A program made the translations under genes and the position numbers. From the NCBI GenBank assembly GCA_016788295.1, contig JAEUSY010000041.1, positions 62,001 to 126,000 of the forward strand: DNA of 64,000 nucleotides, in the 5' to 3' direction. Every line of letters starts with the position of its first letter. The first letter of the stretch is position 1. This DNA is from Flavobacteriales bacterium (GTDB lineage Bacteria; Bacteroidota; Bacteroidia; Flavobacteriales_F; PHOS-HE28). Positions 1 through 64,000 of the stretch are shown one piece after another. The notes below the pieces were generated by a model. The model saw only the letters and a list, made by a program, of their open reading frames with translations. It was not told where the DNA came from and made no database searches.

Positions 1-1
1 C

Positions 2-994
2 GGCAACCCAAGCCTGCTGGATAGCTACATGGCGGATGTGCTTAGCGTGAGTGATTATTACCCTTTCGGTAGCCTGTTGCCGGGAAGGCATGAGAACTCA
101 AGTTCTAGCCGGTTCCTCTTCCAAGGGCAGGAGCATGATGACGAGTTGCATGGCAGCGAAGGCACCAGTTACGCTTTCGAGTACAGGATGCACGATGCAA
201 GGGTGGGCAGGTTCTTGAGTATCGACCCGCTGACCTCACAATATCCATATAATTCTCCATATGCTTTTAGCGAGAACGTTGTAATAAACGCTATCGAACT
301 TGAAGGTCTTGAAAAATGGGAGCTTAGCAATGGCGAGACTGTTTATGGTCCATATAAAGACCTAAATGCTGCTGAGGCAAGCTTCGTTCCATCGGGTGGA
401 AGTTTTACAATGTTGGTTGGACTCGATGGAGTATTCCCACCATTGCAACCGATCAATGTCCCCAATCCCAACGAAGGATGGGATTTAGGTGTTACTTGGA
501 TTACTGGCGAAGGGCCTAGATATCAATACTTTGGTCAGAATGACCCAATGACCCTTGACCTTCGTCAGCACTATCATTTTGACGATGTCCGTAATCGTAT
601 AAGAGAAGAAGTGGCCAATGGTGCAACTGCGCCGTATAGTCAAAACAATGCAGGCTATAGTTTGGCCGGATGGGAAGGATTAAAGTACTTAGGCGATATT
701 TTGGCTTGGCCATCAGGTGGTTTATTGGGAAACTATGCCGTTGCCTATCTTGGAAGCTACTCTGTCTCCTACGAGGTGACAGACATCTGCCATGCGGATA
801 GGTATGCAACAGTTCATTTCAAAGTGACTAACTCTTCAACGATAGAGTCGGCAACTAGATTTCCACCTGTGTTGAGCTACACTCCATGGTGGCATGACAA
901 TATTGGTCAGCCATTATTGGACCGGTTTCAGACCGGCCCAATGTCACCGATAAGTCAGGAATTCAACTGGACCGAGAACATAGAACTGAAATGA
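2..994 (+). CDS. RHS repeat-associated core protein, 3' part (truncated by window edge)
   Basis: The reading frame is open to the left window edge, so only the C-terminal ~330 residues are present. The first ~90 residues carry the RHS-associated core signature (DYYPFGSLLPGR, then FEYRMHDARVGRFLSIDPL and SPYAFSENVVINAIELEG). In RHS/YD-repeat proteins this core closes the shell that encloses a variable C-terminal domain, often a toxin. After about base 290 the base composition drops clearly and the remaining ~230 residues match no family I recognise; they would be the variable tip. The gene overlaps the next one by ATGA. RHS identity is secure; a toxin role for the tail is inference. Confidence 0.85.
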   Translation, partial: GNPSLLDSYMADVLSVSDYYPFGSLLPGRHENSSSSRFLFQGQEHDDELHGSEGTSYAFEYRMHDARVGRFLSIDPLTSQYPYNSPYAFSENVVINAIELEGLEKWELSNGETVYGPYKDLNAAEASFVPSGGSFTMLVGLDGVFPPLQPINVPNPNEGWDLGVTWITGEGPRYQYFGQNDPMTLDLRQHYHFDDVRNRIREEVANGATAPYSQNNAGYSLAGWEGLKYLGDILAWPSGGLLGNYAVAYLGSYSVSYEVTDICHADRYATVHFKVTNSSTIESATRFPPVLSYTPWWHDNIGQPLLDRFQTGPMSPISQEFNWTENIELK

Positions 995-1419
995 AAGCAC
1001 CAATCTGGTATTCAATACTGCCCCTAATCGTAACTTTTGCTTCATGTAGCAATCCGTCACCTTCAGCAAATGAGCTATGGGGTAGATGGGAAGCGAGGGA
1101 TGGAGGCGCTATAATGCTATCTTCAGACGGCTCATTGTCAGCGGACTCGGTACCGACAGCAGTCTTTAATAGGATGAAGCATCATCCGGCAAGATTCAGT
1201 GGTACTGGGACTTGGGCATTGGTGCAACATTCCAACGGTGCATGGCACGTAGATATGAAGCTCACCGCGTTGAGCTCTTGGCCGGGATCGTTGATGAATG
1301 ACTTGATAATTGAACGGAGAGGCGAAACTCTTGTTCTCTACACTTGGTTAGCCGATGAAGGAGGTGGTCGTTATGAAATGTACCAAAAGCTTACGCAGAG
1401 TGTCCCCTCGCGCCCGTAG
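991..1419 (+). CDS. small predicted lipoprotein, possible RHS-tip partner
   Basis: This 142-residue protein starts inside the RHS stop codon (ATGA overlap), so the two are translationally coupled. Residues 1-19 form a lipoprotein signal with a lipobox ending in ASC at about residue 19, predicting a membrane-anchored periplasmic protein. The remainder (WGRWEARDGG near the start, then beta-rich sequence) resembles small lipocalin-like folds but I recognise no family. Its low GC matches the RHS tail, suggesting they move together. In polymorphic toxin loci this slot usually holds the immunity gene; here that role is inferred from position only. Confidence 0.6.
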   Translation: MKAPIWYSILPLIVTFASCSNPSPSANELWGRWEARDGGAIMLSSDGSLSADSVPTAVFNRMKHHPARFSGTGTWALVQHSNGAWHVDMKLTALSSWPGSLMNDLIIERRGETLVLYTWLADEGGGRYEMYQKLTQSVPSRP

Positions 1420-1795
1420 GCCCATGCAGTGTTTCCATACTGCGGCCACAGCTCCCGCGACTCTAGACTTGTCCCACGCTAAGGGTTCAGACCTTAGCGA
1501 AGAAAGGACCATCGAAGAGGACCGAGCTGGACTTGGGGTGAACCATCTCTAGGCCCACGCAGGGTGTTCTTCCCCGCCTCCGGCACCTCCGCCGGGTCTG
1601 TCCGCTGCATTTGAGCGGACGACCCTGCGGGCTCGGAGCCGCGATGAACCGAGGCACTTATGTACTCTATGTAGACCTCGCTCAATAGGTGCATAGCAGG
1701 GTGTACACCCCGCAAGCCGCATTAGCGCTTGATCAATAGCGTGAACGGCTTGTCGAACACTGTTTGGGCGCAGCAGTGCCGTATCTCACGTATCC
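1420..1795. other. intergenic region with two small hairpins
   Basis: No convincing gene. Two short perfect inverted repeats are visible: CGCTAAGG/CCTTAGCG at 1477-1499 (8-bp stems, 7-base loop) and GTCCGCT/AGCGGAC at 1600-1620 (7-bp stems, 7-base loop). Neither is followed by a T-run. A short phrase TAGGCCCAYGCAG occurs at 1418 and again at 1551. The region separates the + strand RHS pair from the convergent SIR2 gene. Confidence 0.5.
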
Positions 1796-4700
1796 CTAAG
1801 CCGCCCGCAGATCGTGATATCGATCATCGTGGGCCAGGGAGGGATCGGAACCGACAATGGCCTCCAGAACCTTGCTCAGTTCATCTTTGGACCATGAGTC
1901 GGTAGGGCGTGCCATACGGAAGAGCAACTCCAAACAGCCAGAAGGATCGGTCAGTGGCAACTCGGAATCACTCAGCTCATAGAGGATCTCACTTGGACCC
2001 CCACCCAAGTAGGTGCGTGTCACGGTCAACGCATCTTCCATTCGGTGCCCCATGGTCAGCACAATACGCGCGAACATCTGACCCGTCTGCGGATCATTCT
2101 TCGCGCTTTCTTTCGGCCAAACATCTCGAATGAACGGCACGATCCGATTCTCCCAGAAGTCGTCCTTCTGGGCACCACTGCCATCGAGTGACTGATGAAG
2201 CGAATAGAGGAGCTTTCTCAGGGTGTGGGGTTCAAGTGCATGCACAAGCGTGGTCAGTTCATCTCGACCGAAGGGTGAATTGTCCGATATCGCTATCATG
2301 GCCAACAGACCAGCGATGCGCTCCTCCGTTTCGCCAAATGACACCGCCCGCTTTACCGTCTCACCGAACAGGGGCTTCAGTTCCTGTAACAGGCCCCAAT
2401 GCACATTGCCCGACCAAAGCAAGCCGTACCAGGCCGCGAAGGCCTCCTCCTCTCCCGTTGTCCGATCAAAGCAAGGAAGCAGGTATTGCCTCGTCCAATC
2501 GGGATCAACGCGATACAGGTAGACCGCCTGTCTCGCGAGCAGCGTGCGAGCATGCCGGAAACCTTTCACATCTGTATCACACAGGCCACTGAAAAAGGTA
2601 CGCATGGGCTCCGCCAAACCAAGGCCGTCGCGCAACTTCCCTTTATACCAGATACCCAAAGCTGCTTCAGTGGCCATGCCGACCGGATGATTGATGGCCT
2701 TGTTCACAGGTTCACCTCCTCCCTCCATGTCCATATCCCGGTATGCCTCGATGACTTTATGCAAGAGCTTGAAGAGATAGGCCTGGTCGACCGATCCTTT
2801 GGTCACTCGTCGTAGCCAGTATCCAATCGCAAAACCTAGATCACGTAGTTCAGCGTTCGACTTGGATATCAACTCCGCGCTAACGATCGGCCATGTGCCG
2901 GGTGCGATCTCCTCGTCGGCCCATGCCTGAAGGGCATCCTTCCACCGATCGGCCAGCCATATTCCTTCGCGGTAGAGAATGGCCAAGGCCTCTACTGCCA
3001 TCGTGACGTTCGATCTGGCACGGATCGCAAAATCATCCTCCTCCCATGGGTCGCTCTTCGGATTCGCTCTCAAATAGTCAACCAAGCCATCCAGGTCTTC
3101 AGGGACCTTCTTGGTTGGCGGGGCGTTGACCATAACACGGCCCAAATACGTGTTAAACTCGTCACTCTCATCCTGAGCCAATTCCCAGTGAGGATGCCTC
3201 TTCAGGATGGCCTCGTACTCAGTCCTCGAACCCTCCGAGAGTTCCCCGCCCGCATGCTGGTACTTTGCAAGGCGTATCCAAACAGATCGGTCATGGTGTT
3301 TAAGCCGATCCTCTTCTGATAGGTCCTCGCGCAGCAACTCCTTGGGCGGTCCGGCGAGGATCGCCTCCTGCAGTAAGATGCTTTCTACTGCGGATAACCG
3401 ACCAGCCAAGCTCACAATAAGCCGAAGGGCCTCACGACGTGTCTCGAAGGACCAGAGCGGGGAGTTCGCTGAATACAACAAGTGCTTCAGAGCGATCGAA
3501 GCCGGAACGACCTCACTCAACGTGGAAGCAAAAAGCACGAGGCGCCGGAATGTCGGATACTTCTCCCGCGCCCATCCTTCGACCACCCATAGGGCATGTT
3601 CATTCGACTTCTCAGCCAAGGCCAACCATGCCTCCCGGCAGAATCGAATGAGCAATGTCCAAGAGTCAGCGTGTCGATTCTGATAATGTTCGCTGACAGA
3701 AGGCATCGCAAAGGACGATCCGTCAATAGCTTCGCTTGCCAGGCCGACCTCTTCCATCAGTTGAAGCGCATCGCGAAGCAAGGCGGTGGCGTCGTCGATC
3801 AAGCTGGGAAGTGCGGCCTTCCATGATCCGTTCTTGTCAAGCTTGACAAAGGAGTATCGATCGACGCCTCCGGCCAGCGTGATCGACGTGTGCAGTACTT
3901 CCTTGAAAGATCTGGGCTCGTAGTCTGTTCGAGCTTCCTGGGTGAACATCGTGTGCTCAGCGAACCTCACCTTGGGTGTGAGCAGCTCTCTCAGCCACTG
4001 CCGAATGCTTGAGGTCATACCGCTCAGCTCAAAGGCGGATTTCCATTTCAGGAAGGAAACGGAGTTGATGTGAACGATCGTGCGCCGCGCGAGGACGAGC
4101 TGCCACGCGACGAGCATGAATTCAGGAAAGTCCTTCTCCTTGATCCGTTTCTCGATGTGCCATGCGAACTGTTCGTGTAGTCGCCCACCATTTCGACAGA
4201 CCCAGAGCAAGAGAGAGGGGTCATGTGCATGACGACCCAACCAAGCACCAAGATGGAGAAGGCACGGGTCAAGTGAGTACACAGCTAAAGCGCTACCGAC
4301 CAGCGATAGTCGCTCCGCATGTGTGTGAGGGGCCGGCCGGGATAACAGACTGAACTTCACCTCTGCGCTTTTCGCATCCAGCGGAGAGATCCCGAATCGG
4401 ACAAGGTCCGAGTTCCCGAAGCGCTCCTCAGCCAATGGCTCCAACCATGCAAGCGACGGTACGGGGTCCATTTCCGCGAATCGCTTCGCGGGTGCACCGC
4501 TGAGATCGCTCAAAGCCCAGACCATGCGACCGGTCACATCATCATCCAGTTCACTCGTGGTTGGCTGCATTCCGGCCAGCTGAACCACAAGTGCTTCCTT
4601 GCCATTGATACCATCACGGTACATCGTTGACCAGGCGTCGATGGTTTCATGCAGGTGCGTATACTCCTTGAACAAGATGGGCGTCACCCCTTTGGCTTGC

Positions 4701-5470
4701 CACTTTGCAACACACCTCATTTCATCACCCTCGCACTTAGCGAACGCGTACATGCGTTTCGGCTGCTCACCTAGCATCTCATCGGCAGCGAGTGCGTCCA
4801 TCATGTACCGTAACACCGGATCCTCGATGCTATAGCCAATGAAACAGACCGTGTAGTTGCGAAAGAGCTCGGTGACAAAACGAGCGGCCCATCGCTCAGA
4901 GAGATATGCCCGCCCGAAATCCCCACTTGAAACGACCAGTTGGTTCAGGTCTGCGTGATCATGCCTTTTCTCAAGGTGACCATGCAGATAGACCAGGCCA
5001 TCCCACGTCGCATTTGGAACTGGGAGAAACGGTGCGGCAAAGCTTCTAATGGTTTTTCCAGCAGCGGCCTCGTCGAACAAGCGATCGAAGTTCGTCGTGA
5101 CAAGACGCAGTGCGCCTTTTCGGGTGCGCCCCAATCGCAACAAGGCCTTATGCGTTCGCAAGGCATGGGGCTTGGTCAGGTCGGGAACCAAGGCTTTGGC
5201 GATCTGTTCGCGCATGGTCGCCCGCTGTCCTCGCAGCCGACCTTCGAGCAGGCCGAGTACCGTGTCATATCGACAACTCCTAAATGCCTCGGCTTCCTCC
5301 TCGGACCTGGACATATGGAGACCCTCGAACACCCTTTCGGTAAGCTGCTTGAAACTGGGCAAGCCTGCGGGTAGCGAAATGCCCGCACCGGTGAAGAAGA
5401 TCACCGAACCCTCCTCGTGCAGATAAACTAGATCGTTCGGAACTTCCGGTCCACCTCGACTGAATTGCAT
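1796..5470 (-). CDS. SIR2-like domain protein with large C-terminal region, candidate anti-phage effector
   Basis: A 1224-residue protein. The N-terminal ~240 residues are a SIR2-like NAD-binding domain: FFTGAGISLPAG (residues 25-36), VTTNFDRLF with Asn127 and Asp129, YLHGH with the sirtuin-type catalytic His163, and CFIGYSIEDP (209-218). The remaining ~980 residues are helical, without clear motifs, and resemble the long helical C-terminal parts of bacterial SIR2 defence proteins (DSR-type and SIR2-DUF4020 proteins). Known members deplete NAD+ on phage infection. It stands alone on its strand between an RHS gene and an HNH nuclease gene, an accessory setting. The SIR2 assignment is firm; the defence role is inference. 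Confidence 0.8.
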   Translation of the reverse strand: MQFSRGGPEVPNDLVYLHEEGSVIFFTGAGISLPAGLPSFKQLTERVFEGLHMSRSEEEAEAFRSCRYDTVLGLLEGRLRGQRATMREQIAKALVPDLTKPHALRTHKALLRLGRTRKGALRLVTTNFDRLFDEAAAGKTIRSFAAPFLPVPNATWDGLVYLHGHLEKRHDHADLNQLVVSSGDFGRAYLSERWAARFVTELFRNYTVCFIGYSIEDPVLRYMMDALAADEMLGEQPKRMYAFAKCEGDEMRCVAKWQAKGVTPILFKEYTHLHETIDAWSTMYRDGINGKEALVVQLAGMQPTTSELDDDVTGRMVWALSDLSGAPAKRFAEMDPVPSLAWLEPLAEERFGNSDLVRFGISPLDAKSAEVKFSLLSRPAPHTHAERLSLVGSALAVYSLDPCLLHLGAWLGRHAHDPSLLLWVCRNGGRLHEQFAWHIEKRIKEKDFPEFMLVAWQLVLARRTIVHINSVSFLKWKSAFELSGMTSSIRQWLRELLTPKVRFAEHTMFTQEARTDYEPRSFKEVLHTSITLAGGVDRYSFVKLDKNGSWKAALPSLIDDATALLRDALQLMEEVGLASEAIDGSSFAMPSVSEHYQNRHADSWTLLIRFCREAWLALAEKSNEHALWVVEGWAREKYPTFRRLVLFASTLSEVVPASIALKHLLYSANSPLWSFETRREALRLIVSLAGRLSAVESILLQEAILAGPPKELLREDLSEEDRLKHHDRSVWIRLAKYQHAGGELSEGSRTEYEAILKRHPHWELAQDESDEFNTYLGRVMVNAPPTKKVPEDLDGLVDYLRANPKSDPWEEDDFAIRARSNVTMAVEALAILYREGIWLADRWKDALQAWADEEIAPGTWPIVSAELISKSNAELRDLGFAIGYWLRRVTKGSVDQAYLFKLLHKVIEAYRDMDMEGGGEPVNKAINHPVGMATEAALGIWYKGKLRDGLGLAEPMRTFFSGLCDTDVKGFRHARTLLARQAVYLYRVDPDWTRQYLLPCFDRTTGEEEAFAAWYGLLWSGNVHWGLLQELKPLFGETVKRAVSFGETEERIAGLLAMIAISDNSPFGRDELTTLVHALEPHTLRKLLYSLHQSLDGSGAQKDDFWENRIVPFIRDVWPKESAKNDPQTGQMFARIVLTMGHRMEDALTVTRTYLGGGPSEILYELSDSELPLTDPSGCLELLFRMARPTDSWSKDELSKVLEAIVGSDPSLAHDDRYHDLRAA

Positions 5471-5878
5471 TCTTCAATTGTCCGCATGACGGAAAGGCCA
5501 TCAAGCGACATTCGACAATATATGGCGCGACTATGTGTGACCGAAGCCTGGCCTCCTTACCACAGCCTTTGCGCTTCTTGGCATGGCGTCTTCCTGTCCC
5601 GTGAAAATGCGTTCTGTTGCACCCGGCCCGGACATCGGCCTATATGCAAACCTGGCAAGCAGACAGCTGTAGGCGATCCTGCTGGCCGTAGCTTACATGG
5701 CAGGTCCTGGGCCTTGGCCGCGCCTACGCTCGTGTAGCACAGTATATCGGCAGCCTGGGCTACCCTTTGTGCCTCCCGAACAGCTCCTGGTGTAAAGGCG
5801 AATGCCACACCAGCGCTGCCCTTCACCTATTTTCGGCATGGTCGCCGGTGAACTGAACAACACCGTTACCAACAGTAC
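5471..5878. other. intergenic region between divergent SIR2 and HNH genes
   Basis: No supported gene. It must contain the promoters of the two divergent genes. A TATTTTCG box at 5828-5835, about 43 bases before the HNH start, resembles the Bacteroidota -7 element but lacks a TTG at the expected distance. Short open frames here have no recognisable protein features. Confidence 0.4.
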
Positions 5879-7444
5879 ATGGGCAACTTTCCGAAGCCAG
5901 TGCGTGATAAGGCCTTGGTGTTGGCCGCCAGACAGTGCTGTTCCTGCCGCCGGTTCCGGGCCATCCATGTGGAGGTACACCACCTGGTGCCGGTGAGCGA
6001 GGGCGGCACCAATGAACTGGACAATGCCATAGCCCTCTGCTTTGACTGCCATACGGCGGCCGGTCATTACAACGACCAGCACCCGCGCGGCTCGAAGTAC
6101 TCGCCCAGCGAGCTCCGCCTGGCCCGGGATACGTGGTACGCGACCGTGGCCTCCGGTGTGATCAAGCAAGAGCCAGCGGGGCCGGATCCCATCCTGGTGC
6201 GCTATCTGGTGGATCTGGACCCCTTCGAGCAGAACGGGGTGGAAGCGGCGGCGGAGTTCCCACTGCTGGGCACCATTGGGGTGCACGGTGGCGATGCTGC
6301 ACGGTATACACACGCCTACCGCAGGCAGCTTTGGGGCGTTACCAATACCTATCCAGGGCTCGAGGCCTATCGCAGCCGTTGGAGGGACCTGATCGACACC
6401 GAACAACAAGCCACCGACTTCCCCTACTACGCTGCCCAACGAAGGGTTACCCGGCAGGAGTTCGATGAGGTGATCGCGCCCAAGGCGCCGCAGTTGGGCG
6501 AGCTGGCCTACACGCATCGGGTCCCGATCAATGACCTGGTGATCGCCCTGGCCCATACCCCGGATGCTTGCTCCTGGTTTGAAGAGGAGATCACCGTGTT
6601 GTATGAAGAGTATCACATCCGCTCCGTGTGGCCCTTGCTCCTGGCCATCACCAACCGGTCGCAAAATCCCATCCAGTTGTTCGAACTGGTCGGACGAGGA
6701 CAGGGCAACGGCGGCTTCGCCCCCATGGCCAAGGGTGCTGACCCGCTGCAGGAGATGCAACTGCCCATACCGCGAGCGCCTTTGGAACCGCAAGCCACGG
6801 CCATCATCCAATTGGGCAACCTGCTGGGTTCTTTTGGTGAACTGGAACGAACGGACCACTACCAGTCCGAAGTGGCCGTGGATGGAGTGGGATACAGGGA
6901 CCTGTGCTACACGTCTTTGCGCTTGGACGATGCGCTGGGCTATGCCGGCCCCCTGCTCCTACCACAAGCCGTGGTCGCTTTCACCGGCCAAGGCATGGAA
7001 CGGATACCCATCCACGGCTTCGACCCGGCCTTGGTGTACGCGGTGAACACCCGGTGGATGATGGGCTGCTGCCCGCACCTGTTCGCCAAGGTGGATGACC
7101 AGTGGCGCTACCTCACCTCGCTGTTCACGCGCGACCCCGGCAGCACCATATTCGAGACCATACCCCTGCCCCCAGGCACCACCGACGTGATCATCGCGGA
7201 GCTCGAGGACGAGGTGAGCTGGCTGACCTCGGTCACCGGCGGAGGGACCTGTCTGGCCAAGGATATCACCATGCACCGCGGCGATTCCATTCATCTGCAA
7301 GCGAACGGGGTGGATGTGCTGACCGTGGTGGGCGGATACACCCCGCCCCCTGTTACCGTGGCTTCCCGCCACCACCGCAACGCGGTGATCCGCGCGGAGC
7401 TGACCCGATTGCGGAAGGTAGAGCAGAAGCTGACACCCGCCTGA
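5879..7444 (+). CDS. HNH endonuclease-domain protein with unknown C-terminal region
   Basis: A 521-residue protein. Residues 15-65 are an HNH zinc-finger nuclease: paired cysteines at 20/23 and 54/57, His-His at 34-35, Asn49 and His58. The remaining ~440 residues belong to no family I recognise; they contain regular hydrophobic strands and no membrane segment or signal peptide, so the protein is probably cytoplasmic. The start is the only ATG after an in-frame stop at 5849. Standalone HNH proteins with long sensor-like tails occur in defence islands, and the SIR2 gene lies just upstream in the opposite direction. Nuclease domain is clear; substrate and role are unknown. Confidence 0.75.
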   Translation: MGNFPKPVRDKALVLAARQCCSCRRFRAIHVEVHHLVPVSEGGTNELDNAIALCFDCHTAAGHYNDQHPRGSKYSPSELRLARDTWYATVASGVIKQEPAGPDPILVRYLVDLDPFEQNGVEAAAEFPLLGTIGVHGGDAARYTHAYRRQLWGVTNTYPGLEAYRSRWRDLIDTEQQATDFPYYAAQRRVTRQEFDEVIAPKAPQLGELAYTHRVPINDLVIALAHTPDACSWFEEEITVLYEEYHIRSVWPLLLAITNRSQNPIQLFELVGRGQGNGGFAPMAKGADPLQEMQLPIPRAPLEPQATAIIQLGNLLGSFGELERTDHYQSEVAVDGVGYRDLCYTSLRLDDALGYAGPLLLPQAVVAFTGQGMERIPIHGFDPALVYAVNTRWMMGCCPHLFAKVDDQWRYLTSLFTRDPGSTIFETIPLPPGTTDVIIAELEDEVSWLTSVTGGGTCLAKDITMHRGDSIHLQANGVDVLTVVGGYTPPPVTVASRHHRNAVIRAELTRLRKVEQKLTPA

Positions 7445-7638
7445 CCGGTGGCTGGTGCAGGTCGTGCCTGCACTGGGCCATTCTCCGGATGGCCAAATTC
7501 TAAGCACCGGACGCTGATACGCACCGTTGCGCCACAGCCGGAATGGTCGCATAGCCATGACCATTCCTCGGCACGCGTTGATCTCGCGCATCGGGCAGAT
7601 AAAGGAAGGACCTGTTCTTCAGGTGCGCAGCGCCTGTT

Positions 7639-7961
7639 GCGATCGCTCGCACGTGCGAAGCCATGGACACAGCGCGAAAAGCCATCGGTCCCGGCGTGGA
7701 TGCGATCGCAACTGCCGCTATAGCCATGGCCACACTCCCTGAAGCGATCGCGTTGGTCCTTGGTGCGATGGCAATAGCCTCGCTGGCGATCGCTCCGGCG
7801 CGCGATGCGAACGCCACAACGCCCGTTGCCAATGCTCGCCTCTCCCAAGCGATCGCATCAGGTCCTAAGGCAAGCGGTAAAGGTGCTGGTGCGATCGCTT
7901 CGTAGACGGATGCGATCGCACGGTCCACGAATGCGATCACAACGGCCGTTATTGCCATGGC
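7639..7961. repeat. phased array of 16 units, 21-bp period, core GCGATCGC
   Basis: Sixteen octamer cores lie exactly 21 bp apart, at 7639, 7660, 7681 and so on to 7954. Seven are perfect GCGATCGC (7639, 7702, 7744, 7786, 7849, 7891, 7912), two are the palindrome GCCATGGC (7723, 7954), and the others differ by one to a few bases (for example GCGATGGC at 7765, GCGAACGC at 7807). The 13-base spacers are unrelated. 21 bp is two turns of B-DNA, so all cores face the same side of the helix; it is also seven codons, so both strands encode an Ala-Ile-Ala heptad. On the - strand a stop-free frame (GTG at 8033 to 7500, 177 codons) runs through the array. I give no function. Confidence 0.9.
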
Positions 7962-8105
7962 ATGGGGGATCCAATAGCTTTGCAATACTAAAGTATGCGG
8001 ACTCTCCATTGGCATAGATGCTCCATTGCACACCTTATATTATTAAGGACCAACGCTTATTCTAGGATCTTGACATACTACACATAGCTTTAGTATCTTG
8101 CCCGC
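7962..8105. promoter_or_regulatory. promoter region of the pilus/secretion locus
   Basis: TTG at 8070-8072 and TATCTTG at 8094-8100, separated by 21 bases, fit the Bacteroidota TTG-N19/21-TAnnTTTG promoter. The -7 box ends only 5 bases before the pilin ATG at 8106, so the transcript would have almost no leader. The rest of the stretch, from the 21-bp array to the promoter, is AT-rich (TATATTATTAAGG at 8036-8048) and holds no gene I can support. Confidence 0.6.
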
Positions 8106-8519
8106 ATGAACCGATGCCGACCGGCCCATCGCCTCGCCGCATTCACCCTGACCGAGCTGCTGATCGCGCTGGTGATCGTCGGGGTGCTCGTGTACCTGGC
8201 CCTTCCCGACTACAGCCAGGTGGTGGCCAACGCCAAGGCCACGGAAGCCAAGCTCCAGTTGGAGCATCTCCACAGCCTGCAGACCACGCGGTTCTACGAG
8301 CGCAGTGCCTACAGTGCGGACCTGCGTGAACTGGGCTTTCAGCAACAGAAGCTGATCACCGATGGCGGCAACGCCAATTACCGGGTGGAAGTGGTGAACG
8401 CCTCCCCGAACAGCTATCTGGCCCGGGCCACGGCCGTGGCCGATTTTGACCAGGATGGCACCTACAACGTGTGGGAGATCGACCACGAGAAGGCCTTGAA
8501 GGAGGTGGTGCCGGATTGA
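8106..8519 (+). CDS. type IV pilin / type II secretion major pseudopilin (GspG-like)
   Basis: A 137-residue prepilin. A short basic leader (residues 1-12) precedes the classic hydrophobic N-terminus AFTLTELLIALVIVGVLVYL, with Glu17 at position +5 after predicted cleavage between Ala12 and Phe13. The soluble part ends with a short acidic segment (DFDQDGTYNVWEID) like the calcium-binding end of GspG-type pseudopilins. The residue before the cleavage site is Ala, not the usual Gly. It is the first gene of a + strand operon for a pilus or secretion machine and has its own promoter. Confidence 0.85.
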   Translation: MNRCRPAHRLAAFTLTELLIALVIVGVLVYLALPDYSQVVANAKATEAKLQLEHLHSLQTTRFYERSAYSADLRELGFQQQKLITDGGNANYRVEVVNASPNSYLARATAVADFDQDGTYNVWEIDHEKALKEVVPD

Positions 8520-8555
8520 GCGACGAGGTGGGCTCAAGGAAGTACGAGACGTGCG

Positions 8556-9074
8556 ATGGGGACCAGCATTCTTTCACCAGCCATGGCCAACCTGCTGATG
8601 ATGCCAATTCTGGGCATGATCGCATGGGAGGACCTGCGCGACCGCGCCATTCGGTGGTGGTGGCTGCCCCTGCTGGCGGGCCTGCTCATGCTCGGCAACG
8701 CACCATACCAGCCATGGCCGACGACCGCGAACAATGCCCTTTGGAACCTGGGCTTCCTTGCCGTACAGCTGAGCGCTGCGGGGCTGTGGTTGCTGGCCCG
8801 GGGCCGCACCCCGGCGCGGGTCGCGAACAGCATCGGTGCCGGCGACCTCCTCTTCTTCGTTGCTGTGGCCCTTGGCATGCCCTGCCAGGAGTTCATCCCG
8901 TATCACCTGAGCGGCCTGCTGATGGGGTTGGTGCTGCATCTGGTGTGGCTGCGTATCCGGCCGCAGGCCGACCCCACCATACCGCTGGCAGGCTACATGG
9001 CCATTCACCTCGGGTTCTGGCTTACGCTGCGCCCGTTCATCCCGGTGGACCACCTCCCCTTCCATGGCCACTGA
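8556..9074 (+). CDS. prepilin peptidase (A24 family), catalytic domain only
   Basis: A ~170-residue polytopic membrane protein that would remove leaders from the pilins encoded around it. Two Asp regions typical of A24 aspartyl peptidases are visible: WEDLRDRAI (Asp26/Asp29) and GAGD (residues 94-97). The N-terminal cytoplasmic methyltransferase domain with paired CxxC motifs found in full-length PilD/GspO is absent, leaving only the membrane protease. An alternative start is the ATG at 8583. The 3' end overlaps the ATPase gene by 11 bases, showing tight coupling. Confidence 0.75.
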   Translation: MGTSILSPAMANLLMMPILGMIAWEDLRDRAIRWWWLPLLAGLLMLGNAPYQPWPTTANNALWNLGFLAVQLSAAGLWLLARGRTPARVANSIGAGDLLFFVAVALGMPCQEFIPYHLSGLLMGLVLHLVWLRIRPQADPTIPLAGYMAIHLGFWLTLRPFIPVDHLPFHGH

Positions 9075-10485
9075 CCTCATCGCCGAACTGCCCGCAGCCT
9101 TGCGCAACGTGCTCTCTGCCGAACAAGCGTGGCACTACCGCGTGGTGCCCAAGAGCAGGACCGCCGATGAACTGGAACTGTACAGTGAACGGACCGATGC
9201 CGACCTGCAACTGGAGCTGGAGGTGCTGCTCGGATGCCGGGTGGCCCTCACCCCCCTGCCCGCCCACGAGCTGGACAGGGCATTGGGCCTGCACTACCGG
9301 CGCACCGCACAGGCGGCGGAACGCATTGACCTGGGTGCCCGTGGGGCGGAACACGTGCTGATGGACCTGGTGCAGGAAGCCCGGGACCTGGGGAGCAGCG
9401 ACATCCATCTGGAGGTGTATGATGACCATGCACGGGTGAGGATCAGGATGGACGGCCTGCTGGTGGAACGACACCGCTACGGCAAGGCGGAGCACCCGGG
9501 TCTGGTGAACCGGGTGAAGGTCCAATCCGGATTGGACATCAGCGAGAAACGACTCCCACAGGACGGCCGCATGGCGCTGGACCGCGGGGGCCGGCGCACG
9601 GATGTGCGGGTGAGCGTGCTGCCCACCCTGCACGGCGAGAAGGTGGTGTTGCGGTTGCTGGGCCAGGATGCGGGCCACCTGCGCATGGACCAGCTGGGCA
9701 TGGATGACCGGCAACTGAACGACTACCTGCAAGGTGTCCGGAAGCCGCATGGGTTGGTGCTGATCAGCGGCCCCACGGGCAGTGGCAAGACCACCACCCT
9801 CTATGCCACCCTGAAGCTGCTGAACGAGGCCCGCCGCAACATCGTGACCGTGGAGGACCCCATCGAATACACGCTGGAGGGCATCAACCAGGTGCAGCTG
9901 CGCGAGTCGATCGGCCTCACCTTCTCGCAAGCCTTGCGCACCTTCCTGCGGCAGGACCCGGACGTGATCATGCTGGGCGAGATCCGCGATGCGGAGACCG
10001 CCCAGATGGCGGTGCGGGCCGCTCTGACCGGCCATTTGGTACTGAGCACCATCCACACCAACAGCGCATGGGGCACGGTGGGCAGGCTGCTGGACATGGG
10101 GCTGCCTCCCTTCCTGCTCGCCGGCACGCTCAATACCAGCGTGGCGCAACGCCTGCTACGCCTGCTGTGCCCAGCGTGCAGCCGCTCGGAGCCGCTCGTT
10201 CCGGAGCTGCTTGGCGGCCTTCAGTTGGAGGGCCTTCCCAGTGAACATCAGGTGGCGGTCGGGTGCAAGGCCTGCCATTTCACCGGCTACCGGGGGCGCC
10301 AGGCCGTTTATGAGGTGGTGGCCCTGGATGCCGGCCTGCAGGACCTGCTGCGAAAAGGCCATACCCATGCCGGGGAGGCCTTGCGCGAACGCGGGATCCG
10401 CAGCCTGGCCCACAGCGCATTGGACCTGTTGCGGAGCGGCCGCACCAGTTTGGACGAGGTATATCCCATCCTGAGCAGTCACTGA
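9064..10485 (+). CDS. gspE: type II secretion / pilus assembly ATPase GspE/PilB
   Basis: A 473-residue secretion ATPase that powers pseudopilus or pilus extension at the inner membrane. Features in order: short N1-like region, PAS-like N2 domain, Walker A GPTGSGKT (236-243), Asp box VTVEDPIEYT (261-270), Walker B DPDVIMLGEIRD (298-309), His box TGHLVLSTIHTN (322-333), and two CxxC pairs (369/372 and 401/404) forming the zinc site typical of assembly rather than retraction ATPases. It overlaps the peptidase gene upstream and is followed 2 bases later by the secretin gene. Confidence 0.95.
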   Translation: MATDLIAELPAALRNVLSAEQAWHYRVVPKSRTADELELYSERTDADLQLELEVLLGCRVALTPLPAHELDRALGLHYRRTAQAAERIDLGARGAEHVLMDLVQEARDLGSSDIHLEVYDDHARVRIRMDGLLVERHRYGKAEHPGLVNRVKVQSGLDISEKRLPQDGRMALDRGGRRTDVRVSVLPTLHGEKVVLRLLGQDAGHLRMDQLGMDDRQLNDYLQGVRKPHGLVLISGPTGSGKTTTLYATLKLLNEARRNIVTVEDPIEYTLEGINQVQLRESIGLTFSQALRTFLRQDPDVIMLGEIRDAETAQMAVRAALTGHLVLSTIHTNSAWGTVGRLLDMGLPPFLLAGTLNTSVAQRLLRLLCPACSRSEPLVPELLGGLQLEGLPSEHQVAVGCKACHFTGYRGRQAVYEVVALDAGLQDLLRKGHTHAGEALRERGIRSLAHSALDLLRSGRTSLDEVYPILSSH

Positions 10486-10487
10486 CC

Positions 10488-12365
10488 ATGCGCCACCTCC
10501 TCCTGTTGCTGCTGTGGTCCATGGCTGTTGCCTTGCACGGGCAGGACCGCATGGCCCAGTTGGAAGCCCTGCTCAGCAACGCCACGGTGGAGCATCCGGG
10601 GCTGGAAAGCACCGTTGAAATGAGCGTCAGCGGCACGGGGATCAAGGAGTTCGTGCGGGCGCTGGGCATCACCCACAAGCTGAACCTCACGGTGGACCCC
10701 GCTGTGAAGGGAGAGGTCTACAACCACTTCAGTGACGCTCGGGTGAGCGATGTGCTCCTCTACCTGTGCAAGCGCTACGACCTCGATCTCGAGCTGATGG
10801 GGAGCATCATCACGCTGAAGCCATGGACCGCCCCCGTCACCACCACCGCGACCACCACGCCCCGCGAACCACATATCCGATACAGTGCGGACAGTGCCGT
10901 GCTGGATCTGGACCTGCGCCGCGACACGCTGGGCCATGTGGCCCGGCTGCTCAGCCAACGGACCGGAGCCAATTTGGTGCTGGCCCCAGGCCTGGAGGAC
11001 CGCGCGGTATCCATCTTCCTGCGTGCCGCCCCCCTGGTGACCGCATTGGAACAACTGGCGTTCGCGAACGGCTTGCAGATGGAGCCTGCCCGCGACGGGG
11101 CCTATTTGCTGCGTCCTCTCGCCACCGATGGCCGCACAGATACCAAGGGGGCGGCTAAAGGCAGCACGGCATCCACACAGAACATGACCCTCACCGTGTT
11201 GGAGAGCGGGCGGCTTTCGGTGGACGCACAGGGTGTTCCGCTGACCGCCGTGCTGGAGAAGGCCTCGCAGGCACTGACCCGCAACTATTTCCTCTACGAC
11301 AGCCAGGACCGGAACGTGACCCTGCGCCTGAACGATGTGAGCTATGAGGAACTGCTCGGCCATCTGCTTAAGGGCACGGACCTGACCCACCAGATCAGTG
11401 AGGGCGTCCATCTCATTGGCAAGCGCGACCTGGAAGGCCTGAGGAGCACCGAGCTGGTACGCCTGCACCATCGCCCCGTGAAGGATGTGCTCCCGGCTAT
11501 CCCCGCCGGTATCCGGGGCAATGTTTCCATCAGCGAGTTCCTTGAGCTGAACGGACTGGTCCTTAGCGGCGACCCACACCGGATCAACGAGATCAAGACC
11601 TTCCTGCGCAGCGTGGACCAGGTGGTGCCCGTGGTGATGATCGAGGTGATGATCGTGGACGTGAACCGCACGCGCACCGTGACCACCGGGCTGAAGGCCG
11701 GACTGGGCGGCGGTCCCACCCAGAGCGGCGGTACCGTGTTGAGCGGCGTGGACTACAACATGAACAGCGCCACGCTGAACGAACTGATCAACAGCTTCAA
11801 TGGGTTCGGTGTGTTCAACCTGGGCAATGTGGCCTCAGGGTTCTATGTGAGCATACAGGCCTTGGAAACGGACGGAGTGCTGCGGCTGCGCTCCACCCCC
11901 CAGCTGTCCACCCTGAACGGTCATGAGGCCACCCTGAGCATCGGTCAGACCGAATACTACCTGGAGGTGCGCAACGACCTGATCGGCACGCAGAACCCCA
12001 CCGTCACCACCTCGCAGATCTACAAGCCCATCAAGGCGGACCTCTCGCTGCGGATACTGCCCATCGTGAGCAGTGAGGACATGGTGACCCTGGAGATCGA
12101 GGTGAACCAGAGCAACTTCACCACCCGCATCGCCCAAACGGCCCCGCCAGGGTCCGTGGAACGGAAGTTCTCGTCCATCGTTCGGGCCAGCAACCGCGAC
12201 ATGATCATCCTGGGTGGGCTGGAGGAGAAGGAGACCTCCCGCAACGGGAGCGGTGTGCCCTTGCTCTCGCGAATCCCCGTGCTCAAGTGGCTCTTCAGTT
12301 CCAGGACTACCAAGAACCGCAAGAGCAAGCTCACCATTTTCATCCGCCCCACCATCATCTACTGA
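10488..12365 (+). CDS. gspD: secretin (GspD/PilQ-like outer-membrane channel)
   Basis: A 625-residue outer-membrane secretin. It has a signal peptide (residues 1-19), an STN-like N0 domain (~35-105), further N-type domains, and a C-terminal secretin domain from about residue 370 (LRLRSTPQLSTLNGHEATLSIG, then SNRDMIILGGLEEKE, then GVPLLSRIPVLKWLF). The canonical VPLLSRIPVLKWLF-type segment and the Lys/Arg-rich end KNRKSKLTIFIRPTII are present. The gene sits between the ATPase and the L-like gene, as expected for a secretion or pilus operon. Confidence 0.93.
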   Translation: MRHLLLLLLWSMAVALHGQDRMAQLEALLSNATVEHPGLESTVEMSVSGTGIKEFVRALGITHKLNLTVDPAVKGEVYNHFSDARVSDVLLYLCKRYDLDLELMGSIITLKPWTAPVTTTATTTPREPHIRYSADSAVLDLDLRRDTLGHVARLLSQRTGANLVLAPGLEDRAVSIFLRAAPLVTALEQLAFANGLQMEPARDGAYLLRPLATDGRTDTKGAAKGSTASTQNMTLTVLESGRLSVDAQGVPLTAVLEKASQALTRNYFLYDSQDRNVTLRLNDVSYEELLGHLLKGTDLTHQISEGVHLIGKRDLEGLRSTELVRLHHRPVKDVLPAIPAGIRGNVSISEFLELNGLVLSGDPHRINEIKTFLRSVDQVVPVVMIEVMIVDVNRTRTVTTGLKAGLGGGPTQSGGTVLSGVDYNMNSATLNELINSFNGFGVFNLGNVASGFYVSIQALETDGVLRLRSTPQLSTLNGHEATLSIGQTEYYLEVRNDLIGTQNPTVTTSQIYKPIKADLSLRILPIVSSEDMVTLEIEVNQSNFTTRIAQTAPPGSVERKFSSIVRASNRDMIILGGLEEKETSRNGSGVPLLSRIPVLKWLFSSRTTKNRKSKLTIFIRPTIIY

Positions 12366-12367
12366 GC

Positions 12368-13543
12368 ATGGAGAAGGGAGGCCTCCTTGTTGGCAACGAC
12401 CAGGTCCTTGGGGTCGCTTTCTCCAGTAGCGGCTCCTTCCAGTTCGTACACCTGCACCGGACCCGCCGAGAGGTAAGACTACTGCGCATGGGGAATGCAG
12501 CGGATGCCAACGACCTTGCCCGGCAGTGCGGTACCCGCGTTCCGGTAGCGCTTGCGCTGGATGGACCTCGAACGGTGCATCGGGTCGTTCCCACAGCGGG
12601 GTCGGTCCAGTCCATGCTGACCAGTGCATTCCCGCATGCCCCCTTGGACCAATTGCTGGTGGATGGCCGTACGTTCGGTTCCGGCACAGGGCTCTCCATG
12701 CTGCGCGCTGCGGATGCTCATGGGACACTGGCAGAATTACGGGGGGGTGGGTTCAGGATCGTTCACCTCTCCATTGGGCCGTGGCATCTGCTTCCCCTTC
12801 GAGAACTTCTTTCCGACCCAGCGGACCCATGGCCCTGTGCAGGCCATCGATTCCAACTGAGCGGTCCCGATCTGCTGACCCATGCCCGTGATACGGATAG
12901 CTCAGCGTCTGTGGTATTGGGTGGGGACACCCTTCCATCGGACACGGTCCCCGCGTATGCGGTGGCTTGGGACCACCTCGTTCCCGGTACACACCGGTCG
13001 CTCTTCCCCGAACAGGGCCTCTCTGCCGATCGGCAGCAGGAGCGTGCCCGGATCTGGTACGAGCGGGGCCTCATGGCGGTGGTGGCGGTGCTTCTGTTCT
13101 TGCTGGGCACCGATCAGGTGCTGAGGAGCATGGCCGGCCCGCAACCATTCACGGACGCGCGTGCGCTTCAACTGGCCGAGCATGCTGTGGACAGCCTGCA
13201 GGATCAACTCACGGAGCAGCGACAGCTGTTGGCCGGGACCATGCTGGCAGAGGACCGTTCACCGGTTCGGCAGCTAGCTGCATTGGTCACCCATGTGCCA
13301 GCCTCCATTGAGCTGGACCGTGCATGGGCCTCCCCCCTGCTGGCCCCCCTGCGCGAACGGGAGGAGCCCCGACTGGACCACGGTCGCATCCGCGTGGAGG
13401 GCAGGTGCGATGACCCCAAGGTGCTGAATGGCTGGATGCAGCACCTACGGGGGCGCTACCCGGGCCGGGATGTGCAGCTCGTTGCGCTGGTCCCGGGGGA
13501 GCGCGGTAGCCGTCCACAATTCACTTTGGTCATCGCGCCATGA
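12368..13543 (+). CDS. GspL / PilM-PilN-like inner-membrane assembly protein
   Basis: About 391 residues starting at ATG 12368, 2 bases after the secretin stop. The first ~230 residues look like a divergent actin-like cytoplasmic domain (VGNDQVLGVAFSS near the start; LGGDTLPSD further on). A single membrane helix follows (~GLMAVVAVLLFLLGTDQVL) and then a coiled segment and a small ferredoxin-like periplasmic domain, the PilN/GspL arrangement. It would link the ATPase to the periplasmic parts. Sequence conservation is weak, so the call rests on architecture and position. It overlaps the next gene by ATGA. Confidence 0.65.
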   Translation: MEKGGLLVGNDQVLGVAFSSSGSFQFVHLHRTRREVRLLRMGNAADANDLARQCGTRVPVALALDGPRTVHRVVPTAGSVQSMLTSAFPHAPLDQLLVDGRTFGSGTGLSMLRAADAHGTLAELRGGGFRIVHLSIGPWHLLPLRELLSDPADPWPCAGHRFQLSGPDLLTHARDTDSSASVVLGGDTLPSDTVPAYAVAWDHLVPGTHRSLFPEQGLSADRQQERARIWYERGLMAVVAVLLFLLGTDQVLRSMAGPQPFTDARALQLAEHAVDSLQDQLTEQRQLLAGTMLAEDRSPVRQLAALVTHVPASIELDRAWASPLLAPLREREEPRLDHGRIRVEGRCDDPKVLNGWMQHLRGRYPGRDVQLVALVPGERGSRPQFTLVIAP

Positions 13544-14046
13544 CGGTCCTCCTCTCACCTGGTTATGGGCGAAAAGCGCTGTTGATCCTGGTCCTGGGTG
13601 CGCTGATGGCGGGCGCCTTGTTGAACCGGAAGGTCCTGCCCGCTTGGGAGATCTGGCAGCATGCACAGCGATCGGCACAACGCGACCCGTTCGCGGAACG
13701 GTCCAGGTTGGAGGCCGAACTGCACCGCCTCAACGCGCGCTTTGCTGCAGGCGGTGCGGGATGGGAACCGGTGATCACCCATCTGTCCAGCGGCATGGGC
13801 GGGCAGGGCGTCACCTTGGTGGCCGTGGAGCCCGAGCATGTTCAGCCGCTTTCCGGTTTGCATCAACACATCCTGCCTGTGCGGTTGGCCGGAAGCACCG
13901 CCGCCTTGCTGAACACCGTGGCTACCATCGACCCATCCGTTCACGGGGCTGAAGTGGTCAGCCTTGATCTGAACGCTGGAAGCACGGGATACCAAGGCCC
14001 TCGCCTGCTTACTGCAACTCTCTACCTCAGATGCCTTCGCCCATGA
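13540..14046 (+). CDS. GspM / PilO-like inner-membrane protein
   Basis: A 168-residue protein with one N-terminal membrane helix (residues ~11-30), a short coiled-coil segment (~40-65) and a small periplasmic alpha/beta domain, the PilO/GspM layout. It is coupled to the preceding L-like gene (ATGA at 13540) and to the following lipoprotein gene. Identification is by topology and operon position; no invariant motif is expected in this family. Confidence 0.6.
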   Translation: MTVLLSPGYGRKALLILVLGALMAGALLNRKVLPAWEIWQHAQRSAQRDPFAERSRLEAELHRLNARFAAGGAGWEPVITHLSSGMGGQGVTLVAVEPEHVQPLSGLHQHILPVRLAGSTAALLNTVATIDPSVHGAEVVSLDLNAGSTGYQGPRLLTATLYLRCLRP

Positions 14047-14975
14047 GACCACTACGGCACACCCCCCTGTTCATGCTCTCCTTCTTCGGCCTCACCGGCT
14101 GTACGGACATCCTTGAGAAGGACCTCACCGGTTATGGGGTGGTGCTGCTTACCCCGCCGGACGGGTTCGAGACCACGGCGAACGTGGTCCATTTCCGGTG
14201 GGAGGCCGTGCCTGAAGCAGAAGGTTACCGCCTTCAACTGGCCACACCGGACATGAGCAATCCCGTGGTCTTCCTGGCCGATTCACTGGTTCCGGGCACC
14301 AGCCTTTCACTGGCCATCCCGCCGGGCCAGTACCAGTGGCGTGTTCGAGCGGAGAACCCGAACAGTCATACGGCCTGGTACATACGCAGCCTGATCGTGT
14401 CGGAGGCTTCATCGTTGGATGGACTAACGCCGATCCTGGCCGCGCCAGCGAACAACGCGGCCGTGGCAGCCGACCCGCTGGTGCTTACCTGGAGCGCCCT
14501 AACGGGTGCCGAGGATTACCGGGTGGAGCTGCGCAGTGGCGGGTCCACCGGCCCTCTTGTGCTGGCGGAGATCGTGACCGGCCTTTCCTGGTCACCTGAA
14601 GGGGTTACCGAGGGCACGTATGCATGGGGCGTCCAGGGTCAGAATACGACCAGCAGCTCCCAGTTCAGCTACAGGACACTGCGCGTGGACCGGACCGCTC
14701 CGGGCCTTCCAGTGCTGATCTCCCCAGCTCAAGGAGCGACGCTACCGAACGCACCGTTCACATTGCAATGGCAAAGTGGCGCTGACTCCTTCACCCTCAC
14801 TCAGGATAGCCTCTACCTCCTCAGCACGGACCAACAGGCCATTCGGAGCGCGCTGGTCACGAATGCGGTATGGAACGATTCGCTCGGCCCGGGCACTTAC
14901 AGCTGGTTCGTCCGCACCCTTGATGAAGCGGGTAACAGGAGTACTTCGGTCCAACGGACGTTCACGGTACAATGA
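14043..14975 (+). CDS. lipoprotein with tandem fibronectin III-like domains in the secretion operon
   Basis: About 310 residues, taking the ATG at 14043 that overlaps the preceding stop. The N-terminus is a lipoprotein signal ending in LTGC. Three Ig/FnIII-like modules follow (PPDGFETTANVVHFRWEAV, then APANNAAVAADPLVLTWSA, then SPAQGATLPNAPFTLQWQS), each a beta-sandwich of ~85-95 residues, with no catalytic motif. The operon slot, between the PilO-like and PilP-like genes, suggests a pilotin- or scaffold-like part of the machine or a surface accessory protein; this is inference. Confidence 0.7.
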   Translation: MRPLRHTPLFMLSFFGLTGCTDILEKDLTGYGVVLLTPPDGFETTANVVHFRWEAVPEAEGYRLQLATPDMSNPVVFLADSLVPGTSLSLAIPPGQYQWRVRAENPNSHTAWYIRSLIVSEASSLDGLTPILAAPANNAAVAADPLVLTWSALTGAEDYRVELRSGGSTGPLVLAEIVTGLSWSPEGVTEGTYAWGVQGQNTTSSSQFSYRTLRVDRTAPGLPVLISPAQGATLPNAPFTLQWQSGADSFTLTQDSLYLLSTDQQAIRSALVTNAVWNDSLGPGTYSWFVRTLDEAGNRSTSVQRTFTVQ

Positions 14976-15472
14976 GATCGATCTGGTTCCGGACCTTGTT
15001 GGGCTTGGTCGCCGCTCTGGTCTGGGGAGGCGTTGTGGTCCGTGCGCTGAAGCGTCCGGATGAGGAGTTCGTCCGGCCCCAACCGACCAACGGTCAGGAT
15101 ACCGTGACCAGACAAGTGGAGGTATGGAACCCCGTTGTTCTGGACGACGATCCGTTCCTGCGCAATGCCCCTCGCTCCGGCAGCACGACCACCGAGGTCC
15201 GGAAGCCAGCCCCTCGAAGTGCTGCGAGCGTGCGGGTCACAAGCACTCCACCGCCAGTTCCCAAGGAGCCCTTACCATGGCCGACATTGAAGTACGAGGG
15301 CATGATGCGCAGCGGGAGCAACGGAACCATGGTGGCGCTGCTCTCCATGAATGGACGGTCGCGGGTGGTGCCGGTCGGGAACACCGTGGATGACCTTCAG
15401 GTGGAGCAGGCGGACCCGGATTCGCTGAAGGTGCGCTGGCAGGGCCAGTCCCGCTGGGTGACCCGCCAGTAG
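14972..15472 (+). CDS. GspC / PilP-like periplasmic protein
   Basis: A 166-residue protein with one N-terminal membrane helix (~residues 5-25), a Pro-rich low-complexity linker (~35-100) and a small C-terminal beta domain (LPWPTLKYEGMMRSG, then SMNGRSRVVPVGNTVDDL) that matches the HR domain of GspC/PilP, which contacts the secretin. It is the last gene of the + strand half of the locus (ATGA overlap upstream) and converges with the platform gene 29 bases away. Confidence 0.65.
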   Translation: MRSIWFRTLLGLVAALVWGGVVVRALKRPDEEFVRPQPTNGQDTVTRQVEVWNPVVLDDDPFLRNAPRSGSTTTEVRKPAPRSAASVRVTSTPPPVPKEPLPWPTLKYEGMMRSGSNGTMVALLSMNGRSRVVPVGNTVDDLQVEQADPDSLKVRWQGQSRWVTRQ

Positions 15473-15501
15473 GCCAGGGGCCCTCACCCGGATCGCCTTC
15501 C

Positions 15502-16638
15502 TTAGAAGGTGGTGCTCAACTTGAACATGGGCAGGTACATGGCCACCAATACGGTACCCACCAGCACTGCGATGAGGAGGATGGTGGCTGGCTCAAGCAC
15601 CGTTCCCAGCAAGGCCGTCCGGTGCTGCACATCGGCCGTGTACCGTTCGCTCAGCCTGAGGTGCATGGCGTCCAACTGCTTCACTTCCTCCGCCACCGCG
15701 ATCATGGCGATCATGGCCGGATCGAACAGCGGATGCCGGGACATCGCCTGTGCCAATCCAGCTCCCCGTACAACGTCAGACCGCACCTGGTCCAGCGCGG
15801 ACATCAGCTTCGGCGAACCGACCATTTGTTGACAGAGGTCCAGGGCCCTGTCCAACGGTGCTCCAGAGCCCAACAGCAATGCCATGGCCCTGGCATACTT
15901 GGCGAGCAAGGCCTTTCGGCGAAGCTCCCCGAAAAGTGGCAGATTGAGCAGTGTGGTCTCCACGGCCACCTGCCAAGCACGACTCGTGCGTAGTGCGAAG
16001 TAGCCCGCGCCTGCACCGAGCGCGAGGAGCACCAGCACGAACCACCACGCATCAAGGAAGGCGGCTACTTCCAGAACCGTGCGCGTTAGTGCCGGCAATT
16101 CCGCACCGCTGCGCGCAAAGACCTGTGCGAACATGGGCACGATCACCTTCATCATGAACAGCACCACCACCATCGTAATGGCCAGGATGAACGCCGGATA
16201 GGCAAAGGCCTGCCGGACCATGCGCTGGAGCTTCAGCCGGTCCGCATGGTGGTCCGCCAACTGCAGGCAGACCTCCCCAAGCCTTCCGCTCTCCTCTCCT
16301 ATGCGCACGCTGTGCACCTCGTAGCTGGAGAACGAGCCCGCAGCTTGGAGCGCGTCGCTCAACAACTGCCCTCGTACCACGGCCGTCCTGACCCCCTCCA
16401 ACACCTCCACGGAGCGGGGATCGGTCTGGGCTTTAATGAGCAGGTCCAACACGGTCCGCGGATCCACCCCGGCCTGGAGCAGTAGGTGAAGCTCCCGGAA
16501 CAACCGTTCCTTCCGGTGGTCGTTCAGTCCCTTGTTGAACACGAACATGTCCCGGCTCCACCATGCGGTGAGGTTGGCCCGTTCCTCTTTGGCAGGTGAT
16601 GCGCCCAGCTTAGGGTGTTGTGTCAGCGGTATGGGCAT
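15502..16638 (-). CDS. gspF: type II secretion / pilus platform protein GspF/PilC
   Basis: About 378 residues. Two copies of the GspF domain are visible: LFRELHLLLQAGVDPRTVLD near the N-terminus and YARAMALLLGSGAPLDRALD in the second half, each followed by a conserved helical stretch, with three membrane helices (around AYPAFILAITMVVVLFMMKV, WWFVLVLLALGAGAGYF and PATILLIAVLVGTVLVAMYL). It is the inner-membrane platform that the ATPase acts on. The start at 16638 is preferred to 16701 because it shortens the overlap with the upstream pseudopilin gene. It is last in the - strand operon. Confidence 0.92.
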   Translation of the reverse strand: MPIPLTQHPKLGASPAKEERANLTAWWSRDMFVFNKGLNDHRKERLFRELHLLLQAGVDPRTVLDLLIKAQTDPRSVEVLEGVRTAVVRGQLLSDALQAAGSFSSYEVHSVRIGEESGRLGEVCLQLADHHADRLKLQRMVRQAFAYPAFILAITMVVVLFMMKVIVPMFAQVFARSGAELPALTRTVLEVAAFLDAWWFVLVLLALGAGAGYFALRTSRAWQVAVETTLLNLPLFGELRRKALLAKYARAMALLLGSGAPLDRALDLCQQMVGSPKLMSALDQVRSDVVRGAGLAQAMSRHPLFDPAMIAMIAVAEEVKQLDAMHLRLSERYTADVQHRTALLGTVLEPATILLIAVLVGTVLVAMYLPMFKLSTTF

Positions 16639-17089
16639 GGGCGTTGCGCTTGTCTGCGATACTGGGTGCAGCGACAAAATGAACGGTGGACATTCGATCA
16701 CTGTCCCGGACCAAGGTCCATCTCCTCAGGCCCCCAGTTCCGTCAGGTTCCGCCTGCACGGCAAGGGCATGAACGTTGAACACGGCGGATCGACCGTCGG
16801 ATCGGGTCCGAACGACCGAACCGTCCTTTAGGCCGTAACGAATGGTGTCCTTTTGCGAGGTGAGGAGGATATCCCTGTTGGGTGCCATACACATGCCATC
16901 GCTGTGGTCGCGATCCGCATTGAACGCGTAAAGGAGCCAAAGAACCTCCTCTTCGCTCACCCGGTCCTCCCCCATCCTGAAGCCCTGTTGAAGGTGGTTC
17001 ACGACGGTAATGGCCATGGCCCCTACGATGCCCAACAGGAGCAAGGCCGTCATGCTTTCGAGCAGGGTGAAGGCTGGCAAACGCTTCAT
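16610..17089 (-). CDS. minor pseudopilin (GspJ-like)
   Basis: A 159-residue prepilin. Leader MKRLPA is followed by FTLLESMTALLLLGIVGAMA, with Glu at +5 after predicted cleavage between Ala6 and Phe7. The soluble domain is ~125 residues. Like the other pilins in this locus it has Ala before the cleavage site. It overlaps the preceding pseudopilin gene by ATGA and the following platform gene by about 29 bases. J-type is suggested by length and gene order only. Confidence 0.75.
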   Translation of the reverse strand: MKRLPAFTLLESMTALLLLGIVGAMAITVVNHLQQGFRMGEDRVSEEEVLWLLYAFNADRDHSDGMCMAPNRDILLTSQKDTIRYGLKDGSVVRTRSDGRSAVFNVHALAVQAEPDGTGGLRRWTLVRDSDRMSTVHFVAAPSIADKRNAHAHTADTTP

Positions 17090-17421
17090 GACCGGGTTCG
17101 AAGGGTACGCCTTGTCAGTACTTCTCTACCTCCGAAGCTGCAGACCAGTTGGATGCGTTCGACATCCGGGGCCACTGTCGTTCGGTCAACCCGTATCCGG
17201 AATCCATCCACTTCGATCTCATCCTTCAACAACGCATCCGGTCCTTCCAGCAAAGTTTCCGTGCACTGCCAGGCTTGCACTCGTTCCAAGGCCTTATCGG
17301 AAGTGAGGACCCGAGCATGGATCCATACGCCACTGCTGAGCGCTCCTGCCAGCAGCGTCAAGGCCAGAAGGCTTTCCACCAATGATCCGGCCTTCAGCCT
17401 TCCGAGGGGAACTTGCGCCAT
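17086..17421 (-). CDS. minor pseudopilin (GspI-like)
   Basis: About 111 residues from the ATG at 17421. The N-terminus reads basic leader then A|GSLVESLLALTLLAGALS, with Glu at +5, as in type IV pilin-like proteins; the first mature residue is Gly rather than Phe, as seen in some minor pseudopilins. Small size and position next to the J-like gene suggest a GspI role at the pseudopilus tip. Upstream it overlaps the K-like gene by 28 bases. Confidence 0.65.
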   Translation of the reverse strand: MAQVPLGRLKAGSLVESLLALTLLAGALSSGVWIHARVLTSDKALERVQAWQCTETLLEGPDALLKDEIEVDGFRIRVDRTTVAPDVERIQLVCSFGGREVLTRRTLRTRS

Positions 17422-18671
17422 GCAACGATGGTTCGCGGTGCCTGTCCGTTCGTTAGGCCAATGCACCAGGGTTCATCATAGGGAAAGCCTGCGATCACCC
17501 CGTCAAGGAGATGGCCTTCATAGGTGGCTGTGGGTGTCCGGACCAGCAGTTGGTCCGTGATCACGCTTCCGCGCACCTCGCCATGCAACTGGAGATCGCC
17601 TGCAACGAACAGTTCCCCTTCGATCCGCGCGTCCGCTTCAATGATCACCCCACCAGTGGCGCGGCCGCGGCCCTGCTGATCCACAAAGGCCACCCCGCCT
17701 TGTACGTACGTCCTGGCCCCCAGGTGGAGCTTGGGGGCGGCCGCATCATGGCCATCCCGGACCACGGCGAGCAGGGAAGGATACTTGAGCCTGCAGTCCT
17801 CACCGATGAGCATTCCGCGACGCGCGAAGCACTGCACAGCTCCCGTGAAGCCATCTTCCATCTTGATGTACGGAGCCTGTAACACGACCATGTCCAGCTG
17901 GCTATCTGTTGCGATGGTCAGCGTATCCGTGCATCGGATCACGCAGGGGCCCATGAAGGTCATTCCCGCCAAGGAAGTGGGTCCCGTGAACTCCATGGTG
18001 GGCACCTGGTACTGCGCATGCGTCCGGCCGTCGCCTTGTTGCTCCAACCCACGCAACTGCCCGAGCGAGGCCCCGTTGCACAGCGCTCGAAGCCGCTCTG
18101 GTAAACCTGTCGCCAAGGGTGGAAGTCCACCTTGTGCGGGGATGACCGCTCCTTCGACCAACTGCTCACCTGTGTACGTGCGTCCCTCGATATGCCCCCT
18201 GCGTACATCCCCATTGGGTACGACCACATCGCCTGCAAGTCGCGCGTCACCGCTGAGATGCACTGCGCCTTGTCGATCGGGCATCTGAAGCACTGGACCC
18301 TTGGCGTTCAACCCGCCCGCACCGTAGCCGAACATGCGCACATGGTGACCATGGCGGTGGGCATGGGAAACGATCAGGTCAAGAGCACCAAAGGGAATGC
18401 GTTCCACCTGGACCGAGTCTTCCCTCTCCCCATGCAAGGTCATTTGTACGGACCCGCCTTCATTGGGAAGTACAGCCAGGGCCATGATCGCTGCGGAGCG
18501 TGCATTATCCGCTGTCCTCGCTGCATTGAGGAACGCTTCGGCGCGTTGGTTCCTGAGGTGCGCGAACAACACCCATGCAGACACCACCACACCCACCAGT
18601 AGCGCGACCGTAACGGCATAGAACATGGCCGAAGCTGGTACTCGATCGTGGGCCTGCTGCCTGGTCCTCAT
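17394..18671 (-). CDS. membrane-anchored beta-rich protein in pseudopilin operon (GspK/PilX slot)
   Basis: A 425-residue protein. One N-terminal membrane helix (MFYAVTVALLVGVVVSAWVLF) is followed by a coiled segment and then a long Gly- and Val-rich region with short regularly spaced strands (DARLAGDVVVPNGDV, then DARIEGELFVAGDLQLHGEV near the C-terminus) resembling bactofilin-type beta-helix turns. No standard prepilin cleavage motif is seen. Its place upstream of the I- and J-like genes is that of GspK or PilX-type minor pilins, but sequence similarity to them is not evident. Coupled to the MORN gene by ATGA at 18668. Confidence 0.55.
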   Translation of the reverse strand: MRTRQQAHDRVPASAMFYAVTVALLVGVVVSAWVLFAHLRNQRAEAFLNAARTADNARSAAIMALAVLPNEGGSVQMTLHGEREDSVQVERIPFGALDLIVSHAHRHGHHVRMFGYGAGGLNAKGPVLQMPDRQGAVHLSGDARLAGDVVVPNGDVRRGHIEGRTYTGEQLVEGAVIPAQGGLPPLATGLPERLRALCNGASLGQLRGLEQQGDGRTHAQYQVPTMEFTGPTSLAGMTFMGPCVIRCTDTLTIATDSQLDMVVLQAPYIKMEDGFTGAVQCFARRGMLIGEDCRLKYPSLLAVVRDGHDAAAPKLHLGARTYVQGGVAFVDQQGRGRATGGVIIEADARIEGELFVAGDLQLHGEVRGSVITDQLLVRTPTATYEGHLLDGVIAGFPYDEPWCIGLTNGQAPRTIVAWRKFPSEG

Positions 18672-19249
18672 TTCTTCCTCGTTGCACGCCTCTTCTCTCG
18701 GCTCGTCTTCTCCTTTCCCTCCTTCTTGTTGGTCTTGGCCGGTGTTTCACCAGCGCCTGTTCTGTCATCGGTCCGTTCCTTTCGGGTCTTCCGTTCAGTA
18801 CGCCGGTCCGTTTTGCGCTGTTCCCGCGCCTTCCGCCGTTCCTGCTGCTCCTGTTTCACCGCTTCCCTATCGGGAACGTCCCGCTGTCGGTGCCCAACCC
18901 GGACACCTGACCGCCATCGCTGGACCTCCACCAACTTCCCATCAGCGTTCCAGCTCCGCCATTCACCATGTTTAAGCCCGTGCTTGAATTGGCCTTGGGT
19001 GCGCAGCTGGCCGTTGGGGTGGTATGCGGTGAAGGGGCCATGTAACAACGTACCTCCTGCACCACCCTGTGTCACATGGATCGTTTGGGCCTTGACCCAA
19101 TACACATCCACATCCTTGCGAGCGGTCGGACGCCTATCCTTGTCATCCTCCGTGGCCAGGATGTAGCCCGATTCATCCGCCAGCCGAACGGTTTGGGCGG
19201 CTCCCGTGGAAGCAAACCCGATCATTACCGCCAGTGCAATGCGCCGCAT
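18668..19249 (-). CDS. secreted MORN-repeat protein with Lys/Arg-rich tail
   Basis: A 193-residue protein with a signal peptide (residues 1-18), a central pair of MORN-type repeats (GPFTAYHPNGQLRTQGQFKH and GEWRSWNADGKLVEVQRW) and a C-terminal ~65 residues almost entirely Lys, Arg, Glu and Thr. It is the first gene of the - strand operon that continues with the pseudopilins and platform protein, and has a strong promoter just upstream. MORN proteins of this type are common secreted proteins in Bacteroidota; a link to the secretion machine is suggested by the operon only. Confidence 0.7.
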   Translation of the reverse strand: MRRIALAVMIGFASTGAAQTVRLADESGYILATEDDKDRRPTARKDVDVYWVKAQTIHVTQGGAGGTLLHGPFTAYHPNGQLRTQGQFKHGLKHGEWRSWNADGKLVEVQRWRSGVRVGHRQRDVPDREAVKQEQQERRKAREQRKTDRRTERKTRKERTDDRTGAGETPAKTNKKEGKEKTSREKRRATRKK

Positions 19250-19256
19250 TCAAGCG

Positions 19257-19287
19257 CCAAAGTACATGCTTAAGTTTTGTAAAGCAA
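19257..19287 (-). promoter_or_regulatory. Bacteroidota-type promoter for the pseudopilin operon
   Basis: Read on the - strand, TTG (19287-19285) and TACTTTGG (19264-19257) are 20 bases apart, matching TTG-N19/21-TAnnTTTG closely. The box ends 7 bases before the ATG at 19249. Confidence 0.7.
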
Positions 19288-19472
19288 TAACCGCATTGAG
19301 GTTTACTGGAAAAGAGCTCAACCAGATCAACACGCTCAAGTCAAACGTTCTCAATTGGTGGTCCACCTCCTCATTTTGAAACCATGCACACTACTAGCTT
19401 CGCCACTCATCATCGTCGCGAATGACCGGATCCGGCGCCACTAGCCAAACGTCAACCACGTCCATCTAACCC

Positions 19473-19796
19473 ATGAGCGCCGAACGCATGCAACAGTTGC
19501 AGGCCATGTTGGCCGAGGAGCCGGGCGACACCTTTCTGCGCTATGCCATCGCCTTGGAGCACAAGCGTATGGGCAACATGGAACAGGCCATCGCGGACCT
19601 CACGTCCATTCTTATCGATGAGCCCAAGCATGTGCCCAGCTACTACCAACTGGCTTCATTGCAGGCGGAACTGGGGCTTGTGGCAGAGGCTGTACACACC
19701 TGCGAGGCCGGCGCCCTGCAATGCATCGTGACCAACGACCCTAAAGCGCGCATGGAACTATTGGCCCTGAAACGCGCCCTGCTCGACGAGGAATGA
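19473..19796 (+). CDS. small TPR protein
   Basis: A 107-residue soluble protein made of about two and a half tetratricopeptide repeats (AEEPGDTFLRYAIALEHKRMG, then NMEQAIADLTSILIDEPKHV, then YYQLASLQAELGLVAEAVHT). No signal peptide, so cytoplasmic protein-protein adaptor is likely. It overlaps the following YdcF-like gene by ATGA. Confidence 0.8.
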   Translation: MSAERMQQLQAMLAEEPGDTFLRYAIALEHKRMGNMEQAIADLTSILIDEPKHVPSYYQLASLQAELGLVAEAVHTCEAGALQCIVTNDPKARMELLALKRALLDEE

Positions 19797-20734
19797 AGGG
19801 GCTGCTGCGTGGGAGGTGGAGAAAGCTGTTCGCGGCCATGGCCGTGGCCTTCCTGCTCGTGCTGCTGTTCGGGCATCCGTGGTTCGCGGTAACGCGTCCG
19901 AGCGGTGGCAAGGACCTGGTGGCCGAAGGGTGGATGCACACCGAGGGCCTCCGCGAAACGGCGAGGCTCTTCCACAGCGGCGGCTACGAACGGCTCTACC
20001 TTACCGGCACCATCCGCCCCTTTGCCTACTACCTGCTCAGCGGCGATTCGGTCGTTGTGGACTTCGGCACGGCGCAACAGGGGGAGATCATGCTGGGCAT
20101 CGGCGGACTACCCGGCGCGGCGTGGGAACTCTCCGCTTCTGGAACGGCACTGCTCGCCGGTATGGTCGATGGTGGCGTGGAGGAACACACCGTTCAACTT
20201 CCTGCGTCCGGTATCCGTTCCTGCGCCCTAGTGATCCGTGCCGCCTCATCGCCCGGAGCGGACGTCCCGGTGGCCTTCGTGGCCCGCTTCACGGTGAACG
20301 ACCACAACGTGCACGGCCTCATGAGCGGCATGCACATCCACCAGGCCGATGGCACGCTCCGCCCGGGCGAACCCACCTACGCCGAACAAGGACGCACAGC
20401 ATTGCTGAAGGATGGCGTACCGGCGGACCGCATCACCGTGGTGCCCACCCTGCATGTGGAACGCAGTCGCACATGGTCGTCGGCACGTGCCTTTACCAGT
20501 TATGCGGCCGCTCACGGGATAATGCGTTACGATGTGGCCACCCTGGGCGTGCATGCGCGGCGCACCTGGCGCATGTACCGCAAAGCAGCGGGCACGGACG
20601 AGGGAGTGGGCATCATCAGCCTGCACGACCGGTGGTGCCAGCGCTGGACCTGGTGGACCAACTACTACGGCTGGTACCAGATGGGCAAGGAACTGGTGGC
20701 CTGGCCCGCGCCCTTCCTCATTGAGGACCCTTGA
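19793..20734 (+). CDS. YdcF/SanA (DUF218)-like membrane protein with inserted beta domain
   Basis: A 313-residue protein with one N-terminal membrane helix (~13-30). The flanks fit the DUF218 fold: DLVAEGWMHTEGLRETARLF and YERLYLTGT before, and TALLKDGVPADRITVVPT with SSARAF after, plus the C-terminal WWTNYYGWYQMGKEL. Between them, from about residue 85 to 195, is an inserted Gly- and Val-rich beta domain resembling a xylan-type carbohydrate-binding module (AWELSASGTALLAGMV, ADVPVAFVARFTVNDHNVHG). DUF218 proteins such as ElyC and SanA act in envelope homeostasis. The insertion suggests sugar or cell-wall binding; this is inferred. Confidence 0.65.
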   Translation: MKGLLRGRWRKLFAAMAVAFLLVLLFGHPWFAVTRPSGGKDLVAEGWMHTEGLRETARLFHSGGYERLYLTGTIRPFAYYLLSGDSVVVDFGTAQQGEIMLGIGGLPGAAWELSASGTALLAGMVDGGVEEHTVQLPASGIRSCALVIRAASSPGADVPVAFVARFTVNDHNVHGLMSGMHIHQADGTLRPGEPTYAEQGRTALLKDGVPADRITVVPTLHVERSRTWSSARAFTSYAAAHGIMRYDVATLGVHARRTWRMYRKAAGTDEGVGIISLHDRWCQRWTWWTNYYGWYQMGKELVAWPAPFLIEDP

Positions 20735-20768
20735 ACCGGCCTGTGCGTGTGCGCACTATCTTTTCCCC

Positions 20769-21302
20769 ATGAACACCTGGGGACCACCGGACACGAGCGA
20801 ATGCAGCCCGTTCTACAGGGGCTATATCGAACGCATGGGCAGCACCGACGTGCTCGCCGCCTTGGAACATGTCGGGAAGCTCACCGAGGAGCTGCTGCAA
20901 CGCATACCACCGCACATGGCCGGCCATCGCTATGCCGAGGGCAAGTGGACCATCAGCGAAGTGTTCCAGCACCTGGTGGATTGCGAGCGCATCATGCAAT
21001 ACAGGGCCTTGCGCTTCGCCCGCAACGATGCCACCGAACTGCCCGGCTTCGAGGAGAACGATTACGCCCTCGAGGCCGACACCAGCCACCGCACGTTGCG
21101 CGAGATCGCGGATGAACTGGCCGTTGTGCGCCGGTCCACCGAACTGCTCTTCCGCAGCTTTCCGGACAAGGTGGCGCTGCGGCAGGGTGTGGCCAATGGC
21201 AACCCGGTAACCGTGCGTGCGCTGGGCTGGATCATTGCCGGGCACACCATGCACCACCTCCACATCCTGCAACAACGCTACCTGTCCCATGAGCCTTCGT
21301 AG
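20769..21302 (+). CDS. DinB-family protein (putative metal-dependent thiol transferase)
   Basis: About 177 residues from the ATG at 20769. The DinB four-helix bundle pattern is clear: KWTISEVFQHLVDCERIMQYR with the first metal-ligand His, and GHTMHHLHILQQRY with the two C-terminal His ligands. Members bind a divalent metal and many are bacillithiol-dependent transferases, but the substrate cannot be told. TATCTTTT at 20757-20764, with TTG at 20731-20733, is a likely promoter ending 4 bases before the ATG. The end overlaps the next gene by 14 bases. Confidence 0.85.
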   Translation: MNTWGPPDTSECSPFYRGYIERMGSTDVLAALEHVGKLTEELLQRIPPHMAGHRYAEGKWTISEVFQHLVDCERIMQYRALRFARNDATELPGFEENDYALEADTSHRTLREIADELAVVRRSTELLFRSFPDKVALRQGVANGNPVTVRALGWIIAGHTMHHLHILQQRYLSHEPS

Positions 21303-21762
21303 CATACAGCAATGGTTCGATGCCTATGGTGAGAGCCACCAGCATCCCACCAACAAACTGATCCACTGGATCTGCGTGCCCACCATCTACTTCTGTGTGG
21401 TGGCGCTGTTGTGGAGCATCCCCTCCCCGTTCGCCCACACGTGGCTGGCAACAGGCTGGGTGGCCAAAGTGGCGGTGGTGCTCGTGGGCCTGTTCTACCT
21501 GCGCCTTTCGCTGTCCATCATGCTCGGGATGTTGGCCTTCAGCATCGGGTGCCTGGCCATCGCTTCATGGCTCGACCTGAATGCCCCCTGGCCGCTCTGG
21601 GCCATCAGCCTCGGCCTCTTCGTGCTGGCCTGGATCGGGCAGTTCTATGGCCACAAGGTGGAAGGGAAGAAACCAAGCTTCATGGACGACCTGCAATTCC
21701 TGATGATCGGTCCGGCGTGGCTGATGGGCTTCGTGTACCGTCGGCTGGGGATCAGGTACTGA
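21289..21762 (+). CDS. Mpo1/YGL010w-like (DUF962) membrane protein
   Basis: A 157-residue polytopic membrane protein. The family signature HPTNKLIHWICVP lies at the N-terminus (residues 18-30) and a second conserved block GQFYGHKVEGKKPSFMDD near the C-terminus supplies further His residues; four membrane helices lie between and around them. The yeast homologue Mpo1 is an iron-dependent dioxygenase that removes one carbon from 2-hydroxy fatty acids, so a lipid role is plausible. Start chosen at ATG 21289, inside the end of the DinB gene. Confidence 0.85.
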   Translation: MSLRSIQQWFDAYGESHQHPTNKLIHWICVPTIYFCVVALLWSIPSPFAHTWLATGWVAKVAVVLVGLFYLRLSLSIMLGMLAFSIGCLAIASWLDLNAPWPLWAISLGLFVLAWIGQFYGHKVEGKKPSFMDDLQFLMIGPAWLMGFVYRRLGIRY

Positions 21763-21767
21763 TCGCC

Positions 21768-23222
21768 CTACAGGATCTCGCGCAGCAGTTCAAGAAGCGA
21801 TCCGCGCACCGTATCGCGCCCCTTGGCAATGGCGGTGGGCCGCTGCTCGATGGTATGGCGCGGCTGCTCCCCGTGATCGAACGGGCCATCGGGCGTGCCT
21901 TCCAGCACAAAGCGGAACAGCGGCACGTTCACGCGAATGCCCGAGTTGGGCGCCGTGAACACCAAGGGCGCACCACCCGTGGGGCCGATGGACACCGTGC
22001 CCGTTTCCTCGCCCACGAAATGCCCACGGCCACTGCGCTTCACCAAGGCCACAAGCGCCGCAGCAGCATCAGTGGTCATGCCATCGCCAACGATGTACAC
22101 CTTGCCGGCGAAGGCCTTGGGCACAGGTCGCCACGTGCGCACGCGCTTGTCCTTCTCGGAGAGCGAACGAGCGCCCTGTGTGCCCGTGCGCACACCAGCG
22201 GAATGCGCCTCGCTCTGGAAGGCAGCCCGCTCGCAATAGGCCTCGAACGGCACGGGCAGCGGCGTACGCAGCACCAATTGTCGGTTGGATCTGAACGGCT
22301 CCTTGGCGATGTGCGCGAACACCTGCTCGGCCACCTCTAGATCGGAACCACCGGCACCGCGCACATCGATCACCAGGGCCTTGGCCTTGTTCTGGTGCGC
22401 CTCGTTCAGCACACTGCGCAGGAACTTATCGGGACGTTGACCGGCAGCTTCCAGCGAATCGGGATGCAACGTGCGCAGGGTGAGCCACATGGTGGAGCTC
22501 TCCGCTTCCCATGATGCGCGCCACGGCAGCAACGGTGCACCCGTCGGTTTGCGCGAACGCTCCATCTCCTCGCCCGTAATGGCGAACAGCACCTGATCAC
22601 CGGTGGTGCCATCGGGCGCCACGTAACGCACGGCGTGGCCGCTCTTGGGGCCGAACACACGGTACAAGGCCCATGGCAGGTCCTGCTCGATCATGCGCGT
22701 ACGGTAGGTGCGGATGGCGCCATCGGCGAGGTAGAGCCCTTCGAGCCGTTGCACGATGCTGTCGGCCGAAACACCATTGATCGACAGGATGCGGCTACCC
22801 GAAGGCAGGCTGCGGAAGCCCTTCAACTCTTCTTCCACGTACATGCCGGTGGAAAGGATCCGCACCCGCATGGGCAGTACAGCGCGATGCCTGTAGAGCT
22901 CGGTGCGGATATGCTCGGGCAGTTGCGGCTGGCAGTTGCGATCGCCGATGGTACGCAGCACGGGCACCAGGCTTTCCTGAAAGGCCTCCACGCTCATGGG
23001 CACGCGGATGGAATCCTTCAACGCCTCGAAACGCGCCACGATGGAAAGGCTGTCCGTAAAGCGGAAGGGATCGGGATGGCAGGTAAGCAACACCTCGCGC
23101 AGCAGGTCCACATCCTGGTGCAGCTTCTCCGGATAGAGCAGCACATCGCGCCGCACCAACTGGGCCCGAACACTGCCGCACAGTACGAACACCAGCACAC
23201 CGAAAAGCCCTACCCGCACCAT
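21768..23222 (-). CDS. S41-family protease-like secreted protein, nucleophile Ser apparently replaced
   Basis: About 484 residues from ATG 23222, chosen because it gives a clean signal peptide (GLFGVLVFVLCGSVRAQ). An N-terminal helical region is followed by a PDZ-like segment (GSRILSINGVSADSIVQRL) and the C-terminal S41 peptidase fold (ALVIDVRGAGGSDLEVAEQVF, KVYIVGDGMTTDAAAALVAL, GHFVGEETGTVSIGPTGG). In Bacteroidota S41 proteins the nucleophile lies in a TFSAA-type motif; here the aligned residues read TTDAA, so Ser appears to be Asp. It may be a catalytically inactive peptide-binding protein. Confidence 0.8.
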   Translation of the reverse strand: MVRVGLFGVLVFVLCGSVRAQLVRRDVLLYPEKLHQDVDLLREVLLTCHPDPFRFTDSLSIVARFEALKDSIRVPMSVEAFQESLVPVLRTIGDRNCQPQLPEHIRTELYRHRAVLPMRVRILSTGMYVEEELKGFRSLPSGSRILSINGVSADSIVQRLEGLYLADGAIRTYRTRMIEQDLPWALYRVFGPKSGHAVRYVAPDGTTGDQVLFAITGEEMERSRKPTGAPLLPWRASWEAESSTMWLTLRTLHPDSLEAAGQRPDKFLRSVLNEAHQNKAKALVIDVRGAGGSDLEVAEQVFAHIAKEPFRSNRQLVLRTPLPVPFEAYCERAAFQSEAHSAGVRTGTQGARSLSEKDKRVRTWRPVPKAFAGKVYIVGDGMTTDAAAALVALVKRSGRGHFVGEETGTVSIGPTGGAPLVFTAPNSGIRVNVPLFRFVLEGTPDGPFDHGEQPRHTIEQRPTAIAKGRDTVRGSLLELLREIL

Positions 23223-23331
23223 GCCTTTGCCCAATGGGCGCCAAAAGTAGGGGATCACGTGTGGCACGGCCATGACAAAACACACCCGCATGAGGCACTG
23301 ATCCGGAAGGGCCTGCCGTTAGCTTCGGCAC

Positions 23332-24312
23332 ATGCGAAAACCGACCCACCTTTTGCTACTTACCGGCATGTTCTTCAGCATGATGGAAGCCAACGCCCAA
23401 GGCTGCAGCGATGCAGGTGTTTGCACGGCCGGACCGATCGGGGAACTGGAGATCCCTACCGACACCACCACGGCGACGAACGTGAATCGCCACTATGCCC
23501 GAATGACCTTCAGCTATGCCGTGGGCGAACAGCGGACCACGATCCTGATGGCGGTGGCGGAATTGGGATTCAGCATCACCGACCGGCTCGGGTTCAGCCT
23601 GCGCCTTCCCTACCAGTCCGCTGAAGGGAACCTGGGCAGCCACAGCGGTGTGGGCGACCCGGTGATCACTGCCTCGTACGCCTTCATTAAGCAGGAAGGC
23701 CGCAGGTTGGATGGCATGCTGGGTGTGAAGCTCAACTCAAACAACGCGGATGCCATGTGGGATGGGTTCTCCATCGATCAGGTGCCCCGCGGTCTGCCCA
23801 TGCCCTACCAGACCAGCCTGGGCACCACCGACCTGCTGCTGGGGATGAACTACCGCCACAAGCGCTGGTCCGGGGCTTTGGCGCTCCAGCTTCCCGTGCA
23901 CCAGGCCAACGAGAACACCTTCACCCACGCCAGTTGGGGACAGGACCCTGCGGCGCTGGGGTACTTCGAGAGCGCTTACCTGGAGCGCGCCGCGGATGCC
24001 GTGGCCCGCATTCAGTACCGCATACCCTGGAAGCGGTTCGCTGTGCAGCCCGGCCTGCTGGCCATCCAGCACCTGGGCAAGGATAGTCGACTGATAGCCG
24101 TGCCGACCATGGACATGACGATGCCGCAACGCGTGGAGATCGATGGTTCCGAAGGCTTGACGCTGAATCTCACGATCGATGCAGGCTATCGGCTCAACGA
24201 CCGCTGGACCGCTGAACTGGCATATGGCTCGCCGCTCATTGTCCGCGAGGAACGCCCCGATGGCCTCACTCGCAGCATGGTGCTGAACGCCGGGCTGCGC
24301 TACGCGTTCTAA
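23332..24312 (+). CDS. outer-membrane beta-barrel protein, transporter-like
   Basis: A 326-residue protein with a signal peptide (1-22) and a run of alternating amphipathic strands ending in Tyr-Ala-Phe, the C-terminal aromatic typical of outer-membrane barrels. Segments such as ELGFSITDRLGFSLRLPYQS and LGTTDLLLGMNYRHKRWSG resemble the phenol-degradation MetA-like/transporter barrels widespread in Bacteroidota. Substrate unknown. A TAGCTTCG box at 23320-23327, just before the ATG, may be its -7 element. Confidence 0.7.
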   Translation: MRKPTHLLLLTGMFFSMMEANAQGCSDAGVCTAGPIGELEIPTDTTTATNVNRHYARMTFSYAVGEQRTTILMAVAELGFSITDRLGFSLRLPYQSAEGNLGSHSGVGDPVITASYAFIKQEGRRLDGMLGVKLNSNNADAMWDGFSIDQVPRGLPMPYQTSLGTTDLLLGMNYRHKRWSGALALQLPVHQANENTFTHASWGQDPAALGYFESAYLERAADAVARIQYRIPWKRFAVQPGLLAIQHLGKDSRLIAVPTMDMTMPQRVEIDGSEGLTLNLTIDAGYRLNDRWTAELAYGSPLIVREERPDGLTRSMVLNAGLRYAF

Positions 24313-24326
24313 GGACGGTCCGGACG

Positions 24327-24362
24327 GAGCTGACGCGTCCGTTCATCTCGTGGTGGAAGTAG
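24327..24362 (+). pseudogene. fossil 3' end of a second GH38-type gene
   Basis: The bases encode ELTRPFISWWK followed by TAG, almost the same as the last residues EMTRPLIMWWK of the intact GH38 gene ending at 27436. Identity continues past the stop codon into the shared repeat (offset exactly 3074 bases). No longer upstream homology is visible because the previous gene ends at 24312. It is best read as the tail of a lost paralogue. Confidence 0.75.
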
Positions 24363-24438
24363 GAGAACTAACCGCCAAGACGCGAAGAGCGCAAAGTTGA
24401 ATGCAATCCCTTGGCGTGCTTTGCGTCTTTGCGGTGAA
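24327..24438. repeat. direct repeat copy 1 (112 bp) with internal inverted repeat
   Basis: This copy matches 27401-27512 without indels over 112 bp and with few mismatches (none in long runs from 24351 on, apart from single substitutions). Inside it, ACCGCCAAGACGCGAAGAGC at 24371 and CTTTGCGTCTTTGCGGT at 24419-24435 form an imperfect inverted repeat of a type widespread in environmental bacterial genomes (CTTTGCGTCTTTGCGG and its complement). Confidence 0.9.
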
Positions 24439-24459
24439 CACTTCTTCATCTCATCTTTG
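24429..24459 (+). promoter_or_regulatory. candidate promoter of the GH38 gene
   Basis: TTG at 24429-24431, the last part of the direct repeat, and CATCTTTG at 24452-24459 are 20 bases apart. The -7 box differs from TAnnTTTG by one base and ends 4 bases before the ATG. Confidence 0.45.
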
Positions 24460-24463
24460 AACT

Positions 24464-27436
24464 ATGCGCCACTTTCTTCTCGCGCTTGCGGCTGCTCCTG
24501 TCCTCTTGTGCGCCCAGGTCGATCTCCCCGTCTTCGGCAAGCAGCAGGTCATCAACGGCTACGCGAAGGATGTGGAGGGCGAGGTGCTCTCCTACTTCAG
24601 TGTGTACCCTGAGCATGCCACCACCGCGCTGCTTACGCGGTGCACGGATGGCACGAAGGCTATCGCGTGGGAGACTGCGGTGATGCCGAACTACCCGCAG
24701 GACGAGAACATCGAGTACTACTACTTCAGCTGGATCGCGGCGCACAACAGCACCACCAGTGGCGGCGACCGCTCGTTCGACCTCTATGTGAACGACACGA
24801 AGGCGCTCACCTTCACCACGCACCACAACTCGAAGCCCGGTTCATGGAGCGCCGCAGGAGCCGATAGCACCAAGCTGGTCTTCGAGTGCAGTAAGGCCGA
24901 CCGCCACGGCGATGCCCACGGCTTCGCGCATTTGCGGGTGCCACGGAAGTACATCACGCCCGGCCAACCGCTGCGGCTGAAGGTGGTGGGCCATGCGCAG
25001 AACAGCCACGACTGGTTCATGACCTTCCGTTACACGTTCGAGGAGAAGGTGGAGGCTGAAGCGCCGCCTTTCGCTTACCGCGAGCAACCCTACATGCGAC
25101 CGCTGTTCCTCACCGCGATGCACTTCGGTGCTCCCACAGAGGTCAACGTGCTGCTCAACGGTGAGAAGAGGCCGGCCTACACCGTTCAGTCAGGATTGCA
25201 GTTGATCGAGATTCCGATCGGCCTCAGTGGTCATGCTCGTGACCTGCGCGTCGAAGTTCGTATGGAGGGAGCCCTGATCTGCGATACGACCATTCGTGTG
25301 GAAGCCATCATCGACCGTGACATCCACCTGATCCACCACAGCCACACCGACATCGGCTACAGCCACTTGCAGGCCGAAGTGGAAGTGATCCAGAACAACA
25401 ACATCTGGAAGGCGCTGGAGCTGATCGACCGCACGAAGGATTATCCGGAGGGCAGCCGTTTCGTGTGGAATGTGGAGAGCCTCTGGGCCGTGGAGAACTT
25501 CCTGGGCATCGCGAGCGAAAGGGACAAGCAACGTTTCATTTCTGCGGTGAAGGCAGGCAGCATCGCCCTCAGCGCGAACTACGCCAACATCCTCACCGGC
25601 CTCTGCACGCCCGAGGAGATGCACTGGATCGTGGAGTACGCCGATTCATTGCGCACGTGGTACGACCTGCCGATCACCAGCGCCATGCAGACCGATATCC
25701 CCGGTATGAGCTGGAGCATGGTGGACGCCTACACCGCGCATGGCATCCGCTACCTGAGCCAGGGTCCGAACTACATCCCCGACATGCCCGATGGCGGCGA
25801 CCGCATCGGCAGCACACTGCGCGAACAAGGCGACAAGCCCTACTGGTGGAAGGGCACGACCGGTCGCGACAGCATCCTGGTGTGGACGGCCGGTCAGGGC
25901 TACGGCGGCTGGCACGGCTACACGGCCGGGGCCATCCAGGAACGCGGCACGCGGAAGATCGCCGCCTACATGAACGAGCTCGCCGCGAAGGGCTATCCCT
26001 ACGATATGGTGCAGTGGCGCTACAACATCGTGAGCGATAACGGCCCGGTGGACAGCACCCTCAGCGATTTCGTGCGCGAATGGAACGAGAAGTACGCTTC
26101 ACCCCGGCTGATCATCTCCAACGTGGGCGACATGATGGCGGAGTTCGACAAGAAGTACGGGAAGCAGCCCCCCACCTGGAGCGGCGACTTCACGCCCTAT
26201 TGGGAGGATGGCGCGTACAGCACGGCTAAGGAAGAGGGCGATGTGCGTGTGCTCAGTGCGCGGCTCACCAACCTGATCGACGCGGCGAAGATCCTCAACA
26301 AGCCCATCGACCCGCACCTGCTCTACCGCGCCAAGCGCAACATCGTGATGTGGCACGAGCACACTTGGGGCGCGTGGTGCAGCATCAGCGATCCGGACAG
26401 TCATTTCACCACCGACCAGTGGCGGGTGAAGAAGGCGTTCGCGGATAGTGCGGGGTGGTATGTGAATGCGATCGAGCAAGCACTTGTTCCAGTTGCAGAG
26501 GATGACAGGATTTGGGTGCTCAACGCTCTTGACCACCCAAGAATTTCGATGATGAAGTTCGCTGATGAGAAGAGAACAGTTACCCATATGCGTGATGGTC
26601 GCCATCCGGTCGATAGTCAACGTGATTACTCGGGATATGAGGAGTTTCAAGTGCGCATGCGTAAGCAGTCGATCTGGGGCCATTGGGCTAAATGGGGCAG
26701 ACGGAAGAAACCTGATTCATTTCAAGGTGAGGCACCCAAGGCTGATTGGCTGAGGTTTGACCTGAACTACGTTGAGGGGCTTTCACCAGACAGTATCGTT
26801 GCTGAACACATGGATTGCGTCGAAGGTTTGTCCAGTGGCAGACTCGTCGACCGCAAAGTCGGACATGGGACTATCTCCGGAGCGCTCAACTATGACCTAG
26901 TTGTTTCGGTCTACCCAAGACATGTTCACGCCCAACTTGTGATCAAGCAGAAGAAAGCCATCCGCGACAAAGAATCCCTCCACCTCGCTCTCCCCTTCAA
27001 CATTCCCAACGCCACCGTCCGCCTCGGCATCGGCGATACCTGCGTAACGCCCGAGAGCGGCCGCATTCCCGGTAGCAACAACGACTTCTTCTGCGCCCAG
27101 CGCTGGATCGACGTGAGCAACGACAGCATGGGTGTCACCATCGTGTGCCCGCAAGGCGCGTTGTGGGAAGTGGGCGAAATGGTGGACGAGCGCAAGGTGA
27201 ACCCCGGTCGCGGGACCAACCCGGAGATGTACAAAGCCTGGAAGACCGAGGCGAAGAGCAGCAGCACCATCTACCTCTACGCCCTCAACAACTACTGGCA
27301 CACCAACTTCAAGGCCGACCAGGAAGGCCCCATCACCTTCGACCTCTACCTGAAGATGCACGGGCCTTTCAAGCTGGAGGAGGCCCGGCGTTTCGGGCTG
27401 GAGATGACGCGGCCGTTGATCATGTGGTGGAAGTAG
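24464..27436 (+). CDS. glycoside hydrolase family 38-like (alpha-mannosidase) secreted enzyme
   Basis: A 990-residue protein with a signal peptide (1-18), an N-terminal beta domain (~20-270), the GH38 catalytic barrel from about residue 280, with IHHSHTDIGYSH (~288-299, metal-binding His and Asp) and MQTDIPGMSW (~407-416, candidate nucleophile Asp), then the central helical and C-terminal beta domains. GH38 enzymes cleave alpha-mannosides and use zinc or another divalent metal. Between about 26470 and 26960 GC content and codon choice fall sharply, then return to normal. Both ends are flanked by the 112-bp repeat. Family is clear; substrate is not. Confidence 0.85.
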   Translation: MRHFLLALAAAPVLLCAQVDLPVFGKQQVINGYAKDVEGEVLSYFSVYPEHATTALLTRCTDGTKAIAWETAVMPNYPQDENIEYYYFSWIAAHNSTTSGGDRSFDLYVNDTKALTFTTHHNSKPGSWSAAGADSTKLVFECSKADRHGDAHGFAHLRVPRKYITPGQPLRLKVVGHAQNSHDWFMTFRYTFEEKVEAEAPPFAYREQPYMRPLFLTAMHFGAPTEVNVLLNGEKRPAYTVQSGLQLIEIPIGLSGHARDLRVEVRMEGALICDTTIRVEAIIDRDIHLIHHSHTDIGYSHLQAEVEVIQNNNIWKALELIDRTKDYPEGSRFVWNVESLWAVENFLGIASERDKQRFISAVKAGSIALSANYANILTGLCTPEEMHWIVEYADSLRTWYDLPITSAMQTDIPGMSWSMVDAYTAHGIRYLSQGPNYIPDMPDGGDRIGSTLREQGDKPYWWKGTTGRDSILVWTAGQGYGGWHGYTAGAIQERGTRKIAAYMNELAAKGYPYDMVQWRYNIVSDNGPVDSTLSDFVREWNEKYASPRLIISNVGDMMAEFDKKYGKQPPTWSGDFTPYWEDGAYSTAKEEGDVRVLSARLTNLIDAAKILNKPIDPHLLYRAKRNIVMWHEHTWGAWCSISDPDSHFTTDQWRVKKAFADSAGWYVNAIEQALVPVAEDDRIWVLNALDHPRISMMKFADEKRTVTHMRDGRHPVDSQRDYSGYEEFQVRMRKQSIWGHWAKWGRRKKPDSFQGEAPKADWLRFDLNYVEGLSPDSIVAEHMDCVEGLSSGRLVDRKVGHGTISGALNYDLVVSVYPRHVHAQLVIKQKKAIRDKESLHLALPFNIPNATVRLGIGDTCVTPESGRIPGSNNDFFCAQRWIDVSNDSMGVTIVCPQGALWEVGEMVDERKVNPGRGTNPEMYKAWKTEAKSSSTIYLYALNNYWHTNFKADQEGPITFDLYLKMHGPFKLEEARRFGLEMTRPLIMWWK

Positions 27437-27512
27437 GAGAACTCACCGCCAAGACGCGAAGAGCGCAAAGTTGAATGCACTCCCTTGGCGTGCTTTGCGT
27501 CTTTGCGATGAA
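27401..27512. repeat. direct repeat copy 2 (112 bp)
   Basis: Covers the last 36 bases of the GH38 gene and the intergenic stretch up to the SUI1 gene; matches copy 1 at 24327-24438 in register. It carries the same CTTTGCG-type imperfect inverted repeat. Confidence 0.9.
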
Positions 27513-27522
27513 TATTCGCAGG

Positions 27523-27858
27523 ATGAAGAAGCGCCCCACCCTCTCCGACCTCGGTGGCCTGGTATACAGCACCAACAAGGGCCTGAGCACCGAACGGGAG
27601 CCCGCCACGCTGCCCCCGCCCCAGCAGGACCTCCGCATCCACCTGGACCGCCTGAAGGGCAACAAGGAGGTGACGCGCATCGTGGGTTTCGTGGGCAAGC
27701 CCGGCGACCTGGATGATCTGGGCCGCGCGTTGAAGAGCAAGTGCGGCGTGGGCGGCAACACCAAGGACGGTGTGATCCTGCTGCAGGGCGACCACCGGGA
27801 TAAGGTGATGGCGTATCTGGCCGAGAAAGGGTACAAGGCCAAGAAAGCAGGCGGATGA
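27523..27858 (+). CDS. SUI1/eIF1-family translation initiation factor (YciH-like)
   Basis: About 111 residues starting at ATG 27523. The SUI1 domain occupies the C-terminal ~75 residues: LKGNKEVTRIVGFVGKPGDL, then LGRALKSKCGVGGNTKDGVI with the GVGG(S/N)xKDG signature, then LQGDHRDKVMAYLAEKGYKAKK. Bacterial members (YciH) bind the small ribosomal subunit and affect start-codon fidelity. Longer in-frame starts lie in the repeat and are not used. It overlaps the next gene by ATGA. Confidence 0.9.
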   Translation: MKKRPTLSDLGGLVYSTNKGLSTEREPATLPPPQQDLRIHLDRLKGNKEVTRIVGFVGKPGDLDDLGRALKSKCGVGGNTKDGVILLQGDHRDKVMAYLAEKGYKAKKAGG

Positions 27859-28121
27859 GAACCACACGTTCACGCTACCCAAGCCCGAAGATCCCGCAAT
27901 GCCCGGACTGCAAGGTGGACATGGAACCTGGCCTGATACCGGACAACTGGAACGCCATCTACACCGACCAGAGTTCCTGGGTGCAAGGCAAACCAGAGGA
28001 CAGCTTATTCACCGGCCTGAAGCTCAGCGGTCGCATGGTCTTCCCGATTTCCGCATTCCGCTGCTCAAAATGCGGTCTACTTCGGAACTACGCATTCAAG
28101 CCAAGCCAAAGGCATGGCTGA
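27855..28121 (+). CDS. small zinc-ribbon protein (DUF6487-like)
   Basis: An 88-residue protein with two CxxC pairs, CPDC near residue 16 and CSKC near residue 70, separated by MEPGLIPD and a GLKLSGRMVFPISAFRC segment. This pattern fits small PF20097-type zinc-ribbon proteins of unknown function. Coupled to SUI1 by ATGA overlap. Confidence 0.7.
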   Translation: MRTTRSRYPSPKIPQCPDCKVDMEPGLIPDNWNAIYTDQSSWVQGKPEDSLFTGLKLSGRMVFPISAFRCSKCGLLRNYAFKPSQRHG

Positions 28122-28278
28122 GCATGCCCTCGCTTAATAAGCGCTAACTAGAGTCCTTAAATGGGCGAACTGGGACACGCTCGTTGTCCGAACAATGCAA
28201 GCGCCCATGACGGTGACCCACTCTCAGCCCCCCCTTCAACGCCTACGTAAGTATTTCACATCTATCGGCGTGGCAGCC

Positions 28279-28344
28279 ACCCGCGATAAGGTGCTGGCCT
28301 ACCTCGCGAAGAAAGGGTACAAGGCTAAAAAGGCGGGAGGATAG
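28279..28344 (+). pseudogene. fossil 3' end of a second SUI1 gene
   Basis: These bases encode TRDKVLAYLAKKGYKAKKAGG then TAG, matching the end HRDKVMAYLAEKGYKAKKAGG of the intact SUI1 gene (27796-27858) almost residue for residue, with synonymous base changes. No start or upstream SUI1 domain is present. The GTG start of the GT87 gene lies 3 bases after the stop. It is the tail of a lost paralogue. Confidence 0.8.
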
Positions 28345-28347
28345 CAC

Positions 28348-29634
28348 GTGCATTCGTTCTCCATGGCCCACCTGTTCAGTCCGGGTACGCCCGGGTATCG
28401 CTGGAACATCGGCTCGCTGCTGATCGTGTTGGCGTGGGTTGTCACCATTGTGCTGATGCTCACGGGCCGCAACGACCTGGACATCTACCTTCACGCAGCA
28501 CACGACCTGCTGCACGGGCAGGACCCCTACACACAGCGCTACTTCGAGCACTATAACTTCTTCTACAGTCCGGTTTTCGCACTGCTGGTGGCGCCTCTGG
28601 GCGTTATCGGTGGCGTCGGGGCCAAAGCGGTCTGGGGCTTGGCCACGCTCCTGGCGGCGTTGCGCTGCCTGCATCTCCTGCTACGCTGGGCCGGCTTCAA
28701 CCGGCTACCACCCGCGCAGCAAGCGGCCATCACCTTCCTCACAGGGCTCTTCCTTTTCCAAGCGGTGCGCGACAACATCAACCTGTCGCAGGTGACCGTG
28801 TTATTGCTCTGGGCTTGCGTGGAAGGGCTGCACCGGATCGACCAGGGACGCGTATGGGTCGGGGCACTGCTCATTGCCTTGGCGCTGGATACCAAGCTGA
28901 TCCCCTTGGTGCTGCTGCCCTACCTGGCTTATCGGGGCCAGTGGCGCGCGCTGGTGGTCGTGGTCACCGGAGTGGTGGTGTTGCAGCTCGTCCCCCTGCT
29001 GGTCTTCGGGGTGGATGAAGGGCTCGCACTGTTGCGGTCGCGCTGGGCCTTGCTGGACCCTGCCACACCCCGCCATATCCTGGACGAGGAGGAGCCCTCC
29101 ATGATCTCGTGGGGTTCCCTCCTTTCGGCCTACCTGAGCACCGAAGGCGGTAATGTGAACACGCTGGATGCGCCCCGGAACCTCGCCCGAATGTCGCTCC
29201 AGCAGATCACGGCGCTGGTGTGGACGGGAAGGCTGTTGCTGGCGCTGATCACGCTGTACTTCCTGCGCTGGCCACCGTTCCGTGCCGCTGCCACACCGAT
29301 GCACCGTTTCCGCGAGTTGGGCTACTTGTTCGCGTGCACCATCCTGCTCTTCCCGCACCAACGGCCCTACTCGCTCTTCCTCGCGGCACCTGCGGTGGTT
29401 TGGCTTTGCCGCTACGCCGTGGTGATGACAAAGGGCAAAGGCGCACGGTCCTACGCAGTGCTGGCCGGAGCGATCCTCATCTACCTGGGCATGAACGCGA
29501 ACCTGATCGCCGGTGAGTGGGCGCACTATTACGACCACTACAAGCTGCTCTCGTTCGTGGTGCTGCTGCTGTTGGTGCTGTTGGCCCGGATCACGCCGGA
29601 ACGTATGGCGCATGTTGACCAGCGTCCCGACTGA
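28348..29634 (+). CDS. GT87-family (DUF2029) membrane glycosyltransferase
   Basis: About 428 residues (GTG 28348; ATG 28363 is an equally good start). It is a polytopic membrane protein with about ten helices. The GT87 pattern is visible: an Asp after the first helix (GRNDLDIYLHAAHDLLHGQDPYT), then FFYSPVFALLVAPLGVIGG, then TKLIPLVLLPYLAYRGQWRA. GT87 enzymes use polyprenyl-phosphate mannose to mannosylate extracytoplasmic glycans. Acceptor here is unknown. The next gene follows 15 bases later. Confidence 0.85.
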   Translation: MHSFSMAHLFSPGTPGYRWNIGSLLIVLAWVVTIVLMLTGRNDLDIYLHAAHDLLHGQDPYTQRYFEHYNFFYSPVFALLVAPLGVIGGVGAKAVWGLATLLAALRCLHLLLRWAGFNRLPPAQQAAITFLTGLFLFQAVRDNINLSQVTVLLLWACVEGLHRIDQGRVWVGALLIALALDTKLIPLVLLPYLAYRGQWRALVVVVTGVVVLQLVPLLVFGVDEGLALLRSRWALLDPATPRHILDEEEPSMISWGSLLSAYLSTEGGNVNTLDAPRNLARMSLQQITALVWTGRLLLALITLYFLRWPPFRAAATPMHRFRELGYLFACTILLFPHQRPYSLFLAAPAVVWLCRYAVVMTKGKGARSYAVLAGAILIYLGMNANLIAGEWAHYYDHYKLLSFVVLLLLVLLARITPERMAHVDQRPD

Positions 29635-29649
29635 ACGGACCTTTACGCC

Positions 29650-30156
29650 ATGCCCGCGCGCAAGATGACCACCTACCGTTTCACCGCTCCGTTGGAGCGC
29701 ACCACCGGTCGCATGGCGTGGCACTACGTGGAATTCCCGCACGACGTGTTGGAGCTCTTCGGCAAACGCGGCGATGTGCGCGTGCAGTGCCTGATCAACG
29801 GCGTGGCCACCGACCGCGCCCTGATGCCCACGAAGAGCGGATACCACATCCTCATCCTGGGCACCGACCTGCGCAGGAAGGCCGGTATCCGGAAACTGGG
29901 CGATCCCGTGAACGTGGAGCTGTGGCTTCACCCCGACCCCGACCGCATCGACATCCCCGAAGCGCTGGCCGATACACTGGACTTCATGCCCGAGATGAAG
30001 GCTGCGTGGGACAAGCTGACACCCGGCATGAAGCGCAGTATGTGCTACTGGGTGGGCAGCGCCAAGACCGAGGCCACACAGGCCAAACGCGTGGCCGAGC
30101 TGCTGCGCCGCTTCGAGACGGGCGACTTCCAAGTGGGACGACCGACGAAGAAGTAG
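29650..30156 (+). CDS. DUF1905 + OmdA (YdeI-like) domain protein
   Basis: A 168-residue soluble protein. The first ~95 residues fit DUF1905 (YRFTAPLERTTGRMAWHYVEFP, then LGDPVNVELWLHPDPD) and the rest fits the bacteriocin-protection YdeI/OmpD-associated domain (IPEALADTLDFMPEMKAAWDKL, then GMKRSMCYWVGSAKTEATQAKRVAELL). This pairing is common in Bacteroidota; the biochemical role is not established. Confidence 0.85.
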   Translation: MPARKMTTYRFTAPLERTTGRMAWHYVEFPHDVLELFGKRGDVRVQCLINGVATDRALMPTKSGYHILILGTDLRRKAGIRKLGDPVNVELWLHPDPDRIDIPEALADTLDFMPEMKAAWDKLTPGMKRSMCYWVGSAKTEATQAKRVAELLRRFETGDFQVGRPTKK

Positions 30157-30158
30157 GA

Positions 30159-30836
30159 TCAAGCCTCGAACACCAGGCTCTCGGGACTGGCGCCAAGTTC
30201 CACCAACATCCGTTGCAGATCGCCCACGAACTCCGGCGGACCGCACAGGTAGAAATGCTGGTCGAAGTCCTGCACCAAAGTGATCAGCGTGTCCTTGTCG
30301 ATGCGCCGATCGCGGAAACCGATCACGCCCTGTCGGGTGAAGGTCTTCAGGAAGTTGCGCCCCAGCATGGCGGTGAGTTCCTCCTCCATGATCACATCAC
30401 CAGCGGACTTGTTGGAGTACACCAGCGTGTTGCCCTTTAGGCGACCCTCCTTGTGCAATTGCCTGAAGATGGCGAGGAAGGGCGTGATGCCCGCACCGCC
30501 CGCGAAGAAGAAGCCAGGGCCCTTGTAGGTGATGGTGCCGAAGACCTCGTGCAGCAACAACGCATCGCCCTTGCGCAGCAACGCCATCTGTTGGGTGACG
30601 CCCTTGTGCTCGGGGTAGATCTTCACGATCAGCTCCAGCGTGCGCGCCGAGGGAAGATTGGTGAAGGTGAAGGCCCTTTGCTCATCGCGCGATCCGTCCC
30701 TATCGATGGACACCATGCAGCCCTGTCCCGGGATGAACCGAAAGCCTTTGGGCTTGGTGAGCACGAAGCGTTTCACATCGAGCGTGACGTATTCCGTCTT
30801 GAGGATGGTGACCCGTTGTCCGCTCATGCGTTCCAA
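30159..30836 (-). CDS. ferredoxin-NADP+ reductase-like flavoprotein
   Basis: A 225-residue oxidoreductase of the FNR superfamily. It has an FAD-binding barrel with RAFTFTN (RxYS-like, ~residues 53-59) and the NAD(P)-binding half with FAGGAGITPF (~110-119), LVYSNKS and the C-terminal-proximal YLCGPP (~195-200). There is no ferredoxin [2Fe-2S] extension. It lies 3 bases after the SdiA-regulated-like gene and is probably co-transcribed with it. Electron partner unknown. Confidence 0.85.
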   Translation of the reverse strand: MERMSGQRVTILKTEYVTLDVKRFVLTKPKGFRFIPGQGCMVSIDRDGSRDEQRAFTFTNLPSARTLELIVKIYPEHKGVTQQMALLRKGDALLLHEVFGTITYKGPGFFFAGGAGITPFLAIFRQLHKEGRLKGNTLVYSNKSAGDVIMEEELTAMLGRNFLKTFTRQGVIGFRDRRIDKDTLITLVQDFDQHFYLCGPPEFVGDLQRMLVELGASPESLVFEA

Positions 30837-30839
30837 TGA

Positions 30840-31730
30840 TCAATGATCGGACCGCCCTGTGCTCATCCTCCGATAGCGAACGATGTTCGGTGCCGTTCCC
30901 TTGCCCTCGTTGGAAATGAGCAGATCGCCCTGGGGCAGGAAGGTGATGCCTTCCGGCTTGGGGAACAGCTTGGCATCCAATTGTTGCAGGTGAACGAGTT
31001 CCCCTTTACGATCCACGACCAAGAGGACCCGGTCCACTGCACTGAGGAGGTAGTACAGATCACTACGTGGATCCACTGCCACTGAGGAAAACCGCAGTTT
31101 CAGCGCTGGCACTTCTCGACCATTGTCGGTGGTGCGCATGGGCACGGAAAACCCCTTGCTCCGGGCCTGTGCCACCGATCGATCCACGGACAAGGTGAGC
31201 ACGGGCTCGGCCAATGCCACGTTCCGCTTCGGGTCGAAGGCGTACAGCACGCGTTTGTCCCGTACATCCGGGGCGCCCTTCTCAATATCCTTGGGCGAGA
31301 CCAGCACCAGTTGCATACGTTCGTCGAATCCCAATCCTTCGATGTTGCGGTTGGGCAGGTCCAATCGGAACGTATCGGAAACGTGCACGACATCGCCCTT
31401 CAAGGACATGCGATAGACCAGGCCATCGCTCCGCAAGGCATAATAGACCGACCCTACACGCGTCAACCCTTCCAGATCACCGGGATGACCAAATGAAAAC
31501 CGTCGCACGATCGTTCCCTTTCGCAGATCGAACAAGTACATCATCGCGGCCTCATCGTGCAGGCACGCAATGGTCATGGAATCCACATCCGTGAGGGCGC
31601 TTACTTCCAGCAGTTCCGGTGGCAACGGGTATACACGCGAAGGTCGCTGAAGATCATAAGGCAATTGGGCCACCGCCGTTAGGCTAACGACCATGGCTAC
31701 CAGACCGGCGTATCGACGCCATGTGTTCAT
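30840..31730 (-). CDS. SdiA-regulated-like secreted beta-propeller protein
   Basis: A 296-residue protein with a signal peptide (1-22). The sequence fits the SdiA-regulated domain: PPELLEVSALTDVDSMTIAC, FGHPGDLEGLTRVGSVYYAL, NIEGLGFDERMQLVLVSPK, and KPEGITFLPQGDLLISNEGK, blades of a beta-propeller. Proteins of this kind are periplasmic or lipid-anchored with unknown substrate. ACCTTTG at 31736-31742 (- strand), 5 bases before the ATG, may be its -7 box. Confidence 0.75.
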   Translation of the reverse strand: MNTWRRYAGLVAMVVSLTAVAQLPYDLQRPSRVYPLPPELLEVSALTDVDSMTIACLHDEAAMMYLFDLRKGTIVRRFSFGHPGDLEGLTRVGSVYYALRSDGLVYRMSLKGDVVHVSDTFRLDLPNRNIEGLGFDERMQLVLVSPKDIEKGAPDVRDKRVLYAFDPKRNVALAEPVLTLSVDRSVAQARSKGFSVPMRTTDNGREVPALKLRFSSVAVDPRSDLYYLLSAVDRVLLVVDRKGELVHLQQLDAKLFPKPEGITFLPQGDLLISNEGKGTAPNIVRYRRMSTGRSDH

Positions 31731-31758
31731 TCCCGCAAAGGTCGGAAAGGTCGGTCGG

Positions 31759-32439
31759 TCAGGGCAGCCCTACCCAGTAGTCGGCCTTTTCCGGCTCGCA
31801 CACGGCGAACAGGGGCAGCTCCATTCCGGGGCGGATCAACAACAGTTCCCACGGATCGGCGATGAAGAGGTAGCGCTCTCCTTCCTTGGACAGTTCCAAG
31901 TGCAGCGCACGATCGTGGGCGCGTTCCGTTTGCGGCTTGCACAGGCCGGTGCGCAACAGAGCGCCTTCGCCCGTACCGGTGCGCTTCGTGAAGGTGCGGA
32001 TGTCCATGTACCCCATCAGCAGGTACTTTTCCAGCTGTTCAGCACGTTGCACGCGCCAGACATCGCGACCCGCATTGCGGCGCAGTTCGCGCACCGCATC
32101 GAACTGGGGTCCGGTGGGCTCGGTATAGGTCTCCTTGAAGGGTGCCTTGGGCGCGGGATCCGCCTGTAGATGCAGATAGAGCGATGCGCTCTTCTCCGGA
32201 CGCACGAGGATGAGCTCCTTGTCTGGGATGTACAACAGGAACTCCTCGCCCTTGGCCGTGGGCACGTAGCCGTGGTACCGCTGGTACTCGGCATTCTCCT
32301 CACGCCGCCTTAGGAGGCCGGTCCGCACCAAGGATCCCAGGCTGGCATACCTGCCCAGGAAGTCGGACAATTCCTCATAGCCCTGCTCCCTGGAGCGCAG
32401 GATCCTGTTCCACCTGGCTTCGAATACCGCCGCTGTCAT
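31759..32439 (-). CDS. unrecognised protein with two internal repeats
   Basis: About 226 residues from ATG 32439 (GTG at 32529 would add 30). I recognise no family. The protein has two halves with parallel layout: FLGRYASLGSLVRTGLLRRR ... YVPTAKGEEFLLYIPDKELILVRP, and YMDIRTFTKRTGTGEGALLRTGLC ... LHLELSKEGERYLFIADPWELLLIRP. Each has a winged-helix-like start and a beta-hairpin ending in L(I/L)RP. No signal peptide or membrane helix. A duplicated small domain, possibly regulatory, is likely. Confidence 0.6.
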   Translation of the reverse strand: MTAAVFEARWNRILRSREQGYEELSDFLGRYASLGSLVRTGLLRRREENAEYQRYHGYVPTAKGEEFLLYIPDKELILVRPEKSASLYLHLQADPAPKAPFKETYTEPTGPQFDAVRELRRNAGRDVWRVQRAEQLEKYLLMGYMDIRTFTKRTGTGEGALLRTGLCKPQTERAHDRALHLELSKEGERYLFIADPWELLLIRPGMELPLFAVCEPEKADYWVGLP

Positions 32440-32653
32440 GGTGCCAAGGTCCGGCGACCAAGGCCAGTGATCCAAGGGCCGCAACGCCTCTTTACCAAAC
32501 AGCCCGTGTTGATGGCGGACCGTGGACACACCATCGAACGGGCCTGATCCTGCTGATCCTCAGGAAGATCATGAACGACCTTCGCGGCCATTCACAACGC
32601 ATGGTTGATGAAATGACCGTTGGTCGCCGACCGGAAGGAATGATCGCGAACGC

Positions 32654-33508
32654 TCAGGGCAGCACCACGCGCCGCGTTTGCTGCGAGGTGGCGGTGGAGG
32701 CCCGCACCACCAGCAATTGGCCACGTAGCTGGTGCGCGGGCATGGACCACATGGCCTTGGTATCGCCCTGCACCGTGCGGCTGGCCAGCAAGGCACCATC
32801 CCTGCCGAAGACCTCGAAGGTGACCGGACCATCGGCCGCGCTGCCATAGCTCAGGAGCAGGCGTTCGCCGCTGGGGTCGGGCATTACGATCAACGGTGCG
32901 GAGTTCACGATCTCGGAAACACCGGAAGGCACGCTGCAAAGCACATCATCCACCAGGTTGGTGGCGCCAGGCGTACTGCAGCCCAAGCGAAAGTCGGCGT
33001 TGTTGTTATTGGTATCGGTGCCATCGGGCCAGCGGTTCAGGCTGCGGTCGTCAACGGCGTTCACATCCACGGCCGTGGTGCCAGTCCCTTCTGTGTAGCC
33101 TGTTACATCGCCGCCATAGCTCAGCATGTCCAGCACTTCATCCGTTTGTGTGTTCACCAAGGCAATGGCATCGGGCACGCCGTTCTGGATAAGGTTGGTG
33201 GCCGGTGTGGACACGTGTCCGCAGTTGGCCGTGGCCGCATTTGCGCAGATCACGAAATAGGCACCCGGTTCCAGTGCCGGCCACGAGGGTGACGAAATGG
33301 TGAGGTAGGTGGCCGGGGCTCCGGCTGCCCCGTTCACGAACACCAAGGCCAGATATTGCAGGGGAAAGGCCGTAGTGCCGATGTTCTTGATCTCGATGAA
33401 CTCAGCAGCATCGGAACCGGGCTGATCGTAGTCGACCTCATTGATCACCACTTGGGCGTTCAGCAGGCAAGGCAGAAGCACCGGGGCAAGTGCGGCGATG
33501 TGTTTCAT
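32654..33508 (-). CDS. secreted lamin-tail domain protein with probable T9SS sorting domain
   Basis: About 284 residues from ATG 33508, which gives a signal peptide (HIAALAPVLLPCLLNAQ). Residues ~20-150 are a lamin-tail domain (VVINEVDYDQPGSDAAEFIEIKN). The last ~75 residues (PLIVMPDPSGERLLLSYG ... VTFEVFGRDGALLASRTV ... LRGQLLVVRASTATSQQTRR) have the beta-sandwich pattern of type IX secretion C-terminal domains. TATCTTGG on the - strand 17 bases before the start may be a -7 box. Confidence 0.75.
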   Translation of the reverse strand: MKHIAALAPVLLPCLLNAQVVINEVDYDQPGSDAAEFIEIKNIGTTAFPLQYLALVFVNGAAGAPATYLTISSPSWPALEPGAYFVICANAATANCGHVSTPATNLIQNGVPDAIALVNTQTDEVLDMLSYGGDVTGYTEGTGTTAVDVNAVDDRSLNRWPDGTDTNNNNADFRLGCSTPGATNLVDDVLCSVPSGVSEIVNSAPLIVMPDPSGERLLLSYGSAADGPVTFEVFGRDGALLASRTVQGDTKAMWSMPAHQLRGQLLVVRASTATSQQTRRVVLP

Positions 33509-33555
33509 GGGATGCGAGTGGAATGCCAAGATAGCATCCCCTCCCATCCGATCCA

Positions 33556-34878
33556 TCACACCCCGAACAGGAGCAATGCCATGGCCGCCGCGGTCATGAC
33601 CACCAAGGTGATCACCGCCACGATGTTCTGCCTGCGGCTGTTGGTATAGTCGCCCATGATGCGGCGATCGTTGCAGATGCGCAGGATCAATGCGATGAGC
33701 ACTGGAGCGGTAACTCCGTACAGAACAGCGGTCCAGAGAAGGGCTTGGAACGGTGTGATGCCACTGAACAGGATGAACAGCCCGATGACCAAGGCAACGA
33801 TGAGCGTGATGTAGAAACCGGGTGCCTCGTGGAACTTCTTGTCCAAGCCCTCGGGCCAGTCGAACACTTCGGCCATCATGTAGCTGAGCGCACCTCCGAG
33901 CACCGGAATGGCCAGGAAGCCCGTGCCGATGACCCCAAAGGCAAAGAGCGCATGGGCCATGTTGCCGACCAAGGGACGAAGTGCCTCCGCGGCCTGGTCC
34001 ACCGTCTCAATGGAGGTCATGCCCACGCCATGCAATACCGTTCCGCAGGTCAGCACAATGAAGTAGAACACCACATTGGACAGCAACATGCCGCTCCGTA
34101 CATCGGTCTCCATATCACCGATCACCTTGCGGTCCACCACCAATCCACGCTGCAGACGCTCCTCCACTTCCATGGATGCCTGCCAGAAGAACAGGTAGGG
34201 CGATATGGTGGTGCCGAGTATACCGACCAAGGCCATGAGGAAGGCCTTGTCCGAGCTAAGGGTCGGTATAAAGGTGTTCCGTAAGGCGACCCACCAGTCG
34301 GTGTCGATCATCAGCGGAATGAGCACATAGCAGAACAGGATCAGGCACAGCCACTTCATCACCTTGGCGATGCGCCGGTATGACCATACCACCGTGGCAT
34401 ATAGCAGGAGTGCCGTAAAGGCAATGGAGAACAGGAAGGGCGGAACGGAAGGCACGAGCATGGCGCCCACGGCCCCCATGCCGGCGATGTTCGCCCCAAT
34501 GTTCAGCAAGATCGAAGGCAGGCTTACGATCAGCACCAAGCGCACCACCCAAGGGGAATAGTGCTGCCGGATCACGCCCATCAACCCATGACCGGTTACC
34601 ATACCAATGCGCGCGCACATCTCCTGCACCGCCACCATCAGCGGATAGGTCAACAAGGGCGTCCACAACAGCTGGGTACCGAAGGCCGCTCCCGCCTGTG
34701 AGTAGGTGGCAATGCCCGACGGATCGTCGTCGCTTGCGCCGGTCACCAGTCCAGGCCCCAACTTCCGCCAAATGCGGGTCAATGGGTTACGGGACTTCGA
34801 TCGCATGGGTTTAAGGCGCCGCAAGGTAGATCGGGGAGCGATGCTATCCCCACCCTGCAAGGCAGTGATCTTCTTCAT
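33556..34878 (-). CDS. NRAMP-family divalent metal transporter with altered metal site
   Basis: A 440-residue transporter with about eleven membrane helices. The helix-1 motif reads DDDPSGIATYSQAGAAFG (from residue 50) where canonical NRAMP proteins have DPGN, and the helix-6 site reads TTISPYLFFWQASMEVEE where they have MPHN. The rest, such as KKFHEAPGFYITLIVALVIG, matches the family. The metal-binding Asn and Met are therefore missing, as in NRAMP-related Mg or unknown-substrate branches. Divergent from the di-haem peroxidase gene. Confidence 0.85.
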   Translation of the reverse strand: MKKITALQGGDSIAPRSTLRRLKPMRSKSRNPLTRIWRKLGPGLVTGASDDDPSGIATYSQAGAAFGTQLLWTPLLTYPLMVAVQEMCARIGMVTGHGLMGVIRQHYSPWVVRLVLIVSLPSILLNIGANIAGMGAVGAMLVPSVPPFLFSIAFTALLLYATVVWSYRRIAKVMKWLCLILFCYVLIPLMIDTDWWVALRNTFIPTLSSDKAFLMALVGILGTTISPYLFFWQASMEVEERLQRGLVVDRKVIGDMETDVRSGMLLSNVVFYFIVLTCGTVLHGVGMTSIETVDQAAEALRPLVGNMAHALFAFGVIGTGFLAIPVLGGALSYMMAEVFDWPEGLDKKFHEAPGFYITLIVALVIGLFILFSGITPFQALLWTAVLYGVTAPVLIALILRICNDRRIMGDYTNSRRQNIVAVITLVVMTAAAMALLLFGV

Positions 34879-34952
34879 TCGTGACGACCGTCACTTACGG
34901 TGGCTTCACCATGTCGGAACCTTGCAGCGTCGAACACGAAAACACTCACACC

Positions 34953-36017
34953 ATGTCACGCAAGATAGCACCGATCGCCCTGCTGGCCCTGCTTGCAGCC
35001 TGCGGTGGCGCCGAGGAAAAACAAGGAGGTCTGCCACCCGGCACAAGCGGGAACGCAGGAGATCAGGAACTACTGAAACGGGCACAGGGCATGTTCGCCG
35101 TGCTGCCCGAAGTGGCCGCCAGCGCAGAGAACCCCGTAACGCCCGAAAAGGTGGCGCTGGGGCAACAGCTGTACCACGACACGCGCCTGAGCATGAACGG
35201 CACCATCAGCTGCAATAGCTGCCACAAGCTTGACAATTTCGGCGTGGATGGTGAGAAGACCTCGCTCGGCGATACCAAGGAGCGCGGTGCCCGGAACTCA
35301 CCGACCGTATACAATGCAGCACTGCACAGCATGCAGTTCTGGGACGGCCGCGCCAAGGACGTTGAGGAACAGGCCGGCATGCCCGTGCTGAACCCCGTGG
35401 AACACGCCATGCCCAACAAGGCCTTCGTGGAGAAGCGCCTCCGCGAGTCGAAGGAGTACGCGGCACTGTTCGCGGCAGCCTTCCCCGGCGAAAAGCAACC
35501 GGTGACCTACCGCGGAATGGAGCAGGCCATCGGGGCTTTTGAGCGCACACTGATGACGCCATCGCCTTTCGACGCCTACTTGAAGGGCGATGTGGCCGCC
35601 ATGACACCCGAGGCCAAGGAAGGACTAGCCCTCTTCATGGACGTGGGCTGCACCACCTGCCACATGGGCGTTTCGCTGGGTGGTACCATGTTCCAAAAGT
35701 TCGGGCTGCACCAGGATTTCCGCCCGCTGACCGGCAGCACCGATGCCGACCACGGCCTGATGGACCTGACCAAGAAGGATACCGACAAGGACATCTTCAA
35801 GGTACCCGGTCTGCGCAACGTGGCGAAGACCGCGCCCTACTTCCACGACGGCAGCGTGGGCGAACTGAGCAAGGCGGTGGACGTTATGGCGCGTACCTCA
35901 TTGAACAAGGAGCTCACACCGGACGAGATCAAGAAACTGGTGGCCTTCCTGGAGAGTCTCACGGGCACGCCGCCTCCCGCAGCGCTGATGGTTCCAAAGG
36001 CGATCGCGATGAACTGA
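34953..36017 (+). CDS. di-haem cytochrome c peroxidase-family lipoprotein
   Basis: About 354 residues from ATG 34953, which gives a lipoprotein signal (LALLAAC, lipid Cys17). Two c-type haem sites, CNSCH (87-91) and CTTCH (233-237), and the segments RNSPTVYNAALHSMQFWDGR and KVPGLRNVAKTAPYFHDGS define the bacterial CcpA/MauG group. It would reduce hydrogen peroxide in the periplasm with electrons from cytochromes. A terminator follows. Confidence 0.93.
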   Translation: MSRKIAPIALLALLAACGGAEEKQGGLPPGTSGNAGDQELLKRAQGMFAVLPEVAASAENPVTPEKVALGQQLYHDTRLSMNGTISCNSCHKLDNFGVDGEKTSLGDTKERGARNSPTVYNAALHSMQFWDGRAKDVEEQAGMPVLNPVEHAMPNKAFVEKRLRESKEYAALFAAAFPGEKQPVTYRGMEQAIGAFERTLMTPSPFDAYLKGDVAAMTPEAKEGLALFMDVGCTTCHMGVSLGGTMFQKFGLHQDFRPLTGSTDADHGLMDLTKKDTDKDIFKVPGLRNVAKTAPYFHDGSVGELSKAVDVMARTSLNKELTPDEIKKLVAFLESLTGTPPPAALMVPKAIAMN

Positions 36018-36043
36018 TGGTGGAACCCACGTTCCCCCTGAAC

Positions 36044-36075
36044 AACGCCCGGTGCCCATTGCATCGGGCGTTCTT
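36044..36075 (+). terminator. probable intrinsic terminator after the di-haem peroxidase
   Basis: AACGCCCG (36044-36051) and CGGGCGTT (36065-36072) form a perfect 8-bp stem with a 13-base loop, followed by CTTAG. The T-run is weak. Confidence 0.55.
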
Positions 36076-36138
36076 AGTGAAGGACCTCCGTCATGGTGCG
36101 AAAGAACCCGTCAGCGTAGATTTCCTGCCCCGAACCCC

Positions 36139-37443
36139 ATGCACGAACTGACCGAGGTCTGGACCAGTACCGATATACACCTGTTGGTGCGCCTTGCAGT
36201 TGCCGCAGGCATCGGTTTTCTCATTGGTTTGGAGCGCGAGTTCGCCAAGCAGGTGCGCGACCGCCTTCCTGATGCGACCACGACAGAAAAGAAGTTCGCC
36301 GGACTGCGCACGTTCACGCTCATCGCCCTGTTGGGCTTCCTCAGTGCACTGTTCGCGGCCAGCATGGGCGGTTGGTTCTTCGGGCTAACGCTAGCGGGCT
36401 TTGTGGCGTTGCTCATCACCTCGTACCGGGCCAGCATTCAACGCGGTGACGTGGGCGCCACGTCCGAAGTGACCGCGCTGATCACTTTCCTGCTCGGCGG
36501 ACTCGCCTACGAGGGTCACCTCCTGTTCATCATCATCGTGGCCGTGCTGGTGCTGCTGCTCCTGTCCTTCAAGCTACCGCTGCACCAGTTCGTGAAAACG
36601 CTGAACGAACAGGAGGTGCGCGCCATCATCGAGTTCGTGGTGCTCACCGTGCTGGTGCTTCCCTTCCTGCCCAATGAAGGCTATGGTCCGCACGGTACCT
36701 GGAATCCCAAGGAGATCTGGACCATGGTGGTGCTGGTCTCGGGCATCAGCTTGGTGGGCTACCTGCTGGCCAAAGTGCTGGGCGACGGCAGGGGAACCTT
36801 GCTTGCCGGCGTTGTGGGTGGATTGGTATCGAGCACGGCGGTGGCACTGAGCTTTGCCCGGCGCGCAGCAGAGGGTGTAACACGCGTACAGCCCTTGGCA
36901 CTGGGCATCATTGCGGCATCGGCCATCATGTTCCTGCGCGTACTTCTGGAACTGTTCGTGGTGAACAGACCGATGGCCATGATCATGCTGATGCCCATGG
37001 TCCTGATCGCCGGTGTCGGGCTTTTCACTGCGTGGTCCATGAACGGCAAGCAGGCCGACAGCACCGACACGCGTCACATCCTCTCCAACCCCTTGAACTT
37101 CCGCGTGGCCCTGCAGTTCGCGCTGCTGTATGCCTTGGTGCGCTGGGTGGTGGTGTGGGCCGATGAGCGGTTCGGACAAGCAGGCACCTATGTGGCCGGA
37201 GCGCTCGCGGGCGTCACCGATGTGGATGCCATTACGTTGAGCATGGCGCGCATGGGTCAGCTGCCCGGCTGGGAAACACAGGCCTTGATCACCATCCTGA
37301 TCGCCGCTACGGTGAACACCTTGGTGAAGCTCACGATCGTGATGGTGGTAGGCGGTTCGGCACTTCGGCGATCGGTGTTGCCCGGCTTCGTGGGCATGGC
37401 CGTGGCTGCGGCGTTGAGCATCGTGTGGATGGCCCTGCGCTGA
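36139..37443 (+). CDS. MgtC/DUF4010-family membrane protein
   Basis: About 434 residues, start at ATG 36139. The N-terminal ~140 residues match MgtC (AAGIGFLIGLEREFAKQ, then FAGLRTFTLIALLGFLSALF), and the C-terminal half matches DUF4010 (GTLLAGVVGGLVSSTAVALSFARRA, then VAGALAGVTDVDAITLSMARM). About twelve membrane helices. MgtC-like proteins are tied to Mg homeostasis or secretion control; the function of this long form is not established. Confidence 0.88.
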   Translation: MHELTEVWTSTDIHLLVRLAVAAGIGFLIGLEREFAKQVRDRLPDATTTEKKFAGLRTFTLIALLGFLSALFAASMGGWFFGLTLAGFVALLITSYRASIQRGDVGATSEVTALITFLLGGLAYEGHLLFIIIVAVLVLLLLSFKLPLHQFVKTLNEQEVRAIIEFVVLTVLVLPFLPNEGYGPHGTWNPKEIWTMVVLVSGISLVGYLLAKVLGDGRGTLLAGVVGGLVSSTAVALSFARRAAEGVTRVQPLALGIIAASAIMFLRVLLELFVVNRPMAMIMLMPMVLIAGVGLFTAWSMNGKQADSTDTRHILSNPLNFRVALQFALLYALVRWVVVWADERFGQAGTYVAGALAGVTDVDAITLSMARMGQLPGWETQALITILIAATVNTLVKLTIVMVVGGSALRRSVLPGFVGMAVAAALSIVWMALR

Positions 37444-37503
37444 CCAACTGCCCGGCATACCACCAGTTCCACGGAACGAACGCGGGCACCTTACTTTTCA
37501 GCC

Positions 37504-38181
37504 ATGTTGAAGCAGGTCCTGCATTACACGCTGCGCGCACTACTTGTGCTGGTCGCGGTCATTGCGCTCTATGCGGTCACGGCCATGGTGCTTTCGCGGA
37601 TCAGCGTGCCGGGCGAGAACGTGAGCCATGTCGAGGTAACGGCCTACATCCTCAGCAACGGCGTACATACGGACATCGTGCTACCAGTTCGCACTGCCGA
37701 TAGGGACTGGTCAAGTGCTTTGCCCTACACCAACACCACGGGCGCCGATAGCACGGCCGCTTGGGTGGCCTTCGGCTGGGGCGACAAGGGTTTCTATCTG
37801 GAAACCCCAACCTGGGGCGACCTCACCGCCAGCGTTGCCTTCAAGGCCATGTTCGCGCTGGGTTCATCGGCCATGCACGTTACCTACCACAAGGGTTTGC
37901 AGGAAGGTCCGCTCTGCAAACGGGTCCATCTGAGCCGCGCGCAATACCAACGCTTGGTCACCTACATCGATCAGGGCTTTGCGCGCGATACCAATGGCCG
38001 CACCCAGGTGATCCGCACCCATGCCAACTACGGCCCCAGCGATGCATTCTACGAGGGCGTGGGCAGCTACCACCTGTTCCATACGTGCAATACTTGGACG
38101 AACAACGCGCTGAAGGCCTGCGGGCAGCGGGCGTGCGTGTGGACAGCGTTGGATGGGGGGATATTGGGGTTGTATGAGTGA
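37504..38181 (+). CDS. DUF2459/TIGR02117-family membrane-anchored protein
   Basis: A 225-residue protein with one N-terminal membrane helix (~12-32) and a soluble domain with YILSNGVHTDIVLPV, AWVAFGWGDKGFYLETPTWGD and a C-terminal FHTCNTWTNNALKACG, the signature Cys-containing block of TIGR02117. The pattern resembles papain-like folds with a conserved His and Cys, but the function is unknown. TACTTTTC at 37492-37499 may be the -7 element. Confidence 0.85.
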   Translation: MLKQVLHYTLRALLVLVAVIALYAVTAMVLSRISVPGENVSHVEVTAYILSNGVHTDIVLPVRTADRDWSSALPYTNTTGADSTAAWVAFGWGDKGFYLETPTWGDLTASVAFKAMFALGSSAMHVTYHKGLQEGPLCKRVHLSRAQYQRLVTYIDQGFARDTNGRTQVIRTHANYGPSDAFYEGVGSYHLFHTCNTWTNNALKACGQRACVWTALDGGILGLYE

Positions 38182-38209
38182 AGGGGTTGCCAGTCGATAA
38201 CACACCGGG

Positions 38210-38746
38210 TCATTTCCAGTTACCGGGGTTTTCCGCGATGTACTGTGCTATGCGTTCGAATTCGCCATGGTGCATGGGCCGAATGCGCCAGTCATGGAAG
38301 CCCTGCTGCCAGTAGCGCTGGCCAGGTGTGTTGCGGAGACGGTTCATGCGTATGGTCGTACCGGATTTGAATGCGCCGATAATGGCCCCCAATGACCCGG
38401 GTAATGGTCCGTTCGGCCTGTCGCCTACCTGCTGCCGGCCAACGGCAGTGTCGACCCTCCGGGTCGACACACCACCATCCAGCATGATGATCCCATGCAA
38501 ATGATCAGGCATCAGTTGGACCTGATCCAGTTTCACATGGGGTAGTCGCTGCGGTAAAGCGTACCAATCATCCAGAACGACCTGCCCAAGATCGTTGGGT
38601 TCCATTACCGCATCCGGTCCAGAACCCACGATGCGTCCGAACCAGTGCCTGCGTTCGTCGGTGCACAGCGTCACGAAATACGCCCCGTGGGTGTATTCGT
38701 GTCCCGGCAGACGTAGGTGTTTGTGGAATTTGGGTCGGTGGGGCAC
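38210..38746 (-). CDS. REP-associated tyrosine transposase (RAYT, Y1/HUH family)
   Basis: A 178-residue protein starting at GTG 38746. It has YFVTLCTDERRHWF near the N-terminus, the HUH-type metal motif in LMPDHLHGIIML (~residues 78-89), and the C-terminal YWQQGFHDWRIRP and AQYIAENPGNW segments. The catalytic Tyr is expected in the YIAENP helix. RAYTs move or maintain REP palindromes headed by GTAG; such an element lies just upstream of the gene. TATTTTGG at 38751-38758, 4 bases before the start, fits a -7 box. A REP copy is embedded in frame in the gene. Confidence 0.9.
   Translation of the reverse strand: MPHRPKFHKHLRLPGHEYTHGAYFVTLCTDERRHWFGRIVGSGPDAVMEPNDLGQVVLDDWYALPQRLPHVKLDQVQLMPDHLHGIIMLDGGVSTRRVDTAVGRQQVGDRPNGPLPGSLGAIIGAFKSGTTIRMNRLRNTPGQRYWQQGFHDWRIRPMHHGEFERIAQYIAENPGNWK
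38448..38470. repeat. REP palindrome inside the RAYT gene
   Basis: GTGTCGACCC-TCC-GGGTCGACAC, a perfect 10-bp stem with a 3-base loop, lies within the transposase coding sequence (residues around GVSTRRVDTAVG). Its core is identical to the REP upstream of the gene. The preceding CGGCAG resembles the CGGTAG head in decayed form. Confidence 0.85.
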
Positions 38747-38786
38747 AGACCCAAAATACGACAGGTCGGGGTCCGGCGCCGGTCTG

Positions 38787-38832
38787 GTCGACCCGGAGGG
38801 TCGACGCTACCGACGTTCCCAATAGACGTCGG
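38787..38832. repeat. REP element upstream of RAYT, with GTAG head, plus second inverted repeat
   Basis: GTCGACCC-GGA-GGGTCGAC (38787-38805) is a hairpin; on the - strand it is preceded by GTAG (38810-38807), the tetranucleotide recognised by RAYT proteins. A second inverted repeat CCGACGT/ACGTCGG occupies 38810-38832. Confidence 0.8.
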
Positions 38833-38850
38833 CGCGTTGCCGATCAGCGA

Positions 38851-40899
38851 TCAATAACCCGCCAACCTCTCCACCGCCGCCTTCAACCGTCCCTTCGGCA
38901 GGAACCCCTGTTCCAGCGGGATGGCAAAGGGCACCGGCGTATCCCAGCTGGCCACGCGAACGATCGGCGCATCCAGGTATTCGAAGGCGTGCTCGGCGAT
39001 GATCGCGGCCAGCTCGCCACCAAATCCGGCGGTCAGCGTGTCTTCGTGCAGCAGCAACACCTTGCCGGTCTTCTTCACGCTGGTGAGGATGGTCTCCACG
39101 TCCAACGGAACCAGGGTGCGCAGGTCAACGATATCGATGTCAATGCCGGTCTCCTTCTGCACATCCACCGCCCAATGCACGCCCATACCGTACGTGATGA
39201 TGCTCATCGCCGATCCTTCACGCACCACGCGTGCCTTGCCGAAGGGGATGCCGTAGGCTTGCTCAGGAACATGACCGCTGATGCTGCGGTACATGGCCTT
39301 GTGCTCGAAGAACATCACCGGATTCGGATCGTCGAAGGCGGTCATCAATAGGCCCTTGGCATCGTATGGGTTGCTGGGGTACACCACTTTCAGGCCGGGC
39401 GTCTTCACGAACCACATCTCGTTGCTCTGGCTGTGGAAAGGGCCAGCACCTACGCCAGCACCGGTGGGCATGCGTACCACCACATCGGCGTTCTGCCCCC
39501 AGCGGTAGTGCATCTTCGCCAGGTTGTTGCAGATCTGGGTGATGCCTTCGCTGACGAAATCGGCGAACTGCATCTCCATCATGGCCTTCATGCCCTTGAT
39601 GCTGAGGCCCAGCGATGCACCGAGGATGGCGCTTTCGCACAGCGGTGTGTTGCGCACGCGGTCCTTGCCTAACTGCTCCACGAACCCATCTGTGATCTTG
39701 AAGGCCCCACCGTACTCCGCGATGTCCTGCCCCATCAGCACCAGCTCCGGGTGGCGCTCCATGCTCTGGCGCAGTCCCTCCTGGATGGCATCGATCATGC
39801 GTTTCTCGGGGGCGCCGTTAACGGCGGGTTCTGCTGGCAGCATAGCATGTCGACCCGATGGGTCGACGGTACGGGTGCGATCGATCACCGTGGGGGCGTA
39901 TACATCGCCGTGTTCGCTGTCCGCATCGGGCACTGGTTCCGGCTCCTCGAACGCGTGCTTCAGGTCGTTCTCAATGCCGTCCTTCAGGCGTGCACGGATC
40001 TCATCGCGCTTTGCCACGCTGATGATGCCCTGGCTGATCAACCACGTTTCGTAGTTGGTCACGGGATCCTTCCGGCCCCACTCCTCGAACAGCTCCTTCG
40101 GTACGTACTTGGTGCCGCTCGCCTCCTCATGGCCACGCATCCGGAAGGTGATGCACTCCACCAGGATCGGACGCGGGTTCTCGCGCAGGCTGTCGGCCAG
40201 TTTCGCGAGGTTGTTGTACACCTCAAGGATGTTGTTGCCCGCGATCTGCACGCCCTCGATGCCATAGCCGATGGCCTTGTCAACGAAGCTCTTCATGCGG
40301 AACTGCTCACTGCTGGGCGTGCTCAGTCCGTAACCGTTGTTCTCAATGATGAAGAGCACGGGCAGGTCCCACACCGCAGCCACGTTCACGCTCTCGTGAA
40401 AGTCGCCCTCGCTGGTGGCGCCGTCTCCGGTGAACACGATCGTGCAGCGGTTCTCCTTCTTCAGCTTGTGGGCCAGCGCGATACCATCGGCGATGCCCAT
40501 TTGCGGGCCCAGGTGGCTGATCATGCCCACCACCTTGTGCTCCTGGCTGCCGAAGTGGAAGCTGCGCTCGCGACCCTTGCTGTAACCGGTGGCCTTGCCC
40601 TGCCATTGGGCAAAGAGCTTGCTGAACGGCATGTTGCGGGTGGTGAACACGCCCAGGTTGCGGTGCATGGGAAGAATATACTCTTCATCATGTAACACCA
40701 TGGCCGCGCCCACGCTGATGGCCTCCTGGCCGATGCCGCTGAACCACTTGCTGATCTTGCCCTGCCGCAACAGGCTGAGCATTTTCTCCTCGATGATGCG
40801 CGGGTACACCAGCTTCTCGTAGGTGCTGATCAGAAAGGCATCGCTGTGCGTGCCGCGCTCGAAACGGACCTGACGGTCCTCGGTGGTCAATACGGACAT
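38851..40899 (-). CDS. fused alpha-beta 2-oxoacid dehydrogenase E1 component
   Basis: About 682 residues from ATG 40899. The alpha part (~1-335) carries the thiamine-diphosphate motif FTGDGATSEGDFHESVNVAA and NNGYGLSTPSSEQFRMKSF; the beta part (~375-682) carries EGLRQSMERHPELVLMGQDIAEYGG, MPTGAGVGAGPFHSQSNEMWF and KTGKVLLLHEDTLTAGFGGE. Such fusions are the E1 of pyruvate or branched-chain 2-oxoacid complexes in Bacteroidota; which substrate is not decided by the sequence. The linker contains a REP palindrome (39849-39867). A TTG start at 40923 is rejected because it overlaps the -7 box TACCTTTG (40928-40921). Confidence 0.88.
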   Translation of the reverse strand: MSVLTTEDRQVRFERGTHSDAFLISTYEKLVYPRIIEEKMLSLLRQGKISKWFSGIGQEAISVGAAMVLHDEEYILPMHRNLGVFTTRNMPFSKLFAQWQGKATGYSKGRERSFHFGSQEHKVVGMISHLGPQMGIADGIALAHKLKKENRCTIVFTGDGATSEGDFHESVNVAAVWDLPVLFIIENNGYGLSTPSSEQFRMKSFVDKAIGYGIEGVQIAGNNILEVYNNLAKLADSLRENPRPILVECITFRMRGHEEASGTKYVPKELFEEWGRKDPVTNYETWLISQGIISVAKRDEIRARLKDGIENDLKHAFEEPEPVPDADSEHGDVYAPTVIDRTRTVDPSGRHAMLPAEPAVNGAPEKRMIDAIQEGLRQSMERHPELVLMGQDIAEYGGAFKITDGFVEQLGKDRVRNTPLCESAILGASLGLSIKGMKAMMEMQFADFVSEGITQICNNLAKMHYRWGQNADVVVRMPTGAGVGAGPFHSQSNEMWFVKTPGLKVVYPSNPYDAKGLLMTAFDDPNPVMFFEHKAMYRSISGHVPEQAYGIPFGKARVVREGSAMSIITYGMGVHWAVDVQKETGIDIDIVDLRTLVPLDVETILTSVKKTGKVLLLHEDTLTAGFGGELAAIIAEHAFEYLDAPIVRVASWDTPVPFAIPLEQGFLPKGRLKAAVERLAGY
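39849..39867. repeat. REP palindrome inside the E1 dehydrogenase linker
   Basis: GTCGACCC-GAT-GGGTCGAC, an 8-bp stem with a 3-base loop, differs from the upstream RAYT REP only in the loop and is followed by GGTACGG, similar to the GCTACCG after the upstream element. It encodes TVDPSGRH in the alpha-beta linker, where extra residues are tolerable. Confidence 0.85.
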
Positions 40900-40920
40900 T
40901 TGGGGAATTGCTTGCGGGCG

Positions 40921-40928
40921 CAAAGGTA
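40921..40928 (-). promoter_or_regulatory. -7 promoter box of the E1 gene
   Basis: TACCTTTG on the - strand is an exact TAnnTTTG, 21 bases before the ATG at 40899. No TTG is seen at the usual -33 distance. Confidence 0.5.
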
Positions 40929-41161
40929 TTGGGGCACGGGCAGCACTTCGGGCAGTGTTAATATGTGGTTGTACCGGTGGCGGTGTTGGTTATTGGGCGC
41001 CTCGTCTGGCTTCCCGAGGCCTCGGCGCGCTGCAACCGCTTCCTACCGGGCGCGGGGCCTGCGTTCTTTCCAATGTCCGGTCCGAGACCTGGCGCTCCAT
41101 GCCGTTAAACGCGGGTGGCGGCGGGTGGTCGATGGCGGCCGAATGCGTTCGGGGATGGGCG
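40929..41161. other. intergenic stretch between E1 and sulfatase genes
   Basis: No gene, terminator or clear promoter is visible in this part. It leads into the tandem REP-like repeats at 41162. Confidence 0.4.
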
Positions 41162-41279
41162 GACGGGCGGACCCTATGTCATCGGCGGCTGGCGGATCGT
41201 GATCCGCCTGCGATGGACGGCGCGCGGACGGGCGGACCCTAATGTCATTGGCGGCGGGCGGATCGTGATCCGCCCCTAC
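41162..41279. repeat. two REP-like repeat units with GGCGGATC hairpins
   Basis: Two ~47-bp units (41162-41208 and 41227-41274) 65 bp apart share GACGGGCGGACCCTAATGTC-like heads and a terminal hairpin GGCGGATC-GT-GATCCGCC. The second hairpin, GGGCGGATC-GT-GATCCGCCC (41256-41275), is immediately followed by CTAC, which is GTAG on the - strand, the head found on RAYT-type REPs. Confidence 0.85.
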
Positions 41280-41314
41280 GATCGGTACAACGCGGTGCCC
41301 GCGTTGTACCGATC
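41280..41314. repeat. perfect 15-bp stem inverted repeat before the sulfatase start
   Basis: GATCGGTACAACGCG (41280-41294) and CGCGTTGTACCGATC (41300-41314) are perfect complements around a GTGCC loop. It abuts the second REP unit and ends 9 bases before the ATG. There is no T-run, so it is not a standard terminator. Confidence 0.9.
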
Positions 41315-41323
41315 TTCGCCGCC

Positions 41324-43210
41324 ATGCGCACCGGTCCGCTGTCCGTATTGCTGCTCCGCTTGGGCGCGGTGGGTGCCGTGTATACGTTGCTTCGGCTGCT
41401 GTTCTGGCTCTACAACCGCGATCTCTTCCCCACCCCGCCCACATCGGCCTTCATCGGGGGCTTGCGGTTCGATGCTTCGGCCATTGCCTGGCTGCACCTG
41501 CCATGGGTATTGTTGGTGTTCCTGGTGCCACGTCCTGGGCGCACCATGGCGCGCTTTCAATTCGGCCTCTTCCTGTTGATCAACGCTTTGGCGCTCTTCT
41601 TCAATTGCGTGGACCTTGGCTATTTCGCCTTCAGCCTCAAACGCAGCACGGCCGACTTCCTGCAGATCCTGACCACCGGTGGTGACACGGCCACCCTGGC
41701 CCCTGCCTTCCTTCGCGACTATTGGCACATCGGGCTCATCTACATCGGTTGCCTGGCCCTGCTGGCCTGGGCCTACCCGCGCATCGGTCGGCTCGATGCC
41801 AAGGTCCAACTACGTTGGCCATGGCAGATCGGTTGGCGGGCTGTTGCCTTGGCACTCCTCGTGCTCGCATCGCGCGGGGGCTTCCAATTGATCCCCCTAC
41901 AGGTCTTGGACGCCGCGCAATACGGTGGCGCATCGTACCTGCCAGTGGTGCTTAATACCCCGTTCACCATACTGACCACACTGGGCAAACCCACGTTGGC
42001 CGAACGACACTACATGCAGCCCGCAGAGGCCGATATCCTGTGGCCGGTCGTGCAGCAGCACGCGTTCCCCAGCGACAAGATCAACACCCATTACACGTTC
42101 CGCGAAAGCCAGAGACCCAACGTGGTGGTCATCATTCTTGAGAGCTTCTCGGCACTGTATTCCGCGCGGCTTTCCGGCGGCGAAGGCTACATGCCCTTCC
42201 TTGATTCCCTCATGGGCCAGGGGTTGTGCTTCACCAATGCCTACGCGAACGGTCGCCGCAGCATCGATGGCATCCCCGCCATCGTGGCCAGCATGCCGCA
42301 GTGGATGGACGAGGCCTTCATCACATCGCCTTACGCCAGCTTGCCCTTCACCTCGCTGGCCAGCATCCTTGGCAAAGAAGGATACTCCACCAGTTTCTAC
42401 CACGGTGGGCGCAATGGCACCATGGGCTTCGATGCATTCGCCAAGAGCGCCGGCTTCCAACGCTATGAGGGCCTGAACGAATACGATAACGGCGAAGCGG
42501 ATTTCGATGGGCACTGGGGCGTGCGCGACCGGCCCTTCCTGCAGTTCCACGCACATCGGTTGGCCAAGGAACAGCAACCCTTCCTCAGCACGGTGTTCAC
42601 GCTGAGCAGCCACCATCCCTATGCCCTTCCGCCCGATGAGGCCGCACGCTTTGCCGGGGGCACACAGCCCATTCAACCTACACTGCGCTACGCCGATGAT
42701 GCGCTACGCCAGTATTTCGCCACGGTGCGCACCATGCCCTGGTACAACAACACGCTATTCGTGATCACCGCCGACCATACCGCCGATCTGGAACGTACCG
42801 GTGCACAAGGCAATAGGCCGATCGATTACTGGGTCCCGTTGGTCTACTTCAGTCCGCAGTTGATACAGCCCCGCACCGAAGAGCGCGTAACGCAGCATGT
42901 GGACATCGTACCCACGGTGCTCGACCTCATCGGATACGACGCGCCGTTCTTCGCGTTCGGGCACAGCGCGCTGCGAGCTGCGTCACCTCCCTATGCCATC
43001 TGGACCAACAACAGTTTGTACAGCATCACCAGTGCCTACCGCCAGTTGCAATTCGATGGGGAGCACATCATCGGCACGACCGAATTGGCGAACGACACAA
43101 TTGCTGGACCGGAACACACGGCTTACCTGGAGGCCCACTTGAAAGCCGCCATCCAGCAGTTCAATGACCGTATGATGAACGCCTCGCTCACCATCCCTTC
43201 CGCGCCATGA
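41324..43210 (+). CDS. LtaS-family sulfatase-fold phosphoglycerol transferase
   Basis: A 628-residue protein with about five N-terminal membrane helices (to ~residue 200) and an extracytoplasmic alkaline phosphatase/sulfatase domain: VVVIILESFSALYS (metal-ligand Glu), AYANGRRSIDGIPAIVA with the candidate nucleophile Ser, SSHHPYALP and FVITADHTADLE (metal Asp/His). LtaS-like enzymes transfer glycerophosphate or phosphoethanolamine onto envelope glycolipids or glycans. Overlaps the lipid kinase gene by ATGA, consistent with a shared lipid headgroup pathway. Confidence 0.88.
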   Translation: MRTGPLSVLLLRLGAVGAVYTLLRLLFWLYNRDLFPTPPTSAFIGGLRFDASAIAWLHLPWVLLVFLVPRPGRTMARFQFGLFLLINALALFFNCVDLGYFAFSLKRSTADFLQILTTGGDTATLAPAFLRDYWHIGLIYIGCLALLAWAYPRIGRLDAKVQLRWPWQIGWRAVALALLVLASRGGFQLIPLQVLDAAQYGGASYLPVVLNTPFTILTTLGKPTLAERHYMQPAEADILWPVVQQHAFPSDKINTHYTFRESQRPNVVVIILESFSALYSARLSGGEGYMPFLDSLMGQGLCFTNAYANGRRSIDGIPAIVASMPQWMDEAFITSPYASLPFTSLASILGKEGYSTSFYHGGRNGTMGFDAFAKSAGFQRYEGLNEYDNGEADFDGHWGVRDRPFLQFHAHRLAKEQQPFLSTVFTLSSHHPYALPPDEAARFAGGTQPIQPTLRYADDALRQYFATVRTMPWYNNTLFVITADHTADLERTGAQGNRPIDYWVPLVYFSPQLIQPRTEERVTQHVDIVPTVLDLIGYDAPFFAFGHSALRAASPPYAIWTNNSLYSITSAYRQLQFDGEHIIGTTELANDTIAGPEHTAYLEAHLKAAIQQFNDRMMNASLTIPSAP

Positions 43211-44088
43211 AAGCGATGGTGATCTACAACCCGCGTTCGGGGAAAAAGCAGGCACCGCGCATCGGGGCGATCGCGGCCCGCATGGAAAAAGCGCTGAACA
43301 TACAGTTGGACGTGCGCGCCATTGAAGGACCTGGCCATGGCACCGAACTCGCCAAGGAAGCCGTCGCCAATGGCTACGACCGCGTGATCAGCGTGGGCGG
43401 CGATGGTACCAACAATGCGATCGCGCAAGGACTTCTGGGGTCGCAGGTGCCCATGGGCATTGTGGCGATGGGCAGTGGCAACGGCTATGCGCGCTCCATT
43501 GGCCTGCCGCTGGAGCCCGAAGCGGCGCTGCGCCATGCACTAACGGCACCGGCGCGTGCCATGGACGTGTGCTACCTTAACGACCATCTCTTCCTCGGAA
43601 CGGCAGGCATCGGATTCGATGCGCGCGTGGCCGACCGCTTCGATCGGAGCAGCACACGTGGCATGTTCACCTATGCACGCATCATTGTGCAGGAGATCTT
43701 CGGCGCACCGCCCATGCCTGTTGAAGTTTTGTCGGCTGGACGAACCCTCAGGGAGAACGTGCTGATGTTGGTATTCTGTAACACCCGTGAGTTCGGCAAC
43801 GGTGCCGACATCAGTCCCGGCAGCAGACCGGATGATGGGCTCGCCGAACTGCGCGTGGTGCGCAAACCGCCCTTCGTGCCACTGATCAAGGCCTTCTACG
43901 ACATCTACACCCACCGCGCCGACCGCAATCCCTACCTCACGAACATACAGGCCACAGAGGCCACCGTGAGGCAAGGCGGCACCATGGCACACTTGGATGG
44001 CGAACCGCTGGAAGTGGGGCATGAGGTGCGCTTCCGGTTGGAGCCTGCGGCGCTCATGGTCGTGGCACCACGTTCATCCGCCCGTTAA
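43207..44088 (+). CDS. diacylglycerol kinase-family lipid kinase
   Basis: A 293-residue cytoplasmic kinase. N-terminal YNPRSGKKQ (substrate loop), GGDGTNNAIAQG (~64-75, nucleotide site) and MGSGNGYARSIGLP (~89-102) define the DagK/YegS family; the C-terminal half has TAGIGFDARVADRFD and GTMAHLDGEPLEVG. In operon with the LtaS-like gene, which generates diacylglycerol when lipid headgroups are removed, so recycling diacylglycerol to phosphatidate is a sensible role. Confidence 0.9.
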   Translation: MKAMVIYNPRSGKKQAPRIGAIAARMEKALNIQLDVRAIEGPGHGTELAKEAVANGYDRVISVGGDGTNNAIAQGLLGSQVPMGIVAMGSGNGYARSIGLPLEPEAALRHALTAPARAMDVCYLNDHLFLGTAGIGFDARVADRFDRSSTRGMFTYARIIVQEIFGAPPMPVEVLSAGRTLRENVLMLVFCNTREFGNGADISPGSRPDDGLAELRVVRKPPFVPLIKAFYDIYTHRADRNPYLTNIQATEATVRQGGTMAHLDGEPLEVGHEVRFRLEPAALMVVAPRSSAR

Positions 44089-44097
44089 TTTGCCCCC

Positions 44098-45360
44098 ATG
44101 TCACGCTTGCTGATCAAGAACGCAAAGGCACTGGTGGGCACCCATGCACCGGGTGTGGCAATTGCGCGCGGTGCGGAAATGGCCCGAATGCCGCAGGTAG
44201 GCAATGGTTGGTTGCTGGTCGAGAACGGCCGGATCGCAGCGCTGGGCGGCATGGAAACGCTTCCAGCGATCGGCAGCGACGTAACAGTGATCGATGCCAC
44301 CGGCCGCTACGTGCTGCCCGGATGGTGCGACCCACACACCCACACGGTGTTCGCAGCGCCACGCGAAGAGGAGTTCGTGGACAAGATCAATGGGCTCAGC
44401 TATCAGGAGATCGCTGCGCGCGGTGGCGGCATTCTGAACAGCGCCCGCAAGTTGCGCGAGATGGATGAGGAGGCACTGTACAAGCAGGCCCACCTTCGGT
44501 TGGAAGAGATGATGCGGCAAGGCACCGTGGCCGTGGAGATCAAGAGCGGCTATGGGCTCACCGTGGAAAGCGAATTGAAGATGCTGCGTGTGGCCAAGCG
44601 CCTGAAGGACTCAATGCCGCTGCAGGTGAAGACCACCTTGCTGGCCGCGCACGCCCTGCCACCGGAGTACAAGGAGGACCGAACGGCCTACATCGACCTG
44701 ATCTGCGAAACCCTAATTCCGCAGGTGGCCGCCGAGGGACTCGCCGATTTCGTGGATGTGTTCTGCGAGACCAACTACTTCACCGTGGCCGAAATGGAGC
44801 GCGTGTTGGAGACCGGCCAGCGCCATGACCTGCGCGGCAAGGTGCACGTGAACCAGTTCACCAGCATCGGCGGTGTACAAGCGGCCGTTAAGCACGGTGC
44901 GCTCAGCGTGGACCACTTGGAGGTAATGGCCCCGGAGGATATCGATGCGTTGGTGGGACACGATACCGTCCCTACGCTGCTGCCCTCGTGCTCCTTCTTC
45001 CTCCGCATTCCCTATGGACCGGCGCGCCAACTGATGGAGCGCGGGTTGCCCGTGGCCCTGGCCACCGATCACAACCCGGGCAGCACTCCCAGCGGCAACA
45101 TGAACCTGGTGCTGTCCCTGGCCTGTATCCAATTGCGCATGCTGCCGGAAGAGGCCATTTCAGCAATGACCTTGAACAGCGCTGCGGCGATGGACCTTTC
45201 CGCAGAGCTCGGCAGCCTTACCGTGGGGAAGCGGGCCAGCCTGATCATCACCCGCGAGGTACCTTCGCTCGCGTATCTGCCGTACGCCTTCGGCAGCGAC
45301 CACATCGACACCGTGCTCATTGATGGAACAGTCGTCCGTGCCGGGACCCTCCTGGCCTGA
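44098..45360 (+). CDS. hutI: imidazolonepropionase
   Basis: A 420-residue amidohydrolase for step three of histidine degradation (imidazolone propionate to N-formimino-glutamate). Metal-binding DPHTHTVF (His80, His82), substrate-binding EIKSGYGLTVESELKML, AAHALPPEYKEDR and VALATDHNPGSTPSGNMNL are present; length is normal. The upstream box TAATTTG (44086-44092) lies 5 bases before the ATG. Histidase and urocanase genes are not in the window. Confidence 0.95.
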   Translation: MSRLLIKNAKALVGTHAPGVAIARGAEMARMPQVGNGWLLVENGRIAALGGMETLPAIGSDVTVIDATGRYVLPGWCDPHTHTVFAAPREEEFVDKINGLSYQEIAARGGGILNSARKLREMDEEALYKQAHLRLEEMMRQGTVAVEIKSGYGLTVESELKMLRVAKRLKDSMPLQVKTTLLAAHALPPEYKEDRTAYIDLICETLIPQVAAEGLADFVDVFCETNYFTVAEMERVLETGQRHDLRGKVHVNQFTSIGGVQAAVKHGALSVDHLEVMAPEDIDALVGHDTVPTLLPSCSFFLRIPYGPARQLMERGLPVALATDHNPGSTPSGNMNLVLSLACIQLRMLPEEAISAMTLNSAAAMDLSAELGSLTVGKRASLIITREVPSLAYLPYAFGSDHIDTVLIDGTVVRAGTLLA

Positions 45361-46111
45361 ACCCGGTCAACCCGGTCATCGTCCGCCCCAATTGGAGTTT
45401 GCCATGGGCATTGCCCTGTTCGCGATCATCCTGCTGGTGTTCATGTTGGTGCAGTTCGGCGTCCTGGTGGTCGGCGTGGCCAATACCGATCCCGCCTTTG
45501 CCGACAAGGGATTCTCCTTATCACTATTGCAGGATGCTGCCTTCCGTTCATCCATGGACAACTTCCTGTTGAACGGCGACATGGTGGCCAAGGAGGCTAT
45601 GTGGAGCGGGCTCACTGGTATCGGGCTCATCCTGCTTTCGGTCTTTCTGTGGAAACGACGCCACGCGGCCGACATGCTGGGCCTGCGCCTTCCCGCACTG
45701 AAACAGACGGTGATCTGGGTGGGGATCTTCCTGCTTTTGGCCGGCGCGCTCGAGGTGCTGATGCGTTCAGTGCCCGCCTTCCAGACCGACTTCATGGAAA
45801 AGGTGCTGGGCAGCACAACCAACACCGCAATGCTGGTGATCGGTGTGGGCATTGTGGCGCCGCTCTTCGAGGAATTCCTGCTGCGCGGATTGCTCTTCGG
45901 CACGGCCCGCCATGTGGTGGACGAGCATGCCAGTGTGGCCATCACCGCCGGCGTGTTCACCATTATGCACCTGCAATACGAAGTGTTGGTGATGCTGCTC
46001 ATCCTACCCCTGGGTATTGTGCTGGGTTATGCGCGAGCCCGCACCGGATCCATTCTGGTGCCCATGCTGCTGCACGTCATGAACAACCTGGCCAGCGTGC
46101 TACTGGGGTGA
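45320..46111 (+). CDS. CPBP-family intramembrane glutamic protease
   Basis: About 263 residues; the start is uncertain (ATG 45320 overlaps hutI by 41 bases; ATG 45404 is an alternative just before the first membrane helix). Several membrane helices and the CPBP (CaaX-protease-like) motifs VAPLFEEFLLRGLLFG (Glu-Glu and Arg) and HLQYEVLVMLLILPLG plus VPMLLHVMNN (His ligands) are clear. These are usually proteases or bacteriocin-maturation/immunity-like proteins; role here unknown. Confidence 0.87.
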   Translation: MMEQSSVPGPSWPEPGQPGHRPPQLEFAMGIALFAIILLVFMLVQFGVLVVGVANTDPAFADKGFSLSLLQDAAFRSSMDNFLLNGDMVAKEAMWSGLTGIGLILLSVFLWKRRHAADMLGLRLPALKQTVIWVGIFLLLAGALEVLMRSVPAFQTDFMEKVLGSTTNTAMLVIGVGIVAPLFEEFLLRGLLFGTARHVVDEHASVAITAGVFTIMHLQYEVLVMLLILPLGIVLGYARARTGSILVPMLLHVMNNLASVLLG

Positions 46112-46245
46112 GTTCAATACGGCTTTCCCATACCGTTATCGCAACCGTTCTGCCCTACATCCGGTGCACGGATCCGCCTTCCCCACAAAAGGCGTCTTGA
46201 ATAGTATTCTGGCAAATGGTTCAGCAGGCGAGCGATCGGCGCTGC

Positions 46246-46253
46246 TAGCTTTG
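46246..46253 (+). promoter_or_regulatory. -7 promoter box of ftcD
   Basis: TAGCTTTG is an exact TAnnTTTG, 22 bases before the ATG at 46276; the -33 TTG is only approximate (TTC at 46220). Confidence 0.5.
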
Positions 46254-46275
46254 CCGCCCATTCCAACAGAACAAG

Positions 46276-47937
46276 ATGCAACGCCAACTGATCGAATGCG
46301 TGCCCAACATCAGCGAGGGACGCGACCGTGCCAAGATCGACGCCATCGCGTCCATTGTGGAGACCGTGGAAGGCGTGCGGCTGCTGGACGTGGACCCCGG
46401 AAAGGCCACCAACCGCACAGTGATCACCTTCGTTGGTGAACCCGGTCCGGTCTGCGAAGCAGCATACCGCCTGATCAAGAAGGCACAGGAGCTCATCGAC
46501 ATGCGCGGCCACAAGGGCGAACACCCCCGCTTCGGCGCCACCGACGTGTGCCCCTTGGTGCCCATCAGCGGCATCAGCATGGAGGAATGCGCGGCCTGGG
46601 CGAAGAAGCTCGGCGAACGTGTGGGCAACGAGCTCGGTATCCCCGTGTACCTCTACGAGGCCGCTGCCACCGAAGAGAAACGGAAGAACCTGGCCAACAA
46701 CCGCAGCGGCGAGTACGAAGGCCTGCCGAAGAAACTGAAGGACCCCGCGTGGAAGCCCGACTTCGGTCCGGCCGAATTCAACGATAGCGTGGCCCGAAGC
46801 GGTGCCATGGCCATTGGTGCGCGCAACTTCCTGGTGGCCTACAACGTGAACCTGAACAGCACCAGCACCCGCAGGGCCAACGCCATTGCGTTCGACATCC
46901 GCGAGGCGGGCCGCAAAGTGAAGCAGGCCGATGGCAGTGAGGTGCAGGTGCCCGGCAAGCTCAAGTCGGTGAAGGGCATCGGCTGGTTCATTGAGGAATA
47001 CGGCGTGGCACAGCTCTCGCTGAACCTCACGGATATCACAGTTACGCCCGTGCACATCGCGTTCGATGAGGCCTGCAAGGCAGCAGAGGCACGCGGCATC
47101 CGAGTGACCGGCAGCGAACTGGTGGGCCTCATTCCCAAACAGGCCCTACTGGATGCGGCCGACTTCTACCTACAGCGCCAGCAACGCAGCTTGGGCATAT
47201 CGGAGCGCGAGAAGATCAAGATCGCCGTGAAGTCCCTCGGGCTCGATGACCTTGGTCCTTTCGACCCGCAGAAAAAGGTGATCGAATACATGCTGGAGGA
47301 CGCCAACAGCGAGCGCCTTGTGCGCATGGACCTGAAGCGGTTCAGCGAAGAGACCGCTGGCGAAAGCCCTGCGCCGGGAGGAGGCAGCGTGGCCGCCTAT
47401 GTGGGTGCGTTGGGCGTTTCACTCGGCACCATGGTGGCCAACCTCAGCGCCCACAAGCGCGGTTGGGACGACCGATGGGAAGAGTTCAGCCAGTGGGCCG
47501 AACGTGGTGAGAAGTTGCGCAACGAACTGCTGTTCCTGGTGGACGAGGACACGCGTGCCTTCGACCGTATCATGGCCGCCATGGGCCTGCCCAAGGGTAG
47601 CGACGAGGAGAAGGCCGCCCGCAAAGCAGCCATCACCGAGGCCACCAAGGGGGCCATCAAAACGCCATTGCGCACCATGCAGGTGTGCGTGGAGAGCATG
47701 GACCTGATGAAGGCCATGGCCAACATCGGCCTGCAAGCCAGTGTGAGCGATGCCGGTGTGGGTGCCCTGTGCGCACGTACCGGGGCCGTCGGCGGCTACC
47801 TCAATGTGCGGATCAACTGCGCTGGACTGGACGATGCGGCCTTCAAGGAAAAGGTGCTGAAAGAAGCAGAAACACTAAAGGCCAAGGCAGAAGCGCTGGA
47901 GGCCGAAGTGATGGCGCTGACGCTGGCGAAGGTGTAG
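46276..47937 (+). CDS. ftcD: bifunctional glutamate formimidoyltransferase / formiminotetrahydrofolate cyclodeaminase
   Basis: A 553-residue fusion. The N-terminal formiminotransferase (1-~320: LIECVPNISEGRD, KGEHPRFGATDVCPLVPI, RSGAMAIGARNFLVAYNVNL) moves the formimino group from formiminoglutamate to tetrahydrofolate, and the C-terminal cyclodeaminase (~340-553: FSEETAGESPAPGGGSVAAYVGALG, CVESMDLMKAMANIGLQASVSDAG) converts it to methenyl-THF with loss of ammonia. With HutI upstream it completes histidine breakdown to glutamate and one-carbon units. Confidence 0.95.
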   Translation: MQRQLIECVPNISEGRDRAKIDAIASIVETVEGVRLLDVDPGKATNRTVITFVGEPGPVCEAAYRLIKKAQELIDMRGHKGEHPRFGATDVCPLVPISGISMEECAAWAKKLGERVGNELGIPVYLYEAAATEEKRKNLANNRSGEYEGLPKKLKDPAWKPDFGPAEFNDSVARSGAMAIGARNFLVAYNVNLNSTSTRRANAIAFDIREAGRKVKQADGSEVQVPGKLKSVKGIGWFIEEYGVAQLSLNLTDITVTPVHIAFDEACKAAEARGIRVTGSELVGLIPKQALLDAADFYLQRQQRSLGISEREKIKIAVKSLGLDDLGPFDPQKKVIEYMLEDANSERLVRMDLKRFSEETAGESPAPGGGSVAAYVGALGVSLGTMVANLSAHKRGWDDRWEEFSQWAERGEKLRNELLFLVDEDTRAFDRIMAAMGLPKGSDEEKAARKAAITEATKGAIKTPLRTMQVCVESMDLMKAMANIGLQASVSDAGVGALCARTGAVGGYLNVRINCAGLDDAAFKEKVLKEAETLKAKAEALEAEVMALTLAKV

Positions 47938-48091
47938 TACGGCTTCCTGCACGTCCGGGCAGAGCATGCTTTGCCCGGCCCGCGGCACTCCTTATCCAAA
48001 GGGTTGTACACTACCCGTGCCTGATATTGACCGGCCGTGATCACAACACGGCGGCGTACTTGGCCGTATCATTGGAGGGACCGATGCTCCG

Positions 48092-50470
48092 ATGACCGCC
48101 AGGATCAAATTCCGTCAATGGACACGCCGGGTGATGTACTTCTTCCCGATCCAGCTCCTGTTGCTGCATCTGAAGAAGAACCACCTGTTGCTGCTGACCT
48201 GGCTGGTGCTATTTGGTTATGTGACCGAAAGCTTGGGTGTGAAGTACGGCGTACCCAACCTGTTCCTCTATCCGGAATACTTCGGACGGGTCAACTTCCT
48301 GTCGTATGCCATTCTCGGGTTCGCCGTGGGCGGGTTCATCACAGCCTTCAACCTGTACAGTTACACCATGCACGGGTACCGCTTCCCGTTCATCCTCACC
48401 ATCGCGCGGCCATTCCTCAAGTTCAACGTGAACAACGCGGTGATCCCGGTGGTGTTCATTCTGACCTACTTGTGGTGCTCGGCGCGTTTCCAGAGCGCGA
48501 AGGAACTGGTACCCGCACTGGACATCATCGCCAACCTCGCGGGCTTCCTTGTGGGCATTGGGGTCTTCCTGCTCCTGGCCCTTCTATACTTCACGCGCAC
48601 CAACACCGATATCACCAAGCTGCTGGGCAAGGACCCCGAGGACCTCAGGCCCGATGAACCCTTGGTGGACATCATCGGTCCGCAGCACGCCCACGCCCCT
48701 CGCGGTGGATCGGAACGTCGAAAGGCCCTACGTTGGTTGCGCCGACAACAGCGTAGCGAGAAATGGCGTGTGGAGACCTACCTATCGCCCCGCCTGCGCA
48801 TCATGCTGGCCCGCCGCAGCGACCACTACGACCAGGAACTGCTGCGCGATGTGCTCTGGCAGAACCACATCAACGGCAGCATCTTCGAAGTGGTACTGGT
48901 GCTCAGCTTCATTGCCTTGGGTGCATTCAGCGATGTGGGCCTTTTCTTCATACCGGCCGGAGCCAGCGCCTTCCTCCTGTTCACCATGCTGCTCATGCTC
49001 ATCAGTGCCTTGTTCAGTTGGATGCAGGGTTGGACAGGCACCGTGGTGATCGGCACCATTGTGTTGCTGAACTGGATGAGCCACCATACCGAGCGCTTCC
49101 TCTACGACTCGCACGCTTACGGACTGGACTATACCGCAACACCCGCCGTGTACGACAGGGCCACCATTGCCGCCTTGGCCAACGATACGGCCACGGCGCG
49201 CGCAGATGCCGAGCGCTTGGTGGCCACCTTGGAGCAATGGAAAGCCGATAACACGGCCTTGCCTCATGCGGGCGACCGCCCCCCGCTGGTGATCGTGAAC
49301 ACCAGTGGTGGCGGCTTGCGGGCTTTGCTCTGGACCTTCCGTTGCCTGCAAGTGGCGGACAGTATGCTGGGAGGCACGCTCATGGACCGCACGGTGCTGA
49401 TCTCGGGCTCCAGCGGTGGACTGATCGGGGCCACCTACTTCCGCCAATTGTACCTGTTGGCCAACGATACGTTGGACCGCGCGTCACCGGAACGCATCAC
49501 TGAACTCTCCGGCGATATGTTGAACCCGCTCGTGTTCAGCTTCGTGACCAACGACATGTTCATCCGTTACCGCAGCGTGAAATACGGCACCAACCGCTAC
49601 ACGCTCGACCGCGGTGCCACCTTCGAGCAACGTCTAAATGCCAGCACCAACCAGGTATTCAGCGACCTGCGCATTGGTGACCTTGCGCAGGCCGAGCGTG
49701 AGGCCCGCATCCCCATGTTGGTCATCGCGCCCACGTCGATCAACGATGGGCGCCGGTTGGTGATCGCAGCGCAGCCCATGGCCTTCCTCACCAGCATAAG
49801 CCCGCAGGCCAGGAGCAGCATACCCAGCCAGCCGGAGGCCATCGAGTTCCAGCGCTTATTCTCGGATCAAGGTGCGAAGGACCTGCTCTTGACCACAGCG
49901 CTGCGCATGAACGCCACATTCCCGTACATCACGCCCGTGGTGACCTTGCCCAGCGATCCGCCCATGCGCGTGATGGATGCCGGCGTGCGCGACAACTATG
50001 GCTACCGGGCCACACTGGCCTTTCTCCATACCTACCGCGAATGGATCGCTGCGAACACGGGCGGTGTCGTGCTGCTCCAATTACGCGATACCCAAAAGGA
50101 GCTCGAAGTGCAATCCAGCAGTGCCTCGCTCATTGGGCGGATCACTGATCCGGTGGGCAGCGTGTACGACAATTTCGTTCGTGTGCAGGACCAGGACTAC
50201 GACCTGATGCTGCGTTTGGCGGGCGCAGGGCACGACTTCCCGCTGCATCTGGTGGATATCCAGCTGCGGCACGATGCGGAGGAACAGATCTCGCTGAACT
50301 GGCACCTTACCGCATTGGAACGGCGGCGTGTGCTACGCAGCATTGGATCGGCAACGAACCGCACGGCCTTCGAACGTCTGCAACGGTTGGTCCTGGGCAC
50401 ACCTACCGATCGGAAGATGTCCGGTGAAAACGCACCAGTCCCGGTAACGGGTCCCGCTCCACGGCCGTAA
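48092..50470 (+). CDS. membrane-anchored patatin-like phospholipase
   Basis: A 792-residue protein. The first ~300 residues contain about seven membrane helices. The C-terminal ~450 residues are a patatin hydrolase: oxyanion loop NTSGGGLRALLWTF, nucleophile elbow in VLISGSSGGLIGA (GSSGG, ~residues 439-443) and the second catalytic residue in MDAGVRDNYGY (~628-638). Patatins are lipid acyl hydrolases; the membrane domain would place the active site at the membrane. Its 3' end overlaps the convergent kinase gene by 68 bases. Confidence 0.85.
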   Translation: MTARIKFRQWTRRVMYFFPIQLLLLHLKKNHLLLLTWLVLFGYVTESLGVKYGVPNLFLYPEYFGRVNFLSYAILGFAVGGFITAFNLYSYTMHGYRFPFILTIARPFLKFNVNNAVIPVVFILTYLWCSARFQSAKELVPALDIIANLAGFLVGIGVFLLLALLYFTRTNTDITKLLGKDPEDLRPDEPLVDIIGPQHAHAPRGGSERRKALRWLRRQQRSEKWRVETYLSPRLRIMLARRSDHYDQELLRDVLWQNHINGSIFEVVLVLSFIALGAFSDVGLFFIPAGASAFLLFTMLLMLISALFSWMQGWTGTVVIGTIVLLNWMSHHTERFLYDSHAYGLDYTATPAVYDRATIAALANDTATARADAERLVATLEQWKADNTALPHAGDRPPLVIVNTSGGGLRALLWTFRCLQVADSMLGGTLMDRTVLISGSSGGLIGATYFRQLYLLANDTLDRASPERITELSGDMLNPLVFSFVTNDMFIRYRSVKYGTNRYTLDRGATFEQRLNASTNQVFSDLRIGDLAQAEREARIPMLVIAPTSINDGRRLVIAAQPMAFLTSISPQARSSIPSQPEAIEFQRLFSDQGAKDLLLTTALRMNATFPYITPVVTLPSDPPMRVMDAGVRDNYGYRATLAFLHTYREWIAANTGGVVLLQLRDTQKELEVQSSSASLIGRITDPVGSVYDNFVRVQDQDYDLMLRLAGAGHDFPLHLVDIQLRHDAEEQISLNWHLTALERRRVLRSIGSATNRTAFERLQRLVLGTPTDRKMSGENAPVPVTGPAPRP

Positions 50471-51281
50471 GGGTCATGCCCCGGTCAAGCAGGCAATCGG
50501 CCAGCAATTCGCGGAAGCCCCAGGCCACCGAACCAGTGGCCACCACCGAAGCCCGTTGTTCAGGGGTGAAGAAGGTCACCAGTAGTTCGGCCATGGCATG
50601 GAACCGCGAACGCACTAGGTCGATCACATAGGTCTCGTGCAACAAGGGAGCAAGCAGGGCCGTCCTCGAGGCAAGCGCTCGGGCCGGGAAAGGGGAACGG
50701 TGAACTTCCTGCAGCACATGGTCCAGATCAGGGCCATCAGCACCGAACAGCGCTTCGCTCACGGCCTGCGGCATGCGCCGGTAGAAAGCGTCCTGTAACA
50801 TGGTGCGACCGATATCCGCGCCGCTGCCCTCATCGCCAAGCACCCAGCCCAGCGAAGGCATCGGCCTGAACAATTGTCGGCCGTCGAAGTGTCCGGCGTT
50901 CATGCCGGTGCCCAGGATGAGCACCAGTCCCTGTTCGGTGCCCAGCAGTCCGCGGGCCGCACCAAGCAGGTCCGTTTCAACCTCAACGCGGGCGCTGGGC
51001 CAGATGCCTGCGAGCGCCGATGCCATTCGTGCCTTGCGGTCCGCACTGCCACAACCGGCACCGTACACCAGCACTTCAGGCGCGCGAAAGGCGCCCGGGC
51101 TGCGTTCCATCAGGTATGTTGTAAGGCCTTCCGCGAACAGCGTTGCATCACCGTTCAGCGGATTGAAGCCCGGCAGTGTATCGCCTTTGGCCGGGAACAG
51201 TTCCACCAGATCGGGACCATGCACCACGGCCCATCGCGATGAGCTGCCACCCACTTCGCCGATCACTTGCACAGGCGTCAT
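50403..51281 (-). CDS. BadF/BadG-family ATPase, N-acetylglucosamine kinase-like
   Basis: A 292-residue actin-fold kinase. IGEVGGSSSRWAVV (phosphate 1 loop), LILGTGMNAGHFDG (phosphate 2) and LGWVLGDEGSGADIGR are the BadF/NagK-like signatures. Such kinases in Bacteroidota phosphorylate GlcNAc from cell-wall recycling. TACTTTGC on the - strand (51293-51286) lies 4-5 bases before the ATG. Confidence 0.85.
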   Translation of the reverse strand: MTPVQVIGEVGGSSSRWAVVHGPDLVELFPAKGDTLPGFNPLNGDATLFAEGLTTYLMERSPGAFRAPEVLVYGAGCGSADRKARMASALAGIWPSARVEVETDLLGAARGLLGTEQGLVLILGTGMNAGHFDGRQLFRPMPSLGWVLGDEGSGADIGRTMLQDAFYRRMPQAVSEALFGADGPDLDHVLQEVHRSPFPARALASRTALLAPLLHETYVIDLVRSRFHAMAELLVTFFTPEQRASVVATGSVAWGFRELLADCLLDRGMTLTAVERDPLPGLVRFHRTSSDR

Positions 51282-51305
51282 GGAAGCAAAGTAAGGAATG
51301 GTAGG

Positions 51306-51989
51306 TCACGCCTCCGAGGCGTCGAACAGGAACTTGTTAGGCGAAGCAAGCCCGTTCTTCACCGCATACATCACCACGGCCGCTGTGCTGTTCACACCGA
51401 GCTTCTGCATGATGTTGCGGCGATGCGTGGTCACGGTGTGCGCGCTCAGGTGAAGGCGGTCGGCAATACGCGTGTAGGAAAGGCCTTCGGCGATCAGCGC
51501 GATCACTTCGCACTCCCGTGCGCTCAGGGTAACAGGTGCGCAGCTCAGCGTTTGCGTTAGGAGCTGTTCCACATCGAACGATGCGCGGCGCAGGGTCTCC
51601 AGGATCTTGCCACAGAAGAACTTCCGGCCATCGGCCGTATCCAGCACGGCATCAATGATCTCGTCGATCCCGCAATCCTTCTTGATGTAGCTGGTCACCC
51701 CAGCGCGAATGGCGCTCGTAAGGGCCATGGCCGAAGGATCGGGCGTAATGGAAATGAAACGGGTGCGCTTGGAACGCTTGAGGCCTTCGCGGATGACCTT
51801 GGCACCGAAGCCTTCCGCCGTGTGGTCCAATAGCACCACGTCGGGCTTCTCGCGCAACAACAGGGCCTGCAGTTCGATCGCATCGCGGGCCTCTCCCACC
51901 ACCTCGATACGTGGCACTCCGGCGAATACCGTCCGGAGCCCGATCAAGGCCAGTTCACTGTGGTCGGCAATTAGAGTCCGGACGCTCAT
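51306..51989 (-). CDS. NarL/LuxR-type response regulator
   Basis: A 227-residue DNA-binding regulator. The receiver domain has its phosphorylation Asp in DVVLLDHTAEG (~residue 55) and the conserved Lys in SYIKKD; the acidic pocket near the N-terminus is reduced to one Asp (TLIADHSEL). The C-terminal LuxR helix-turn-helix is clear (LSARECEVIALIAEGLSYTRIADRLHLSAHTVTTHRRNI). No histidine kinase is adjacent, so its partner is elsewhere. Promoter and a 15-bp dyad lie just upstream. Confidence 0.93.
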   Translation of the reverse strand: MSVRTLIADHSELALIGLRTVFAGVPRIEVVGEARDAIELQALLLREKPDVVLLDHTAEGFGAKVIREGLKRSKRTRFISITPDPSAMALTSAIRAGVTSYIKKDCGIDEIIDAVLDTADGRKFFCGKILETLRRASFDVEQLLTQTLSCAPVTLSARECEVIALIAEGLSYTRIADRLHLSAHTVTTHRRNIMQKLGVNSTAAVVMYAVKNGLASPNKFLFDASEA

Positions 51990-51996
51990 TTTCTAT

Positions 51997-52011
51997 TTAG
52001 AATGATTCTAA
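51997..52011. promoter_or_regulatory. Fur/PerR-like operator dyad before the response-regulator gene
   Basis: TTAGAATGATTCTAA is a perfect 7-1-7 palindrome, the layout of Fur-family boxes and close to the PerR box TTATAATNATTATAA. It lies between the promoter and the ATG, 7 bases from the start. Confidence 0.6.
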
Positions 52012-52019
52012 GAAGGCGA

Positions 52020-52050
52020 CAAAGCTATCCGAATGGAATCCGATCACCAA
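52020..52050 (-). promoter_or_regulatory. promoter of the response-regulator gene
   Basis: On the - strand TTG (52050-52048), a 20-base gap, and TAGCTTTG (52027-52020) match TTG-N19/21-TAnnTTTG exactly. The leader would be about 25 bases and contain the dyad. Confidence 0.75.
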
Positions 52051-52058
52051 ACCCCGAT

Positions 52059-52991
52059 CTACACGATCGATCGTGGATCCACTACTACGGTCATCCCCTC
52101 ATCGCTGAGCATGGTGCGCGGGAAGATCGGCAGGGCTTCCTGCAGCAGTTCATCGCTGGACTTGTACCGCGAACTGAAGTGGCCCAACAGTAGCTTTCCC
52201 ACATCGGCGGCCAACGCCAGTTTGGCGGCCTGTGCAGCGGTGCTGTGCATGGTCTCCTTTGCCCTTGCGCGCAGGGTCTCCGTGAACGTGGCCTCGTGGT
52301 ACAGCAGGTCGACACCTTCGATGAAAGGCACCAACGCCGGTTCGTAGGCCGTGTCGGAACAATAGGCATAGCGCCGTTGCGCCGGTGGGTCTTCGGTCAA
52401 CTCTGCGTTCGTGTAGTGCGGACCGCCTGGCAGTTGGAGGTCCTCCCCCATTTTCACGGCCTGCCGCTTGAAATGCGGGATCATATGTACCCTGTCCTTA
52501 CGCAAGGACCGCAATGCAGGCGATTCTGTGAACACGAAACCCGTGCAGGGAATACGGTGCTTCAGTTCTAGCGCGGTCACCCGGACACGGGCATCGGCAA
52601 AGACCTCCGCTCCGCTCTCCGGCACCGTAGGTGTGAAGTGTAGCGGATAACGCAGCCAGGTGGCCGAGGCGCGCAGCTGTAGGTCGATGATCTCCTTCAA
52701 CATTGGCGGACCATGCACGAACAGCGGCTCCTTGCGGCCCATGAGGTGCATGGAACTGATGAGGCCCATGAGCCCGAGGTAGTGGTCGCCGTGAAGGTGA
52801 CTGATCAGGATGCGCTGAATCCGCACAAAGTTCACGCCCAGCTCACGCAGGCGTTCCTGGGTGCCCTCGCCACAATCCACGATGTAAAGCCCTTCGTTCA
52901 CGTTCACCAACTGGGACGTGGGGTATCGCCCTCGCGCTGGAAGGGCGGCACCAGTGCCCAATGTGGTCACCTCAAAGCGTCGGTGGTGCAT
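52059..52991 (-). CDS. rnz: ribonuclease Z
   Basis: A 310-residue metallo-beta-lactamase fold tRNA 3'-processing nuclease. LGTGAALPARGRYPTSQLV at the N-terminus, the zinc motif SHLHGDH (64-70), YCSDTAY and YHEATF with further ligands, and HSTAAQAAKLA and LLGHFSSRYK in the C-terminal part match RNase Z closely; length is normal. Confidence 0.96.
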   Translation of the reverse strand: MHHRRFEVTTLGTGAALPARGRYPTSQLVNVNEGLYIVDCGEGTQERLRELGVNFVRIQRILISHLHGDHYLGLMGLISSMHLMGRKEPLFVHGPPMLKEIIDLQLRASATWLRYPLHFTPTVPESGAEVFADARVRVTALELKHRIPCTGFVFTESPALRSLRKDRVHMIPHFKRQAVKMGEDLQLPGGPHYTNAELTEDPPAQRRYAYCSDTAYEPALVPFIEGVDLLYHEATFTETLRARAKETMHSTAAQAAKLALAADVGKLLLGHFSSRYKSSDELLQEALPIFPRTMLSDEGMTVVVDPRSIV

Positions 52992-53001
52992 GGGATAAAG
53001 A

Positions 53002-53027
53002 GAAGGCCCCCGCTACCGGAGGCCTTC
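53002..53027 (-). terminator. probable terminator of the T9SS-protein gene
   Basis: GAAGGCC and GGCCTTC arms (7-bp stem) around a 12-base loop, followed on the - strand by TCTTTAT. It lies 29-54 bases after the stop of the gene ending at 53056. Confidence 0.65.
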
Positions 53028-53055
53028 GCACTGGTTCATGGTAACGGTGAACGAC

Positions 53056-53817
53056 TTAGCGATAGAGCGCCATACGTCCGGTGTAGTTCTCCTTTCCGGA
53101 CTCCACCTTGAAGAGGTATACACCCTCGGGCAGGTTACCGCCTTCGAAGGGAACACGGTTCATTCCGGCCTTGCCCTGCATCTGGTGCATCCACAATTCC
53201 TCTCCCACAAGATTGAACACGCGCACCTTAACAACGCCCGGCTTGGATAACTGGAACTCGATCTGCGTGCGGGCATTGAAGGGATTAGGCACGTTGCGCA
53301 CCTGCCCAAGAACGGAGGACGATGCTTCTGAGATCCCGATGGTATTCTCCATCACCTCGATGCGATAGCCGGAGAACTCGTAGGGGATGGGCAGTACGAA
53401 AATGCCGAGCGTGCTGTATGCCGTTACGTTCAACGTAAGGTTGAACATGCCCAGCTGGGTCGGGGTGCCTTGGATCACGCCGCATCCAAGCTGACCGGTC
53501 AGATAGGAACAGGTGGCCGGGGTCTGCGAGGCGCATGCGATCGAAAGGCCCGGGGGAAGACCGGTCACTCCCGTAAATGCAACGGAGTCAAGCACCACAC
53601 CGGCGAACTGCGGATCGATGGTACCGGCATCCTGGGGGACCTTCAAGTTGAGCACCTGCTGATAAGGCACGCCCAGATAGGCCGGTGCGAAGTTCTCCGT
53701 GGTGTCAGGCCATACCCCGAACAGGCTGTCCGTGTAAAGTGGGTCCGGCGTACAGGGCTGCGCCATCGCAGAGAAGGCGGCAACAGCAGCGGAGGTTACG
53801 AGTAGGGTTCTCAGCAT
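53056..53817 (-). CDS. secreted protein with T9SS C-terminal sorting domain
   Basis: A 253-residue exported protein with signal peptide (1-19), a Cys-containing central beta domain of unknown function (PGLSIACASQTPATCSYLTGQLGCGV) and a C-terminal type IX sorting domain: NVPNPFNARTQIEFQLSKPG, VKVRVFNLVGEELW, NLPEGVYLFKVESGKENYTG. It would be secreted by the T9SS and anchored at or released from the cell surface. It lies 4 bases after the STAS gene and is probably co-transcribed. Confidence 0.88.
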   Translation of the reverse strand: MLRTLLVTSAAVAAFSAMAQPCTPDPLYTDSLFGVWPDTTENFAPAYLGVPYQQVLNLKVPQDAGTIDPQFAGVVLDSVAFTGVTGLPPGLSIACASQTPATCSYLTGQLGCGVIQGTPTQLGMFNLTLNVTAYSTLGIFVLPIPYEFSGYRIEVMENTIGISEASSSVLGQVRNVPNPFNARTQIEFQLSKPGVVKVRVFNLVGEELWMHQMQGKAGMNRVPFEGGNLPEGVYLFKVESGKENYTGRMALYR

Positions 53818-53821
53818 CTGA

Positions 53822-54196
53822 TCAGGGTTCCTTATTAATGTCCTTCTCGATCTCCTCCATGTAGAGCAGGTCGATGGCCTCGTTCACGGAAGGGGTGATG
53901 GACAGCACCGATTCCAACTGCGAGATCTGTACCAATTTCTGCACTGGCTCCTGGAGACCGCAGACCACGAGCGAACCGTTCACGCTCTTGCACAAGCGGT
54001 TGGCAACGAGGAGTGCGCTCAGACCCGATGAATCGCAATACCGTGTGCGGGACAGGTCAATGATCACGTTGCGTACGCCGGTCTTGTTCAGGTAAACAAG
54101 CTCACTTTTCAGCTCGGGTGCACACGTGGTGTCGAGCTTGTCCGCATTGCTGGTGACAAGCGTGTACCGGCCTTTGTCCTCGATGGTAAAGTTCAT
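53822..54196 (-). CDS. STAS-domain anti-sigma factor antagonist
   Basis: A 124-residue SpoIIAA/RsbV-like protein. The signature YCDSSGLSALLVANRL contains the conserved phosphorylatable Ser after Asp-Ser, and the fold covers the whole protein. It would be controlled by an anti-sigma kinase encoded elsewhere. TATCTTTG on the - strand (54224-54217), 20 bases before the ATG, is an exact -7 box. Confidence 0.9.
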   Translation of the reverse strand: MNFTIEDKGRYTLVTSNADKLDTTCAPELKSELVYLNKTGVRNVIIDLSRTRYCDSSGLSALLVANRLCKSVNGSLVVCGLQEPVQKLVQISQLESVLSITPSVNEAIDLLYMEEIEKDINKEP

Positions 54197-54246
54197 GGTC
54201 AGAATTGGCTACCGGTCAAAGATAATCAGCGGATGCAATGACGAAT

Positions 54247-54262
54247 GGCCCCCTGAGGGCCA
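54247..54262 (-). terminator. possible hairpin terminator after pyrB
   Basis: GGCCC/GGGCC arms around CCTGA form a short strong stem 15-30 bases downstream of the pyrB stop; only a weak T-rich stretch follows on the - strand. Confidence 0.4.
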
Positions 54263-54277
54263 ACAGTTAAGAACAGC

Positions 54278-55255
54278 CTAACGTGGGATCCGGGCCGCCA
54301 GCAGATACAGCACCGCCATGCGGATGGCCACGCCGTTCTCCACCTGATCGAGGATGATGCTGTTCGCATGGTCCGCCACTTCGCTGGACACTTCAACCCC
54401 GCGATTGATGGGGCCCGGATGCATGATCACCACCTCCTTCCCGATACGCCTGTAGCGTTCCAGATCAAGTCCGTAAAGCATGGCATACTCACGCAGGCTG
54501 GGGAAATTCGCGATGCCATCGCCCCCCTGCCGTTCGAGCTGGATACGCAGCATATTGGCCACTTCGCACCAACGCAGGGCCTTGTCCAGATCGTGCTCCA
54601 CGCGCACCCCGAGGCTGGTGATGAAGCGCGGCATCAACGTGCTGGGGCCGCAAAGCATGACCTCCGCTCCCAATTTCTGGAGGCAGAAAATATTACTGAG
54701 GGCCACGCGGCTGTGCAGGATATCGCCCACGATCAGCACTTTGGCACCCTTCACCCGGCCCAGCTTCTCGCGGATACTGTAGGCATCGAGCAGCGCCTGT
54801 GTGGGGTGCTCGTGCGTGCCATCACCGGCGTTCACGATCCGTGCGTTCACATGGCGGCTCAGGAACAGTGCGGCTCCCGGGTCCGGATGACGCATCACCA
54901 CCATGTCCACTTTCATGGCGAGGATGTTGTTCACCGTATCCACCAGTGTTTCGCCCTTGCTAACGCTGCTGCCGCTGCTGCTGAAGTTCACGATATCGGC
55001 GCTCAGCCGTTTCTCGGCAAGCTCAAAACTCACCCGTGTGCGCGTGCTGCTCTCGAAGAAGAGATTGGCCACCGTGATATCGCGCAGTGAAGGCACCCGC
55101 TTTATCGGGCGATTCAGGACCTCCTTGAACCCATCGGCCGTTCGGAAGATCAGCTCGATATCAGCGGCGCTCAGGTCCTTGATGCCGAGCAAATGCTCCG
55201 TGCTGAGCTGATCGCTCGCCGTTGCACTATCCGCGAAGGAGATCGAATTGCTCAT
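54278..55255 (-). CDS. pyrB: aspartate carbamoyltransferase catalytic chain
   Basis: A 325-residue carbamoyltransferase for the second step of pyrimidine synthesis. Carbamoyl-phosphate motif FFESSTRTR (66-74), HEHPTQALLDAYS and MHPGPINRGVE (the ATCase-type aspartate loop) are clear. It follows pyrR with an ATGA overlap at 55252-55255. Confidence 0.96.
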   Translation of the reverse strand: MSNSISFADSATASDQLSTEHLLGIKDLSAADIELIFRTADGFKEVLNRPIKRVPSLRDITVANLFFESSTRTRVSFELAEKRLSADIVNFSSSGSSVSKGETLVDTVNNILAMKVDMVVMRHPDPGAALFLSRHVNARIVNAGDGTHEHPTQALLDAYSIREKLGRVKGAKVLIVGDILHSRVALSNIFCLQKLGAEVMLCGPSTLMPRFITSLGVRVEHDLDKALRWCEVANMLRIQLERQGGDGIANFPSLREYAMLYGLDLERYRRIGKEVVIMHPGPINRGVEVSSEVADHANSIILDQVENGVAIRMAVLYLLAARIPR

Positions 55256-55842
55256 AGGTCCGATGCGGCATTAAGGGAACGACCGGCGGCCCGTGCATCG
55301 CGAGCGGCGGGATGAAGCAGCACTTGGTCGCGCCCATCACTCTCCTTCCATTCCACGGAAACACGCTCGTCGGCGATGCTGTCCACCCATTTGCCCACAT
55401 ACTCGGCCTGGATGGGCACCTGGCGACTGAACCGGCGATCGATGAGCACCAGCAGTTGCACACTGGCCGGCCGCCCAAAAGCAAGAAGTGCATCGAGGCC
55501 GGCCCGGATCGTGCGACCCGTGAAAAGCACATCGTCCACAAGCACTACCCGGCGTCCGTCGAGGGTAAAATCGATCTCTGTTACGCTGGGCGAAGGCAGC
55601 GAGGTGCGGTGCCGGAAATCGTCCCGATGAAAGGTGATGTCCAATTCGCCATACGCCAGTTGCTCCCGACCGATGATGCGGGCCAGTTCGGTGCGAAGCC
55701 TGCGCGCAAGCAGCACACCGCGTGGCTGGAGGCCGATGATGGCCACACCGGAAAGATCGCCGTGGTCCTCGATCAGCTGATGGCACAGCCGGGTGATGGT
55801 AAGCCCGAAGGCCTTGGTATCGAGGATGGTGACCGGCTGCAT
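55252..55842 (-). CDS. pyrR: bifunctional pyrimidine operon regulator / uracil phosphoribosyltransferase
   Basis: A 196-residue PRTase. The PRPP loop VVLVDDVLFTGRTIRAGLDALL, IIGLQPRGVLLARRL and LIDRRFSRQVPIQAEYVGK are typical of PyrR, which senses uridine nucleotides and regulates pyr genes by binding mRNA. I do not see an obvious attenuator hairpin before pyrR. TATCTTCG on the - strand (55883-55876) is a likely -7 box. Confidence 0.93.
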   Translation of the reverse strand: MQPVTILDTKAFGLTITRLCHQLIEDHGDLSGVAIIGLQPRGVLLARRLRTELARIIGREQLAYGELDITFHRDDFRHRTSLPSPSVTEIDFTLDGRRVVLVDDVLFTGRTIRAGLDALLAFGRPASVQLLVLIDRRFSRQVPIQAEYVGKWVDSIADERVSVEWKESDGRDQVLLHPAARDARAAGRSLNAASDL

Positions 55843-55955
55843 CCGTGGTGCCGATGGCAGTGGCCACCGGTGCGGCGAAGATAACGGCCGCCCCCGGAAC
55901 CACCCCGCATGTTGAACATCACCGGATCCTCTGCATTTTCGCAGGCCTCCCCACC

Positions 55956-57257
55956 ATGACCGCCCTCTTCCCGGACAAGCGCACCGCGCTGCTGATCACC
56001 GTGGCCGCACTGGGCTACTTCGTGGACATCTACGACCTGGTGCTCTTCAACGTGGTGAAGCGCGAGAGCCTCGAGTTCATCCTGGGCGCTGGTGACCCGC
56101 GCATCAAGGATGTGGGCATCGACCTCTTCAACATGCAGATGCTGGGCATGCTGGTGGGCGGCATCCTCTGGGGTGTTTGGGGCGACAAGAAAGGCCGCAT
56201 CACCGTGCTCTTCGGCAGCATCCTCCTCTACTCGCTCGCCAACATCGCCAACGCCTTCACTTACGATATCACCAGCTACGCCATTGTGCGCTTCATTGCC
56301 GGTGTGGGCCTGGCGGGCGAGTTGGGCGCGGGCATCACGCTGATCACCGAATCGATGCCCAAGGGCAAACGCGGCTACGGCACCATGGTGGTGGTGACCT
56401 TCGGTGCGCTGGGGGCGGTGTTCGCGGATGAAGTGGTGAGCCGGGGCAAGGCGCTGGGTTCGGTGTTCGCCACGGTCACCGGTCCGCTGATGGACTGGCA
56501 GGTGGCCTACCTCATGGGTGGGCTGATGGGCCTGGTGCTGCTGGTGATGCGTGTGGGCGCTTTCGAGAGCGGCATGTTCCACCGGATGAAGGAAAGCTCT
56601 GCACGCAAGGGTGACCTGCGCATGCTCTTCAACGACCGCGACCGGCTGCTACGCTACCTGGGCTGTATCCTCATCGGTGTGCCCGTGTGGTATGTGATCG
56701 GTGTGCTGGTGAACCTGAGCCAGGACGTGTTCGTGCCCCAACTGGGCATCGATACCAGCATGCTCTCCCCGGAAGAGCTTAAGCGCATCAACGGGAAGGC
56801 CATCCGCTACGCCTACATCGGGCTCAGCATCGGCGATCTGCTCAGCGGAGTGCTCTCTCAGGTGCTGCGCAGCCGCAAGAAGGTGATCTACGGCTACCTC
56901 ACGGCCAACCTCGCCCTTACGTTGGTGTTCCTCTTTGGCATGCAGGGCGCCAGCATACATACCTACAACTGGATGTGCCTGGCGTTGGGCACGGCCACGG
57001 GCTACTGGGTCATTTTCGTTACCGTGGCCAGCGAACAGTTCGGCACCAACATCCGCAGCACCGTGGCCACCACCACACCCAACTTCGTTCGCGGCGCGGT
57101 ACTTCCCGTTACCAATGCCTTCAAGTTCCTCGCCGTGCCGGTGGGCAACCTCACCAGTGCCTTGGTAGTGGGCCTTGTTTGCATTGGCGCGGCCTTTTGG
57201 GCCACGAGCCGCGTGCATGAGACCTTCCACAAGGACATGGACTTCGTGGAGGAGTGA
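55956..57257 (+). CDS. MFS transporter (metabolite:proton symporter type)
   Basis: About 433 residues from ATG 55956. Twelve membrane helices; the loop-2/3 signature GVWGDKKGRITVLFGS and GVGLAGELGAGITLITESMPKGKRG fit the MHS/sugar-porter-like branch of the MFS. The central cytoplasmic loop and second half (FVTVASEQFGTNIRSTVATT) are conserved with that branch. Substrate is not deducible. Confidence 0.85.
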   Translation: MTALFPDKRTALLITVAALGYFVDIYDLVLFNVVKRESLEFILGAGDPRIKDVGIDLFNMQMLGMLVGGILWGVWGDKKGRITVLFGSILLYSLANIANAFTYDITSYAIVRFIAGVGLAGELGAGITLITESMPKGKRGYGTMVVVTFGALGAVFADEVVSRGKALGSVFATVTGPLMDWQVAYLMGGLMGLVLLVMRVGAFESGMFHRMKESSARKGDLRMLFNDRDRLLRYLGCILIGVPVWYVIGVLVNLSQDVFVPQLGIDTSMLSPEELKRINGKAIRYAYIGLSIGDLLSGVLSQVLRSRKKVIYGYLTANLALTLVFLFGMQGASIHTYNWMCLALGTATGYWVIFVTVASEQFGTNIRSTVATTTPNFVRGAVLPVTNAFKFLAVPVGNLTSALVVGLVCIGAAFWATSRVHETFHKDMDFVEE

Positions 57258-57356
57258 GCATATCCCTGGTCGCCGAAAACCGATCCTCACTGTTCATCCC
57301 CACCCACCCCATCCACGTTGGTACGCCCCTTGCCCCTTCCCCCCGATATTCGCACC

Positions 57357-59564
57357 ATGCTTTACCGTTCCGCTCTGGCCGCATTGGCGGTCGCCCTCTT
57401 GTTCGCCCCGGCCCTACAGGCGCAAAAGACCCTTACCAACAAGGACATCTGGGCCGGTCCGCTGTTCAGCACCGAGTTCGTTGGGGGGCTGGCCAGCATG
57501 AAGGACGGCCTGCACTACACCGTATTGGAAGAGGAAAAGGAAGAGGCCGTGATCGCCCAGTACGCCTACCGCACGGGTGAAAAGGTGGCCACCCTGGTAC
57601 GTGGTGGCCAGTTGATGCTGCCCGGCGCCAAAGCCCCTTTAGAGATCGAAGGCTACAGCTTCAGCGGAGATGAGCGGAAACTGATGATCGAGACCGACCA
57701 CGAGCCCATCTACCGCTACAGCTACTATGCCTACAACTACATCTTCGACCGTACCACGAAGACCTTGGTGCCACTGAGCGATGTGAACAAGGCCAAACAA
57801 CGGCTGGCCACCTTCAGCCCCGATGGCAACAAGGCCGCCTTTGTCCGCGACAACGACCTCTACGTGGTGGACCTGGCCACCATGAAAGAGACCCGGATCA
57901 CCAACGACGGCGCATGGAACAAGGTCCTTAACGGCGCCACGGACTGGGTATATGAAGAGGAATTCGCGTTGGTGCAGGGTTATGCCTGGAGCCCCAATGG
58001 CACCAAGCTGCTCTACCTGCGCAGCGATGAGAGCGCCGTGCGCGAGTTCGATCTCACCCTGTACAAAGGCCAGCTCTACCCGAGCGAATACCGGTTCAAA
58101 TACCCCAAGGCCGGCGAGACCAACAGCACCGTGCAGTTGTTCGTGTACGACCTGGCCGCAGGCACCAACACATTGGTCCCCTTGGGACCCGAGGGCGAAC
58201 TCTACATCCCCCGCCTGGGCTGGACCGCCAACGACAACGTGCTCTGGTTCATGCGCATGAACCGCCTGCAGAACGAGAAGGTGATCGCCACCGTGGACCT
58301 CGCGCAGCGTGGCCGCAACCTATTGCCCTCGCCAGTGTACATCGAGACCTGCGACACCTACGCCGAAGTGACCGACGACCTGCACTTCCTGGCCGATGGT
58401 ACCGGTTTCGTGCTGACCAGCGAGCGCGATGGATGGAACCACATCTACCTGGTGCCCATGAACGGCGAGCCCAAGCAGCTCACCAGCGGAACTTGGGACG
58501 TGGTGGGCGTGAAGGGCATTGATGAAAAGAACAAGCGTGTGGTGTTCACTGCGGCCAAGAGCGCGCCCGAAGCACAAGAGGTACTGACTGTTCCGCTTAG
58601 CGGCAAGGGCATTGTCCAACTATCGCCCGCCGGCGGCTGGAACGATGCCGAGTTCAGCACCGGGTTCCGCTACTTCATCAACACGCGCAGCACCCTGAAC
58701 ACCGTGCCAGTGATCACTCTGCACGATGGTAACGGCAAACTGGTGAAGACATTGAAGGACAACGCGAAGCTGGCGGCCACCGCCAAGGAATACGGCCTGG
58801 CCACGCGCGAGTTCTTCCAATTCCCCACCAAGGCCGGTTTCGAACTGCGGGGCTGGATGATGAGGCCCGTGGACTTCGACCCGAAGAAGAAATACCCCGT
58901 GCTGATGGTGCAGTACAGCGGTCCGAACAGCAACGAGGTATTGGACCAGTGGGATGGCCGCGGACAGCTCTGGCATACCCTGCTGACCCAGAAAGGCTAC
59001 ATCGTGGTCTGTGTGGACGGGCGTGGCACAGGGCATCGCGGACGCGACTTCCGCCATGTGACCTACGGGCAATTGGGGCGCTACGAAACGGAGGACCAGA
59101 TCGCCACCGCGCAATGGCTGGCCCAACAGGCTTATGTGGACGCAGGGCGTATCGGCATCTGGGGCTGGAGCTATGGTGGCTTCATGAGCAGCCTGTGCAT
59201 CACCAACGGCGCCGACCACTTCAAGAGCGCCATCGCCGTGGCCCCGGTGACCAACTGGCGCTACTACGACAGCATCTACACCGAGCGCTACATGGGCCTG
59301 CCCAACGAGAACGGCAAGGGCTACGACGACAACAGTCCCGTGAGCCATGTGGGCAAGCTGAAAGGCAACTACCTTCTGATCCACGGTCTGGCCGACGACA
59401 ATGTGCACTACCAGAACGCCGCCGAAATGGTGAACGCCCTGGTGAAGGCCAACAAGCCCTTCGACCAGTTCATGTATCCCGACAAGAACCACGGCATCTA
59501 CGGCGGCACCACCCGACTGCATCTGTATGAGATGATGACGAAGTGGTTGGAGGAGAACCTGTAG
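57357..59564 (+). CDS. S9B dipeptidyl-peptidase IV-like serine protease
   Basis: About 735 residues; ATG 57357 gives a clean signal peptide (LAALAVALLFAPALQAQ). The N-terminal beta-propeller includes the DPP-IV double-Glu motif DWVYEEEF (~197-204). The C-terminal hydrolase has GIWGWSYGGFMSS (nucleophile Ser ~603), GLADDNVHYQNA (Asp ~680) and DKNHGIYGG (His ~711). It removes N-terminal dipeptides, usually after Pro, in the periplasm. Two POT peptide transporters follow, suggesting peptide scavenging. Confidence 0.95.
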   Translation: MLYRSALAALAVALLFAPALQAQKTLTNKDIWAGPLFSTEFVGGLASMKDGLHYTVLEEEKEEAVIAQYAYRTGEKVATLVRGGQLMLPGAKAPLEIEGYSFSGDERKLMIETDHEPIYRYSYYAYNYIFDRTTKTLVPLSDVNKAKQRLATFSPDGNKAAFVRDNDLYVVDLATMKETRITNDGAWNKVLNGATDWVYEEEFALVQGYAWSPNGTKLLYLRSDESAVREFDLTLYKGQLYPSEYRFKYPKAGETNSTVQLFVYDLAAGTNTLVPLGPEGELYIPRLGWTANDNVLWFMRMNRLQNEKVIATVDLAQRGRNLLPSPVYIETCDTYAEVTDDLHFLADGTGFVLTSERDGWNHIYLVPMNGEPKQLTSGTWDVVGVKGIDEKNKRVVFTAAKSAPEAQEVLTVPLSGKGIVQLSPAGGWNDAEFSTGFRYFINTRSTLNTVPVITLHDGNGKLVKTLKDNAKLAATAKEYGLATREFFQFPTKAGFELRGWMMRPVDFDPKKKYPVLMVQYSGPNSNEVLDQWDGRGQLWHTLLTQKGYIVVCVDGRGTGHRGRDFRHVTYGQLGRYETEDQIATAQWLAQQAYVDAGRIGIWGWSYGGFMSSLCITNGADHFKSAIAVAPVTNWRYYDSIYTERYMGLPNENGKGYDDNSPVSHVGKLKGNYLLIHGLADDNVHYQNAAEMVNALVKANKPFDQFMYPDKNHGIYGGTTRLHLYEMMTKWLEENL

Positions 59565-59649
59565 GGCGCTCCCGCACCCCACCGGCCCTCCCCCTTTGCC
59601 AGTTCTTGGCCTTTCCTACCTTGGCGCACCTCAACCCCCTCATTCCTTC

Positions 59650-61131
59650 ATGAGCAACTCCAACGCACCGACCGTCGGTCACCCACCCGGACTGTACTGG
59701 CTTTTCGCCGCAGAAATGTGGGAACGCTTCTGCTACTATGGCATGCGTGCCCTGCTGCTACTGTATCTGGTGAAGTCACTGGCCATGGGCGACGACAAGG
59801 GCTTTGCTGTGTATGGGGCCTATACTGCACTGGTCTATGTGATGCCTGTTATCGGAGGACGCATTGCTGACGGAATCCTGGGGTCGCGCTTGGCCGTATT
59901 GTTAGGCGGCATACTGATGGCGATCGGCGAGTTCGTGATCGTAGGAGGCAGCGAGATGCTGCTGTTCTGGGGCATGGCCATCATCATTGTGGGCAATGGA
60001 CTGTTCAAACCGAACATCAGCACCATGGTGGGCCGCCTCTACCCCGATGGCGACCACCGCAAGGATTCGGGCTTCACGATCTTCTATATCGGCATCAACC
60101 TCGGAGCGCTGTTGGCCACCACGGTATGCGCCGAAGTGGGCAACATCTATGGTGCACAGGCCGGCTTCGCGCTGGCCGGCATCGGCATGTTGCTTGGTGT
60201 GCTCATCTTCCAAATGGGCAGCAAGCACTACGGCCATGTCAGTGCCCCCCCCTCACCCGATACGCTCCACAAACCCGCGTACGGGCCGCTCAGCCCTTTT
60301 AATGCAGTATTGCTGGGATGCATGCTCCTTATTCCAGTGCTGTACTTCCTGCTCCGTAATACCGATGTGGCCGGCTATGTGCTGTTGGCCGTTGCAGCGT
60401 TCGTGATCGGAAGCCTCATTGCACGCGGAGTGAAGGATGGCAAGGTGCAGCTGGACAAGATGTTCGGCTTCATCATCCTCATGTTCTTCAACGTGGTGTT
60501 CTGGGCCTGCTTCGAGCAGGCGGGCAGCAGCCTCACGCTCTTTGCAGACCGCAACGTGGACCGCTCGATCGGAGGCTGGGAGATGGGCGCCGCCACCACA
60601 CAATTCTTCAACCCGGCGTACATCCTGCTCTTCGGATCGCTCTTCAGCATCATGTGGGTGAAGCTCAAACAGGCCGACAAGGACTTCAGCATCCCCATGA
60701 AGTTCGGTCTCGGTATTCTTCAACTGGGCCTGGGCTACCTGGTGATCCTTCTGGCCGCGCCGCTCGCCGTGGAATACATGGTACCCTTGTGGACCCTCGC
60801 CCTGCTGTACATGCTGCACACCACCGGCGAACTGTTCCTGAGCCCCATCGGCCTGAGCATGGTGACCAAACTGGTGCCGAAGGACATGACCGCCACGGCC
60901 ATGGGGGCCTGGTTCCTCAGCATTGCCGGTGCCAACTACGCCGCAGGCATGCTGGCCAAGCTGACCGGCGCAGAGCACGGTGCCGGCGAGGGCGAGGTGC
61001 TGGACAAGGCCGCCAGCCTGGCCACTTATGTGGACGTGTACAGTACAATGGGTTACGTGACCGTAGGGATCGGTCTGTTCCTTGTGCTGGTCAGCCCGCT
61101 GGTCAACCGCCTGTTCCACGGCATCCGTTAA
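59650..61131 (+). CDS. POT/PTR-family proton-dependent peptide transporter (first copy)
   Basis: About 493 residues from ATG 59650; twelve to fourteen membrane helices. The family motif LFAAEMWERFCYYGMRALL (ExxERF) opens the protein, followed by GNGLFKPNISTMVGRLYP and FYIGINLGALLATTV. It imports di- and tripeptides using the proton gradient. TACCTTGG at 59617-59624 with TTG at 59596-59598 (18-base gap) is a likely promoter. Confidence 0.93.
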   Translation: MSNSNAPTVGHPPGLYWLFAAEMWERFCYYGMRALLLLYLVKSLAMGDDKGFAVYGAYTALVYVMPVIGGRIADGILGSRLAVLLGGILMAIGEFVIVGGSEMLLFWGMAIIIVGNGLFKPNISTMVGRLYPDGDHRKDSGFTIFYIGINLGALLATTVCAEVGNIYGAQAGFALAGIGMLLGVLIFQMGSKHYGHVSAPPSPDTLHKPAYGPLSPFNAVLLGCMLLIPVLYFLLRNTDVAGYVLLAVAAFVIGSLIARGVKDGKVQLDKMFGFIILMFFNVVFWACFEQAGSSLTLFADRNVDRSIGGWEMGAATTQFFNPAYILLFGSLFSIMWVKLKQADKDFSIPMKFGLGILQLGLGYLVILLAAPLAVEYMVPLWTLALLYMLHTTGELFLSPIGLSMVTKLVPKDMTATAMGAWFLSIAGANYAAGMLAKLTGAEHGAGEGEVLDKAASLATYVDVYSTMGYVTVGIGLFLVLVSPLVNRLFHGIR

Positions 61132-61201
61132 GAACGGAGACCATCTGTCATCCCAGCTTGATAGGCCGGACCACGCCCATAGACCCAATAGCCGCGAACG
61201 C

Positions 61202-62689
61202 ATGACGCCCGCCTCCCCCACCCTCGACCAGATACGCAACTTCGAGGGCAAGTACCCGAAGCAGCTGTGGGCACTGTTCTTCACCGAAATGTGGGAGCGG
61301 TTCTGCTTCTACGGCATGCGGGGCATGCTCACGGTGTTCATGGTGAGCAACCTGGGGCTCGATGACCCGACGGCCAATCTGCAATACGGCGCCATCCAGG
61401 CCTTCGTGTATGCCTTCACCTTCATTGGTGGTGTGTTCGCGGACAAGGTCCTAGGCTTCCAAAAGTCATTGTTCTGGGGTGCCCTGTTGATGATCGTCGG
61501 GGGCCTTGTGGTGGCGATATCCCCCAAGGAATTCTTCTACATCGGCATCTGCTTCTCTATCATCGGCACGGGCTTCTTCAAGCCCAACATCAGCACCATG
61601 GTGGGGCAGCTGTACCACACCAACGACAGTCGTCGTGATGCCGGGTTCAGCCTGTTCTATGCTGGCATCAACGTAGGTGCCCTGCTCGGGGGCATGATCA
61701 TGGTCTACGTGGGCAAGTACCACAGCTGGAGCTGGGCCTTCGCCCTGGTCTCCGTCGTCATGACCATCAGCCTGGTCAACTTCATATTCACCCGCAAGAG
61801 CATGGGGCCCATCGGCCTCAGCCCCATTCATCCGGATGTGCCTGCAAGCAAGCGGAAATTCATGGAGATCGCCACCTACGTCGGTTCGCTGATCGCCATT
61901 CCCTTCATCCTGCTGCTGGTGACGAACACCCGTTATACGGACCTGTTCATGTACATTATCGGGCCGGCCACCCTGGTCTATCTGGGCTGGGAAATGCGGA
62001 AATTCAACAAGGAGGAGAACAAACGTCTGGGGGCAGCGCTGGTCTTCATCCTCTTCTCCATCCTGTTCTGGGCCTTCTTCGAGCAGAGCGGTGGTTCGCT
62101 GAGCCTGTTCGCGCTGAACAACCTGAAGCACACGCTGCTGGGCATTCCGATGGACCCCAACGTGGTGAACAACAGTTCCAACTCGCTCTTTGTCATCCTG
62201 TTCGCTGCACCCATCGGTATCCTTTGGGTATGGCTGAGCAAACGCGGCATGGAACCCAACAGCGTAGTGAAGTTCGGTCTTGGCTTCCTGTTGCTGGCAC
62301 TGGCCTTCTATGTATTCTACGCCACCGTCTTCTTTGCCGATGCCGATGGTGTGACCTCGTTGGACGTGTTTACGCTGGGCTACTTCGTGATCACCTTCGG
62401 CGAACTATGCCTGAGCCCGATCGGCCTGTCGCTAATGACCAAGCTCTCACCACAAAGTGTGCAGGGCCTGATGATGGGCATGTGGTTCCTGGCCAGCGCC
62501 TATGGGCAGTATGTGGCCGGTCTGCTGGGCGCAGGCATGAGCATTGCCGACGAGAACGCCACCAACATGGCCAAGCTCGAGAGCTACACAACGGGATACC
62601 TGCAACTGGGCATGTACGCGCTGATCGCCGGCTTGGTGCTGGTCGCCATCTCCCCCTTCGTTCGTCGCCTCATGCGCGGCATTCACTAA
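61202..62689 (+). CDS. POT/PTR-family proton-dependent peptide transporter (second copy)
   Basis: About 495 residues from ATG 61202. It shares ALFFTEMWERFCFYGMRGML, GTGFFKPNISTMVGQLYH and FYAGINVGALLGGMI with the preceding gene but is clearly diverged, so the pair is an old tandem duplication or two specialised peptide symporters. It lies 70 bases after the first copy. Confidence 0.93.
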   Translation: MTPASPTLDQIRNFEGKYPKQLWALFFTEMWERFCFYGMRGMLTVFMVSNLGLDDPTANLQYGAIQAFVYAFTFIGGVFADKVLGFQKSLFWGALLMIVGGLVVAISPKEFFYIGICFSIIGTGFFKPNISTMVGQLYHTNDSRRDAGFSLFYAGINVGALLGGMIMVYVGKYHSWSWAFALVSVVMTISLVNFIFTRKSMGPIGLSPIHPDVPASKRKFMEIATYVGSLIAIPFILLLVTNTRYTDLFMYIIGPATLVYLGWEMRKFNKEENKRLGAALVFILFSILFWAFFEQSGGSLSLFALNNLKHTLLGIPMDPNVVNNSSNSLFVILFAAPIGILWVWLSKRGMEPNSVVKFGLGFLLLALAFYVFYATVFFADADGVTSLDVFTLGYFVITFGELCLSPIGLSLMTKLSPQSVQGLMMGMWFLASAYGQYVAGLLGAGMSIADENATNMAKLESYTTGYLQLGMYALIAGLVLVAISPFVRRLMRGIH

Positions 62690-62741
62690 CCTGTCCGTTA
62701 CGGCACGGTCTTCGCTGCGCCTGAACCTCATTCCATTTGCG

Positions 62742-63338
62742 ATGCGCACCCTCTTGTTCGCCCTTACCCTGGCCCCGCTGGGCCTTTTTGCCCAAAGCAC
62801 GGCCAAGCCTGCGCAAGCGCCTACACCCGCGCCCGCCACGGCCACCAAGGGCATCAAGTGGATGACCATGGAAGAGGCACAGGCCATGGCCAAGAAAGCC
62901 CCCAAGCCCTTGTTCGTGGATGTGTACACCAGCTGGTGTGGTCCATGCAAGATGCTGGACTCCAGGACCTTTAGCGACCCGCGCTTGGCCGAATACGTGA
63001 ACAAGCACTTCTATGCCGTGAAGTTCAATGCAGAGAGCGGCGACCCGGTGATGTTCAAGGGCCAGAAGCTGGAGAACCCGGACTACAACCCCGCCAACAC
63101 GGGCGGTCGCAATGGCACGCACCACCTTACCTACGCCATTGCCAATGTGAACGGTCGCATTGCCTACCCGACGGTGGTCTACCTGGACAGCGACCTGAAC
63201 GTGCTGGCCCCGGTGCAAGGCTACATGACCCCGGACCAGATCGAACCGATCCTGGTGTACTTCGGTGAGGGCCATTACAAGACGATGGACTACCAGGCCT
63301 TCATGACCACCTTCAAGCCCAAATGGGCCGCCCAGTAA
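62742..63338 (+). CDS. thioredoxin-like periplasmic protein
   Basis: A 198-residue protein with a signal peptide (1-18), an Ala/Pro-rich linker and a thioredoxin fold with the active-site WCGPC (65-69) in FVDVYTSWCGPCKMLDSRTF. A cis-Pro is in AYPTVVYLD. Probably a disulfide reductase or protein-folding factor in the periplasm. A strong terminator follows. Confidence 0.9.
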   Translation: MRTLLFALTLAPLGLFAQSTAKPAQAPTPAPATATKGIKWMTMEEAQAMAKKAPKPLFVDVYTSWCGPCKMLDSRTFSDPRLAEYVNKHFYAVKFNAESGDPVMFKGQKLENPDYNPANTGGRNGTHHLTYAIANVNGRIAYPTVVYLDSDLNVLAPVQGYMTPDQIEPILVYFGEGHYKTMDYQAFMTTFKPKWAAQ

Positions 63339-63359
63339 GGGCTTCCGAGCATTCAGTGA

Positions 63360-63386
63360 AAGGCCCGCACACGCGGGCCTTTTCTC
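63360..63386 (+). terminator. intrinsic terminator after the thioredoxin gene
   Basis: AAGGCCCGC (63360-63368) and GCGGGCCTT (63373-63381) form a 9-bp GC-rich stem with a 4-base loop, followed by TTCTC. Classic rho-independent layout, 21 bases after the stop. Confidence 0.85.
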
Positions 63387-63470
63387 ATTGATGAACATCA
63401 CGGCGCCCGCATTGTTCTTTGCTAACTTCGCCCCCGATCAAACGAAAAACACCTCAATACGGCAGCTGAG

Positions 63471-64000
63471 ATGAGTGAGAAAGCCCAGGTCATCCTCGAT
63501 GGCAAAACGTACGAGTTCCCCATCATCGTGGGCAGTGAAGGCGAAAAGGCCATTGACATCAGCAAGCTGCGTGATGTGAGCGGGTACATCACCATCGACC
63601 CCGGATACAAGAACACCGGCGCCACCCAGAGCGCTATCACCTTCCTCGATGGTGAGGAGGGCATTCTGCAGTACCGCGGCTACCCTATTGAGCAATTGGC
63701 CGAGAAAGCCTCCTTCATGGAAGTGGCCTACCTGCTCCTGTTCGGCGACCTGCCCAACAAGAAGCAGCTGGACGAGTTCGAGGGGAACATCCGCTACCAC
63801 TCGTTGGTGCACGAGGACATGAAGCACTTCTTCGAGTTCTTCCCGAGCAATGCCCACCCCATGGGCATCCTCTCGGCGATGGTGAACTCGCTGAGCACCT
63901 TCTATCCCAAGAGCCAGGACCCCCACCGTCCGCAGAAGGACGTGGAGCGCACGATCTTCCGCCTGATCGCCAAGATGCCTACGCTGGCCGCGATCAGCTA
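63471..64000 (+). CDS. gltA: citrate synthase, 5' part (truncated by window edge)
   Basis: Only the first ~176 residues are in the window. YITIDPGYKNTGATQSAITFLDGEEGILQYRGYPIEQL and FMEVAYLLLFGDLPNKKQL are the conserved N-terminal region of type II citrate synthase. The active-site His and Asp lie beyond the window. TAACTTCG at 63423-63430 may be the -7 box; the upstream terminator makes this a separate transcript. Confidence 0.93.
   Translation, partial: MSEKAQVILDGKTYEFPIIVGSEGEKAIDISKLRDVSGYITIDPGYKNTGATQSAITFLDGEEGILQYRGYPIEQLAEKASFMEVAYLLLFGDLPNKKQLDEFEGNIRYHSLVHEDMKHFFEFFPSNAHPMGILSAMVNSLSTFYPKSQDPHRPQKDVERTIFRLIAKMPTLAAIS

Follow-up and report, generated by a model that had tools for sequence, protein, structure and literature searches.

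A 21-bp-phased palindrome array beside a pilin operon as a probable displaced member of an FN3-linked array class in Bacteroidia

What kind of element repeats a palindromic octamer at a spacing of two helical turns in front of a secretion operon? The question is raised by a locus in a Flavobacteriales bacterium, lying in a stretch of 64,000 nucleotides that was analysed as a whole (henceforth the window), where an earlier note had described sixteen octamers recurring at exact 21-bp steps. Direct reading of the DNA bears this out, with 16 octamers in a single 21-bp register at 7639 + 21k (k = 0-15), and the array lies upstream of a type II secretion-type operon. The array and its surroundings are as follows:

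5879..7444, plus strand: HNH-endonuclease-domain protein, left neighbour of the array
7445..7638, no strand: left intergenic flank
7500..8033, minus strand: open frame of 177 aa across the array, arising by chance and judged non-coding
7639..7961, no strand: octamer array of the GCGATCGC type, 16 units in a 21-bp register, very probably homologous to arrays upstream of FN3-family genes
7639..7646, no strand: first unit core, GCGATCGC
7954..7961, no strand: last unit core, GCCATGGC
7962..8105, plus strand: right flank, the leader of the pilin operon
8106..8519, plus strand: type IV pilin-like protein with an N-methylation motif; the neighbouring secretion operon starts with this gene
8556..9074, plus strand: probable prepilin peptidase (Peptidase_A24, weak match)
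9064..10485, plus strand: secretion ATPase of the GspE/PilB type (T2SSE)
10488..12365, plus strand: secretin

Seven of the octamers match GCGATCGC exactly, while one, two and three mismatches are carried by three octamers each, and columns 1, 2 and 4 are invariant. Octamers within two mismatches fill 13 of 16 consecutive register positions, far above chance given a background of 623 such octamers in 64 kb (below 1e-15 by a simple binomial estimate). The window holds 11 copies of GCGATCGC against 2.35 expected, seven of them inside the array; the four outside it approximate chance frequency, so that the octamer is no genome-wide motif. The same octamer constitutes HIP1 of cyanobacteria, which by contrast is dispersed throughout the genome. 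The extended unit consensus is RWW-GCGATCGC-WWY, the bases around the octamer being A/T although the genome is 60% GC; the GCCATGGC variants are still palindromic, and the unit of the array is dyad-symmetric (p 0.005). The 13-base spacers had been called unrelated, which does not hold: their mean pairwise identity is 4.29/13 compared with 3.26 +/- 0.14 in shuffles, and the spacer consensus correlates at 0.70 with that of a homologous array in other species. When 0.86 Mb of the genome was surveyed for periods of 10-45 bp, a 21/42-bp period appeared only in the window array and in a second array at C5:26187-26685, whose core is likewise CGATCG. Separate arrays at several places of the same genome (L105:5090, L106:5816 and L131:8095) look non-coding and consist of ~7/14-bp TCAAGxC-type repeats.

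Arrays of this kind recur in relatives. GCSATSGC triplets alone proved useless as a genus-wide search pattern, returning chance matches only. The class was exposed once CGATCG or GATC cores at 21-bp steps were sought in 45 genomes of the genus, many of which proved to have arrays with different spacers. The reversed-pattern control gave mostly zero, the exception being a CTAG-core array in G061. A scan with variable spacing, otherwise yielding mostly chance matches, found that Flavobacteriales bacterium UBA3364 has an array of 22-bp period; among the matches listed by the collection-wide CGATCG scans, this was the only one with a clear FN3-family gene, the others having at most one weak match. 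Most arrays lie directly 5' of a gene for one family of ~205-aa proteins, composed of an N-terminal helical region and a C-terminal FN3 domain, which is found in 40 of the 45 genomes with up to 19 matches per genome. The reading of the locus as a helically phased palindrome array at the level of DNA, recurring in relatives at the same spacing, is supported.

We also searched from the gene outwards, scanning 1500 bp upstream of 111 FN3 genes sampled in this genus for any period of 12-60 bp with no core sequence assumed. An upstream array with z > 7 was present at 96 of the 111 genes, a level reached by ~2% of random 1500-bp segments, and in 93 of these 96 arrays the period is 21/42 or 22/43/44 bp. 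At 30 loci scanned on both sides, the sides being assigned by gene strand, the 21/22-bp arrays were located 5' only. The distance from the end of the array to the start of the FN3 family profile has a median of 250 bp, equal for both periods, and the arrays hold 7-29 units. Allowing gaps of 0-10, dyad symmetry of the unit was significant at p<0.05 in 42 of 93 arrays, the window array included, and at p<0.01 in 25, against 7 and 0 in the mirror (non-complement) control; about half of the arrays have no significant dyad. Many units are gapless palindromes and several others are gapped inverted repeats.

Unit sequences change fast between orthologues while the period stays. Similarity between units is 0.83 at protein identities of at least 80% and 0.32 below 45%, and between arrays of one genome it is 0.31, equal to the between-genome value. 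Since unit similarity follows protein identity and not the genome, the repeat sequence, as judged from these comparisons, belongs to the locus rather than the genome.

The class extends beyond the genus. FN3-family matches occur in 201 of 395 sampled Bacteroidia genomes, the weak ones possibly being plain FN3 domains, and 18 loci were taken from other families. Clear arrays of 21-bp (or 42-bp) period stand upstream at no fewer than eight of them (for example L499, L501, L503, L504, L505, L508, L509 and L510), several further loci giving 20-, 41- or 42-bp signals. No member of the FN3 family was found in plasmids and phages. The idea that these genes mark defence islands was discarded, their neighbours being varied with no dominant defence family.

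Several loci depart from the common layout. TGATCA-core 21-bp arrays at L378 (G013:C87) and G023:C32:128111-128660 are on contigs or stretches lacking an FN3 match, with a type I restriction HsdM-like gene downstream of the former; the FN3-linked array of G023:C5 has the same unit. In one FN3 clade (L457, L459, L461, L469 and L471) a conserved extra ORF ending in 'RPPPxAxH' lies between array and FN3 gene, in some members running in frame out of the array. In another (L390 and L418) a small helix-turn-helix (Cro/CI-like) gene occupies this interval and is a candidate array-binding regulator.

Is the spacing a property of the protein lineage? In a maximum-likelihood tree of 111 FN3 proteins the 29 loci with a confident period of 22 all fall in a single clade (support 100/100) that has no period-21 member, and the remainder of the tree is period 21, save for weak or unclassified calls. 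The tree requires two changes of period, compared with ~26 for shuffled labels, the additional change being due to the weak call at L429. This locus, outside the period-22 clade, has a weak 44-bp period call (z 5.1); its upstream GCGATCGC-like sites do not keep the 21-bp phase and may represent an array in decay. L415, an FN3 locus of the period-22 clade, has a 43-bp unit, about four helical turns. Thus the spacing, 21 or 22 bp, is inherited together with the FN3 protein. Such co-inheritance could also reflect gene and array descending as one block, without any physical reading of the period.

How does the window array relate to this class? Its unit matches best the arrays upstream of L414 (G066) and L445 (G017), at 0.79-0.80, compared with a maximum of 0.63 among 3,000 random folded segments, and with this resemblance, its 21-bp register and its dyad-symmetric unit it is very probably a member of the FN3-linked class. 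No FN3 gene adjoins it ~250 bp downstream, the nearest lying 26 kb off, and a search of the left flank (7445..7638) for an FN3 remnant found none. We therefore class the array as an orphan or a displaced copy rather than a complete class member. Two features bear on its origin:

C55:42566-43183, minus strand: FN3 gene of the same genome and contig without an upstream array, its 5' end facing the window array
1796..5470, minus strand: Dsr1-like SIR2 anti-phage defence protein, between the array and this FN3 gene

Among 110 relatives the FN3 protein encoded at C55:42566-43183 is closest to L445 and L414, at just 49-50% identity, and no other gene of its own genome is nearer to these two. With the best unit matches at the same two loci and this array-less relative facing the array, the window copy is probably displaced: it would once have belonged to the C55:42566-43183 gene, and inserted DNA would have parted the two. 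On either side of C55:60001-62000 the interval contains genes for large FG-GAP-type and other secreted-looking proteins besides the Dsr1-like and HNH genes; the Dsr1-like gene is complete (PADLOC bit score 1073) and adjoins the HNH-domain gene. Alternatively, an FN3 gene once present at the pilin locus may have been lost. The pilin-like gene is present in only seven of 45 genomes of the genus, and in two relatives, G008 and G066, a different FN3 clade with its own array lies beside the same pilin, but these arrays are unlike that of the window. The pilin spot may be prone to such elements, and the displaced copy now precedes the pilin operon, where it may or may not have an effect.

Could such arrays be coding sequence, or a mark for genome-wide factors? 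Seven codons make up 21 bp, and a heptad-repeat protein encoded on the minus strand of the window would agree with a minus frame open through 177 codons, with octamer positions 1, 2 and 4 varying less than their mirror positions, and with the ORF that extends out of its array in one FN3 clade. The AIAxxxx heptads described for both strands are literally there, but the plus frame is broken by a stop at 7903-7905. A 3-periodic Markov model, for which 461 long ORFs of the genome served as training set, gives the best frames -0.010 (plus strand, with the stop) and -0.023 (minus strand) bits per base, at or below the 5th percentile of real genes (-0.011). Column-permuted units are open in 51% of cases, so the open minus frame is expected by chance (P 0.51) and the frames are scarcely more open than those of permuted arrays. 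Of the 16 units, 11 have GCG as the first would-be Ala codon and 14 have A or T at the third position of the second, compared with a genome usage of 47% GCC and 26% GCG; these synonymous positions track the palindrome, not the codon use of the genome. No reading frame of the window array looks coding, sister arrays with a 22-bp period exist and an open frame in phase with the FN3 gene occurs in just 5 of 92 arrays, leaving the repeat-protein gene proposed in the earlier note hardly credible. We also consider it very improbable that the array is a cluster of GATC sites sensitive to Dam-type or other methylation, or a genome-wide loading site for a partition or nucleoid protein. GATC is contained in most window cores and two-turn spacing suits same-face binding, but no D12-class methylase (PF02086) was found in the genome, and many FN3-linked arrays have non-GATC cores. 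No partition role emerged; the arrays occur in many copies, are specific to their locus and go with a single gene family. Moreover, because units within one genome are only 0.31 similar, no single genome-wide factor reads them by sequence.

Two further explanations accept the link to the FN3 gene and differ on what the array does. The arrays may be minisatellites, kept up by slippage or gene conversion, that merely travel along with a dispersing FN3 gene and owe their period to descent, with no function of their own. Fast unit turnover under a persistent period fits this, as does the existence of orphan arrays (the window and G013:C87), but neutral repeats would not be expected to keep a constant 5' position at 250 bp, to show just two periods despite deep protein divergence, to exceed the mirror control so well in dyad symmetry, or to recur across families of Bacteroidia, and we regard this explanation as unlikely. 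The array might instead act as RNA, its transcribed units binding the FN3 protein as in type III toxin-antitoxin (ToxIN) loci, where the repeats are the RNA antitoxin for an endoribonuclease (PMC8860590). The gross layout is shared, with tandem repeats directly upstream of one gene and repeat and protein co-inherited (PMC8860590), and the gapped inverted repeats of several units could fold as hairpins. The details differ: here 7-29 units of ~21-bp dyads end ~250 bp before an FN3 gene, and the Pfam matches of the family are FN3-like only, with no nuclease family and no ToxN/CptN/TenpN-type endoribonuclease downstream. The many gapless palindromes are incapable of small hairpins, and Rfam at the gathering threshold gave no match; a single microRNA match in the window fell below it (E 0.02, score 26, cut-off 70) and was disregarded. 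Among arm mismatches, sense-strand G-U pairs number 183 compared with 212 expected; this lack of enrichment argues for DNA over a sense-RNA hairpin. Taken together, we consider an RNA role rather improbable.

The reading that we prefer places the function in the DNA. Each unit would be a site for a dimeric protein; the two-turn spacing would put all sites on one face of the helix and allow cooperative binding along the array, and the resulting nucleoprotein tract would normally control the downstream FN3 gene. We offer this mechanism tentatively, at somewhat less than an even chance, whereas class identity of the window array and a DNA-level mechanism, taken jointly, are moderately probable. 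The reader of the array may be the FN3 product itself. The earlier note had proposed looking for a conserved neighbouring DNA-binding protein, and a conserved neighbour does exist in relatives, the FN3 family, but no DNA-binding fold is recognised in its N-terminal region. A single-sequence model (mean pLDDT 52) predicts three helices there, and this weak model gave no fold match at E <= 0.001. A stronger version, possible though doubtful, is that FN3 proteins and arrays are matched locus by locus as self-specific protein-DNA pairs, each protein, or a partner of it, assembling on its own phased dyads; the pitch of 21 or 22 bp would then be set by the clade, and the recognised sequence would drift with the protein.

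Known repeat systems resemble these arrays in part. In plasmid iterons one conserved sequence is directly repeated at a replication origin, accompanied by a Rep gene. Like phased operator arrays they present repeated protein sites two helical turns apart, but the FN3-linked arrays are chromosomal, many per genome and free in sequence, and accompany an FN3 gene. BrickBuilt of Porphyromonas gingivalis, a minisatellite of 23-nt tandem repeats inside a MITE with promoter activity in reporter tests, likewise belongs to Bacteroidia and is tandem, intergenic and multi-copy with dyad potential (PMC4596501). Compared by description, it differs in being one sequence family of one species, in its leader, tail and terminal inverted repeats, in its period (23 nt against 21/22 here) and in having no tie to one gene family (PMC4596501).

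In the open-access literature we found no description of FN3-linked arrays, or of any cis-element with fixed period and position but free sequence whose period is passed down along with the clade of a protein encoded next to it. The class is thus apparently undescribed, a statement based on this absence and on its poor fit to known systems rather than on demonstrated function. The arrays provide a concrete candidate partner for a multi-copy Bacteroidia protein family of unknown function. If the self-specific pairs are real, they would constitute a multi-copy, class-wide nucleoprotein system, and the arrays offer a natural series with which to ask how phasing along the helix, rather than sequence, is read by a protein.
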